A stretch of DNA of 36,599 nucleotides from a virus. A program made the position numbers and the translations under genes. The stretch is from positions 1-36,599 of the IMG/VR virus record IMGVR_UViG_3300028394_000175; one strand, written 5' to 3'. The notes below the pieces were generated by a model. It did no database searches and was not told where the DNA came from. It saw nothing but the letters and a program-made list of their open reading frames with translations. The first letter of the stretch is position 1; each line of letters starts with the position of its first letter. Shown here in pieces: positions 1 to 36,599 of the stretch.

Positions 1-51
1 TCCCCAACGAGCTGAAGGCGGAATCGGGCGACAAGATCCTGCCTAAGTTCA
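1..51. repeat. Terminal direct repeat, left copy (circular overlap)
   Basis: These 51 bases are identical to the last 51 bases of the window (36549-36599). Joining the two copies gives an uninterrupted reading frame across the junction. The simplest reading is an assembly overlap of a circular or circularly permuted molecule, not a biological long terminal repeat. Confidence 0.95.
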
Positions 52-587
52 AAAAGCTGGTCGCTTGGATCGATAGCCAGCGCCTCGTCTCTGTAGATGA
101 TCGCGTTCTAATTAACTCAACCCCGAACGGATCTCTCGTTTCTATGGTGGATCGGCCGCCGACAATCTCTACTCCACTGCAAGTCCGATTTAACGGGACA
201 AAGTTTTTCAGCGTCAGCGAAGGCTACATCAACGGCAAACTGCCTCAAATCAAACCCAGCACAGGCCAACTGCAAGACATCGTCGACCCAGACGGCGTGC
301 CAGCCCCGCCAGCAAAACTACCGGCAGAACGCCCTATCCTAGTGTGCGCCCTTGTTACATTCACCGAAACATTCGCCCTTAAATCCAGCGAGATCGTTTG
401 CAGAAAGCCTAACGAGATCCCACGTACGGGCAGTGCAAATTACGTCGCAAAAGATAAAACCACCTCTGGCCTAATCCCTCTGGCTTACTTGCGTAAAAAT
501 AATTTCATTCAGTTCGTTACGCACAACCTGCAGGTGAGGGCTTATCTGCATAACGGATCGCACCGGGTGATCTACTGGCCTGCGTGA
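1..587 (+). CDS. Tail-module protein of unknown function, spans the circle junction (main part)
   Basis: This is codons 3 onward of a 196-aa protein whose ATG lies at 36545 on the other side of the junction; position 3 is in frame. An internal ATG at 144 would give only 147 aa, but the upstream codons are open and the ATG at 36545 overlaps the previous stop as ATGA, so the longer form is preferred. I recognise no domain. The protein is soluble-looking, has a proline-rich stretch near the middle (PAPPAKLPAERP) and lacks a signal peptide or membrane segment. It overlaps the next gene by 4 bases at 584. Its place between the tape-measure-side genes and the fibre-like genes suggests a baseplate or tail-tip component; this is inference from position only. 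Confidence 0.8.
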   Translation, partial: PNELKAESGDKILPKFKKLVAWIDSQRLVSVDDRVLINSTPNGSLVSMVDRPPTISTPLQVRFNGTKFFSVSEGYINGKLPQIKPSTGQLQDIVDPDGVPAPPAKLPAERPILVCALVTFTETFALKSSEIVCRKPNEIPRTGSANYVAKDKTTSGLIPLAYLRKNNFIQFVTHNLQVRAYLHNGSHRVIYWPA

Positions 588-1615
588 AATACACATCACG
601 GCTATGGCAAAAGCTACTGCACAAGGTGGAGCAGTATCTGCCTATCAAATTTGATTACACCGGAGCCGGTATCCGACCGCACCCATGGCAGATTCAGGCA
701 CAGTATTACACCGATCCGATCGCAAACATCTCCTACTGGCGGGCGTCCTTGTCGCCGGGCTTAGTTAACGGATTCCCAGCTAAAATTACGATGCAATACT
801 CGGATGCTCCGCTGGCCGCGCAAGAGCGTATAAGGCTAGAAAACATTGAGGCCAAAAAGCCTGCACCTAAAAAGACGGATCGAGTGGCCATCTATCTGGA
901 CGAGCAGGCGGCTGTAAAACTATCTTTCCGCAAGATAGGATCTGATGCCGACCCGTCATCCATCACGGCAAACGCAGGCAGCGGAAACATCACCGGCGTA
1001 TTTGAGAAGGTGCCCGACTTCTTTAAGAGGCTAGGGGTGGCAGATGCTAAAACAGATATTCTGGCCGAGAAGGCTGAAACCCAACGCCTTCTACTAGCGT
1101 GCGATATAGTCCTAAATCAGCCGCGAGTATCCCTGACAAACTCAATCTCAATCTCTGCCGCATCGATCAGTACTACGCTTGTCAGTATTAACCCAGGATT
1201 CCTGTCTCCTGCCGATCGCGAGGCGACTGTTACTGCGTTGCCTAAGTATGTCGTTCCAACTGAAACCACTAACTTTGCCGATTTGTTCTTTCAACGATTT
1301 TTAGACAGTTCGACAGATCGGCTGCACTTAAGCACCGTCTATCTTTTGTCGCCTGTTCTTCCTTTGTTAGATCCGACAGACCTGTCTGAATGGCAGCCTT
1401 ATATTCAATACAACTGCCATCACAATCTAGTTCACGCGACAAAGCAGATCGAGAAGCGTGACGAATTTACCCCGTTGAGCCTAGTTCTTCCATTTGCGGG
1501 CGGAGTCGCCCAGCCGATCTTTGACTATATCTTGGCCGAAAACAACTTCTTTGCCCAAGCGGCTTTGGACTTCTATCAGCAACGCAACCTAGCAGGAAAG
1601 TTTTACGCCGTATGA
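584..1615 (+). CDS. Tail-module protein, 343 aa, function unknown
   Basis: GTG start at 584 overlaps the upstream TGA as GTGA, the usual coupling in this genome. I do not recognise a domain. The protein is acidic-neutral, without signal peptide or membrane helix. It has a middle section rich in S, I and T (around residues 180-200) that looks like beta structure, and a C-terminal part with many aromatic residues (SEWQPYIQYNCHH). It is encoded between an unknown small tail gene and the fibre-like genes, in the late structural operon. A baseplate hub or tail-tip role is plausible from position, but nothing in the sequence proves it. Confidence 0.8.
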   Translation: MKYTSRLWQKLLHKVEQYLPIKFDYTGAGIRPHPWQIQAQYYTDPIANISYWRASLSPGLVNGFPAKITMQYSDAPLAAQERIRLENIEAKKPAPKKTDRVAIYLDEQAAVKLSFRKIGSDADPSSITANAGSGNITGVFEKVPDFFKRLGVADAKTDILAEKAETQRLLLACDIVLNQPRVSLTNSISISAASISTTLVSINPGFLSPADREATVTALPKYVVPTETTNFADLFFQRFLDSSTDRLHLSTVYLLSPVLPLLDPTDLSEWQPYIQYNCHHNLVHATKQIEKRDEFTPLSLVLPFAGGVAQPIFDYILAENNFFAQAALDFYQQRNLAGKFYAV

Positions 1616-1806
1616 GCCTAGACAAGTCAGCCGAGCGTCGCAAAAAGATCATCGAGGAAAACCGCAGGCTGCGGAAGCTAGGCGTTTTGCAACTGACTGA
1701 GCCCGGGCCGTGGTATCCCATCGCTCTCGGCGTGCAGTTCGACCCCTCATTCTTTAAGGGCTTTACAGAGCAGGAGACGGGGATTGACACGCCTCCCGCA
1801 AAGTAA
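1612..1806 (+). CDS. Small hypothetical protein, 64 aa, tail module
   Basis: ATG at 1612 overlaps the preceding TGA as ATGA, and the gene ends three bases before the next ATG (1809). The N-terminal half is highly charged and probably helical (SAERRKKIIEENRRLRKLG); the C-terminal half has a PGPWYPIALGVQF stretch. The opposite strand is also open here but has no supporting context. No known family; tight packing between structural genes supports a real gene. Confidence 0.65.
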   Translation: MSLDKSAERRKKIIEENRRLRKLGVLQLTEPGPWYPIALGVQFDPSFFKGFTEQETGIDTPPAK

Positions 1807-1808
1807 CC

Positions 1809-4184
1809 ATGGCCACACTCCTTTACGGTAACATCTCCCAGAAAACGGCCAGCTACACGATTGAGCCTGGTTCGATTACCCTGCCTACAGTCGTGCAGGG
1901 AGATACCTTTACGCTTGCGGTGCGCCTTACCGAGACGTCTAACAACACCACCACAGTCACCGCGCCTTCCATCTACTCCGCTCGTCTCAGCTATGGCCCG
2001 GTGGATGTGGCACCTACGGCTGGCACGTTCAAAGTGCGGGTCAACGCAGTTACATCCAGCGCTATAACCTTAGGATCTACGGCCGCCAGCGTGGCCGCCA
2101 TCCTCAACACCATCTCAGCCGCTACCGGCTGGAGCGTCACGGAAGATCAAGGCTCCTACATCGTAGGCAGGACGGCCAACTGGACAACCACAAGCGGCAT
2201 CACCATCGTTCAAAACGAGCTAATCCCAGACAGCTTTGTCCGGGTGACTAGCTATTCCGCAAACAACACTTTCTACCAAGAGCTGCGGCCGATGCAGTCG
2301 CCGTTAGCTTATACTAGCGCATTCGGGCTAATCGTTCCGCCCGCTCCTACCATCACCCGCGTAGTCACTGGATATAGCGACTCCACCACGGGCGTTTTTG
2401 TGAACGAGGTGCAACGGCTTTACATCCCGCCAGCGTTTGATACCACCTATCAGATCTATCGCGGGACAGCTCGCACCGCCTTGCTCAGCAAGGACGATGG
2501 GTCGACTGAGATCGAAGCCGCGCTGATGCAAGGCTGCGTCACGGTCGGGGCAGGGGAGATCTTCCTAGTTACCAACCCACAAAACTACACCGCCGACATT
2601 GAGTTCGCAGGCGCTATGAGTGGAGCGACCCACAGCTTGCTAACGGTGGCTGTGCCTATATCGCCACAGGGCGACGTCACATTCGATCTGGATCTAAATA
2701 CCCAGGGGATGCTGGCCGCTTTGCGTGGCGATTTTGAGGTCACGCATCCGCTGACTTGCGAAATCGGAATTAACTACGGATCAGTAGCTACGCCCAACGT
2801 GCAGTACGTCACCGTGTTCCAGCAGAACATGACCGTGCAGGCCGACGGTGCTTGGACAGGATTGGCAGCCGCACAGCGGATCAACTGGCTCAATCCGCCG
2901 CAGCCGGTCAACTATATCCCTTTTACGACAGACCAGGTCATCACCGGCATTCAGAGCTTTACCGCAGTTGTGACAGGCGCAGGCCCGTGGACGATCGCAC
3001 ACAATCTAGGCACGGAAGCGATCCACGTCACTGTTAGAGAAAATGTTTCTGGTGGGGCTATACTACAGCAAACATCTCCATACGTAGGTGTGGGAGATAT
3101 TTCTGTCAGCAGTTCGACGAGTCAGTCAATCATTGTCACAAGACTTATAGGAACAGTACCAACAGCCGGCTGGGCCGTAATGATCTCCTCCGCAGGGCCG
3201 ACAAGCGTGTTCCAGGCGCACACCCATACGATTGCTCAAGTTGTAGATTTACAAGATACGCTAAACGCAATCGGCACACGGCTAACTACACTAGAGAACG
3301 TCCTGCCTAATGGCGTGGGGATCATTAACCAATCCGGCGTGAATACCACTCCGCTAACCATGACCATCCCGGCACGCTCTGAGGTGCTGTTCTCGCAAGA
3401 TATAGAAGGCGCTTGGGGAGATGGCGGAATCGATCAGTCGAAACTACCCGTCCGTGGCCCTAGCTTACTGCGATCATTCTCCGGCCTAGCAAATAACTCT
3501 AACATTACGACAGCACCGACGGCCGCCGGAGCCTACATTTATTCTGGCGGGATTGAGCTGGCACCTATGGGCTACATCCCTGGCGATACCGTGCCACCCA
3601 GCGGGATCGTTATTTACGACGAAGGCCGCATTTACCAAGGCCGCCAAGATGGAACAAACAAAACCTACTACCCCGTGCTCTACGAGGTTGAGCTTTTCCG
3701 CGTACCAGTTAACGCAAACCAATTTAGAGTCGGCCGGACGCTTGAGGTTAAGTTTGGCCTTATTTTACAAATGCTGGCTAAGACAGACGCCCAGTGGCGT
3801 GTAGTTATTGATGCGGCCAATTTAAGCGAGGTGACTAGCCCCGCCACCCAAGGGATGAACATCTCTAGCGCAGACTACAACCAAGACAAACTACTCGATC
3901 ACCGAGTGATGCTTACTCAAACCCTGGCGCCGCATATTCTCGGCGTGCGTCTGACGCGGTCTTTGAGTGGTGAAGATATAGTCATTACCGCAGACAAAAA
4001 CCTTTATGGAACTTACGAGAGCACCATCGGTACTCCCGCTGGAGCGAGCTTTATTTTACGTGCCCGGCTGATGAACTTTGATATTGCGAATACTGCAGAC
4101 GACGCACGCGGATGGGTGGGCTACTCCCTAAAAGGCGTCGAGAATGACACGATTGGCGGTGAAGTGAAGGTGACAATCTCATGA
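1809..4184 (+). CDS. Large tail fibre or baseplate-like structural protein, 791 aa
   Basis: ATG at 1809 follows the previous stop by two bases. The composition is rich in T, S, V, N, G and A with almost no cysteine, typical of beta-rich phage fibre proteins. Near residues 28-42 a segment VVQGDTFTLAVRLTE resembles the start of a small domain also seen in the next two genes (RQGDAHDLAVFF and EQGTDWTRDLFL), reminiscent of BppU-type upper-baseplate N-terminal domains. Around residue 475-505 a histidine/threonine-rich HTHTIAQVVDLQDTL segment leads into a short coiled coil, a common junction before a fibre's distal part. The C-terminal third may be the host-contacting domain. Function is inferred from composition and position; no specific receptor can be named. 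Confidence 0.75.
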   Translation: MATLLYGNISQKTASYTIEPGSITLPTVVQGDTFTLAVRLTETSNNTTTVTAPSIYSARLSYGPVDVAPTAGTFKVRVNAVTSSAITLGSTAASVAAILNTISAATGWSVTEDQGSYIVGRTANWTTTSGITIVQNELIPDSFVRVTSYSANNTFYQELRPMQSPLAYTSAFGLIVPPAPTITRVVTGYSDSTTGVFVNEVQRLYIPPAFDTTYQIYRGTARTALLSKDDGSTEIEAALMQGCVTVGAGEIFLVTNPQNYTADIEFAGAMSGATHSLLTVAVPISPQGDVTFDLDLNTQGMLAALRGDFEVTHPLTCEIGINYGSVATPNVQYVTVFQQNMTVQADGAWTGLAAAQRINWLNPPQPVNYIPFTTDQVITGIQSFTAVVTGAGPWTIAHNLGTEAIHVTVRENVSGGAILQQTSPYVGVGDISVSSSTSQSIIVTRLIGTVPTAGWAVMISSAGPTSVFQAHTHTIAQVVDLQDTLNAIGTRLTTLENVLPNGVGIINQSGVNTTPLTMTIPARSEVLFSQDIEGAWGDGGIDQSKLPVRGPSLLRSFSGLANNSNITTAPTAAGAYIYSGGIELAPMGYIPGDTVPPSGIVIYDEGRIYQGRQDGTNKTYYPVLYEVELFRVPVNANQFRVGRTLEVKFGLILQMLAKTDAQWRVVIDAANLSEVTSPATQGMNISSADYNQDKLLDHRVMLTQTLAPHILGVRLTRSLSGEDIVITADKNLYGTYESTIGTPAGASFILRARLMNFDIANTADDARGWVGYSLKGVENDTIGGEVKVTIS

Positions 4185-6478
4185 GCTTATATTTTGGAAC
4201 ACTAGCCGGCACCGCTGGTTCTTCTGGCTCTACAGACGCTACTGGCTCAGCCGCTAGGTTTTATAGGCCGACCGGCGTTGCCGTTGATGCAGCAGGGGCT
4301 GTCTTTGTGGCGGATCTCAGCAACCACACCATCCGCAAAGTAACTAGCGCAGGCGTAGTAACGACCCTAGCTGGCACAGCAGGTTCTTCTGGCAGCACAA
4401 ATGCCACCGGCTCCGCCGCTAGGTTTAGTAATCCCGTCGGCGTATCAGTCGATACTGCCGGCAACGTTTTCGTGGCGGATCGCAATAACCACACCATCCG
4501 AAAGGTAACTAGTGCAGGAGTGGTGACGACACTAGCAGGCACTGCTGGCTCTGCTGGCTCAACCGACGCTACTGGCTCTGCCGCTAGGTTTTATAGTCCC
4601 TACGGCGTAACAGTCGATAGTGCCGGCAACGTTTTTGTGGCGGATAGTAACAACCACACTATCCGCAAAGTAACCAGTGCAGGAGTGGTAACTACACTAG
4701 CAGGAACAGCTGGCTCTGCTGGCTCAACCGACGCTACTGGCTCTGCCGCTAGGTTTTATACTCCTGTCGGCGTTTCCGTAGATACCGCAGGAAATGTTTT
4801 TGTGGCGGATTACTCCAACCACACTATCCGCAAAGTAACTAGTGCAGGAGTGGTGACGACACTAGCAGGAACAGCTGGCAGTACTGGCAGTACAGACGCT
4901 ACTGGCTCAGCCGCTAGGTTTTATTTTCCCGCAGGCGTATCTGTCGATACTGCCGGTAACGTTTTTGTGGCGGATCTCAATAACCACACCATCCGAAAGG
5001 TAACTAGCGCTGGCGTAGTTACTACCGAGGCTGGTCTAGCTCCTAGTTCAGGCTCTAACAACGGCCTAGGCTCTGCCGCTAGGTTTTCAAATCCCTTCGG
5101 CGTATCAGTCGATACTGCCGGCAACGTTTTTGTGGCAGATTACAACAACCACACCATCCGCAATGCCGTTTCATCCGCTCCTGCCACGGTCACTCTCTCT
5201 GGCCTGTCAAAAACCTATACTGGCTCTGCCCAGGCTCCTGCCACCACCGTCTCACCGTCCGGCCTTGCTATTGAGCTGACCTACGCTGGCACGGCCGCCA
5301 GTCTTTCGGCCCCCGTCACCGCTGGCTCTTATGTAGTCACCGCCAGTGTCGTGGATAATTTCTACTACGGCACGACCAGCGGCGTAGTCACGATTAGCAA
5401 GGCTGCCCAAACCATTACCTTTGCCTCTATCCCCAGCAAGTTTGTCGGCTCGGGCGCTTTTGTCGTAGCACCCACATCGACCGCAAATCTCACCGTCGCC
5501 CTTTCCTCTAGCAACACCGCCGTCGCTACTGTCTCTGGCTTTTCTATTTCTCCTATCGGAGCTGGCACTACCACAATCTCAGCCACTCAAGCAGGCGACA
5601 CTAACTACCTAGCGGCCGCTACCGTTACCCAACTTCTCACCGCCACTACTGCCCCCATCGCGCAGACCATCGCCTTTGCTGCTCTTTCGCCTCGCCGGGT
5701 TGCGTCTTTGAAGGACGTCTACTCGGCCGCCTCCGTTATCGCTTCCAGCACCAGCCTATCTTTTACCGACGCTACTAGCGTGGCCCAGGCTAACGCTCGG
5801 TCTAACGGATCCTTTGCCCTAGTGGCCACAGCATCTTCCGGTCTGCCCGTTACCTTCACCTCCACCGTTACTGCCGTTGCCTCTATCGTGGGTAATATCT
5901 GCACCCCCGTCACTCCAGGCGTGACCAACATCGTGGCAGCCCAAGCTGGATCTACCGCTTACTCCGCTGCCTCTACCGTCACGCAATCACTCGTCATCGT
6001 GGAAAAGCAGTTCGCCTGGCTAGATCTGCGCTGGGAGCTGACCGATCTTCAGATCGATGCCCGTACCCGTGCCGTCTCAAGCGCAAAAGGGAATGGGGCC
6101 GTGCTCACCATTCGCCAGGGAGACGCTCACGACCTAGCCGTTTTCTTCACCGATCCAGCCGGGGCCGCCATCCTTATGGCGCCAACTGCGCTAAAACTTT
6201 GTATTCGCGAAAAAACAAATCGGCGTCCTGTTGTTTTGGAGACCACCGCCTTTACCCCAGCAGACTTTGGCGGCTTTGATCCGTACTATCAAATCACCTT
6301 CACGGCCAACAACGATTCGCTCCAACGCTTTGTCGCGTTTAATGGCGTAGCCGATAACTCTGACGCTATCCCAGCCATAGGCGAAGTCGAATGGATCTAC
6401 GGGGGCAAGGTCTACAGCTCCAAACCATTCACCGTGAATATCGTTCCAGAAATTGAGCGGGAAATATCGGACGTATAA
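4181..6478 (+). CDS. NHL-repeat beta-propeller tail protein with MBG- and Big-like domains, 765 aa
   Basis: ATG at 4181 overlaps the upstream stop as ATGA. Residues about 8-335 are six tandem copies of a 55-residue unit with the NHL signature GVxVDxAGNVFVAD followed by NHTIRKVTSAGVVTT; six units would close a six-blade propeller. Residues about 340-410 resemble an MBG-type domain (LSKTYTGSAQAPATTVSPSG), followed by two Big-2/cadherin-like Ig domains (SIPSKFVGSGAF..., ISATQAGDTNY). The last roughly 150 residues begin with an IRQGDAHDLAVFFTDP segment resembling domains in the genes on either side, and probably anchor the protein to the tail. Propeller and Ig modules of this kind are common in secreted bacterial proteins and suggest adhesion to host surface polymers. 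The unusual point is a host-like adhesin joined to a tail-anchoring end. No signal peptide is seen, consistent with a virion protein. Confidence 0.85.
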   Translation: MSLYFGTLAGTAGSSGSTDATGSAARFYRPTGVAVDAAGAVFVADLSNHTIRKVTSAGVVTTLAGTAGSSGSTNATGSAARFSNPVGVSVDTAGNVFVADRNNHTIRKVTSAGVVTTLAGTAGSAGSTDATGSAARFYSPYGVTVDSAGNVFVADSNNHTIRKVTSAGVVTTLAGTAGSAGSTDATGSAARFYTPVGVSVDTAGNVFVADYSNHTIRKVTSAGVVTTLAGTAGSTGSTDATGSAARFYFPAGVSVDTAGNVFVADLNNHTIRKVTSAGVVTTEAGLAPSSGSNNGLGSAARFSNPFGVSVDTAGNVFVADYNNHTIRNAVSSAPATVTLSGLSKTYTGSAQAPATTVSPSGLAIELTYAGTAASLSAPVTAGSYVVTASVVDNFYYGTTSGVVTISKAAQTITFASIPSKFVGSGAFVVAPTSTANLTVALSSSNTAVATVSGFSISPIGAGTTTISATQAGDTNYLAAATVTQLLTATTAPIAQTIAFAALSPRRVASLKDVYSAASVIASSTSLSFTDATSVAQANARSNGSFALVATASSGLPVTFTSTVTAVASIVGNICTPVTPGVTNIVAAQAGSTAYSAASTVTQSLVIVEKQFAWLDLRWELTDLQIDARTRAVSSAKGNGAVLTIRQGDAHDLAVFFTDPAGAAILMAPTALKLCIREKTNRRPVVLETTAFTPADFGGFDPYYQITFTANNDSLQRFVAFNGVADNSDAIPAIGEVEWIYGGKVYSSKPFTVNIVPEIEREISDV
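4202..5170 (+). repeat. Six tandem 165-bp coding repeats (NHL blades)
   Basis: The DNA repeats with a 165-base period, five near-identical copies and a more diverged sixth. Phrases such as ggcaacgtttttgtggcgga and aaccacaccatccgcaaagt recur in most copies. Differences are concentrated in two codon patches per unit: just before the GV of each blade and after VAD. Such long identities can expand or contract by homologous recombination and may confuse short-read assembly. Confidence 0.9.
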
Positions 6479-6813
6479 TGGCCGCCTCCTACGACATCAC
6501 GATCGAGCAGGGGACGGATTGGACGCGCGATCTATTCCTGACCACCGCCACCCAGGGGGCCATAGATCTGACTAGCCGCACGTTCTCCGCCCAGATCCGC
6601 CAGATGCCAGGGGGTACCGTAGTCACGCAGATTGCGACTAGCGTAGTATCAGCGGCAGGCGGGCAAGTGCGCCTCACCGTCACCTCGGCCGCCAGCCTGC
6701 TCGTGCCTACCAGCGGGGCGAAGTATGACCTAATTCAAGTAACTAGCGCAGGAATTGCCACCCGGTTGCTGGAAGGCGTGGTGACACTATCCCCAAGGAT
6801 TACAATACCATGA
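6478..6813 (+). CDS. Small BppU-like beta domain tail protein, 111 aa
   Basis: ATG at 6478 shares a base with the preceding TAA (TAATG). The opening YDITIEQGTDWTRDLFLT and the following pattern of alternating hydrophobics resemble single-domain phage tail proteins related to the N-terminal domain of BppU-type baseplate proteins. Similar motifs occur in the C-terminal part of the upstream NHL protein and near the N-terminus of the 1809 gene, so this module seems to have been reused within the tail tip. It overlaps the next gene by four bases. A role as adaptor between tail body and fibres is inferred. Confidence 0.7.
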   Translation: MAASYDITIEQGTDWTRDLFLTTATQGAIDLTSRTFSAQIRQMPGGTVVTQIATSVVSAAGGQVRLTVTSAASLLVPTSGAKYDLIQVTSAGIATRLLEGVVTLSPRITIP

Positions 6814-7985
6814 GCGATATTTATCTACAGATCACCGAAACGCCCACCGTCGTTACATTAAGCGCACCCGTCGTGTCTGGGACGCTTTCTTCTACCGTCA
6901 CCGTGGCAAACACCGTCACCGTGGCGCTGGACAGCAACAGCCTGAGTGCGTTGGAAAACGTGACCGTGACTGTCGGAGCCGCAATTACCGGCACCGTCAC
7001 CATCAGCAATTTTCCAGCATCACAAGCGGTTACATTTTCTGCGGTTACTATTTCAAATTTTCCAGCCACTCAAGCCGTTTCCTTGGCATCCGTTCCCACT
7101 CATGGCGTAACGCTGGCCAGCACGACAGTGACCGTCAGCTCCCTCCCCGTTATCTCTGGCACGGTGACGGCGAATCTAGCTAGTGTTGTAACAACTGATT
7201 TATATTCGGTTTCAAGTGCAGTTAAAGTAACAGGGGCGGATGGACAAGGAGTTTTGCTTGGCGGGTTAAACATTTCTAATAATCCTGAAAATGTTTATGA
7301 GGGAGGGGCAATTCCCGTTCGTGGGCAAGTCGGAATGGATGTCCCCATCTCTGGCACGGTCACAGTCGGGAACAGCGTCACCATCTCTTCTCTTCCTGTA
7401 ATTAGCGGAACTGTAACAGTTGGAGCATTTTCTAGCGTTAGTGTTGGGTCGGGTGCTTTGCTTGCTGGCGGCTTAAGATTTGGAAATGTGGTGGGATTAG
7501 CTTTAGATGGTGGAACTGGATATTTACAAGTAAAGGTCGAGTCAGCTCCCTCAATCTCTGGAACAGTTACCCTCGGAGCAGGCACGGCACAGATTGGCTC
7601 TGTCACCGCATCCATCAGCGGTACAGTGCCCATCAGCATCTCCTCCGTCACGGTTGGGAATAGCGTCACCATCGGCTCTCTCCCTGCGATTAGTGGGACG
7701 GTCACCGCAAACCTATCAATCTCATCTACCGCCATCACCTCTGGCAGTTTTACATCACTCACATCAGCCACACTCGTCCCTTCCAATACCGCTCGCAAGA
7801 TGGCAACCGTCTATAATCTTGGAGCAGGGCAGTTATTTGTGAACGCAGGAGCAACGGCAACAACGCTAGGCGGCGGGTTTATGGTGGCTTTATCCAGCGG
7901 TGATTTTTACGAGTGCGACTACACCACCACTACGCTTTCCGCAATCTTTGCCACCGCTGGAACTGCAAGTTGGGTTAGCCACTAG
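6810..7985 (+). CDS. Repeat-rich fibre protein with SGTVTV-type beta repeats, 391 aa
   Basis: ATG at 6810 overlaps the upstream TGA. The protein is dominated by degenerate short repeats of the type SSLPVISGTVTV and NSVTISSLP, with V, T, S, I and G making up most residues, as expected for a slender beta-helical or beta-stacked fibre shaft. Residues about 310-391 form a non-repetitive C-terminal domain (VYNLGAGQLFVNAGATATTLGGG), a likely knob or trimerisation domain. It lies between a BppU-like domain protein and the distal 272-aa protein. The tail fibre assignment rests on composition and neighbourhood. Confidence 0.75.
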   Translation: MSDIYLQITETPTVVTLSAPVVSGTLSSTVTVANTVTVALDSNSLSALENVTVTVGAAITGTVTISNFPASQAVTFSAVTISNFPATQAVSLASVPTHGVTLASTTVTVSSLPVISGTVTANLASVVTTDLYSVSSAVKVTGADGQGVLLGGLNISNNPENVYEGGAIPVRGQVGMDVPISGTVTVGNSVTISSLPVISGTVTVGAFSSVSVGSGALLAGGLRFGNVVGLALDGGTGYLQVKVESAPSISGTVTLGAGTAQIGSVTASISGTVPISISSVTVGNSVTIGSLPAISGTVTANLSISSTAITSGSFTSLTSATLVPSNTARKMATVYNLGAGQLFVNAGATATTLGGGFMVALSSGDFYECDYTTTTLSAIFATAGTASWVSH

Positions 7986-7996
7986 AAAGAGTAGAA

Positions 7997-8815
7997 ATGC
8001 CCTTATATTCGGCGGTCGCCCCGTTGCCAGTTAATCGAATTAAAAATAGATTATTCGACCCAGCCGCAAGGGATTATATTCTGCGAGTTGAGGCCGCAGA
8101 TGGGCAGAGACTTGAATCACAAGTGCGTGGAGCTATTAACGCATTTGTACTGGGATGCAAAGCTGACGGAATTTGGACTTCACTTGTAGCCACTTGCATT
8201 ATGGCTGGGGCAAGAACTGTTGCTGGGGCAATTACTCCTCTAGTTGGAAATGCACCCACAAACAATAATTTCGTAATTGGTGATTACAGCAGGACGCTTG
8301 GATTACTTGGCAACGACTCAAACAAATATCTTGCTACTGGCTATAATAATAACGACACAACCAATTTTCCTCAAAATGACTCGCATATTTCTTGTTATGT
8401 TTCAGCAAGTCAGACAGATGCAAGTGGTGTATTGGTTGGAAATAGTACTGCATTAGGGAATTTTTTATTAATTGCACACTCAACAACAACTAATACTATA
8501 TTTAGAAACAGAACAACCACAAATAATAGAACCGTTGCTCTAGCTCCGCTTGGATTCCAAGCAATATCAAGGGATGGCGCAACTAGTTTAATTTCAAGAC
8601 AAACATCATCTGGCGGGACAATTTCTGATTTAAGCCAAACAACGGCATCTGGCACGCCATCTAATCAATTATATGGCGTGTTTGCTTCTGGTATTGGTGG
8701 TAGTCCAACATCAGCTAGACTTTCTTTCTACTCAATCGGCAAAAACCTTTCTATTCCAAACTTAGACACCAGAGTAACAACCCTAATGTCCACTCTTGCG
8801 AGGGTTATAGTATAA
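7997..8815 (+). CDS. Distal tail/fibre tip protein, 272 aa, AT-rich
   Basis: ATG at 7997 lies eight bases after an AAGAGTAGA stretch that can act as ribosome binding site. The N-terminus (RDYILRVEAADGQ, then AINAFVLGCKADGIW and MAGARTVAGAITPLVGNAPTN) matches a conserved head region I recall from hypothetical tail-associated proteins of environmental phages; the rest is N/T/S-rich and resembles LamG/concanavalin-like beta sandwiches. The gene is clearly more AT-rich than its neighbours, suggesting recent exchange, as is common for receptor-binding genes. It is the last gene before the lysis cassette. The receptor-binding role is inferred. Confidence 0.7.
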   Translation: MPLYSAVAPLPVNRIKNRLFDPAARDYILRVEAADGQRLESQVRGAINAFVLGCKADGIWTSLVATCIMAGARTVAGAITPLVGNAPTNNNFVIGDYSRTLGLLGNDSNKYLATGYNNNDTTNFPQNDSHISCYVSASQTDASGVLVGNSTALGNFLLIAHSTTTNTIFRNRTTTNNRTVALAPLGFQAISRDGATSLISRQTSSGGTISDLSQTTASGTPSNQLYGVFASGIGGSPTSARLSFYSIGKNLSIPNLDTRVTTLMSTLARVIV

Positions 8816-8946
8816 TGCCCCTCCTCCTCATCGCCCTCTTGCTCTCCTCCTGCTCACCACGGCCAGTAGAGAACACAGGACTGCCGAATTACGAGTACGG
8901 AGAAATGCAAGCCGCCGAGGACGCAGGCCGAACTCCTAGCAAATGA
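8815..8946 (+). CDS. Small lipoprotein, 43 aa
   Basis: ATG at 8815 shares a base with the upstream TAA (TAATG). The sequence starts MPLLLIALLLSSCSPRP: a short hydrophobic signal with a lipobox-like LSSC at residues 10-13, predicting a 31-residue acylated mature peptide. It opens the lysis cassette. It could be a superinfection-exclusion lipoprotein or a lysis accessory. It overlaps the next gene as ATGA (8943-8946). Confidence 0.6.
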   Translation: MPLLLIALLLSSCSPRPVENTGLPNYEYGEMQAAEDAGRTPSK

Positions 8947-9116
8947 GCAAAGACGAACAAGCCTGTAAAGCTCTGCAGTATCTATTAGACGAGGGCTTCA
9001 TATCGTTAGGCTACATCGACGGCAAACCAGCGGTCTATCTGACCACGAGCTTACTAGAAGCAAGAAAGGCCATCACAAAGCTAGTATCTAACGACTCAGC
9101 AGATTGGTGGAAGTGA
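8943..9116 (+). CDS. Small hypothetical protein, 57 aa
   Basis: ATG at 8943 overlaps the TGA of the lipoprotein gene, and the TGA at 9114 overlaps the next GTG start. The sequence (SKDEQACKALQYLLDEGFI, then a GKPAVYLT turn and a helix SLLEARKAITKLV) looks like a compact alpha-beta-alpha fold, perhaps a small winged helix, but no family is recognised. Two-sided stop-start coupling supports expression. Confidence 0.55.
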   Translation: MSKDEQACKALQYLLDEGFISLGYIDGKPAVYLTTSLLEARKAITKLVSNDSADWWK

Positions 9117-9373
9117 GTGCAGACCAAGTAGCGGAGCTGAGCGAACGACTGGCTCTAGCTCGAGAAGCGATAGCAAGAATAGAAACCCGCCAGACAGTAA
9201 TTCTGGATTTACTAGAACGCTCTCAAGCCAGCCTAGGCGAGTACCACGGCCGTCTGACTAACATGGAGCGCGACGCCCACACGATAAAGACTAAGCTGTG
9301 GCTAGTGGCGCTGGTATCCGGGGCAGTGTTCAGCACGATCTGGGAACTGCTCAAGCGCCGGCTCAGCTTTTGA
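9113..9373 (+). CDS. XhlA-like holin-associated protein: coiled coil plus C-terminal membrane helix, 86 aa
   Basis: GTG at 9113 overlaps the previous TGA; TTG 9104 and GTG 9107 are upstream alternatives in frame. Residues 1-60 are a charged amphipathic helix (ELSERLALAREAIARIETR, DLLERSQASL) and residues about 65-80 a hydrophobic segment (LWLVALVSGAVFSTIW) followed by a basic tail (KRRLSF). This layout matches the XhlA haemolysin/holin-associated family. With the neighbouring small membrane proteins and the endolysin it probably takes part in permeabilising or gating the inner membrane at lysis. Confidence 0.65.
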   Translation: MSADQVAELSERLALAREAIARIETRQTVILDLLERSQASLGEYHGRLTNMERDAHTIKTKLWLVALVSGAVFSTIWELLKRRLSF

Positions 9374-9389
9374 CACCTCGTCTGCTGGC

Positions 9390-9554
9390 ATGGACATACT
9401 CAATAACATACTCAATAACTGGCAGTCGTATCTCGGCGCCCTCTCGGCCGTGCTTGTCGCCGCCATCGCAGTCGCTTCTCTCATTCCTGGCGACCAGCCG
9501 GAGAAAAGCCTGCAAGCCGTAGTTGATTTTCTCAGTAAATTCTCGAGAAAGTAG
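9390..9554 (+). CDS. Small membrane protein, holin candidate, 54 aa
   Basis: ATG at 9390. One hydrophobic segment covers residues about 14-33 (YLGALSAVLVAAIAVASLIP), preceded by a polar N-terminus with a repeated ILNN and followed by a charged amphipathic tail ending KFSRK. Size, topology and position between an XhlA-like protein and a spanin candidate fit a small single-pass holin or holin partner. The start lacks a strong ribosome binding site, so expression level is uncertain. Confidence 0.55.
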   Translation: MDILNNILNNWQSYLGALSAVLVAAIAVASLIPGDQPEKSLQAVVDFLSKFSRK

Positions 9555-9560
9555 TCGCCC

Positions 9561-9728
9561 ATGATCGCCGGAATCTTAACGGCGCTGGGCGGGATAACTG
9601 GGATCGTATTGTGGTTCTTAAAACGCAAATCGCCCCTGCAACGAAACTGGGAAGCCATAGAGCTAGAGCGACGCAGGCGGCAGAGAGACATAGATGCGTG
9701 GTGGACTAAACGCCCTCCTACTGATTAG
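9561..9728 (+). CDS. Candidate inner-membrane spanin (Rz-like), 55 aa
   Basis: ATG at 9561. An N-terminal hydrophobic helix (residues 2-20, IAGILTALGGITGIVLWFL) is followed by a strongly charged helix (EAIELERRRRQRDID). The 3' end is overlapped for 35 bases by a lipoprotein gene in another frame, the typical Rz/Rz1 arrangement. At 55 residues it is much shorter than lambda Rz (about 153), so a periplasm-spanning role is not certain; it could also be a holin-like protein. Confidence 0.5.
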   Translation: MIAGILTALGGITGIVLWFLKRKSPLQRNWEAIELERRRRQRDIDAWWTKRPPTD

Positions 9729-9939
9729 CGCTTTGGCGCTGTGCAGCTGTGCCACGACGCAAACGCAAGACGGCCCGCCGCCTAGCCCAGACAGCATCAG
9801 CTACTTCATCTACCAGTGGGACAAGGCTGAACGCACCAACCCCCCGTGCCCACAGTCCTATCGAGACTTATTTGCGGAATCGCTCAAAGCGCTTTCTGAT
9901 AGCCTGGCAGAAACTCAACGCGAGCGAGCGAGGCAGTGA
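9694..9939 (+). CDS. Candidate outer-membrane spanin lipoprotein (Rz1-like), 81 aa
   Basis: ATG at 9694 lies inside the upstream gene in a different frame. The sequence has an N-terminal signal (LNALLLISALALCSC) with acylation probably at Cys19, giving a mature lipoprotein of about 63 residues with proline-rich start (DGPPPSPDS) and a C-terminal charged helix (SLKALSDSLAETQRERARQ). Location next to the endolysin, overlap with a membrane protein gene and lipoprotein nature are the hallmarks of Rz1-type o-spanins, which fuse inner and outer membranes in Gram-negative hosts. It overlaps the endolysin start as GTGA. Confidence 0.6.
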   Translation: MRGGLNALLLISALALCSCATTQTQDGPPPSPDSISYFIYQWDKAERTNPPCPQSYRDLFAESLKALSDSLAETQRERARQ

Positions 9940-10454
9940 CTACGCTGACTGAGGCTGGCTCCCGCACTATGCGGGCGATCGGCACACTAGACGTCAGTTT
10001 CCAAAAACAGGTGAGGGGCTGGGTCAACGAAATGGTCACCAGCCGAATCGAGCCGCTGATCTACTGCGGCCGGCGCACAATGGAGGAGCAGTCGGCGCTC
10101 TATCAAAAAGGCAGGACAAGCAAAGGCAAGATCGTGACCAAGGCCAGACCAGGGGAAAGTTATCATAACTACGGCCTCGCGTTTGATTGGGTGCCGCTAA
10201 AAAGAACGGCTAAAAATGCGGATCTATGGGTTGCGGATTGGGATGATGAAACCGCTTTTCGCCTAGGCGAGCACGTGGGGCTGAGCTTTGGGCTAGTCGG
10301 CATCAGCTGGGAGACAGGCCACTTGCAGACAAGTTTGTTTAAGAGCTGGCGTGACATTCCACGCAACCCTGTGGAACAAGTAAGGGTCAAGGACATACCG
10401 CAAAAATCGAAGGCCACTAGCTTAGTCAGCAGCCGGCCGTGGAGTAGCCGATGA
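9936..10454 (+). CDS. M15-family peptidoglycan peptidase endolysin, 172 aa
   Basis: GTG at 9936 overlaps the previous TGA. The zinc-peptidase motifs of the M15 (VanY / L-Ala-D-Glu peptidase) family are present: SYHNYGLAFDW at residues 75-85 with ligands His77 and Asp84, and WETGHLQ at 125-131 with catalytic Glu126 and ligand His129. Upstream, RRTMEEQSALYQKGRT matches the typical substrate-side helix. The enzyme would cut the peptide stems of peptidoglycan. There is no signal peptide, so a holin should release it. The C-terminal 30 residues are basic and Ser-rich and may assist wall binding. Confidence 0.9.
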   Translation: MTTLTEAGSRTMRAIGTLDVSFQKQVRGWVNEMVTSRIEPLIYCGRRTMEEQSALYQKGRTSKGKIVTKARPGESYHNYGLAFDWVPLKRTAKNADLWVADWDDETAFRLGEHVGLSFGLVGISWETGHLQTSLFKSWRDIPRNPVEQVRVKDIPQKSKATSLVSSRPWSSR

Positions 10455-10765
10455 GCCCCGAACACGAAAAGCACTTGGCCGGTATCTTGTCGGATCTGGT
10501 AAAGGACGTGGATGCCAAGTACCGCAAGGGGCAAGAGGAGCACGGTGGTGCGTTATGGCGCAGGCCCGTGTGGAAGGATGCTTGGGAGGAATGCCTAGAC
10601 CTATGCACGTATCTACACACTTTACGCATGCAGCTTTCGGTAATTGCCGATCTGGCTTTGCTGGGGGCGAGTGACGAGAGCGTGGCCGCGTCGTCTAGCA
10701 GGGAGAGCTGCCGTCAGATTCTCGCTGTGCTCGAAGGATTCCCTAGCGCAGTCGACAAAAAGTGA
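10451..10765 (+). CDS. MazG-like nucleotide pyrophosphohydrolase-related protein, 104 aa
   Basis: ATG at 10451 overlaps the endolysin stop as ATGA. The segment YRKGQEEHGGALWRR followed by AWEECLDLCTYLHTLRMQ resembles the all-alpha MazG/dUTPase-like fold, in which EExxD residues bind Mg2+ and a nucleotide phosphate; here the motif is Glu-Glu-Cys-Leu-Asp. Only one of the two usual acidic helices is obvious, so activity is uncertain. Such phage proteins may trim nucleotides or alarmones. It overlaps the phosphoesterase gene as GTGA. Confidence 0.55.
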   Translation: MSPEHEKHLAGILSDLVKDVDAKYRKGQEEHGGALWRRPVWKDAWEECLDLCTYLHTLRMQLSVIADLALLGASDESVAASSSRESCRQILAVLEGFPSAVDKK

Positions 10766-11505
10766 AGGTAATCCGCAAATGGAAAAAGTGGCTGGCGGTC
10801 AGCTGCTCCCACGGGCACCTAGCGAATGCGGCTGCCTGCAAAAGTGCGCTCGAAATGAAGCGTCGGTGGCAGCCGGATACCATTCTGCACTTAGGTGATT
10901 TTCTGGATCTATCTGGGCTGATGGGTAGTGCCCGCAAAGATCCAGACAGCCCAGAGCGATCTACCAGCATACGGGAAGACTTTGACGCAGGGCTAAATTT
11001 CCTACGAGAGCTGGCCCCACAGATCGTATTTGAGGGCAACCATGAGCACCGCCTGACTGCTCTACAATACTCACCATCGGCGATTGTGGCGCACTGCTGC
11101 ACCTCTGCGCTGTCCGAGATCCATAACGCCTGTAAGGATCTGCGGGCGCAGTACGTGCCCTACGACATAGAGAAAGGCTGGCGGGAGCTTGGAGGAACGG
11201 CATTTGGGCACGGCTTTATGTTTTCGGAGGCAGCCGTGCGTGACCATGTAGAAATGCTCCGCAGGCCTGTGGTTATGGGCCACCTACACCGCGTCGATCG
11301 CGTGGCCGGCCGGAGCATCGGTGCGCCGGTGGGCTGGTCGATCGGTTGCTTAGCCGATATCGCCAGCATGCACTACGCCCGGCGCCAGCGGTCGGTTACC
11401 CGGTGGCAGCATGGAGTAGCCTGGGGCGAGTACGCAGAGAGCGGGGAAGGGTGTACGGTGAACGTACTGTCGCCCATAGGAGGCGTGTGGCGATACCCGG
11501 TGTAG
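10762..11505 (+). CDS. Calcineurin-like metallophosphoesterase, 247 aa
   Basis: GTG at 10762 overlaps the preceding TGA. The family motifs appear in order: LGDFLD (Asp46), GNHEHR (residues 92-97), GHGF (149-152) and GHLH (173-176). The first motif, normally DxH with a metal-binding aspartate, reads SCSHGH at 14-19, so Cys15 replaces the Asp while His17 is kept. This could lower activity or change metal preference. Phage homologues are usually annotated as phosphoesterases of unknown substrate; nucleic-acid or nucleotide processing is plausible. Its place after lysis genes and before the regulatory region is unusual for a replication enzyme. Confidence 0.85.
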   Translation: MKVIRKWKKWLAVSCSHGHLANAAACKSALEMKRRWQPDTILHLGDFLDLSGLMGSARKDPDSPERSTSIREDFDAGLNFLRELAPQIVFEGNHEHRLTALQYSPSAIVAHCCTSALSEIHNACKDLRAQYVPYDIEKGWRELGGTAFGHGFMFSEAAVRDHVEMLRRPVVMGHLHRVDRVAGRSIGAPVGWSIGCLADIASMHYARRQRSVTRWQHGVAWGEYAESGEGCTVNVLSPIGGVWRYPV

Positions 11506-11774
11506 ATTGGGCAGCGGCCCTAGACGCCTACGTGGCCGGGGATCGGGAGGAGGTAGTGCCGCCAGGGTGGTTTACAAAAATTGATATCGCAAAGCTGTGG
11601 GGCAAAACGCCGGTCTACACAAACAAGGTTTTAACGCGAATGATGAAATCTGGTGGGGCAGAGAGAAAAGTATTCTCGATCAGAATAAAAATATGCGACC
11701 GAGGCAGTAAAATAGGGCATTGCCGCAGGGTGCCGCACTATCGGCTAACGCCTAGCAAATCACGCAAAAGCTAG
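11487..11774 (+). CDS. Winged-helix/HTH DNA-binding protein, 95 aa
   Basis: The open frame extends upstream to an ATG at 11346, but that would overlap the phosphoesterase by 160 bases. An AGGAGG at 11478-11483 precedes GTG codons at 11485 and 11487, and the 11487 GTG in frame is preferred, though the spacing is short. The core PPGWFTKIDIAKLWGK then VYTNKVLTRMMKSGGAERK is a helix-turn-helix followed by a wing, as in small phage regulators. The C-terminus is basic (RVPHYRLTPSKSRKS). It is the last gene of the rightward late block and is followed by a hairpin; it may regulate late genes or the adjacent switch. Confidence 0.6.
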   Translation: MAIPGVDWAAALDAYVAGDREEVVPPGWFTKIDIAKLWGKTPVYTNKVLTRMMKSGGAERKVFSIRIKICDRGSKIGHCRRVPHYRLTPSKSRKS

Positions 11775-11789
11775 CGTCTATTTTCTTTT
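11748..11789 (+). terminator. Probable intrinsic terminator after the late operon
   Basis: An imperfect stem with arms ACGCCTAGC and GCTAGCGT (one bulged C), loop of 13 bases at 11757-11769, is followed by TCTATTTTCTTTT. It overlaps the convergent 3' ends of the HTH gene and the repressor-like gene, so it may serve the rightward transcript. Confidence 0.45.
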
Positions 11790-11914
11790 GCCAGCTCTTT
11801 CACTAGCAGGGTAGTGATATATGCCGAAAGGGATAATCCGCTTTTTCTAGCCATTCGTTCGCCGTTGCGTTTTACTTTTGGGTCAATAGTCAGGTTAGTT
11901 TTGACCTTCTTCAT
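11771..11914 (-). CDS. Ribbon-helix-helix (Arc/MetJ-type) repressor candidate, 47 aa
   Basis: Start chosen at ATG 11914 (minus strand). The open frame extends to 12013 but that would cover the operator region and give a spurious hydrophobic N-terminus. The protein reads MKKVKTNLTIDPKVKRNGER then MARKSGLSLSAYITTLLVKELAKENRR: a short beta strand (KTNLTID) followed by two helices with the LSLSAYI turn, the classical RHH fold that dimerises and inserts a beta ribbon into the DNA major groove. A well-formed promoter ends seven bases before the ATG, predicting a leaderless mRNA, as for lambda cI from PRM. The leftward orientation beside int and opposite to all lytic genes makes it the best candidate for the lysogeny repressor. 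Confidence 0.7.
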   Translation of the reverse strand: MKKVKTNLTIDPKVKRNGERMARKSGLSLSAYITTLLVKELAKENRR

Positions 11915-11949
11915 AGGGGTCATTGTATGCGTAATAAATACGCATTCAA
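11914..11949 (-). promoter_or_regulatory. Leftward promoter of the RHH repressor, leaderless
   Basis: On the minus strand, TTGAAT (+ strand 11944-11949) and TACAAT (11922-11927) are separated by exactly 16 bases. Transcription would start about seven bases downstream of the -10, at the A of the ATG (11914). The spacer contains a near-perfect palindrome (ATGCGTA...TACGCAT), so a bound protein would block RNA polymerase. Confidence 0.65.
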
Positions 11950-11953
11950 GTTT

Positions 11954-11984
11954 AAAAAGAAAAGTTAATGCCAAAAAGAAAAGT
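11954..11984 (+). repeat. Two 12-bp direct repeats AAAAAGAAAAGT in the switch region
   Basis: Identical copies at 11954-11965 and 11973-11984, offset by 19 bases, lie between the two operator clusters. They may be A-tract upstream elements, binding sites for a second regulator, or bendable DNA allowing looping. Confidence 0.7.
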
Positions 11985-11985
11985 A

Positions 11986-12013
11986 TTGCTAATACGCCGT
12001 GTATGCGTAGCAA
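11986..12013 (+). promoter_or_regulatory. Candidate rightward promoter of the second RHH gene
   Basis: TTGCTA (11986-11991), 16-base spacer, TAGCAA (12008-12013), then six bases to the ATG at 12020. The -10 match is weak. The spacing mirrors the leftward promoter, and the spacer again holds GCGTA-type half-sites. A leaderless or nearly leaderless transcript would result. Confidence 0.4.
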
Positions 12014-12019
12014 AGGCGT

Positions 12020-12181
12020 ATGCCTCGCCGACCACTCAGCGGTTTAAAGTCTGAAAAGACCAACATTGTTCTTCCAGTTAGAGTGAAAAAGGCGTCACAA
12101 AAATTGGCCGCTATTCGTCGGTTATCACTTTCTCAGCTTATTACCCAACTGCTCGCCAGAGCCGCAGGAGAGCAAAGCTAG
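12020..12181 (+). CDS. Second ribbon-helix-helix regulator (Cro-like candidate), 53 aa
   Basis: ATG at 12020 overlaps the last GCGTA half-site. The sequence MPRRPLSGLKSEKTNIVLPV then RVKKASQKLAAIRRLSLSQLITQLLARAAG has the RHH pattern: strand TNIVLPV, helix, LSLSQLI turn, helix. It is the divergent counterpart of the 47-aa protein and shares the KTN-strand and LSLS motifs, so the two may have arisen by duplication. It is the first rightward gene, followed by an excisionase-like gene. A Cro-like early lytic regulator is the natural reading, by position only. The gene is easily missed because of its length. Confidence 0.65.
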   Translation: MPRRPLSGLKSEKTNIVLPVRVKKASQKLAAIRRLSLSQLITQLLARAAGEQS

Positions 12182-12187
12182 ACATTT

Positions 12188-12553
12188 ATGAGCTCAGTGC
12201 GTCTCAACGATACGGCCATGAATCTGCGGAAGCAGGATCGAGCTCTTTCACTTCGCCAATTAGGTGCCGCTTACGGCCTTGGCTATGTGCGGATTAAGCA
12301 AATGCGGGAACTGTCAGGCTTTCCGCTGATTGCTGGGAAGATAATGCCCTCTGACTTTGATAAGTGGAGGCTGATGCAGACTGGCCTAAATTCACCGCGT
12401 CCCGCAGATCGTCTACGCAGTGCCGCTGGTAAAGCTCATGCACTAGCGTCGAGGAGTGATTCACAAGTCTCATGGCGACAGATTGAGAGCAGCCTGAAAG
12501 CCGCAGTCGAGTCACTCGGGTTACCCGGAGCGAATGAAAGCAGTGACGCTTAA
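12188..12553 (+). CDS. Excisionase/HTH-like protein, 121 aa, overlapping int in antisense
   Basis: ATG at 12188 follows the RHH gene by six bases. Residues about 18-60 (LSLRQLGAAYGLGYVRIKQ, then MRELSGFPLIAGKIMPSDF and DKW) match the winged-helix pattern of MerR-like excisionases and small DNA-binding proteins, with a final helix entering via PSDFDKW. The rest (from about residue 65) has low-complexity S/A/R composition and lies antisense to the int 3' end, with 260 bases of overlap. Its place beside int and in the first rightward operon supports a directionality factor. The C-terminal half may be dispensable. Confidence 0.55.
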   Translation: MSSVRLNDTAMNLRKQDRALSLRQLGAAYGLGYVRIKQMRELSGFPLIAGKIMPSDFDKWRLMQTGLNSPRPADRLRSAAGKAHALASRSDSQVSWRQIESSLKAAVESLGLPGANESSDA

Positions 12554-13391
12554 GCCCGCAAATGTTGAGCAGGCGACGCCAGCAAAGCGAGGCTCGCGTG
12601 CTGGGCACGATGCAAGTGACCTCGCGTCCCTCGGCCTTCATTCTGGCGAGCATCGGTTCGATAGCGGCCGGGATAGGGATGCTAAAAGATTTGCCCGTGC
12701 CACCCTTGGGGCAGGGGAACGTAAGGATGCGGTTCTTCAGATCCACGCAATCAAGCGGGATCTGCGTCTCACGAAGTCGGCAGCCAGTAGCCAGGGCAAT
12801 CTCAAAGCTAACTTTCATCCATTCGGGCACGCCTTCCACGGCCAAAGCCTTCCGGGTAATTTTTATTTCATTGTCCGAAAAGACGGGTTTTACGCGGGCT
12901 ATCGGGCCCCTTTTAATTCTGTAATCCAAAAGGGCAACGGAGTCCATTTTGCCGAGCAGTCGTCCTTGGCGGTGAATCCATTTAAGAATCTTCAGATCTT
13001 GGCAGGCTTGGTTGCGTCCAGCCTTGCCGCCGGACGTGCGGGGAAGGCTTTGGCGCCATCGCAAATAAATCTCACAATCATTTGCAGAAAACGCTTGCAA
13101 GGTTGTTTTTTTCTCACTAATAAATCTCGCCAGATGACGCCACGAATTTTTGTAATAAACTTTTGTCAGAGGGCAAACGGGGTGATTTTCAATCAAATCA
13201 TCAACCCAGTCGTGGCCGCAATCTTTTCGCTTTTCGTTAACGCCAAGTCGGGCTGCGTCAGCCGTTGCCTTTGCGCGATGCAGAGTATTGTCGATTCGGT
13301 AGCGGGTGCTTTTGCTACGCCATTTTCCAGTCGGGTCTTTAAAACGTATAAAGAACCAAGGGCTGCCGCGTTTCTGGTAAGAATACGCCAT
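12294..13391 (-). CDS. int: Tyrosine recombinase integrase, 365 aa
   Basis: ATG at 13391 on the minus strand. The N-terminus SYQKRGSPWFFIRFKDPTGK is the usual three-stranded arm-binding domain, residues about 65-150 a SAM-like core-binding domain, and 170-335 the catalytic domain. Catalytic residues are visible: Arg205 in ATGCRLRE, Lys229 in the beta hairpin, His286 and Arg289 in HSLRVTR, His312 in VNHSS and Tyr321 in HELYQRH. It would recombine the tRNA-Ser-type attP about 80 bases upstream of its start with the host copy. Its 3' end is convergent with and overlaps the excisionase-like gene, so rightward transcription makes RNA antisense to int. Confidence 0.93.
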   Translation of the reverse strand: MAYSYQKRGSPWFFIRFKDPTGKWRSKSTRYRIDNTLHRAKATADAARLGVNEKRKDCGHDWVDDLIENHPVCPLTKVYYKNSWRHLARFISEKKTTLQAFSANDCEIYLRWRQSLPRTSGGKAGRNQACQDLKILKWIHRQGRLLGKMDSVALLDYRIKRGPIARVKPVFSDNEIKITRKALAVEGVPEWMKVSFEIALATGCRLRETQIPLDCVDLKNRILTFPCPKGGTGKSFSIPIPAAIEPMLARMKAEGREVTCIVPSTRASLCWRRLLNICGLKRHCFHSLRVTRVTRLRLSGCSQSVAMRLVNHSSTLVHELYQRHCVDDLRDAVNLGQSASASTYQSQRALSSQQSAESLTVPAFA

Positions 13392-13407
13392 GGTGATAAC
13401 GGTAACA

Positions 13408-13435
13408 TTTACTTAGTTTGACGCAATAATATACT
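13408..13435 (+). promoter_or_regulatory. Possible rightward promoter just upstream of attP
   Basis: TTTACT (13408-13413), 16-base spacer, TATACT (13430-13435). The -10 is a good match, the -35 a fair one. Transcription would begin near 13442, inside the small open frame and before the attP core. It could equally be a chance AT-rich stretch in the int-attP interval. Confidence 0.3.
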
Positions 13436-13678
13436 ATGACCTCCCAAAGCATAATAGATCAAATCGAATCAGGTAATTGTACCGTGGGTTCAAATCCCAC
13501 CCCGTCCGAGGCTTATCACTACAACGACTTACGCCGAGATGGTTACACGGCTGTAGCAACTGAATCCAAGCTAAAGCATTACCAGCAAAATTCCTTTTTA
13601 ATTCGCGGCGGGTATCCGGCGGAGCCCGCTTACCACCCTAACCCCTCCGTCGCCCGCATGTGGAGCGCCCAACGATGA
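13436..13678 (+). CDS. Open frame running through attP, up to 80 aa
   Basis: ATG at 13436; the frame reads through the tRNA-derived core (GNCTVGSNPTPS) and continues to a TGA at 13676 that overlaps the next ATG. Downstream residues (SEAYHYNDLRRDGYTAVAT, SKLKHYQQNSFLIRGG) look like genuine protein, but there is no in-frame ATG after the core; GTG 13484 inside the T arm is the only other start. Either the gene truly spans attP and is broken by integration, or only its downstream part is an evolutionary remnant. No family recognised. Confidence 0.45.
   Translation: MTSQSIIDQIESGNCTVGSNPTPSEAYHYNDLRRDGYTAVATESKLKHYQQNSFLIRGGYPAEPAYHPNPSVARMWSAQR
13472..13508 (+). other. attP: attP core: 3' end of a tRNA-Ser gene
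   Basis: The sequence folds as the 3' part of a tRNA with long variable arm. GGTA-ATTG-TACC (13472-13483) is a perfect variable-arm hairpin. GTGGG-TTCAAAT-CCCAC (13484-13500) is a five-pair T arm with canonical TTC loop. CCCGTCC (13501-13507) is the acceptor 3' strand and G13508 the discriminator. The long variable arm and G discriminator indicate tRNA-Ser; the host acceptor 5' strand should read GGACGGG. No 5' half of a tRNA is present, so this is not a functional gene. It lies about 80 bases upstream of int. Integration here would restore the host tRNA. The 5' limit of the identity segment cannot be fixed without the host. Confidence 0.88.
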
Positions 13679-13836
13679 TTTCTTGGGAGCTAATGCGGGA
13701 TCTGTCGCAACTGTCGGGCTTTATCGTTGGCTGGGCGCTGTTTGTCGGAGCTGGCATCGGCGGCCTTGTGGTTTGCTTGCTCACTCTCTGCTGGGTGATC
13801 GACGTAGTCAGAAAACATTTTAAGGACTGGTTATGA
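13675..13836 (+). CDS. Small membrane protein, 53 aa, start of early operon
   Basis: ATG at 13675 overlaps the preceding TGA and the stop overlaps the next ATG. A single long hydrophobic segment spans residues about 15-43 (LSGFIVGWALFVGAGIGG, LVVCLLTLCWVI), followed by a basic end (VVRKHFKDWL), predicting a C-terminus in the cytoplasm. It could be an early membrane-active host takeover or exclusion peptide. No family recognised. Confidence 0.6.
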   Translation: MISWELMRDLSQLSGFIVGWALFVGAGIGGLVVCLLTLCWVIDVVRKHFKDWL

Positions 13837-14099
13837 TTTACGCCTCTGGATCGGGTGCCCCCGCACCCAACCAAGGCGGCGTGGCCGGGGCGTTCTATCC
13901 GCCTGCGGCTACTGTACGCGACCTAGAAAAAGAGGGCGTGTTGCCAGCTACCGCCAGCCAAAGCTACGGGTCAGCTCAGCTCTCCCAGACCACTGCGCTC
14001 ATTGATCTGCAGACAAAGCATCGCGATCTACGCAATCGCCTAGAACGCATTGAGGATATCCTAAAAGGACTAATCGAAAAGCAGGGGGCAAACCTGTGA
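13833..14099 (+). CDS. Hypothetical protein with C-terminal coiled coil, 88 aa
   Basis: ATG at 13833 overlaps the upstream stop as ATGA and its TGA overlaps the next GTG. The N-terminal 45 residues are G/A/P-rich and probably disordered (SGSGAPAPNQGGVAGAF). Residues 50-84 form a heptad-like helix (LQTKHRDLRNRLERIEDIL, KGLIEKQ) suited to oligomerisation. No known family. Confidence 0.6.
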   Translation: MIYASGSGAPAPNQGGVAGAFYPPAATVRDLEKEGVLPATASQSYGSAQLSQTTALIDLQTKHRDLRNRLERIEDILKGLIEKQGANL

Positions 14100-14431
14100 G
14101 CGCCTTAGCCGGAAAGTTTGTCCTGCTTTGGAAAGTAGCCGGCGGGCCGGAGCTAGTGGCCGAGCACACGTTCCACCCTACCCGCAAATGGCGCTTTGAC
14201 TTTGCCTGCAAAACCGCCCGCTGCGCAATCGAGCTGGATGGCGGGGCGTTCCTGCCGTTCGGAGGCCGTCACGGCCGTGGGATGGGAATGGTAAAGGACT
14301 GTGAAAAATATCGAGCAGCTGCCGACCTGGGCTGGCGCATCTGGCGCTTTACGACCAAGTGCATCACGCAGGAAGCCGTTGCGATGACCGCTAAATCGTT
14401 CCGCCTGTCGATGAAGGAGCGGGCAAAATGA
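14096..14431 (+). CDS. Vsr/DUF559-like PD-(D/E)XK endonuclease, 111 aa
   Basis: GTG at 14096 overlaps the previous TGA. The core KWRFDFA (Asp35) followed by CAIELDGG (Glu46, Asp48) and the downstream KDCEKYRAAADLGWRIWRF helix-strand match small phage nucleases of the Vsr/DUF559 group, in which the acidic residues bind Mg2+ for DNA cleavage. In early operons these may act as resolvase-like or nicking enzymes in replication and recombination. The length is typical of the compact single-domain forms. Confidence 0.75.
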   Translation: MSALAGKFVLLWKVAGGPELVAEHTFHPTRKWRFDFACKTARCAIELDGGAFLPFGGRHGRGMGMVKDCEKYRAAADLGWRIWRFTTKCITQEAVAMTAKSFRLSMKERAK

Positions 14432-14547
14432 TTATCAATCACACGCCCGAGGAAGAAGCCGAAATGGAAAAGGGCGCGTTAAAGGTGCACTACGAATTAG
14501 ACGAGAGGGAGTCAGCACGCATTGAGGAGGACGAGAGCAGTGAGTGA
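14428..14547 (+). CDS. Small acidic protein, 39 aa
   Basis: ATG at 14428 overlaps the nuclease stop as ATGA. The peptide is very acidic (TPEEEAEMEKGALK, ELDERESARIEEDESSE), with about a third Glu/Asp. Acidic early phage peptides sometimes mimic DNA to inhibit host nucleases or restriction enzymes, but no such family is recognised. The next gene starts inside its 3' end. Confidence 0.5.
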   Translation: MIINHTPEEEAEMEKGALKVHYELDERESARIEEDESSE

Positions 14548-14746
14548 GTTTCGCCTGATCGAAAACATTGAAGTGATGGCCTGCCGCAACTCAGCCGAGC
14601 GAGTGGTGAAAGCGCTTAACCGTGGCGAGGTGGAGCAAGCCAAAGATTTGGCACGGAAGCATGAGATCGCCTGGCACATCACGGATCGTGAATTTCAAAC
14701 CCTAAACCAACCGCACCGAACTAACGATTTTTGCGATGACGAATAG
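14540..14746 (+). CDS. Hypothetical helical protein, 68 aa
   Basis: GTG at 14540 is chosen because GAGGAGG lies about ten bases upstream at 14524-14530; an in-frame ATG at 14522 would sit on that motif. The middle AERVVKALNRGEVEQAKDLA looks like a TPR-like helical hairpin. The last residues (NDFCDDE) are acidic. Early operon; no family recognised. Confidence 0.55.
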   Translation: MSEFRLIENIEVMACRNSAERVVKALNRGEVEQAKDLARKHEIAWHITDREFQTLNQPHRTNDFCDDE

Positions 14747-14791
14747 TCAAAGCAAAACCAAGAAACCAAAACAAAGAAAGGTAATCCTAGT

Positions 14792-15268
14792 ATGCCAATA
14801 GTAGCTAGTCGGGGTGGCTCATACACCCCAATGCCCGAAGGATCGCACGACGCAGTGTTCTGCGACGTTGAGGATCTGGGCGAAGTAGAAACGCAGTATG
14901 GAAAGAAACACCAGATCCGCTTGGTGTGGCAAAGCGCTGACAAGATGGAGGACGGCCGCCCGTTTACCATCGGCCGGCGTTATGGCTTGAGCCTGCACGA
15001 AAAGTCAGCGCTCTTTAAGGATTTGAAATCCTACGCCAAAAAGGCGCCACCGCAGAATTTGGATCTGGAAACGCTCATCGGTAAGCCGTGCACGATACTT
15101 GTGGTGCACGTGGAGCGTGACGGATCTACCTATGCGAACGTGCAGGCGGTACTGCCAGCCGGCGCAAAGAAGGTGACCGTAGATAAGGCGTTTGTGCGGA
15201 AAATAAACCGCAACGGCGCAACAACCGCAACCGAGTTAGATCACGACGGAAACCCCGTCCCGTTCTAG
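14792..15268 (+). CDS. NGO0469-family phage replication-initiation-like protein, 158 aa
   Basis: ATG at 14792 with AAGAAAGG at 14773-14780 upstream. The pattern YTPMPEGSHDAVFCDVEDLG, then YGKKHQIRLVWQ, FTIGRRYGLSLHEKSALFKD, LIGKPCTILVVHVERDG and YANVQAVLP matches a widespread phage family annotated as NGO0469-type replication initiation proteins, likely an OB-fold single-strand DNA binding protein. Its location before an exonuclease and in the same operon as a primase-helicase supports a replication/recombination role. A strong hairpin follows directly. Confidence 0.7.
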   Translation: MPIVASRGGSYTPMPEGSHDAVFCDVEDLGEVETQYGKKHQIRLVWQSADKMEDGRPFTIGRRYGLSLHEKSALFKDLKSYAKKAPPQNLDLETLIGKPCTILVVHVERDGSTYANVQAVLPAGAKKVTVDKAFVRKINRNGATTATELDHDGNPVPF

Positions 15269-15274
15269 CCATTT

Positions 15275-15303
15275 GGCTGGGGTGGGCAATCCCCACCCTA
15301 GCC
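15275..15303 (+). terminator. Strong hairpin after the NGO0469-like gene
   Basis: GGCTGGGGTGGG (15275-15286), loop CAATC, CCCACCCTAGCC (15292-15303): 12 pairs including one G-U. It is followed by AGAAAGATTTTA, so the U tract is poor. It may be a partial terminator or attenuator lowering expression of the downstream exonuclease, or an mRNA-stabilising 3' end. Confidence 0.6.
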
Positions 15304-15314
15304 AGAAAGATTTT

Positions 15315-15410
15315 ATGGAAATCCTAACAATCGTAATTCAAATAATGCTGCCGCTGGTAGCCGTTGCGCTGGGGCTGCAACTCATGCACGCAATCGGCAG
15401 GTGGAACTGA
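15315..15410 (+). CDS. Tiny membrane protein, 31 aa
   Basis: ATG at 15315; the frame encodes MEILTIVIQIMLPLVAVALG then LQLMHAIGRWN, a single transmembrane helix. The TGA (15408-15410) shares a base with the ATG of the exonuclease. It may be a leader peptide coupling translation of the exonuclease or a small membrane effector. Confidence 0.45.
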   Translation: MEILTIVIQIMLPLVAVALGLQLMHAIGRWN

Positions 15411-16180
15411 TGGCCCCGATCATCGTCACCGCTAAAACGGAATCGGCGCACTACTACTTGGCGTCGGGTGAGTCATGCCACGGAGATCTGCGATCTGCCC
15501 GCAAGGTGGGGGCGTTTCCGTCTGTGACCACCATCCTCGGAGCCGCTGGCCCTAGTAAACAGGGGCTAATGAATTGGAAAGAGGAGCAGGCGATTTTATC
15601 TGCCTTGTCGCTACCAAGGAACGCAGGAGAGGCAGATGGCGACTTTGCTAAGCGGGTGGTTTTGGACAGCAGAAAGGAAGTGGAGGCCGCTGCACTTCGC
15701 GGAACTCACGTTCACTCTTTGGCTGAAATCATAATTAACGGGGAGGAGCCGGGCGAGCTGGTGAAAGGCTACGAGGAACACTATGCGGGCTTAAAAGAAT
15801 GGCGTGAGTGTTGCGTGACTAAAGTGCATGAAAGCGAGTCTGTCCTAGTTAACGAGGCCGAAGGCTACGCAGGGCGAGTGGATCTAATCGCCGACATCCA
15901 CGGCGTAATTGAGGTGGTAGATTTTAAGACTCGCAAATTTAAGAACGGGAAAGCGGCAGGCTACGAAACCGATCTGCTTCAGCTCAGTGCCTATGCGTAC
16001 GCTTTCACGGACGAGGGAATGGCTTGCCGCAACATTCTGATCGATCCAGTCACCGGCCAGTTGCAGGAAATCCGCTACACCGCCGAGCAAGTTGCCCAGG
16101 CGTTTGATGCGTTTACCTCCATCTGCAAGGTTTGGCGCTGGCTTAAAAAGTACGACCCGCGTGAGGTGCAGAATGATTGA
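15410..16180 (+). CDS. RecB/Cas4-like PD-(D/E)XK exonuclease, 256 aa
   Basis: ATG at 15410 is preferred over GTG 15401 because AGGTGGA (15399-15405) lies four bases upstream. Motifs: RGTHVHSLAE near residues 97-106, GRVDLIAD with Asp158, VVDFKTRK with Asp171 and Lys173, and LLQLSAYAYA with Gln191 and Tyr195, the ordered signature of RecB/Cas4/lambda-exonuclease-like nucleases. It probably resects DNA ends for recombination-dependent replication, with the OB-fold-like protein upstream as partner. No RecT or Erf-like annealing protein was recognised, so the pairing partner is open. Confidence 0.85.
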   Translation: MAPIIVTAKTESAHYYLASGESCHGDLRSARKVGAFPSVTTILGAAGPSKQGLMNWKEEQAILSALSLPRNAGEADGDFAKRVVLDSRKEVEAAALRGTHVHSLAEIIINGEEPGELVKGYEEHYAGLKEWRECCVTKVHESESVLVNEAEGYAGRVDLIADIHGVIEVVDFKTRKFKNGKAAGYETDLLQLSAYAYAFTDEGMACRNILIDPVTGQLQEIRYTAEQVAQAFDAFTSICKVWRWLKKYDPREVQND

Positions 16181-16325
16181 GGTGCTGCCAGAGGAAACCA
16201 CCCAAGACCAGTTGCTTAACCGCGTGCGATCGCTTGCCCGGCAGTTAGCTGAGGCCAAGGCAGCGCTGGCGGCTAGCGAGGCACGCGAGAACGATCTGAT
16301 GGATCGCATTAGGAGCGGGCTATGA
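16173..16325 (+). CDS. Small coiled-coil protein, 50 aa
   Basis: ATG at 16173 overlaps the exonuclease 3' end by eight bases; the TGA/ATGA junction at 16322-16325 couples it to the next gene. Residues 10-48 form a continuous amphipathic helix (QDQLLNRVRSLARQLAEAKA, then ALAASEARENDLMDRI), expected to dimerise. Possibly an accessory subunit of the exonuclease or a phage regulator; no family recognised. Confidence 0.55.
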   Translation: MIEVLPEETTQDQLLNRVRSLARQLAEAKAALAASEARENDLMDRIRSGL

Positions 16326-16738
16326 GGATGCTGCTTTCGTTCATCGCCCTATTGGGATTTACAACCACAAAGCTAGGCAACGCACTGATCGATTTGCGCC
16401 CGATCGCTAAGAAGATCGACGTAAAGAAAATCAAGGTTCGGATTACTGGCTACTGGCCCGGCGAGGACGAGTGGAGCAGCCGCTACCAATCGAGCACCGG
16501 CACACGCCTGCGGGCTGGCCGTCACTGCGCCGTCGATCCGGACATCATTCCGCTGTGGAGCAAGATCCGCGTGATGGGCGGAAAGCGGGAGTGGGTGGCC
16601 GTGGATACTGGCACGGCAGTAAAGAGCAAGAAGGCGAGCGGTGGAAAGTTGCCCGTGGTGGACGTGTTTGCTGCTAGTGAAAAGCAGTTTAACGCAATGC
16701 GGTTGCCAAGGGTGGCAACGGTGGAGGTGATGAAGTGA
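16322..16738 (+). CDS. Exported 3D-domain (double-psi beta-barrel) protein, 138 aa
   Basis: ATG at 16322 overlaps the previous stop. The start MRMLLSFIALLGFTTTKLGNA resembles a signal peptide or anchor. Then follows ITGYWPGEDEW and the three-aspartate pattern of the 3D domain: AVDPDIIPLWSKIRV (Asp72), WVAVDTGTA (Asp95) and LPVVDVF (Asp114). This barrel is shared with MltA/RlpA-type lytic transglycosylases and acts on peptidoglycan glycan strands. A wall-active enzyme within a replication operon, far from the lysis cassette, is unusual; it might remodel the envelope early in infection or exclude superinfecting phage. Confidence 0.75.
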   Translation: MRMLLSFIALLGFTTTKLGNALIDLRPIAKKIDVKKIKVRITGYWPGEDEWSSRYQSSTGTRLRAGRHCAVDPDIIPLWSKIRVMGGKREWVAVDTGTAVKSKKASGGKLPVVDVFAASEKQFNAMRLPRVATVEVMK

Positions 16739-17016
16739 GCACAAAAGCCGCCACGTTCGCCTCTAAACGCAATCGGGCCGCTGGTCTTGGCGATACACGG
16801 CCGACGTTCCGCCGCTTGGGCGTGATCGTTGGGAAGTTGCGCCGGGATCTGTGCCTGCCCAGCTCTGCCCGGTTGGGCGTAGAGCTTGAATGCAGCTACA
16901 AAACGATTCAGCGGGACATCGACTTGCTCAGAGATTTCTTTGGCTACCCGCTAGAATACGACGCCCGCAAGTACCACTACAAGCTGGCGGGGCCGCTGCC
17001 GAAGGCGGTGCTGTGA
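16735..17016 (+). CDS. WYL/DeoR-type helix-turn-helix protein, 93 aa
   Basis: GTG at 16735 overlaps the previous TGA as GTGA. Residues about 25-88 (RRLGVIVGKLRRDLCLPSSA, then ELECSYKTIQRDIDLLRDFF, and YPLEYDARKYHYKL) match the winged-helix N-terminal domain of WYL/DeoR-type regulators almost end to end, but the ligand-binding WYL domain is missing. A stand-alone winged helix may control early genes or help replication initiation. Confidence 0.7.
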   Translation: MSTKAATFASKRNRAAGLGDTRPTFRRLGVIVGKLRRDLCLPSSARLGVELECSYKTIQRDIDLLRDFFGYPLEYDARKYHYKLAGPLPKAVL

Positions 17017-17141
17017 GCCTGCAGGAACTATTAACCATGTTCTCCGGCCGCGTCATCGGTACTTACACGCCGAAGCAGTACGCCAACTGTGTGCGAGAGG
17101 CCCGCGCCAATCGCATGCGCTGGGGAATGGGGCAGTGGTGA
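17013..17141 (+). CDS. Small basic protein, 42 aa
   Basis: GTG at 17013 overlaps the previous stop, and the TGA at 17139 overlaps the next GTG. The peptide VSLQELLTMFSGRVIGTYTP then KQYANCVREARANRMRWG is basic with a C-terminal helix. A longer in-frame reading from 16890 would overlap the WYL-like gene and is not preferred. Function unknown. Confidence 0.5.
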   Translation: MSLQELLTMFSGRVIGTYTPKQYANCVREARANRMRWGMGQW

Positions 17142-18199
17142 GTCAATTAGCTCAGTCATGTCTTTTTGGATCTCATGGACAGCATTATGTTAATTTGGGT
17201 CTGTCACGAAGGGTAACACAAGAAGATGTTGGCAGATCTGTCGGAGTAGGCCCGACTACCGTTGACCGATGCTTAAAGGGTATTGGCGATCCTAAAACCA
17301 TAGAAGCAGTTAAAGAAGCCGCAGAAAGGCTGGGCTATCAAAGGATCAATAAATGGGCATCAATAAAAAAAGAGTTTATTAAAGGATATAACCTATCCGG
17401 CAGTCCAATTCTTGATGAAGAGGCAATATGTATTCTGAGGTCAAGAGGAAACCATGCTCGGTCAATTTCACAAATAACAGGAATAGCTACTGTTCGCTTA
17501 AAAAAGATATTCCAAAAAAATCGTCTTTGCACAGAAAACTTGCAAGCCATTAAAGAAAACGGGCTTTCAAAAAGACAACAGATTGAAGTTAAAATGCTTA
17601 ATAAAGAAAGGGCAGAATTAAATGAGGCAAGACAATATCAGGAAAAGAGGTCTGAGCTTAGAGACTTAATTTGTAAAATTATAAAGAACTACAAAAAAGG
17701 TGTTCCCATAGAAAAAATAGCGCGGGAACTAAAAATAAATAAAACCCTAGCTTTTAGATGTGCTTACAGAACCAAGTCATATTTTCTAATAAAAAAAAGA
17801 AGGGTTATTAAAAAGAGAACCGGGTCGGCTACAACAAGCACGTATTCAAGTTTCTATACCAGAGAATCTGACATGACCAACGCTGTACATGAAGAACTAA
17901 AACGTAGGTATCCTAATTGTTACATAGAAAAAGAATATCCAATCACAGAAACATTCTTTGGAAACCGCGTCAGGCACATTCGTGCTGATTTTGTTATTAA
18001 ACAACCAACAGCCAAACCTGTGGCTATTGAGGTAAAATACTCGACATCTACTAATTCAATTAAAGTGCTTCTTGGCCAAATCCTTATTAACAAAACCTGC
18101 GGTTACGATGTTGAATGCGTTTTTCCAAAAGATGCCTTTCTTTCTGATTTTTGCGAAAAGATGTTGCAAGATAACAATGTTGGTTATTGGACTGTATGA
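17138..18199 (+). CDS. LacI-type HTH fused to a PD-(D/E)XK nuclease, 353 aa, AT-rich insertion
   Basis: GTG at 17138 overlaps the previous TGA; GTG 17135 is an alternative that adds one residue (numbering here uses 17135). Residues 27-68 (VTQEDVGRSVGVGPTTVDRC, then a helix ending AAERLGY) are a LacI-family helix-turn-helix. Two more HTH-like segments follow at about 108-130 (ISQITGIATVRLKKIF) and 188-210 (GVPIEKIARELKINKTLAF). Residues about 245-330 form a nuclease core: RHIRADFVI (Asp285), PVAIEVKYS (Glu299, Lys301) and VLLGQILI (Gln315). The effector-binding domain of LacI is absent. Base composition is far more AT-rich, with Lys/Ile/Asn codons, than both flanks, while stop-start coupling is kept. 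It may be a site-directed nuclease, a superinfection or anti-competitor factor, or a homing-type element. No described family is recognised for the whole. Confidence 0.8.
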   Translation: MSQLAQSCLFGSHGQHYVNLGLSRRVTQEDVGRSVGVGPTTVDRCLKGIGDPKTIEAVKEAAERLGYQRINKWASIKKEFIKGYNLSGSPILDEEAICILRSRGNHARSISQITGIATVRLKKIFQKNRLCTENLQAIKENGLSKRQQIEVKMLNKERAELNEARQYQEKRSELRDLICKIIKNYKKGVPIEKIARELKINKTLAFRCAYRTKSYFLIKKRRVIKKRTGSATTSTYSSFYTRESDMTNAVHEELKRRYPNCYIEKEYPITETFFGNRVRHIRADFVIKQPTAKPVAIEVKYSTSTNSIKVLLGQILINKTCGYDVECVFPKDAFLSDFCEKMLQDNNVGYWTV

Positions 18200-18372
18200 G
18201 CGTAAAACGCATCACCTGGCAAATTGAAATCCTTGAGCGGGCGAAGAAAAGCCTGATCGACGGCCGGCTGGTCATAGCACGCAGTCGGCTGGATATGGCG
18301 CTGCATATAGCTAAGGAGCTGCTGAAGCGGGCGCAGACGTACCAGAAGCGAGACGCGGAGAAGAAAAAATGA
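18196..18372 (+). CDS. Small basic helical protein, 58 aa
   Basis: ATG at 18196 overlaps the nuclease stop; base composition returns to the genome norm here, marking the end of the AT-rich insertion. The sequence is one or two amphipathic helices (ITWQIEILERAKKSLID, LDMALHIAKELLKRAQT) with a Lys-rich tail. Function unknown. Confidence 0.55.
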   Translation: MSVKRITWQIEILERAKKSLIDGRLVIARSRLDMALHIAKELLKRAQTYQKRDAEKKK

Positions 18373-18545
18373 GGGCGTTGGCGTGGCTTTTGTACTGGTT
18401 AGGAGACCTAGTTAGCAGGACTTTGTGCCGCTGGGGCTTAGCCGGATCGCTCTATCAAAAGCTCATGCTCTGGTCGGTCGAGTGCGACAAAGATTTTAAC
18501 GTCTGGAAGGAAGTCAAACCCCGCAAAAGGAGAAAAAGCAAATGA
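18369..18545 (+). CDS. Small Trp-rich basic protein, 58 aa
   Basis: ATG at 18369 overlaps the previous stop as ATGA; its TGA overlaps the next ATG. It opens with a short hydrophobic/aromatic helix (RALAWLLYWLGDLVS), contains six tryptophans and ends very basic (KPRKRRKSK). It could associate with membrane or nucleic acid. No family recognised. Confidence 0.5.
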   Translation: MRALAWLLYWLGDLVSRTLCRWGLAGSLYQKLMLWSVECDKDFNVWKEVKPRKRRKSK

Positions 18546-18733
18546 AAGACCTTGGCAAAATTACTTTTGGCAAATCACGGCCTGCGCCCAAGCAGATTCT
18601 GGTCGACGTAACCTATGACGGCAAAACGGCAAAGGCTTTGCACGCATTTGGGCTGAAGCAGTTAAAGAAAGACCCCGATGCGGTGATCGAGTACGTCATC
18701 GTCAAGGCGCTGGAAGGGTTTGCCAAAAAATGA
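18542..18733 (+). CDS. Hypothetical protein, 63 aa, before the primase-helicase
   Basis: ATG at 18542 with AAAGGAG about eight bases upstream (18526-18532), one of the better ribosome binding sites in this operon. It reads as beta strand (KQILVDVTYDGKTA) plus helices (LHAFGLKQLKKDP, EYVIVKALEGFAKK). It overlaps the primase start by four bases. Possibly a replication accessory; no family recognised. Confidence 0.6.
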   Translation: MKDLGKITFGKSRPAPKQILVDVTYDGKTAKALHAFGLKQLKKDPDAVIEYVIVKALEGFAKK

Positions 18734-20685
18734 TTGCACTGCCCCCAGCTACCGAGGCCGTTTACCACAACGGTGCGCCGGAAGGTGAGCGCAACACGCA
18801 ACTGTTCCGCATGGCGTTGCAATTTCGTGACCAGGGCTTGTCGCAGTTTGATGCGGAGTCAGAGGCCGAGATATGGGGCTTTAAGAATGGCCTAACCCAG
18901 AACGAATGCGTGGCAGCCGTGAAATCCGCTTACAGCAAGCCAGCCAGGGAGGCATGGCGGCCGAAAGCCAAGTACGGCTATCAGAACGGAGCGATCGTGC
19001 GGGAGGATCTGCCAGTGCCGCCAATGCCGATCAGCGTGGAGAGCGGGCCGGTCGACAAGTTTCTAACCACCTGTTTCGACGTGGGCGATAGTATCAATAT
19101 CTGCCGATCAATTAAGGACGGCGAGCGCGAGCGGCCAGACGGTGCCGGCGAAACTCGCACCCGTGAGGAATGGCTAGAGTTGTTTAAGGGCGACGGGTTG
19201 GCAACGTGGCAAGGCGATGCAGTGGGCGTCTACGTGTCGATTAACGCGAACAACGGTAAGAACCGCAAAGCCGAGTCGATTACCAAGTTTCGCCACTGCT
19301 TAATCGAGTTTGATGAAAGCACCCTACAAGAGCAGTGGGCAATTATAAAGCGCAGCGGGTTGCCTACGTCGTCGATCATTAAGAGCGGTGCCCGTAGCCT
19401 GCATGCGTGGGTGGACGTCAGGGCGGCCAATGCCAAGGAGTTTGCCGAGCGTGTGGATTTTATTTACAAGCACTTGGAGCACTCAAAGCCTGATTCTGCC
19501 AACAAGGACGCCGGCCGGTTGTCTCGGTTGCCAGGGGCCATGCGTACCGCTACTGGCCAGCAGCAAGAGTTGGTCGAGTGTGGCGCACCGACGCTGACCT
19601 ACATTGAGTGGCAGGAGCGCACTATGTATGGGGATTTGCCTGAGCCGTACAAATGGGAGGATCTGGTAAACTTTAAAGAGGATTGCGACCCGACGCAGCT
19701 GTTGGGCAAGCGCTGGATCTGCCGTGGTGGATCTGCGCTGTGGGTGGGTAGTAGCGGGCTGGGTAAGAGCGTGCTGTGCTTACAGGCCGCGATCACCTGG
19801 GCATGCGGTCGTGATCTCTTTGGAATATCGCCACACGGTAAGCCGCTGAAGTCGCTCATCGTGCAGGCCGAGAACGATGAAGGCGACGTGGCAGAGGCGC
19901 TACAGGGTATTCTCAAGGCGTTAGACTTAACGCCAGAGGAGTTGCAGATGGTTAAAGAAAACATAGTCATCGTGCGTGACTGTACCTCTACGGGCGAACG
20001 GTTTGTCGATCGGATGCGTAGATTGGCTGAAAGGCATAAGCCGCATTTAGCCTGGGTAGATCCTTTGCTGGCGTTCATCGGTGGCGATCTATCCAGCCAA
20101 GAGACGGCCGGCGGGTTCCTTCGCAATTTGCTTAACCCGTTGGCACTAGCCGGTGGGTTTGCGTGGATGCTGATGCACCACACGCCTAAGCCTACGCGGG
20201 ACGGCAGTGGGTACCAGGGCCACGATAAAGCCTACAGCGGATTTGGATCGTCTGAGCTGACAAACTGGGCGCGGAGCGTATTAACCCTAGCTCCTTGCGG
20301 TCAGGATGAGGAAGGCACGTACACCTACAAGCTAGAGGTGACCAAGCGCGGGAAGCGGTCTGGGTTGCGTCCTAACCGCACTGCGAGCGATTTCATAGCG
20401 TCTAACGTCCAGCCGTGTGTTCACCTAAAGCATTCGCAAGTAGGGCTGGCGTGGATCGAGTCAAGCGCGCCTGAAAAGACGGTAGGTCGTAAAGCCAGTG
20501 CGATTGATTGGGGCAAGCTACCCGAAGGGGCTAAATACAGCCAAGTGGTAGCCTATGTGCAGAAGGTGACTGGGCTACAGGAACGTCAGGCTAAGTCCCG
20601 CATTAAGCAGGCTAAGGACGACGGATTTATTGAGGAATCTAGCGACGGTTTATTCAGCAAAAAGGTGACAAATGAACCCTTTTAA
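18730..20685 (+). CDS. Primase-helicase fusion: AEP-like primase plus RepA/DnaB-type ATPase, 651 aa
   Basis: ATG at 18730 overlaps the upstream TGA. Residues 20-75 look like a PriCT-type helical domain. Residues about 150-285 carry archaeo-eukaryotic primase-like features: CLIEFDES (Glu193, Asp195), SGARSLHAWVDV and RLSRLPGAMR. Residues about 320-560 are a RecA-fold ATPase with Walker A GSSGLGKS (340-347) and Walker B LAWVD (440-444), followed by MLMHHTPKP, typical of RepA-like hexameric helicases. The C-terminal end (YSQVVAYVQKVTGLQERQAK, SRIKQAKDDGFIEESS) is a winged helix likely to bind the origin. An iteron array follows directly downstream. It is the replication initiator/replicase of the phage. 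Confidence 0.88.
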   Translation: MIALPPATEAVYHNGAPEGERNTQLFRMALQFRDQGLSQFDAESEAEIWGFKNGLTQNECVAAVKSAYSKPAREAWRPKAKYGYQNGAIVREDLPVPPMPISVESGPVDKFLTTCFDVGDSINICRSIKDGERERPDGAGETRTREEWLELFKGDGLATWQGDAVGVYVSINANNGKNRKAESITKFRHCLIEFDESTLQEQWAIIKRSGLPTSSIIKSGARSLHAWVDVRAANAKEFAERVDFIYKHLEHSKPDSANKDAGRLSRLPGAMRTATGQQQELVECGAPTLTYIEWQERTMYGDLPEPYKWEDLVNFKEDCDPTQLLGKRWICRGGSALWVGSSGLGKSVLCLQAAITWACGRDLFGISPHGKPLKSLIVQAENDEGDVAEALQGILKALDLTPEELQMVKENIVIVRDCTSTGERFVDRMRRLAERHKPHLAWVDPLLAFIGGDLSSQETAGGFLRNLLNPLALAGGFAWMLMHHTPKPTRDGSGYQGHDKAYSGFGSSELTNWARSVLTLAPCGQDEEGTYTYKLEVTKRGKRSGLRPNRTASDFIASNVQPCVHLKHSQVGLAWIESSAPEKTVGRKASAIDWGKLPEGAKYSQVVAYVQKVTGLQERQAKSRIKQAKDDGFIEESSDGLFSKKVTNEPF

Positions 20686-20833
20686 AGTCAGTGCAGTAAC
20701 CCTTATTGCACTAGTGCAGTATTGGGTAGCATGTTGGTGCAGTAATAAAGGCTCCTTAGAGCCTATTATTGCACTAATGCAGACGGTCAAAACATTACTG
20801 CACCAAGCGCTAGAAAACGGAGTAGTAATCTAA
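20672..20833 (+). CDS. Questionable 53-aa frame through the iteron region
   Basis: ATG at 20672 lies inside the primase 3' end and stays open to 20833, encoding MNPFKVSAVTLIALVQYWVA followed by a polar tail. Cysteine, tryptophan and hydrophobic content could suggest a membrane peptide, but every part is built from the repeated TTAYTGCAC elements and a hairpin, so it is more likely non-coding origin DNA that happens to be open. Confidence 0.2.
   Translation: MNPFKVSAVTLIALVQYWVACWCSNKGSLEPIIALMQTVKTLLHQALENGVVI
20691..20803. other. ori: Iteron array and hairpin: candidate replication origin
   Basis: Six 9-bp elements of consensus TTAYTGCAC occur in 113 bases, on both strands: GTGCAGTAA 20691-20699, TTATTGCAC 20703-20711, GTGCAGTAT 20714-20722 (one mismatch), GTGCAGTAA 20737-20745, TTATTGCAC 20766-20774 and TTACTGCAC 20795-20803. 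Between the fourth and fifth lies a perfect GGCTC-CTTA-GAGCC hairpin (20750-20763); with the flanking elements it forms a longer imperfect cruciform (20737-20774). Position directly after the primase-helicase gene is typical for theta-type phage and plasmid origins. Confidence 0.65.
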
Positions 20834-20834
20834 T

Positions 20835-21314
20835 ATGATAGATCAAGAAGTAATTGAACGACTGCCATGCGGTACTACCCATGTCAGCAAGCGGATCGAC
20901 GGCATTGTGGATCTAATCTGGGAAGCGTGCTCTGAGTTACGGATTACTGTCACCACTTCGTCCGTAGCCCTAACGGCACAAGTTTTTAATTATCTTATAA
21001 CAAAAGCGCCAGAGCATCCAGCCGTACAAAACATGACCGACACGTTAGAGCAAAGCGTGCTTTCAGTGGTGCTAAACAGGTCGACTGTATCTATGACGCA
21101 GCTAGCAAAGCAACACAAGATAACTAAGCAGGCGTTCAGCAAGAGAGTCATGGGAGTTACCGATCGGCTGGGCTTACCAGTGCGATCACAGAAAAGCCAA
21201 AAGGCCCGTGAGGCATACGACTTGCGAGCAAGGAAGCATCACGACAAGCGGCGTCGTGAAACGCCTAAATTTAACAGTGCCGCACTAATGAAAGGTATGA
21301 AATGCAAACATTAA
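20835..21314 (+). CDS. Helix-turn-helix protein, sigma region-4-like, 159 aa
   Basis: ATG at 20835, one base after an upstream TAA and preceded by CGGAG at 20819-20823. Residues about 95-125 (STVSMTQLAKQHKITKQAFS, KRVMGVTDRLGL) form a clear helix-turn-helix similar to sigma-factor region 4 or small phage activators. The C-terminal 40 residues are strongly basic (RARKHHDKRRRETPK). Standing between the origin and the terminase genes, it is a candidate late-gene activator. It overlaps the next gene by 13 bases. Confidence 0.6.
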   Translation: MIDQEVIERLPCGTTHVSKRIDGIVDLIWEACSELRITVTTSSVALTAQVFNYLITKAPEHPAVQNMTDTLEQSVLSVVLNRSTVSMTQLAKQHKITKQAFSKRVMGVTDRLGLPVRSQKSQKAREAYDLRARKHHDKRRRETPKFNSAALMKGMKCKH

Positions 21315-21766
21315 AACAAGTAGTCAAAGAGTTAGCAAACAAGCGTCAGCACACCTTAGAAGCGGTAGGCGAAGTCATAGGACTAGCAGCTAAGGCAGGC
21401 GTGATTATCGCAGAGGCCAGAGCATCCGGCCAAGACATAGCCAAGCTATTAGACACAGCTGGCCTTACTGACGAACAAGGCAAGCGACTAGAAAGAGTCG
21501 CTGCACACCAACACAAGCTAAGCACAGGCGAGCCTAGTGTAGTTAGACAGGTCATGCTCTGGGCAGAGATGCTGCCAGATCCCATAACGACTAGCGTACC
21601 AAGTGAGCGCAAGCCGTTTATGTGGCCGCTGATCAAGGTTAGCCAATGGTTCGCCAACAGAAGCAAACACCAAGCCTGGTCAAAAGAAACTAAGCAAGAG
21701 TTCATGCGATACGCTGAGCCAATCGCTATAAAGTACAGAGAGATCAAGGAGGCCGCTCTTGACTAG
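21302..21766 (+). CDS. Hypothetical helical protein, 154 aa
   Basis: ATG at 21302 lies inside the upstream 3' end. The protein is almost wholly helical (KQVVKELANKRQHTLEAVGE, AAKAGVIIAEARASGQDIAK), with a Trp-rich middle (FMWPLIKVSQWFANRSKHQAW). It slightly resembles DUF3102-like phage proteins but the match is not firm. It contains AAGGAGG (21746-21752) near its 3' end, serving the next gene. Confidence 0.55.
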   Translation: MQTLKQVVKELANKRQHTLEAVGEVIGLAAKAGVIIAEARASGQDIAKLLDTAGLTDEQGKRLERVAAHQHKLSTGEPSVVRQVMLWAEMLPDPITTSVPSERKPFMWPLIKVSQWFANRSKHQAWSKETKQEFMRYAEPIAIKYREIKEAALD

Positions 21767-21905
21767 GCAGACACAAAATCCCTTGACTGGGACTGACGCC
21801 AAAAATCTGTCTAAGTCGTTAGTAAGGTTAGAAGACTCAGCCAGAGCAAACATCGCGGTGGAAACGACTGCCGTAATTTACTTGAGTATAGCCTCTAACA
21901 ATTAG
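21759..21905 (+). CDS. Small protein with TTG start, 48 aa
   Basis: TTG at 21759 is preceded at ideal spacing (six bases) by a perfect AAGGAGG (21746-21752), the strongest ribosome binding site seen here, and overlaps the previous stop. The product begins with LTRQTQNPLTGTDAKNLSKS and ends AVIYLSIASNN. No family recognised; it leads directly to the small terminase candidate. Confidence 0.6.
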   Translation: MTRQTQNPLTGTDAKNLSKSLVRLEDSARANIAVETTAVIYLSIASNN

Positions 21906-21911
21906 TGTATC

Positions 21912-22400
21912 ATGGGCAGAGATCCTAACCACCGGGTGCGAGCGGCTATGAAGGCGACGGGCAAGTCGCGTGCTCAGACGTACCGCGACCTGGCGGCCGC
22001 CAAGCCTGCGACGACCGCTCCGCTGATAAGGGCAAAAGGTGGGGGGCTAGACGTGGAGATCCAGAGACTTGAGGATCTGGCGGCGAGCCTAGGTGAGTCG
22101 GCAAAGGACGACACACGGGCCGACCGCTCTGAGCTGATTAGTAACTACACAAAGCTGGTCGAGGCGTTGCGCAGAATGAAGGGCGACAGGCCGGACATTG
22201 ATCAAGCGGAAGGGACAATGGTGCCGGTGGATGAGGCCGACAAGGTATTGGCGGCAAGGGATAACGCACTCATCCCGCTACTCAAAGGAATGGCCAAGCG
22301 GCTTGCCCCCATCTGCGCTAACAAGCCAGCGGCAGAGGTTGAGGCAGACGTGGAGAACGAGGTGGGCCAAATTATGCGGCAGGTAGAGGCCGCACTGTGA
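21912..22400 (+). CDS. Small terminase subunit candidate, 162 aa
   Basis: ATG at 21912. Position immediately upstream of, and overlapping by four bases, the large terminase is the main evidence. The N-terminus (HRVRAAMKATGKSRAQTYRD) looks like a DNA-binding helix-turn-helix; the middle (SELISNYTKLVEALRRMKG) and C-terminus (VENEVGQIMRQVEAAL) are helical, fitting the oligomerisation core. Small terminases recognise the packaging site, which would lie nearby, but no cos or pac sequence was identified. Confidence 0.65.
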   Translation: MGRDPNHRVRAAMKATGKSRAQTYRDLAAAKPATTAPLIRAKGGGLDVEIQRLEDLAASLGESAKDDTRADRSELISNYTKLVEALRRMKGDRPDIDQAEGTMVPVDEADKVLAARDNALIPLLKGMAKRLAPICANKPAAEVEADVENEVGQIMRQVEAAL

Positions 22401-24136
22401 CAAAGGCGCAGACCGAGCTGCGACGCCGAGCACGACAGCGCTGGCACTACGAAAAGCCGCCAGGGGTAATTCAGTGGGCAGAGCGCAACATCCAACTCGA
22501 TAGCCGGCTGACTGCTCGCCCTGGCCTTTACAGCACCACGTGGACGCCTTACGTGCGGGGCGTGCTGGAAGCATTGGCCGATCCGGGCGTTCACACCGTC
22601 ACGCTTTGCTGGGGATCGCAAACTGGCAAGACGCTTACGCTGGCAGTATGGTTAGCCTACCGAATTGCGAACGACCCAGCGCCAGCGCTGCTGGTTATGC
22701 CTAACGCAGACTTAGCCCGCTCTTATAGCGAGACGCGACTAACTCCCATATTTGAAAAGTGCAGGCCAGTAAAGCAACTATTCCCGCAGGACATGGACGA
22801 CCTAAAGATCCTCGAGATGCAGTTTGCGACCATGACGCTTTCTTTGGTGGGATCAAACAGCCCGGCCAATCTTTCCTCGCGCCCGATTTGCTTAGCCGTT
22901 TTGGATGAGCTGGATTCCTTTGCTGCGCCATCTGAAAAGGATGCAGCCGCTTACTCGCTAGCCTTAGAGCGCACTAAGGCGTTTCCGCAACGTAAGCACG
23001 TGCTGACGAGCACGCCGACTCTGAACACCGGCGACATCTGGATAAACTATCAGGCGGGCAGCCAAGAAACTTACCACGTGCCGTGCCATTCCTGCGGTGA
23101 CTTTCAGGCGATGGAGTTTGGCCAGATCCGCTGGGACGAAACGGCAAGAGCCGAGGACGGCAAGTGGGACATGAAACGAGTATCTGAAACAGCTGCCTAC
23201 TACTGCCCGAAGTGCGACGCCAAGTGGACGGAAAGTCACCGACGCAAGGCAATCGAGCAGGGCAAGTGGGTAGCCGCAAACAACAGCGCGGAAACGGGAC
23301 GGCGCTCTTTCCGATTGCCCAGCTGGTACAGCCCCACGATTACCTTTGCGGATTGCGCAAAAAAGTTTCTTACAGAAAAGCATTATCTGCACGGGTTGCA
23401 GGGATGGGTCAACGGATGGAGTGCGATGCCGTGGGAAGATCAATTTGATGACGACGATTTAACAAACATACCGCCGGGGGCGTTTGGCAAGAAGCAGCTC
23501 TGGGAAACCGATCACATTAAACTAGCCGCAATCGATAGGCAGATCGACGAATTCTGGTTTGTCGTCAGAGCGTTTGCCAGGGATGGATCGAGCCGTTTGA
23601 TTGAGGAAGGCAGACGCCGAACGATTGAGGATATCGCCCAATCCTTGCAAGAGCTTAACGTAAAAAATATCCATACCTGCATTGACTCTGGCTACGAAAC
23701 GCAAGACACCTACAGGATTGCAGCACGTTACGGCTGGGTAGCCATTAAGGGAGAGGAGCGGCAGTTTTTCTATATTGAAGGCGTGGGCGGTCGAATGAAA
23801 AGCGTGCACAGCTCCGACCAACCGACCGACGCAGGATGCCGCCTGCTCCTGTTAAGCTCTCCGTCGTGTCAGGATTTGCTGGCGTGGTTACGCCGAGGGC
23901 AGGGGCCGATGTGGGAAGTAGCGCACGACGTTAGCCCGGAATACCGGGAGCACATGGCCAGCCATAGGAAAGCCCATCGCATTAACCGGAAAACGGGCAA
24001 AGATCTTTATGAGTGGATTAGAATCAAAGGCAGGCAGGATCACTTATACGACTGCGAAACCTACCTAGCTGGGCTGGCGGTATGGGGTAAAGTAATTCAA
24101 GCCGAGGCAGCTATGGCCCCAGAGGCAAAGGCGTGA
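22397..24136 (+). CDS. terL: Terminase large subunit, GpA family, 579 aa
   Basis: GTG at 22397 overlaps the upstream TGA as GTGA. The ATPase has Walker A GSQTGKT (73-79) preceded by LCW, and Walker B CLAVLDELDSF (165-175). A zinc ribbon is formed by CHSCG (Cys230, Cys233) and YYCPKC (Cys270, Cys273). The nuclease part shows AAIDRQIDEFWFVV (Asp380, Gln382) and CIDSGYETQDTYRI (Asp430). This order is that of lambda gpA-type packaging motors, which cut DNA at cos or cos-like sites and power translocation into the prohead. Confidence 0.95.
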   Translation: MTKAQTELRRRARQRWHYEKPPGVIQWAERNIQLDSRLTARPGLYSTTWTPYVRGVLEALADPGVHTVTLCWGSQTGKTLTLAVWLAYRIANDPAPALLVMPNADLARSYSETRLTPIFEKCRPVKQLFPQDMDDLKILEMQFATMTLSLVGSNSPANLSSRPICLAVLDELDSFAAPSEKDAAAYSLALERTKAFPQRKHVLTSTPTLNTGDIWINYQAGSQETYHVPCHSCGDFQAMEFGQIRWDETARAEDGKWDMKRVSETAAYYCPKCDAKWTESHRRKAIEQGKWVAANNSAETGRRSFRLPSWYSPTITFADCAKKFLTEKHYLHGLQGWVNGWSAMPWEDQFDDDDLTNIPPGAFGKKQLWETDHIKLAAIDRQIDEFWFVVRAFARDGSSRLIEEGRRRTIEDIAQSLQELNVKNIHTCIDSGYETQDTYRIAARYGWVAIKGEERQFFYIEGVGGRMKSVHSSDQPTDAGCRLLLLSSPSCQDLLAWLRRGQGPMWEVAHDVSPEYREHMASHRKAHRINRKTGKDLYEWIRIKGRQDHLYDCETYLAGLAVWGKVIQAEAAMAPEAKA

Positions 24137-24158
24137 TTGACACGATTAGAACGGAGTC

Positions 24159-24488
24159 GTGGATCGTGCTCTCCTTTTTTCCCTCTGGATTCAGGCGTCT
24201 AAAAACGCTCAGGCTCTTGTCCTTGCCTTGGAAGCAATCGCAGCTGGTCAAGCCACCGTCTTTCAAAATGGCGGACGCACAATGATTTCGGCAAGCGTGG
24301 CTGGCAAATCTTTTAACTACCAAGTCACCTCTGGCATCACGCCGGTGGAGGTGGCGAAAGCGGCGCTAGACGGCTGGCGATTAGTCAGCGGCAAGACCGA
24401 CGCAGAGGTGACGGCAATCTTTACAGGCGATCAGACCCTAGTGACTTATCCGCGTTTTGTAGAAAAACCATTTTCGGTCGGATACTAA
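24159..24488 (+). CDS. gpW-like head completion protein, 109 aa
   Basis: GTG at 24159 with CGGAG at 24152-24156. The core ALEAIAAGQATVFQNGGRTM followed by SASVAGKSFNYQ resembles the helix-beta hairpin of lambda gpW, and it sits between large terminase and portal exactly as W lies between A and B. It is longer than lambda gpW (68 aa) by a C-terminal extension. gpW-like proteins complete the connector to retain packaged DNA. Confidence 0.6.
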   Translation: MDRALLFSLWIQASKNAQALVLALEAIAAGQATVFQNGGRTMISASVAGKSFNYQVTSGITPVEVAKAALDGWRLVSGKTDAEVTAIFTGDQTLVTYPRFVEKPFSVGY

Positions 24489-24489
24489 T

Positions 24490-26130
24490 ATGGGCCTAGG
24501 TTCAAAAATTATCACGACTTGGAGCCGCATGATCCGAGCGGTCGGCCCCGACACTCGTAAGCGTCGGTTTGTCGAAGCACAGCTGGGCGATACACGGCTG
24601 GACGTTAGCGCCGCATCACGGCAGGCCATCTCATCGCTAGCCCGCTGGCTTTGCTATAACGATCCGACCATTCGCGGCGCAATCGACACTATCACCCGCA
24701 ACACGATTGGCTCCGGCATTAAAGCGCAATCCCGTACCAGTGACGAAGCATGGAACACAGACGCCGAGGCGTGGTTTGATATGTGGAGCGGCAGCTGCGA
24801 CGTAAGAGGAATTTTGGATTGGAACACCATGCAGCAGGTGGCCACCCGCACCATGTTACGGGATAACGAAATCTTTGCGCTGCTAACTGATAACGGTGAC
24901 GGCTATCCGCTGATTCAGTTGGTTGAAGGGCACCGCTGCGAAACGCCAACTTACCTAGGCACAGAGACAAACATTTTCGACGGAGTGCGACTGAACAAAA
25001 ACGGCAGGCCGCTTAGCTACTACATTCGCACGGGGAACGACGGCGAGAAATTTACTGAGGTGCAGGCAAATGATTTGATCTTGCTGGCAGAACGCGATCG
25101 GGCTGATGAGGTGCGATCAATTAGCAAGCTGGCATCCTGCATTAACACTTGCCTAGATAGATCGGAAATTCTTGAGACAGAAATGCTTGCGCTAAAAAGA
25201 GCCGGGCAGATTGGCCTAGCTTTAGAATCAACCACCAACAGCGGCCCCGGCTTTTTTAACCCGACCGAAACAGACGATTACAACCTAACCACAGACAAAA
25301 TCTTTGGCGGCGGTGCGTTGCTAAATGTTCCGATGGGTAAAGTATTGCGAGAAATTAAAAACGATCGGCCTAGCCAAAATCTGCAGACCCACATGGATCA
25401 GTACCTAAAGGCCATCGCTCAAACCCTCGGCCTGCCGTATGCGATGATGTGGGATCCATCGACACTGAGCGGGCCTAATACCCGCCTTATTCTGGGCCAA
25501 GCACAGCGCCGGTTTGATGAGGTGGCACAGACAGTGGTAACGCAATTTATTTCGAGGATCAGAAAGTGGGCGCTAGCCAAAGCGATTAAACGTGGTGAGC
25601 TAACCCCACCCAGGGGAATGACGATGTGGTGGGCGGCCGAGTATCACACGCCAGCGAAGGCCACCATAGACGCCGGTCGGGATTCTGCAGCTGATCGGGA
25701 GGATCTGAAGATGGGCCTGACCTCCATGGCATCCATATACGCCTCGCGCGGAGAGGACTATCAAACAGCTATTAACCAAAGAATCGCCGAATCAATTTAC
25801 ATAAAAAAGCAGTGCGCGGCCGCTGGGATTGATACGACCGCAGTGCAGATTTTTAGTAACCAACCAGCGCCAACCGTAGCCGTCACTCCGCCCAGCATCC
25901 CGCCGGCTCAAGACGCCACCGTCACTCCAGCACTAGAGGCAGGGGAGGCGACCGTGCACTTGACTATGGCCGAGCCGGAGATTGCTCCTGCACCCACCCC
26001 TACCACCGATACTTTTACTATGCGCGACGATGCTGACTTTACTCTGACCAAAGCCGAGCAGGACATGGTCGTCTCTGCTTTAGGTATTGGCAAGTACCGG
26101 CCGAAGGCAAAATCCAAAAAGAAAAAATAG
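24490..26130 (+). CDS. Portal protein, lambda gpB-type, 546 aa
   Basis: ATG at 24490, one base after the previous stop. The length equals the lambda-type portals. Features: YNDPTIRGAIDTITRNTIGS near the N-terminus, DAEAWFDMWSGSCDVRGILD, IQLVEGHRCETP and IAQTLGLPYAMMWDPST, which match the phage portal 2 family (lambda gpB). The protein forms the dodecameric ring at the head vertex, binding terminase during packaging and the connector afterwards. The C-terminal 80 residues are P/T/A-rich with a very basic end (YRPKAKSKKKK). Confidence 0.9.
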   Translation: MGLGSKIITTWSRMIRAVGPDTRKRRFVEAQLGDTRLDVSAASRQAISSLARWLCYNDPTIRGAIDTITRNTIGSGIKAQSRTSDEAWNTDAEAWFDMWSGSCDVRGILDWNTMQQVATRTMLRDNEIFALLTDNGDGYPLIQLVEGHRCETPTYLGTETNIFDGVRLNKNGRPLSYYIRTGNDGEKFTEVQANDLILLAERDRADEVRSISKLASCINTCLDRSEILETEMLALKRAGQIGLALESTTNSGPGFFNPTETDDYNLTTDKIFGGGALLNVPMGKVLREIKNDRPSQNLQTHMDQYLKAIAQTLGLPYAMMWDPSTLSGPNTRLILGQAQRRFDEVAQTVVTQFISRIRKWALAKAIKRGELTPPRGMTMWWAAEYHTPAKATIDAGRDSAADREDLKMGLTSMASIYASRGEDYQTAINQRIAESIYIKKQCAAAGIDTTAVQIFSNQPAPTVAVTPPSIPPAQDATVTPALEAGEATVHLTMAEPEIAPAPTPTTDTFTMRDDADFTLTKAEQDMVVSALGIGKYRPKAKSKKKK

Positions 26131-26164
26131 TTGCTACCCTGCCTAGTAGGAGCAGGCTAAGCGC

Positions 26165-26365
26165 ATGGAAGGCGTAGGAGGTTTGATATACACTATTCTT
26201 GCTGTAGCAGCTTTCTTTTTAATAGTTTTGCTCCTTCTTTTGCCCGTATTTGTTTTCCAGATTGCAAATTCCTCAACTCGTAGCGAGGAGTTACTGAAAA
26301 AGGCGATTGCAGAACTTGAAAAGATTAACGCTCACTTAACTCCTCCGCCTCCTCCGCAGGACTAA
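26165..26365 (+). CDS. Small membrane protein with polyproline tail, 66 aa
   Basis: ATG at 26165, preceded by TAGGAG about ten bases upstream. A very hydrophobic helix (residues 6-32, IYTILAVAAFFLIVLLLLLP...) is followed by a charged helix (EELLKKAIAELEKINAHL) and ends PPPPPQD. The codon use is more AT-rich than the flanking structural genes. A membrane protein between portal and protease is not part of the lambda plan; it may be a moron with exclusion or lysis-timing function. Confidence 0.6.
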   Translation: MEGVGGLIYTILAVAAFFLIVLLLLLPVFVFQIANSSTRSEELLKKAIAELEKINAHLTPPPPPQD

Positions 26366-26386
26366 TTTGACACGCCATGCCCGCGC

Positions 26387-27271
26387 ATGGCTTCAACAAA
26401 ACTATTTAAGGGAATTTCCGTCATCACCGCTGGCCCCGCTTTAGGCCACGGGATGACTATCGACGCAGACACCCTAGAGCAAGTTGTCCGAGCCGGTAAT
26501 GAGCTGGGGCAAATTAAGGTACTTTCCGATCACAGCTCTAGCGTTTCTAACATTATCGGATACCTAGAAAACTTCACCTTAGACGGCGGCCGCGTTCGTG
26601 CGGATCTGACCCTGCTGGAAAGCCATGATGGCTTTGCCTATTTTAGCGAGCTACTAAGCACCCTGCCGGGACAGATTGGCTTTTCGATCAGCTTTTCTGG
26701 CGTTCCGCGTGTGGCTGAGGATGGCACAATGCTGGCCGACGTTAACACTCTTTACTCAGTCGACCTAGTGACCACTCCTGCGGCCAATCCGACAGGCGTT
26801 TACTCCGCACGAGTTGACACACTCAAAACGCTTAATATGGATACAACCGTAAAGGAATCAGCGCCGGTTATCGAAACCGCGCCCGCAGCACCGGCGGCCC
26901 CGGCGTTTAATGCCGAGCTGGCCATCGCCGCTCTCTCCGCCCGCATCGACGAACTCGTCGGCAAATTTGCCGCCAAGTTTGAAGCCGTGGTCGAGGAAGC
27001 TCCCGTAGCCGCTGAACCCGCCGTAACCGAAGCCGCCCCAGAAGTCGTGGCCGAAGTTGCTGCCGAACTTTCCGAGAACCCCAAGATCGTTGCGTTAAAC
27101 AACGAGCTTGCTCGTCTCAAAATCGATTTAGAAGCCAGCAAGGGAACAAAACCCCTTGAAATTGTGGCACCCACCCTTTCCCGCGCTGAGTTGCTGAAGC
27201 AATTCAACGAGGAAAAAAATCCCGGTCGTGCGGCCGTGATTTATAAAAAACTAAACACGCTCGCACGATAA
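26387..27271 (+). CDS. Prohead protease fused to scaffold, 294 aa
   Basis: ATG at 26387. Residues 1-145 resemble phage prohead proteases: KVLSDHSSSVSNIIGYLENF with His49, IGFSISFSG with candidate nucleophile Ser100 or Ser102, and VDLVTTPAANPTGVYSA as the C-terminal border. Residues about 165-240 are A/P/E-rich (APAAPAAPAFNAELA) followed by a helical coiled coil (ENPKIVALNNELARLKIDLE), typical of a scaffold domain. The fusion of protease and scaffold recalls lambda gpC/Nu3, but the protease fold here is not ClpP-like. It should assist capsid assembly and then be removed by self-cleavage. Confidence 0.75.
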   Translation: MASTKLFKGISVITAGPALGHGMTIDADTLEQVVRAGNELGQIKVLSDHSSSVSNIIGYLENFTLDGGRVRADLTLLESHDGFAYFSELLSTLPGQIGFSISFSGVPRVAEDGTMLADVNTLYSVDLVTTPAANPTGVYSARVDTLKTLNMDTTVKESAPVIETAPAAPAAPAFNAELAIAALSARIDELVGKFAAKFEAVVEEAPVAAEPAVTEAAPEVVAEVAAELSENPKIVALNNELARLKIDLEASKGTKPLEIVAPTLSRAELLKQFNEEKNPGRAAVIYKKLNTLAR

Positions 27272-27292
27272 TCAAGAAAGAAGGATAGATAT

Positions 27293-28168
27293 ATGGCAAA
27301 TAGTCTCGCCTCAGTCAGCAACGGAAAGTTAGTTTCTCAACGCGCACTTAGCTTGCTCGTCGAGCAATTCCCTTTCCTCACGTCCGCTTACTCGGACTTC
27401 AGTGACGCCTCCGCCCGTAAAGGCGACATCATCACCACTCATCTAGTAACTGCGGCGACTGCCGTAGGCTACAGCACCACAGCCGGCTACGTCGCGGGTG
27501 ACCGCACGCAGACGGATTGCATCGTGACCTTGAACAACCTTGTTCATAGCACCGTGGCAATCAATGACGACGAAGCAGCCAGCTCCTCGATCAACTTGAT
27601 CGAGCGCTTTGCCGCCTCGGCCGCACACGCCTTGGGCAAACAGATGGTCGACACCTTGCTCGGCACGATCAGCGCCGCGTCCTACACCTCCACGATGACC
27701 GTGGCGGCAGACGTTCTCAGCTACCGCTCCATCGTTTCGATGGGTGTGACGCTGGATAGCAACAAAGTGCCTAGCGCCAGCCGCTACGCGATTGTTAGCC
27801 CGAACAACAAAGCCAGCTTGCTCAACGACTCCTCGATCGTGGCGAATGCCCAGATCCAAGGTGACGCAATCCGCACCGGCTCAGTTGGAATCGTGAACGG
27901 CATCGAAGTGTTTAGTTATCCTTCGCTCCCTTCCGCGATCAGCAAAGGCTTCGCGGCCCAACAGGAAGCGCTTCTCGTGGCGGCCCGTCTGCCCGAAGTG
28001 CCCAGCGATTACCCTGGCAGCGTAGAAAACGTCACGGAACCCGTGTCTGGCCTGAGCTTGCAAATGCGCGAGTTCTACAACCCGACCCTCGGAACCCGTA
28101 ACCGTTCCTACATCTTGCTCTACGGCTGCGGCCGTGGATCGACAGCCTCACTGGTTCGCTTGGTCTAA
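27293..28168 (+). CDS. Major capsid protein, 291 aa
   Basis: ATG at 27293 with AAGAAGG about ten bases upstream. Codon use is biased towards common codons (abundant GCC, AAC, ATC), as expected for the most highly expressed gene. The order after a protease-scaffold gene, the N-terminal LVSQRALSLLVEQFPFLTSAYSD, the central ASSSINLIERFAASAAHALG helix (spine-like) and the A-domain-like SRYAIVSPNNKASLLND support an HK97-fold coat protein. A perfect hairpin terminator follows within 25 bases. No decoration protein (gpD-like) gene is recognised. Confidence 0.85.
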   Translation: MANSLASVSNGKLVSQRALSLLVEQFPFLTSAYSDFSDASARKGDIITTHLVTAATAVGYSTTAGYVAGDRTQTDCIVTLNNLVHSTVAINDDEAASSSINLIERFAASAAHALGKQMVDTLLGTISAASYTSTMTVAADVLSYRSIVSMGVTLDSNKVPSASRYAIVSPNNKASLLNDSSIVANAQIQGDAIRTGSVGIVNGIEVFSYPSLPSAISKGFAAQQEALLVAARLPEVPSDYPGSVENVTEPVSGLSLQMREFYNPTLGTRNRSYILLYGCGRGSTASLVRLV

Positions 28169-28188
28169 GTTAGAGAATCATCTGGGTT

Positions 28189-28219
28189 GCCCGGTGCATC
28201 GGGGGGTGCACCGGGCTTT
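28189..28219 (+). terminator. Intrinsic terminator after the capsid gene
   Basis: GCCCGGTGCA (28189-28198), loop TCGGGGGG, TGCACCGGGC (28207-28216): a perfect ten-pair GC-rich stem followed by TTT. The short U tract suggests partial termination, which would set capsid expression above that of the downstream glycosyltransferases and tail genes. Confidence 0.75.
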
Positions 28220-28234
28220 CCCAACCTAAAAAAT

Positions 28235-30376
28235 ATGAATACCCCCCTTGTCTCCCTAGCTATTATCGTCGGCCCCAACGAAGGGGAGCTAGTTGCCCGT
28301 TTAATTAAGTGCACCGCCGGCCTATGGGACGAAGTCGTCTGCGTGTCGGCTTGCGGTAAAAATGATGCGCAGGGTGTGCGTATTTGCGCACAGGAGGCCG
28401 CTGGCGAGGCTTTGGTCTGGGGAGAGTATCTGAACGCACCCGAAAACGCCGACTGGCCCCACATCGATCATTTTGCTGCCGCTCGTAATAAAGCCTTTAG
28501 CCTGGCGACGGGCAAATATGTTGTCTGGTTTGATTCTGACGACTTGCTTGACCCAGGGCAGGCGAAGCTACATCGGGACGCAGTTGAACAGCGGGAGGCG
28601 CAGGAAAAGGGCTGGGAGATCCTTGTAACCCGGTACGACGTGCAGAACAGCGGAATGCGGGACAATCGCAGAGAAAGAATTTTCCGGCGCCAACCTGACG
28701 GCAGCTTGCCCGCCATCTGGGAACGAGCGGTACACGAAAGGGTAAAGCCGGTGCCCAACATGGCGGTGGGATTGGCGGATCACCTCGTAGTCATTCACGC
28801 CCCGAACACCTGCAAGAAAAATAGCAGCGAACGAAACAAGCGCATCCTTGGCACTCTTTTACAGCATACAGGTATGAATCTGTACTACTTAGCCCAAGAG
28901 GGATATCTGCGCGGGGCATATCAAGAATCAATCGGCCCCACTCTTTTAGGGCTAGAGCATCCAGACCTAGGCGAAACCGAACGCTACCAGCTCTACTGCA
29001 TGGCTGGCGTGATGTGCGCCGATCATGTAAAAAAACGGAAATACTTGGGCAGGGGAATTACACTTTGCCCGACACGCCGAGAGGCTTACGGCCATCTGGC
29101 TAGCGTGCTTATCGATGAGGGTAATTTTAGCGAAGCCGTCAGACTTTTAAACTTAGTGGAAATGTTGCCTAGGCCGCAGGGCGTGATCTGGAATCTAGAC
29201 GCCAAGTGGTACGGACACCTGCCCAAAATGCTTATCGAACAGTGCTTGCGAGCCGTCGGCCAAACCGCAGACGCCGATCGCTGCGTGCGTGAATCTTTCC
29301 GTCAAAACTGGGGGCAGATTACCATGGTCTTTAACGGGCCATTTATGGATTGCTTTAGATTGCATAAATTCTTTGTCGATACCTCGGACAATCCAGCAGC
29401 CATACAGGCTTTATTTATAACCGACCCTGGCACCGACGTAGCAGGCAAAAGGATTCACATCGTAAAAGATGCGGAGGAGGCCACCGCAAAAGCGCTGGGT
29501 GGCATTGTGCTCTTTGTGAAATGTGCGGCAGACACAATCTGCCCGCCGCTGCGCTGGGACGTGGATCTGCTATCTGCCGGGACTGTTCCAGCCGCCGCCG
29601 TTTTACTGCCTAGCCCAGTCGATAGGGTGGGCAAAGTAGTGGTGGGACTCACCACCACTCCCACCCGAATCCATAAGATACTGCCGACAATTCAAAGTCT
29701 GCTGCGCCAAAACCGCCCGGCAGATCGGATTATTTTGTCGGTGCCCGATAAGCTGGCACGGACTGGGGAACGCTTTGGCGATATACCTAAAGAGCTACAA
29801 GCGCTGGCCGATTCTGGTAAATTAGAAATTCACAGGACACAAGATTACGGCCCGGCCACCAAGTTTGTCGGGCTGATGGAATCGGAGGCCGATCCCGAAG
29901 CGCAGCTGGTCTGGCTAGACGACGACATTCTTTACGGCCCCACACTTTTGCAGGTGCTCGCCGACGAGCTAAAAAACAAAACAAAGACGGCGTTAGGCAT
30001 CTGCGGATTTTTTATGACGGGCAAGACTGGCTATGCCATCGCCCCCGACCATCTCGGCGCGGCCGAGATTCTTGAGGGATTTGCAGGGGTGACTTGCCGA
30101 CGCCAGGACATGCCCAAGGCAGAGCTATGGCCGGCGATGACCGCCAAGCAGTTTGTCGCGCTTAGCCCTAAAGAGCGTGCCAGTTTTATGGCGGACGATT
30201 TTGTTATAAGTCACGCCTTGCGGGCCAACAACATCGCAACTCTAGTCTGCAACACGCCAGATCTAAACCGTACTAACGGCCTGCGCATTAGGCCGGAGGG
30301 GCTAGGAGAAGATGCCCTGCAAAATAATAAAGGCACCGGCGGTAACCTAGCGGCCTATGCGCTTTTAAAGGGGTGA
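28235..30376 (+). CDS. Two-domain glycosyltransferase with central helical repeats, 713 aa
   Basis: ATG at 28235 is preferred; upstream in-frame codons from 28187 would run through the terminator. Residues 1-200 are a GT2-type domain with HFAAARNKAFSLATGKYVVW and the DSD metal motif at 100-102. The middle (about 215-380) is TPR-like (YGHLASVLIDEGNFSEAVRL). Residues about 465-713 form a second transferase-like domain: VVVGLTTTPTRIHKILPTIQ and LVWLDDDILYGP with Asp562-564. Two active-site-like triads in one protein suggest sequential addition of two sugars. Location among virion genes suggests that capsid or tail proteins, not host surface polymers, are the targets, but this is inference. Confidence 0.85.
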   Translation: MNTPLVSLAIIVGPNEGELVARLIKCTAGLWDEVVCVSACGKNDAQGVRICAQEAAGEALVWGEYLNAPENADWPHIDHFAAARNKAFSLATGKYVVWFDSDDLLDPGQAKLHRDAVEQREAQEKGWEILVTRYDVQNSGMRDNRRERIFRRQPDGSLPAIWERAVHERVKPVPNMAVGLADHLVVIHAPNTCKKNSSERNKRILGTLLQHTGMNLYYLAQEGYLRGAYQESIGPTLLGLEHPDLGETERYQLYCMAGVMCADHVKKRKYLGRGITLCPTRREAYGHLASVLIDEGNFSEAVRLLNLVEMLPRPQGVIWNLDAKWYGHLPKMLIEQCLRAVGQTADADRCVRESFRQNWGQITMVFNGPFMDCFRLHKFFVDTSDNPAAIQALFITDPGTDVAGKRIHIVKDAEEATAKALGGIVLFVKCAADTICPPLRWDVDLLSAGTVPAAAVLLPSPVDRVGKVVVGLTTTPTRIHKILPTIQSLLRQNRPADRIILSVPDKLARTGERFGDIPKELQALADSGKLEIHRTQDYGPATKFVGLMESEADPEAQLVWLDDDILYGPTLLQVLADELKNKTKTALGICGFFMTGKTGYAIAPDHLGAAEILEGFAGVTCRRQDMPKAELWPAMTAKQFVALSPKERASFMADDFVISHALRANNIATLVCNTPDLNRTNGLRIRPEGLGEDALQNNKGTGGNLAAYALLKG

Positions 30377-31047
30377 ACAAAACTCTGACCGTGTCGGGCT
30401 ATAATCGGCCTGACTACTTTACGCAAACCCTGCGAGCGCTTTCAGCCTGCGACGGCGTGGGCGAGTACGACATCGTCTGCGTGTTAGATCGTTCGGATAA
30501 AACCGACGAGCTTGTAGAAATTGCCAAGCAGATGGGCCTGACCACGCTTAGTCCAGTCGAGCACATGGGCTGCGGGGCAACAATCCGCTACTGCATGGAA
30601 ACAGGATTTCGCAACAGCGATTTTCATGTGCACCTAGAGGATGATACCGTGCCTAGCTCAGACTGCCTGCGCTGGTTTGAGTGGGCGGCAAACTGGGCGT
30701 CACCGATGACTCTGACGATCAGCGCCTACAATCAGCACGGCGGAGAAGCAGAGCCAGAGATGGCAAGTTTTAGAAAGTGGTTTACCCCGTGGGGCTGGGC
30801 CACTTGGCGCAGCCATTGGGAAAAGTATTTGGCGCCTAGCTGGGATAACTTTTTTTGGGACGGAGGCGTTCAGCGCATTCGATCCGAGCTTGCCATGGGG
30901 GAGCTATATCCGCGAGTCAGTCGCATACAAAACATAGGAGCAACGCGGGGCGCTTTTTGTCCGAGCGCAGAGTTTCACCAAGAAAATCATCACGCCACCC
31001 GAGTGGCCACAGCACAAGAAAAGAGAACACGATGGATAGTAATATAG
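30373..31047 (+). CDS. Glycosyltransferase, GNT-I/GT2-like, 224 aa
   Basis: GTG at 30373 overlaps the previous TGA. Features: LTVSGYNRPDYFTQTLRALS, YDIVCVLDRSDKTDE and the metal motif HVHLEDDTVPS (Glu89-Asp90-Asp91), then FTPWGWATWRSHWEKY, which resembles acceptor-site segments of bacterial GT2/GNT-I-like enzymes. It probably adds a further sugar in the same pathway as the upstream two-domain enzyme. It overlaps the methyltransferase by 16 bases. Confidence 0.85.
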   Translation: MNKTLTVSGYNRPDYFTQTLRALSACDGVGEYDIVCVLDRSDKTDELVEIAKQMGLTTLSPVEHMGCGATIRYCMETGFRNSDFHVHLEDDTVPSSDCLRWFEWAANWASPMTLTISAYNQHGGEAEPEMASFRKWFTPWGWATWRSHWEKYLAPSWDNFFWDGGVQRIRSELAMGELYPRVSRIQNIGATRGAFCPSAEFHQENHHATRVATAQEKRTRWIVI

Positions 31048-31589
31048 AGCGCGGCAGGGTATGCGACGAAAACCCGTCGATCCACTGGGCGCACATGCCC
31101 GTGGACAGTCAAAGCAGAGTCCTAGATCTGGGCTGTGCTTTTTGGGACGAGCCACTACGGGCGGATCGTCTTGGCACGCCATACTTTTACCTAGGACAGA
31201 AGCCTGCATTTTACCTCGGCATCGATCAAAACAACGCGGACATCGCGCTGCTAACTCATGAGCTAGGCGCTCATTTTTTTGAAGCGTCAATAGATAGCCC
31301 AGCCCAGATCTGTGACTGGATCACAGCTCACTCGATTACTCATATTAAAAGCGATATAGAGGGGGCCGAGGAGCACTTGGCCGCCATTGAAAATGCGTTG
31401 CCCAGCCTTGAAGCGGTGGCAATCGAGACACACGGTGACGCAACTCATCGCAAGATATGCGACTGGATAGATAGACAAGCCATGACCATCTACCGCATTG
31501 ACCAGCAGGGAGACTGCCCAGACGTGTTTATCGTCTACGCCAAAAAACTTTCGGCTGAACCAACTTTGACAACTTGCTCTCAACCGTGA
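31032..31589 (+). CDS. FkbM-like SAM-dependent methyltransferase, 185 aa
   Basis: ATG at 31032 (the frame is open upstream, but this ATG is in the right place to overlap the transferase end). VLDLGCAFWDEP (30-41) is the SAM-binding loop and THIKSDIEGAEEHL (about 103-116) the FkbM signature. FkbM enzymes methylate hydroxyls, often of sugars, so it likely caps the glycan made by the two transferases. The protein is short for the family (usually 200-280) but keeps both key motifs. Confidence 0.8.
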   Translation: MDSNIERGRVCDENPSIHWAHMPVDSQSRVLDLGCAFWDEPLRADRLGTPYFYLGQKPAFYLGIDQNNADIALLTHELGAHFFEASIDSPAQICDWITAHSITHIKSDIEGAEEHLAAIENALPSLEAVAIETHGDATHRKICDWIDRQAMTIYRIDQQGDCPDVFIVYAKKLSAEPTLTTCSQP

Positions 31590-31894
31590 CCGAACTCCAA
31601 ACCCTTATGACTACTGGCGTGGTCGACATGATTTCAGCCAATCCAACTACCGCCACTGTTAGTGGCCTGCCCGTCCGGGGTGTCTACACACCTAACGAAC
31701 AAACGGCAGAGCTGGGCATGGGCGGGTTTGTAAATCCACAGAATGCGGAGTTCGTTTGCCTGACGGCCGCCGTCAGCTTGCCCGCACTAATGACGATCGT
31801 GACAGTAGGCGGATCACCTAAAAGGCTTACCGGCGTACAATCTGACCAGGGGGTGACGACCTTAATCCTCGCAGATCCAGAGGATGTGCGATGA
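31586..31894 (+). CDS. gpFII-like head-tail joining protein, 102 aa
   Basis: GTG at 31586 overlaps the methyltransferase TGA as GTGA; TTG 31574 is an alternative in-frame start adding four residues. The pattern SGLPVRGVYTPNEQTAELG, FVCLTAAVSLPALM, IVTVGGSPKRLTGVQSD and TTLILADPEDVR parallels lambda gpFII (beta-sandwich, 117 aa), the protein that joins head and tail. It resumes the lambda-like order after the glycosylation insert. Confidence 0.65.
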   Translation: MTELQTLMTTGVVDMISANPTTATVSGLPVRGVYTPNEQTAELGMGGFVNPQNAEFVCLTAAVSLPALMTIVTVGGSPKRLTGVQSDQGVTTLILADPEDVR

Positions 31895-32289
31895 GTTTGA
31901 GGCTTGCAGCAGAGGACGGCCTAGCCGCCTACCTATCCACAGCCAGTAAGCCCGCTGGGCTATACGTTCAGGCCGGGCACAGGATTGCGGAGTTACAGAT
32001 TCCGGCCTGCATCGTCCACGCAGAGTCCAGCGTGCCGGTTGTGGAAGGATCTCTGGCTACCACCCGCAAAGTTACTTTTACTTGTTCTATTATGACGCCT
32101 CTGGAAGTGGCCAGCACGGTGACGGCTCATCGGACTAACTTTGACTGGCTTAACACAAAGCTGGCGGCCGTGACCACAATCGCAGGCGCCACTCTTATGG
32201 GCGGCTACTTGGGCGAGGAAAGCACTGGTAGCAACAACAAGGTGATGGAAGATTCGGTAAAATTTACCGCCTTCGTCACGCCTAGTTGA
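31891..32289 (+). CDS. Tail terminator/completion-like protein, 132 aa
   Basis: ATG at 31891 overlaps the previous stop as ATGA. Alternating helix and strand segments (LRLAAEDGLAAYLSTA, PACIVHAESSVPVVEGSLAT, RKVTFTCSIMTPLEVAS) fit the alpha-beta fold of gpU/gpZ-type tail terminators, and the position after the gpFII-like gene agrees. Weak at sequence level. Confidence 0.55.
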   Translation: MSLRLAAEDGLAAYLSTASKPAGLYVQAGHRIAELQIPACIVHAESSVPVVEGSLATTRKVTFTCSIMTPLEVASTVTAHRTNFDWLNTKLAAVTTIAGATLMGGYLGEESTGSNNKVMEDSVKFTAFVTPS

Positions 32290-32308
32290 CACGTAAGGAA
32301 AAAACAAT

Positions 32309-32575
32309 ATGGCGATGACATACGGAGTGACGGCTGGAATTTCCCAGAACATCAGCAACACGGACGAGTACGTCTACATCACGGGAACAGACGGCACAGT
32401 GGTTAAACATTTTAAAAAGTACAAGAGAGTGGAAACTGTTACCGAAACGCTGCCTGATTCCTTTGCCCACCCTAGCGTCTCTGGCCCTACAGCTTTCCGT
32501 CAAGAGTTGCGCTTATCTAATACGGATTTTGCCAGACTTACCAACACCGCCGTCACATTCAGCACGATCGCCTAA
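32309..32575 (+). CDS. Small tail-module protein, 88 aa
   Basis: ATG at 32309 with AAGGA at 32294-32298; ATG 32315 is another possible start. Beta-rich and T/S/V-rich (TDEYVYITGTDGTVVKHF). Its place before the 106-aa protein suggests a tail tube related or minor structural protein; no family recognised. Confidence 0.6.
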   Translation: MAMTYGVTAGISQNISNTDEYVYITGTDGTVVKHFKKYKRVETVTETLPDSFAHPSVSGPTAFRQELRLSNTDFARLTNTAVTFSTIA

Positions 32576-32587
32576 GGAAATAATTAT

Positions 32588-32908
32588 ATGCCATACAAAG
32601 GATTTACAGGGGTAACGAGCATTACTGGGATTGAGGAATACATTTCGTTGAGCATTACGGGCGAGCTGACGGAGATCGTTATCGATCCAGGCACATCCAA
32701 CACCGCTCCTACCGTCACTACCTACTACAATCCTCGCTACAACGTGTCGATCGAGGGCATTAGCTCTGGCGCTTCCGTTCCTGCGACCTTTACTATTGGC
32801 AGCAATAGCTACGTAAAAACGGGCGAATCCTACACCAAGACCGTAGGGGATGTGGTCAAAGTTAGCGTTACTGGCGTCTACAATCCCAACAGCACGCTTG
32901 CTTCGTAA
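32588..32908 (+). CDS. Candidate major tail tube protein, 106 aa
   Basis: ATG at 32588 with AAGGA about ten bases upstream. Composition is T/S/V/G/Y-rich with beta pattern (GFTGVTSITGIEEYISLS, YNVSIEGISSGASVPATFTI). It is followed closely by an assembly-chaperone-like gene. Highly expressed tube proteins are usually larger, so this is a guess from position and composition. Confidence 0.5.
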   Translation: MPYKGFTGVTSITGIEEYISLSITGELTEIVIDPGTSNTAPTVTTYYNPRYNVSIEGISSGASVPATFTIGSNSYVKTGESYTKTVGDVVKVSVTGVYNPNSTLAS

Positions 32909-32922
32909 TCGGTAAGACGGCG

Positions 32923-33486
32923 ATGAATCGCCACTTTGCCGAATCATTCCTAAATCGCCAGGATCACCGCGTCCTAGGCTTGCCACTCCTGCCGCTTTCC
33001 TTGTGGCACATGTTTAATCTGGAGGTCGCTCAATCGCCCTACTTCATCGGAGGCTCGTTCCCATCGGCCAGAGATCTGCGCCTAGCCGTGAACATTTGCC
33101 GGACGCCGTTCCCACTGTTGCCCGATCTCTCTGATCGTAGGCTGTGGCTGGATTGGATGAAAAGCTGGCGGTGCGACTTTTTGATCGAGACGACAAAGTT
33201 TCGCGCCTACTTGGACGACTTTAATGCGTTGCCACAGTTATGGCAGCCAGAGAAAAAGAGGGGCGGCGGCCGCGAGGCCACGGGCCTGCCGTGGTCGCTG
33301 GCCATTGTTACCGGCGTATGCGGGGCAACCGGATGGGACGAAGCAAAAGTCTGGAACATGCCGATCGGTCAGGCGTACTGGTACCATGTAGCATTCGCCA
33401 TGCAAAACGGCAGCAACGTCGATCTACTGAGTGAGGGCGAATTGCTGGCGATTGAGGCCGTTCGTGCCAGAAGGGCGGCGAAGTGA
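32923..33486 (+). CDS. Tail assembly chaperone-like protein, 187 aa
   Basis: ATG at 32923. Mostly helical with many Trp and Leu (VLGLPLLPLSLWHMFNLEVA, DRRLWLDWMKSWRCD). The C-terminal part (WDEAKVWNMPIGQAYWYHVA) fits tail assembly chaperones that precede the tape measure. No frameshift-type G/GT overlap is visible. It overlaps the next gene as GTGA. Confidence 0.6.
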   Translation: MNRHFAESFLNRQDHRVLGLPLLPLSLWHMFNLEVAQSPYFIGGSFPSARDLRLAVNICRTPFPLLPDLSDRRLWLDWMKSWRCDFLIETTKFRAYLDDFNALPQLWQPEKKRGGGREATGLPWSLAIVTGVCGATGWDEAKVWNMPIGQAYWYHVAFAMQNGSNVDLLSEGELLAIEAVRARRAAK

Positions 33487-34328
33487 TTGAGAAAATCACA
33501 GTAGATGATCGCGAGCTTCAGCGGGCCTTACTGCGTTTTTATAAAACAAAGAAGCCGGCTCAAGTATTGCGGGCACAGGCAAGGCTTATGGCCGTGAACC
33601 TTGCGTTTCAAACCCAGCCATTCGGAGGATCGAAAGCAATTGGAGGCCAGCAAGAAAGTGCCAAGTCACAAGGTGAAGGCACCGTGGCAAGCGATATTAG
33701 AAAAGTGATACGCACGCCATCGGATGTGTATCAAGAGATTGAAAAGCAAGCCATCGGAGCGGGCCGTGCTTTCTACGCCATGATTAAGGCAGGCGACTTT
33801 GATTTGGCAAAAAACCTTTTAATCCGCCTTCGCGTCGCAGGACTAATCCAAGCACAAGTCGGCAACATGAGCGGCAACTTTCACAAGCAAGCTCTCAAAC
33901 CAATTCCGAAAAGACCTCGAATGGCAAAGAGGCAAGAGCCGTTATTGATCACGGATGAAAAGGCAAAGCTAAAAGCCTACGTGAAGGAAGTGCAAAAAAA
34001 GGTAGGCATAGCAAAAGGTGGCTGGGCTGCTTGCGCTATGCAGTTAGGTGGCACGCGGGGCAGGATGGAAACGAACGTGCTAGGGATGCAACAGCAGGCG
34101 GTGCCTGCTTGGGTAAAACGCCATGCCGGGAAACGTGCGGCCGGCACGGTGATCGATCAAGCTGACGACTTTATGACGGGAAGAATCAATATGATCAATC
34201 ATGTGCCTTGGGTAAGTAATTGTTTAAGCGATCAGCAGGCCCAGCAGGCTATTGACATACAAGCAGAAAAGATGCGGCGGGCGTTGGATTACGCTTATCA
34301 GGCTGATCTGAAAGCCGTCGGATTCTAA
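33483..34328 (+). CDS. Hypothetical tail-module protein, 281 aa
   Basis: GTG at 33483 overlaps the previous TGA. The protein is basic and helical, with a disordered Q/G/S-rich region around residues 45-70 and a conserved-looking GGWAACAMQLGGTRGRMETN near 180-200. It precedes the tape measure. It may be a minor tail or head-tail protein; not recognised. Confidence 0.65.
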   Translation: MIEKITVDDRELQRALLRFYKTKKPAQVLRAQARLMAVNLAFQTQPFGGSKAIGGQQESAKSQGEGTVASDIRKVIRTPSDVYQEIEKQAIGAGRAFYAMIKAGDFDLAKNLLIRLRVAGLIQAQVGNMSGNFHKQALKPIPKRPRMAKRQEPLLITDEKAKLKAYVKEVQKKVGIAKGGWAACAMQLGGTRGRMETNVLGMQQQAVPAWVKRHAGKRAAGTVIDQADDFMTGRINMINHVPWVSNCLSDQQAQQAIDIQAEKMRRALDYAYQADLKAVGF

Positions 34329-34335
34329 AACTACC

Positions 34336-35757
34336 ATGGCAAAATTAGCGATCGATGTGGTGCTGAACAAAGCCGCAGCCATGACTGGCCTGCGCGGCCT
34401 TGAAAAAGATTTCGTTTCCTTTGGTAAATCGGTTCTAGGCGCGGTAGGGATTGGCGGCGGGTTGGCTGGGCTAGTAGCCGGGATCGATGGCATTCTCGCA
34501 AAAGCTGGGCAACTGCAAGACGTATCCGATGCGTTTAACGTAAGCGCGGAAAGCATCCAGCGACTCGCTGCCGTAGGCGTGACGGCAAATCTTTCGATCG
34601 AGGAGATCGGCAGCAAGCTCGGCAAGATTGGAAAAGCAGCGCAAGAGGCGGCAGGCGGAAACAAAGAGCTTGCTAAAACATTTGAAAAGATAGGCGTCAC
34701 AGGGCAACAGCTCGTCAGCCTTTCTCCCGAGAAGTTATTTAACAAGTTAAGGGAAGCTGTCAGTAGCGGAAAATTGGCAAATGATGAGTTGAAAGTAACG
34801 AATGAACTGCTCGCAAAAGACTTTCAGAGGTTTTTGCCAATACTAAGAATGACTACTGAGGAGTTCACTAAACTTGGAGGAGCCAGCATTGTCATGTCAG
34901 ACGCCATGGTTTCCAGTCTAGATGCGGCTAATGTTGTTGTTCGGCAATTTCAAAACCAAGTTTCGCAAGCAACTGCCCTTGCTGCAGGATCCTTTCTCGA
35001 TCTAGTGGCGGTGTTTAAGGAAAACCCTCTGATGTTATTTTCTGAGGATATGGATAAAGACTTGGAAAAAGCTCTAAAAAGGAGAGAGGAACAAATAAAG
35101 CAGTCAATCGAGAATGAACGAAAAATTAGAGCCGGCCAACAAAAGGAGGTCGTAGATCAAGCCGAGCTGGATCGGCAAGGTGTTAATGAAGCCAAGCTGG
35201 ATGAAAAAATAAGGGAGGCTGAAGGCAACGCAAGGAAGAAGGTGCTAGACATGCTGGCAGACAGCGAGGAGGACAGGCGCAAGCAAGACCTAGCCGACTT
35301 TAAACAGGCTGAAAAAGAAAAGCGGGATTTACTGCAAAAGCGGGCAGAGCTTATTCCATCGCTTCAAGAACTGGAGGCAAGGAGAGCAGGCCCAGAGGCC
35401 GAGATGAGGTTACTTGAGGATAGGGCAAGAGAAGCGGCAGATAGGGCACGCAGCTCTGGAACGATTGAGGACGTAACTGCCGCACAACAGCAGGCGCTTG
35501 AGCTGCAATCTGCAAAGGAAAGTCTTTTTAGTCAAAGGGGATTCGGCGATCAATCCGCACAACTGGCTAGGGCACAGACGGAATCTATTGTTGGCCAGCT
35601 ACAGTCTGCGTCTGAGTTGCAGCAACAGCTACGTGACATTCCTTCCAGCACGGAGGCACAACGAACCCAACCCGTGAGACTAGAAAACCCACCCAACCTG
35701 CAAGGCGTACTGGATAAGCTGGATCTACTCATCAAAAACGCCGGGGTATTTAGCTAA
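34336..35757 (+). CDS. Short tape-measure-like protein, 473 aa
   Basis: ATG at 34336. The N-terminal 60 residues include a hydrophobic glycine-rich helix (VLGAVGIGGGLAGLVAGIDG), common in tape-measure proteins; residues about 230-440 are long charged coiled coils (KRREEQIKQSIENERKIRAG, RKKVLDMLADSEEDRRKQDL). Position between assembly chaperone-like and tail-tip genes agrees. Coiled-coil tape measures scale with tail length; at 473 residues the tail would be short, if this is the only ruler. Confidence 0.7.
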   Translation: MAKLAIDVVLNKAAAMTGLRGLEKDFVSFGKSVLGAVGIGGGLAGLVAGIDGILAKAGQLQDVSDAFNVSAESIQRLAAVGVTANLSIEEIGSKLGKIGKAAQEAAGGNKELAKTFEKIGVTGQQLVSLSPEKLFNKLREAVSSGKLANDELKVTNELLAKDFQRFLPILRMTTEEFTKLGGASIVMSDAMVSSLDAANVVVRQFQNQVSQATALAAGSFLDLVAVFKENPLMLFSEDMDKDLEKALKRREEQIKQSIENERKIRAGQQKEVVDQAELDRQGVNEAKLDEKIREAEGNARKKVLDMLADSEEDRRKQDLADFKQAEKEKRDLLQKRAELIPSLQELEARRAGPEAEMRLLEDRAREAADRARSSGTIEDVTAAQQQALELQSAKESLFSQRGFGDQSAQLARAQTESIVGQLQSASELQQQLRDIPSSTEAQRTQPVRLENPPNLQGVLDKLDLLIKNAGVFS

Positions 35758-36548
35758 TGGCTAGGGGCAGTAGCTACGGTGGGGGCAGCGGCGGATCCGT
35801 CCAAAACACGGGTGTCGAGATGCTGGGTGGTGGCGGCAGCTTTCAAGCCACCGGGAAAACCACGATCAATAAAAAGTATTTTGTCACTGATTTTGCACAG
35901 CTCGAAACAGCTCCAAGAGTTGAAGGTTATCAAGCCACAAACATTAGCTATACCAAGATAAACGAAACAGCCTACGAGCAGTCCGTCACCTACGAGGCGA
36001 TGACGGAAGCCTCCTCAAGCGCGGATGGTGGCGTGGTGTGGCTACAGTCTGGCGTTAAGGGCACGTTTGAAATGTTCTGCTCCTATGAGAGCAAGCCGAT
36101 CGAGCTACATCCCCGCATCGATAAACTTTCTGTAGATTTTGGCGGGTACTTTACGCCAGATGGATTTGCAAAATGGCCGCCTACTTACACTCCGACATCA
36201 GGCGGAGGATTAGGATCTGGCAATACTGTTCCTAATCCTATGTTTGGAGTTACCCGCTACAAAGAGGTCACGCTAACCTTGCGTCACACCTACTTTACGA
36301 AAAGTGTAAATCCTAACATTTGGGATACCGCAGGTCGGGTCGTAGATAAATTGCCAGCGGGCATCCCCATCCCAAGGGGCGAAAAGGATAAGGACGGAAA
36401 AGAAATCCCCCGGCGATGGATGATGCAGGCTCCAGCCGTCAGCAGGCAGGGCGAGGCATGGCAAGTGGTGCAGGAATACGTGCTGCTGGATTCAAAGGGT
36501 GTCGCTGACGGCTTATACGAAAAGGGCACTGTACCAGGGGCCACATGA
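35757..36548 (+). CDS. Tail-tip-side structural protein, 263 aa
   Basis: ATG at 35757 shares a base with the previous TAA. The N-terminus is glycine/serine-rich (ARGSSYGGGSGGSVQNTGVE). The rest is beta-rich with many aromatic residues (KYFVTDFAQLETAPRVEGYQ, VDFGGYFTPDGFAKWPPTYT) and a charged GEKDKDGKEIPRRW loop. No domain recognised. Its place after the tape measure suggests a distal-tail or baseplate protein. It overlaps the junction-spanning gene as ATGA. Confidence 0.7.
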   Translation: MARGSSYGGGSGGSVQNTGVEMLGGGGSFQATGKTTINKKYFVTDFAQLETAPRVEGYQATNISYTKINETAYEQSVTYEAMTEASSSADGGVVWLQSGVKGTFEMFCSYESKPIELHPRIDKLSVDFGGYFTPDGFAKWPPTYTPTSGGGLGSGNTVPNPMFGVTRYKEVTLTLRHTYFTKSVNPNIWDTAGRVVDKLPAGIPIPRGEKDKDGKEIPRRWMMQAPAVSRQGEAWQVVQEYVLLDSKGVADGLYEKGTVPGAT

Positions 36549-36599
36549 TCCCCAACGAGCTGAAGGCGGAATCGGGCGACAAGATCCTGCCTAAGTTCA
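36545..36599 (+). CDS. 5' end of the junction-spanning tail gene (partial at window edge)
   Basis: ATG at 36545 overlaps the TGA (36546-36548) of the upstream gene. The frame stays open to the window end and continues at position 3 of the window to the stop at 585-587, giving 196 residues. The N-terminus reads MIPNELKAESGDKILPKF. No family recognised. Confidence 0.8.
   Translation, partial: MIPNELKAESGDKILPKF
36549..36599. repeat. Terminal direct repeat, right copy (circular overlap)
   Basis: Exact copy of positions 1-51. The repeat lies inside a protein-coding gene and has no inverted ends or att-like structure, so it marks the arbitrary point where a circular sequence was opened. Confidence 0.95.

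Follow-up and report, generated by a model that had tools for sequence, protein, structure and literature searches.

A putative lysogeny-control module of two ribbon-helix-helix proteins and a predicted winged-helix protein beside the integrase gene of an undescribed phage group

Two divergent genes for small ribbon-helix-helix (RHH) proteins, RHH1 and RHH2, and the downstream gene G3 very probably constitute, together with the convergent integrase gene int, the lysogeny module of the phage analysed here, to judge by the sequences compared (Table 1). The fuller reading, in which the block RHH1, O1-O2 and RHH2-G3, convergent with int, controls lysogeny with the polarity and the role of G3 proposed below, is the one we favour, with moderate confidence. 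It draws on gene order, the relationship of the two RHH proteins, the positions of the operators, their conservation and covariation, and the recurrent absence of the block; the pairing of proteins with operators, the polarity of the switch, the leaderless transcripts and the function of G3 are what we infer.

The window, i.e. the whole 36,599-bp stretch analysed (an IMG/VR virus record), carries phage genes along its entire length, and family profile matches identify a terminase, a portal, a major head protein, an endolysin, a primase, an exonuclease and an integrase. Searches of named phages with int, RHH1 and G3 gave zero matches, and the large group to which the phage belongs is, by this comparison, undescribed and without relatives in the set of named phages covered. 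Its relatives are metagenomic contigs (RHH1 was compared by alignment in the viral ones), and no prophage with host flanks was found among them. The only relative in genome collections was a 52% integrase match in a Verrucomicrobia MAG, on a cut-off contig, which suggests that the host is probably a verrucomicrobium.

Table 1. Features of the proposed module and its surroundings (positions in the window)
Feature	Position	Strand	Description
RHH1	11771..11914	-	47-aa ribbon-helix-helix protein; proposed lysogenic repressor, with a Mnt/CI-like role
P_RHH1	11922..11949	-	TTGAAT - 16 bp - TACAAT, 7 nt before ATG; from a consensus scan
O1	11928..11944		17-bp palindrome TGCGT-N7-ACGCA (TGCGTAATAAATACGCA); fills the P_RHH1 spacer
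P_RHH2	11986..12013	+	TTGCTA - 16 bp - TAGCAA, 6 nt before ATG
O2	11993..12020		half-sites 11993-11997, 12005-12009 and 12016-12020, 11-12 bp apart across P_RHH2
RHH2	12020..12181	+	53-aa ribbon-helix-helix protein; first gene of the RHH2-G3 operon; proposed Arc/Cro-like role
G3	12188..12553	+	predicted winged-HTH protein; proposed excisionase/lytic effector
int	12294..13391	-	tyrosine integrase, convergent with and overlapping G3; Pfam PF00589; phrog_1, E 1.7e-26
attP core (probable)	13482..13508	+	resembles a tRNA T-arm and 3' end (CCGTGGGTTCAAATCCCACCCCGTCCG)

The two RHH genes and the gap between them

The first-pass annotation had described a 47-aa leftward and a 53-aa rightward RHH protein diverging over 105 bp, and open reading frames, sizes and gap were all as it stated. 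By model and profile, both proteins belong to the MetJ/Arc/CopG superfamily, with a strand followed by two helices in about 45-55 aa. RHH1 matched the Arc-like PHROG 582 (phrog_582) with E = 1e-4, and in its single-sequence model (pLDDT 86.7) two helices (12-25 and 29-46) come after an extended N-terminus, the beta strand not being formed in this monomer. The best solved matches of the model in Foldseek were CopG and Arc, with a high probability but an E of only about 0.1, owing to the small size of the protein. For RHH2, the family profile matched a solved CopG-family RHH chain (E = 0.0025). Pfam matches of the two proteins fell under the curated cut-offs, and RHH1 gave sub-threshold profile matches to CcdA and HicB. 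The RHH assignment of both proteins was thus upheld, by the model and the CopG/Arc fold matches for RHH1 and by the profile for RHH2. Both genes are under purifying selection (pN/pS of 0.11 for RHH1 and 0.19 for RHH2).

The two profiles match each other over 42 columns (97% probability, E = 4e-11). A tree built from 22 sequences of several phage lineages separates every RHH1 from every RHH2 with 99/99 support. Both results make the duplication suggested in the first pass plausible and point to old paralogues. The idea of RHH2 as a late addition was dropped: loss is likelier than late gain, because the RHH1 of a lineage without RHH2 (see below) nests with that of the window.

The gap contains five GCGTA half-sites, at 11929(+), 11939(-), 11993(-), 12005(+) and 12016(+), out of 71 in the full 36.6 kb. 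A genome of this composition should contain 0.15 clusters of at least three half-sites within 45 bp, and the RHH1-RHH2 gap holds the only one found; the five sites noticed earlier are real, and their grouping is not due to chance. Their assignment to one cluster per promoter was also correct, with O1 in the spacer of P_RHH1 and the three half-sites of O2 across P_RHH2. The O1 palindrome scored 37, versus maxima of about 7-12 in shuffled sequences. Among 50 distinct sequences, the half-site columns are 97.6% conserved versus 81.7% for the other intergenic columns (p = 4e-7), and they are the most conserved DNA of the gap.

P_RHH1 came from a consensus scan in which the number of such matches in the region was about the same as in shuffles; the distance from its -10 box to the ATG is kept at 6-8 nt in relatives, so that the RNA would start at the start codon or within 1-2 bases of it. 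P_RHH2 was too weak to be detected in a generic promoter scan; in relatives of operator classes A and B (see below) its -35 box stays 34 nt before the ATG, as the variants TTGCTA, TGGACA or TTGACG. Both transcripts look leaderless in these predictions.

A scan of near-complete class-A relatives for further operators outside the RHH1-RHH2 gap gave none, early genes included, and in the other lineages the only one was an exact palindrome inside the G3 gene of one phage (L400). A half-site cluster in four class-B genomes (G007 6280 and its equivalents), considered as a third operator, falls within a glycosyltransferase coding sequence and was dismissed as a coincidence of the coding DNA.

G3, the integrase and neighbouring genes

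The first-pass annotation took the two RHH proteins for the whole switch. This was not supported: G3, which starts 6 bp after RHH2 and in the same direction, is kept even in the lineage without RHH2. In L175, a member of that lineage, an O2-like promoter would drive G3 directly, which is why G3 looks like the output. The G3 model is a winged HTH with a pLDDT of about 90 for residues 11-60; its fold matches were weak and to generic winged helices. Residues 1-65 (12188-12382) are under purifying selection (pN/pS 0.20-0.25), and for residues 66-121, which are antisense to int, pS is 0.003 versus a pN of 0.16, so that selection of their own is absent. This C-terminal half of G3 (12383-12553) is antisense integrase, and a G3 profile can falsely match integrases: the G3 profile match in the host MAG was antisense integrase and not G3. 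Family searches (Pfam, PHROGs, NCBIfam) gave no match, no known excisionase among them, and a profile match in the PDB was not meaningful. With its predicted winged-HTH fold and a gene adjoining that of a tyrosine integrase, the modelled G3 resembles directionality factors such as Xis, Cox or RdfS in fold and gene position.

The probable attP core is kept, with variable flanks, in the relatives of int. It was found exact in 83 viral contigs, including unrelated phages, 64-kb ones among them; a few relatives (L018, L039 and L070) have another tRNA-like core in its place. The host attB was not found: none of 388 genomes from the phylum contained the core, and 15 further contigs that do carry it showed no tRNA. 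Directly upstream of the int start lies a conserved GGTAACATTT (13391-13410), which many relatives have within an inverted repeat GTTAC-N4-GTAAC; it may be an integrase arm site or a regulator site.

Three other genes were considered as regulators. A wHTH-like gene between the phosphoesterase gene and RHH1 (11490-11774) is present in all relatives compared, with 31 to 99% identity; it was rejected as a toxin or repressor, being kept in phages that lack the module. The HTH_11 gene at 16735-17016 was likewise discarded as a lysogeny repressor, as module-less relatives reaching this region keep it. The low-GC gene at 17135-18199 has a LacI-like HTH at its N-terminus; its product was not retained as the primary repressor because it is absent from all 30 relatives compared, and the gene is probably a private insertion of the window.

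Conservation, exchange and absence of the module

An integrase search yielded 76 loci, and nearly all those reaching the region keep RHH1 divergent from RHH2-G3, with the latter convergent with int. The RHH1-RHH2 pair beside int, which the first pass had proposed to look for in relatives, was found in about 70 viral contigs. A further lineage, with int about 53% identical (L381, L383, L386, L391, L393, L400 and L451), has the same order, and most of its members repeat the 17-bp geometry of O1. In the 64-kb phages L291-L293 (L293 being represented by a 39-kb piece), a candidate RHH gene and a G3 homologue are transcribed divergently, the latter convergent with int; the candidate, recognized by eye only, gave no RHH profile match. 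Two GGTGTnnnACACC palindromes, which would be a different but equally local operator, lie between the candidate RHH gene and G3 and nowhere else in these records. RHH2 is absent from a sister lineage (L175, L217, L218 and L219), where an operator with half-sites of the same type stands directly before G3; the contig ends beside the module in this group were not taken as a biological junction, being probably due to a poly-C tract. An RHH gene divergent from G3, itself convergent with int, would be the common core, because it is kept in the RHH2-less, 64-kb and 53% lineages.

The half-sites fall into classes. In class A, GCGTA goes with the RHH strands TNLTI (RHH1) and TNIVL (RHH2), and in class B (six phages) TGCGC goes with TNIYL and TNLYL. 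In L050 and L066, two related phages only, the RHH2 strand alone is changed (AYILIP), O2 being GCGCA and O1 mixed. Operator classes and recognition strands thus change together. Class B is scattered on the flanking-gene tree (6 rows, 5 changes), and its RHH2 proteins are 74-76% identical to the RHH2 of a different phage lineage versus 59% to that of the window. The cassette is exchanged as a unit, as expected for an immunity-type exchange. Class-B loci (e.g. L025 7590-8112) also carry an extra leftward ORF behind RHH1, with a signal-peptide-like start and no family match, which is possibly expressed from the prophage.

The module is lacking in 8 of the 62 contigs that allow a call. Its absence is scattered on the flanking-gene tree (8 rows, 8 changes, at least 7 of them forced by starred branches); these changes cover exchanges as well as losses, given possible recombination among neighbouring genes. 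Of all the genes in the window, RHH1, RHH2, G3 and int are the only ones absent as a group. Such a joint absence is predicted by a self-contained lysogeny module and argues against a separate lysogeny-specific repressor; no such rival was evident, since no other gene of the window was lost together with int, and on this point the first-pass annotation stands. The junctions differ: the module is cleanly replaced by another gene in G028 and G029, an int remnant (residues 62-126) persists in G030-G032, L075 retains int 1-126, RHH1 16-47 is fused near int 115 in L076, and in L063 int is kept to residue 341. In G028, G029 and G033 (contigs of L120, L123 and L141), the site of the module is occupied by a different gene, which encodes a protein with an RWCP..WPP-type motif at its start.

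A proposed switch and its alternatives

In the prophage, RHH1 would be made and, bound to O2, would keep the RHH2-G3 operon off. In the manner of P22 Arc, RHH2 would, once the operon fires, close P_RHH1 through O1 and limit its own operon. G3 would execute the exit from lysogeny, most likely as the recombination directionality factor of the adjacent integrase, and possibly as a lytic regulator as well. The direct control of the early promoter implied in the first pass finds no support in the sequence: the scan of near-complete class-A relatives gave no copies of the operator at early genes. The early genes start on the far side of int and the attP core, which in an integrated prophage places them at the other end from the switch, and module-less phages keep them, which means that they have another promoter. 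The silence of the lytic genes in a lysogen is, with the operators found, not explained by RHH binding. A rather doubtful solution would be that the RHH/RHH/wHTH cassette is the only lysogeny regulator of a widespread clade of tailed phages, represses a single exit operon and never the early promoters, and that the early genes are silenced through an integration-linked route and not by a repressor.

Several observations go against lysogeny control by the module. With no operator outside the gap, RHH1 has no visible direct hold on the early genes; G3 matches no known excisionase and only generic winged helices; L063 keeps most of int, to the residue given above, without RHH1, RHH2 and G3; and the contigs are metagenomic, the viability of the module-less ones as phages being an assumption. 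It is possible, if on the whole unlikely, that the module controls only integration and excision, with G3 as directionality factor, RHH1 and RHH2 timing G3, and a different, unrecognized repressor silencing the lytic genes. The location of the operators, solely at the RHH2-G3 and RHH1 promoters, would fit, as would the position of the module next to int and its absence jointly with it. A wHTH protein encoded beside a tyrosine integrase is often a directionality factor (RdfS, PMC11963761), and Apl of phage 186 is a small protein that is both excisionase and switch regulator (PMC7498355). Against this, no other gene was lost with the module (16735-17016 is kept where module-less relatives reach it, and 17135-18199 occurs in the window only), and the exchange of cassettes with changed operator specificity looks like immunity.

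P22 immI provides the closest design. Its layout is Mnt divergent from Arc-Ant, with the 53-aa Arc made ahead of Ant (PMC7549136, PMC8022706); of the two repressors, Mnt is active in lysogeny and Arc during the lytic cycle (PMC7549136). The likeness lies in two small RHH repressors, one of which (53 aa in both) heads an operon with an effector. Unlike immI, the module adjoins int and is the only recognizable lysogeny regulator, a predicted wHTH protein, and not the antirepressor Ant, is encoded downstream, and the two transcripts are predicted to be leaderless. By analogy, it would work like immI without being a member. The layout (lysogenic RHH, lytic RHH, effector, as in mnt, arc and ant) could also mean a secondary immunity region in which G3 is an antirepressor directed against a primary repressor encoded elsewhere. 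We consider this improbable, as the window shows no recognizable immC-type repressor/Cro pair, as no other gene is co-lost (an unfamiliar repressor could escape recognition), and as G3 has a predicted DNA-binding fold. Most improbable of all is a role of RHH1 outside lysogeny, as a CcdA/HicB-like antitoxin or as a copy regulator of the plasmid type: the sub-threshold CcdA and HicB profile matches are offset by a 47-aa form without a C-terminal toxin-binding tail, by the persistence of the adjacent 11490-11774 gene in module-less phages, and by the linkage to operator and int across lineages.

The lysogeny-control reading can be set against other known switches. As in phage 186 (CI/Apl) and P2 (C/Cox), where the repressor gene is next to a small excisionase/regulator gene, the repressor gene adjoins that of a small protein, G3, proposed to be an excisionase; here, the repressor is RHH and not HTH, an extra RHH gene precedes G3, and no similarity of G3 to the profiles searched was detected. 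With lambda CI/Cro, the module would share divergent promoters, common operators and two mutually opposed DNA-binding proteins; it is not of the lambda type, differing in its RHH proteins in place of HTH, in the third gene G3 in the operon, and in that early-promoter operators were not found (class-A relatives, other lineages and the 64-kb lineage having been scanned). In the archaeal fusellovirus SSV1, the RHH protein F55 keeps the lysogenic state (PMC5569661). F55 binds several early promoters plus its own, whereas here the operators are only at the module's own divergent promoters, there are two RHH proteins, and the host is bacterial.

Most known phages control dormancy with repressors other than RHH pairs. 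RHH repressors of tailed phages are known mainly from the secondary region of P22, and as the main repressor from an archaeal virus. To judge from the sequences compared, a large phage group here seems to have a pair of RHH proteins as its principal lysogeny regulator. Since operators were not found at the early promoters, one may ask how a prophage of this kind is kept silent. The natural variants, i.e. three operator classes, an RHH2-less lineage, module-less relatives and exchanged cassettes, make the specificity and the evolution of the switch directly testable.

What the first reader, a model, noticed from the sequence alone, without database searches (positions are those of the whole stretch)
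28235..31589. Glycosylation-methylation cassette embedded between capsid and head-tail genes
A two-domain glycosyltransferase, a second glycosyltransferase and an FkbM-type methyltransferase interrupt the otherwise lambda-like head operon behind a terminator. No DNA hydroxymethylase or modified-nucleotide gene is seen, so DNA glucosylation is unlikely. Co-expression with virion genes points to a methyl-capped glycan on capsid or tail proteins, possibly on the Ser/Thr-rich fibres.
Basis: partly seen in the sequence, partly recalled or inferred. Interest (0 to 1): 0.7.

Follow-up and report, generated by a model that had tools for sequence, protein, structure and literature searches.

The report
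Phage virion-protein glycosylation cassette, swappable cap
A temperate bacterial virus known from metagenomes carries, between its shell gene and its head-tail joining genes, a small set of sugar-attaching enzymes that most likely decorates its own particle proteins, and its relatives all keep the first enzyme while repeatedly exchanging the last one.

Summary
Between the major capsid gene and the head-closure gene lie a 713-aa two-GT protein (GTA), a GNT-I-like GT (GTB) and a divergent FkbM-like putative methyltransferase (MTC), in overlapping frames. GTA directly follows the capsid gene in 71 of 71 lineage members with enough sequence; the distant cultured phage P8625 has none there. By fold, GTA's N-terminal half matches SunS/ThuS (peptide S-glycosyltransferases) best in the PDB; by sequence it matches the flagellin glycosyltransferase GmaR; TPRs follow, then a KfiA-like domain. 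GTB's profile matches POMGnT1/GnT-I. No membrane segment, GtrA or hydroxymethylase was found. The third slot is exchanged repeatedly: 41 of 48 complete cassettes hold a methyltransferase-like gene of several kinds, the rest other glycosyltransferases, with at least 16 changes on the GTA tree. Best reading: a short, usually methyl-capped glycan is built on virion proteins in the cytoplasm. The target is unproven; GTA divergence tracks connector/tail genes more than the capsid. The phage is temperate, so host-surface change is not excluded, but no own promoter was found and the genes run into the tail operon. New variant of a known kind (mycobacteriophage virion glycosylation).

The parts
27293..28168 (+). 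major capsid (head) protein, upstream neighbour
   Evidence: phrog_283 E 5.3e-24, phrog_267 E 1.2e-20; 28% identity to P8625 MCP
28188..28222 (+). conserved hairpin between capsid gene and GTA (weak terminator or attenuator)
   Evidence: fold -32.4 kcal/mol, z -4.5; in 49/50 distinct intergenic regions with differing stem sequences
28235..30376 (+). GTA, 713 aa: N-terminal GT2 of SunS/GmaR type (about 2-190), TPR-like helical domain (about 197-410), C-terminal KfiA-like GT (about 460-713)
30373..31047 (+). GTB, 224 aa, GNT-I (GT13)-like glycosyltransferase, invariant EDD motif; start overlaps the end of GTA by 4 nt
31032..31589 (+). third-slot gene MTC, 185 aa, putative divergent FkbM-like methyltransferase; overlaps GTB by 16 nt and Hc by 16 nt
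   Evidence: pairwise match to sister-slot FkbM; no profile hit
31574..31894 (+). head closure Hc1-like protein, downstream neighbour
   Evidence: phrog_82 E 0.0024

Best explanation
The three genes are a cytoplasmic protein-glycosylation pathway made late in infection together with the particle. The N-terminal SunS/GmaR-like domain of GTA, helped by its TPR domain, attaches a first sugar directly to a virion protein (capsid and/or connector/tail protein). The KfiA-like C-terminal domain adds a second sugar, the GNT-I-like GTB a further one, and the third-slot enzyme caps the chain, in this phage probably by O-methylation. Shown: gene order, overlaps, domain resemblances, invariant active-site motifs, universal linkage to the capsid gene within the lineage, purifying selection, repeated exchange of the third gene. 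Inferred: enzymatic activities, the order of steps, late expression, the virion as target, and the purpose (changing the particle surface, for example its stability, adsorption or recognition).
For: GTA fold (AF2 pLDDT 81, pTM 0.58): top PDB matches are SunS and ThuS peptide S-glycosyltransferases (Foldseek E 1e-13; Z 18.7 over 270 residues spanning the GT and part of the TPR region, rmsd 5.5); the C-terminal domain matches KfiA (Z 16.7, rmsd 2.6, 176 residues, 24% identity). Sequence match to flagellin glycosyltransferase GmaR over residues 4-181, E 2e-5, with DxD and HE motifs aligned; these residues are invariant in 32 homologues. GmaR transfers GlcNAc to flagellin and has TPRs after its GT domain (PMC9638930). 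GTB profile hits POMGnT1 and GnT-I. GTA is immediately downstream of MCP in 71/71 distinct lineage members with at least 300 nt downstream. Median dN/dS 0.05-0.12 for the enzymes. Soluble enzymes and no GtrA. Precedent: mycobacteriophages glycosylate capsid and tail tube with their own GTs (PMC12363180; PMC12619734).
Against: No direct evidence that any virion protein is glycosylated. GTA divergence correlates poorly with MCP (Spearman 0.37; partial 0.09) and better with connector/tail genes (0.58-0.75), so the capsid may not be the target. The phage is temperate, so a host target is possible. SunS/GmaR resemblance is by fold and weak sequence; GT2 folds are widespread and polysaccharide or teichoic-acid enzymes (heparosan synthase, chondroitin polymerase, TarP) also match. 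The GTB structure model failed (pLDDT 48). The window's third gene hits no methyltransferase profile.
Confidence: 0.66

Rival explanations
1. Lysogenic conversion: the cassette modifies a host surface glycan or a host surface protein such as flagellin or pilin, for instance to exclude other phages.
For: The phage is temperate (integrase). GmaR, the closest sequence relative with a known acceptor, acts on host flagellin (PMC9638930). KfiA-like and GNT-I-like domains could extend host glycans.
Against: No promoter-like site on the coding strand in 26.5-33.5 kb. The genes overlap each other and the head-closure gene, so expression in a lysogen would also express tail genes. No GtrA flippase in 20 genomes and no transmembrane-like segment. 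Fixed head-operon position in 71/71 lineage members is unlike a mobile moron.
Confidence: 0.18
2. DNA modification: the enzymes glycosylate modified bases of phage DNA.
For: Phage GTs often act on hypermodified DNA (mentioned in PMC12619734).
Against: No thymidylate-synthase/hydroxymethylase family gene in the window or 19 relatives; best matches are peptide and glycoprotein GTs; location in the head operon, not with replication genes.
Confidence: 0.04
3. The enzymes modify a host intracellular protein during infection (host takeover or counter-defence), unrelated to the virion.
For: Protein-type GT architecture does not itself tell virion from host targets.
Against: Head-operon position; exchange of the terminal enzyme suits a surface-exposed, recognised glycan better than a fixed intracellular target.
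Confidence: 0.08

Closest known systems
Mycobacteriophage virion glycosylation (Che8, Corndog, Myrna; Freeman et al. 2023, known to me here only through PMC12363180 and PMC12619734)
   Same: Phage-encoded glycosyltransferases in temperate and lytic phages; capsid and tail tube as targets.
   Different: Target not shown here; different phage lineage; here the enzymes are fixed between capsid and head-closure genes; no direct comparison of the GT sequences was made beyond tblastn of GTA against phage records, which found none.
SunS/ThuS glycocin S-glycosyltransferases
   Same: GT-A domain followed by a helical repeat domain; best fold match to GTA 2-299.
   Different: GTA carries an extra C-terminal KfiA-like GT domain; about 15% identity; acceptor unknown.
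Listeria GmaR, flagellin O-GlcNAc transferase
   Same: N-terminal GT2 followed by TPRs; sequence match over 4-181.
   Different: GmaR ends in an antirepressor domain (PMC9638930), GTA in a second GT domain.
KfiA (E. coli K5 GlcNAc transferase)
   Same: Fold of GTA 465-688, Z 16.7.
   Different: Part of a fusion in a phage; acceptor probably different.
POMGnT1 / GnT-I (GT13)
   Same: GTB profile match over the catalytic region with the acidic EDD motif.
   Different: GTB is much shorter (224 aa), phage encoded, and has no membrane anchor.
FkbM (PF05050) and Methyltransf_24 (PF13578) methyltransferases
   Same: Found above cut-off in the same slot of sister phages; MTC shares the KxDxEGAE region with the sister FkbM.
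   Different: MTC itself reaches neither profile.

Membership tests
Phage virion-protein glycosylation systems (mycobacteriophage type) | phage-encoded glycosyltransferase(s) | tested here: met
Phage virion-protein glycosylation systems (mycobacteriophage type) | glycan demonstrated on capsid or tail protein | not testable with these tools
   needs mass spectrometry of virions
GT2 / SunS-GmaR type protein glycosyltransferase | GT-A fold with DxD motif | tested here: met
   PF00535 E 3.6e-11; D100, D102, D103 invariant
GT2 / SunS-GmaR type protein glycosyltransferase | helical/TPR domain directly after the GT domain | tested here: met
GT2 / SunS-GmaR type protein glycosyltransferase | transfer of sugar to a polypeptide side chain | not testable with these tools
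   biochemical assay needed
GNT-I (PF03071, GT13) | profile match | tested here: inconclusive
   window protein is under the curated cut-off (16.9 against 25.4 bits); all 23 family members match at E 0.01 or better, best 5.8e-9
FkbM methyltransferase (PF05050 / TIGR01444) | profile match of the window's third gene | tested here: not met
   no hit in Pfam or NCBIfam; hhalign to sister FkbM set insignificant; pairwise BLASTP E 9e-5
gtrABC serotype conversion cassette | GtrA flippase and membrane-bound glycosyltransferases | tested here: not met
   PF04138 absent in 20 genomes; no transmembrane-like segment in GTA, GTB or MTC
DNA hypermodification (T4-type glucosylation) | hydroxymethylase of the thymidylate synthase family | tested here: not met
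   PF00303 absent in 20 genomes

The most novel reading that the evidence does not exclude
The cassette is a phage counterpart of serotype variation: a conserved protein-glycosyltransferase core installs a glycan on the particle, and recombination repeatedly exchanges the terminal (capping) enzyme, so that near-identical phages display chemically different surfaces.
Probability: 0.35. Interest if true: 0.72.

Novelty: new variant of a known kind. Interest (0 to 1): 0.52.

Why it matters
As far as the papers read here tell, virion glycosylation in phages is best documented in actinobacteriophages. A lineage-wide cassette fixed in the head operon of an uncultured phage group would show that particle glycosylation is an inherited core trait elsewhere too. 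The exchangeable third gene offers a natural experiment: phages with about 99% identical GTA but a different capping enzyme (L091 and L092) make the effect of the cap directly testable.

Tried and rejected
GTB structure prediction gave pLDDT 48 and was not searched. Two genome-contig scans (GTA alignment, TerL) found no prophage or host relative, so the host is unknown. A direct capsid-GTA co-evolution signal was looked for and not found. A tree-aware test of the GTB / third-slot association did not reach significance, although the raw association is strong (32 of 37 with GTB against 0 of 11 without hold MT24 or MTC; naive Fisher 2e-7). hhalign of MTC to sister FkbM and Methyltransf_24 sets gave nothing. 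My first impression that the phage had no integrase was wrong. DNA glucosylation rejected. The primary mycobacteriophage paper was not held. No tRNA gene in the window.

Full report
What is there. The window is a virus record of 36,599 bases with an exact 51-base direct repeat at its two ends, so it is very probably a complete genome. Head genes run in order: GpA-type terminase, lambda-family portal, protease-like gene, major head protein. After the head protein comes a stable hairpin (28188-28222), then GTA (28235-30376), GTB (30373-31047), a third gene here called MTC (31032-31589), then a head-closure-like gene (31574-31894) and further connector/tail genes. GTA and GTB overlap by 4 nt, GTB and MTC by 16 nt, MTC and Hc by 16 nt, so the cassette is probably tied into one transcript with the genes on its downstream side.

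Conservation. Searches of IMG/VR brought in about 80 distinct capsid sequences. In 71 of 71 with at least 300 nt of downstream sequence (the window included), GTA lies immediately downstream; ten had too little sequence, and the one exception among all capsid relatives held is the distant cultured Verrucomicrobia phage P8625 (28% MCP identity), which has a hairpin after its MCP but no GT there. Part of the set was drawn with GTA itself as query, but the loci were drawn with MCP alone and none of those with room lacks GTA. GTA, GTB and the third-slot enzymes are under purifying selection (median dN/dS 0.05 to 0.12). GTA was not found outside this lineage by the IMG/VR scans, in GTDB genomes or in cultured phages.

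What the enzymes are. GTA was modelled from 32 sequences (pLDDT 81, pTM 0.58). The best matches in the whole PDB are the peptide S-glycosyltransferases SunS and ThuS (Z 18.7 for 7msp, 270 residues, rmsd 5.5), over the GT domain and part of the following helical domain. By sequence, residues 4-181 match the flagellin glycosyltransferase GmaR (E 2e-5), with the DxD and HE motifs aligned; GmaR is a GT domain followed by TPRs (PMC9638930). The middle region matches TPRs of OGT and SPINDLY. The C-terminal domain matches KfiA (Z 16.7, rmsd 2.6, 24% identity) with an invariant DDD motif. The profile of GTB matches POMGnT1 (1.2e-7) and GnT-I (2e-6). MTC hits no profile, yet its C-terminal half aligns with the FkbM protein that occupies the same slot in sister phages (BLASTP E 9e-5; 0 of 500 shuffles as good).

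The exchangeable slot. Across 48 complete cassettes the third position holds Methyltransf_24 (24), FkbM (8, always without GTB), the window type (7), a GT7-epimerase fusion (4, plus one distant version without GTB), a GT34-like GT (2, without GTB), another FkbM (1), and one five-gene version with both methyltransferase types and a GT32-like gene. On the GTA tree the slot content changes at least 16 times (shuffled labels: mean 22.7, minimum 18), so it is partly inherited and often replaced. L091 and L092 have GTA 99% and GTB 97% identical to the window's but different third genes, with the switch points near the end of GTB and the start of Hc. MT24 and MTC never occur without GTB (32 of 37 against 0 of 11), which would fit GTB's product being their substrate, but the tree-aware test has too few independent events and joint recombination of neighbours is an alternative.

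Which target. No tool here can show it. DNA is unlikely, and a gtr-type membrane pathway was not found. GTA divergence is better correlated with the connector/tail genes than with the neighbouring MCP, and two small proteins in that region are 25 and 29% Ser+Thr, while the MCP has 21% and fibre-region proteins 20 to 29%. In mycobacteriophages both capsid and tail tube carry glycans (PMC12363180; PMC12619734); a glycosyltransferase plus methyltransferase pair in Rhodococcus phages was read the same way (PMC13313380). I therefore do not single out the capsid or the fibres.

Temperate life style. An integrase is present in the window and in 17 of 19 related records tested, which makes lysogenic conversion a serious rival. 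Against it: no promoter-like site on the coding strand (a consensus scan that may not fit this host), no gap for a terminator between cassette and tail genes, and the fixed head-operon position.

Verdict. A known class of function (virion glycosylation, if the target is right) in an unusual form: a fused peptide-type plus KfiA-type glycosyltransferase fixed behind the capsid gene of a whole lineage, with a recombining terminal enzyme. New variant of a known kind.

Noticed in passing
12294-13391 (-): Tyrosine integrase; also in 17 of 19 related records tested, so the lineage is temperate.
   Followed up: yes
1-51 and 36549-36599: Exact 51-base terminal direct repeat, suggesting a complete genome (circularly permuted or circularised in assembly).
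   Followed up: partly
28188-28222: Hairpin between MCP and GTA: stem sequence varies between relatives while a TCGGGGGG sequence at the loop is kept in nearly all; U tract weak. May be more than a terminator.
   Followed up: partly
4181-6478: 765-aa protein with NHL repeats (6 stretches) and an MBG domain in the tail-fibre region.
   Followed up: no
L259-L291: A second set of phage contigs carries GTB relatives (36-45% identity), a few next to GT34-, MT24- or FkbM-like genes, but without this capsid or GTA: a similar enzyme toolkit in another phage group.
   Followed up: partly
L140 (same contig as L046): Five-gene cassette: GTA, MTC, GT32-like, GTB, Methyltransf_24.
   Followed up: partly
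L027:7801-9354, L044:7735-9363: Third slot holds a fusion of a GT7-like glycosyltransferase with an NAD-dependent sugar epimerase.
   Followed up: no
L204 (Microbacterium phage Magritte, 3310-5335): GTB relative (27% identity) near another GT and a UDP-glucose dehydrogenase, upstream of terminase and portal.
   Followed up: no
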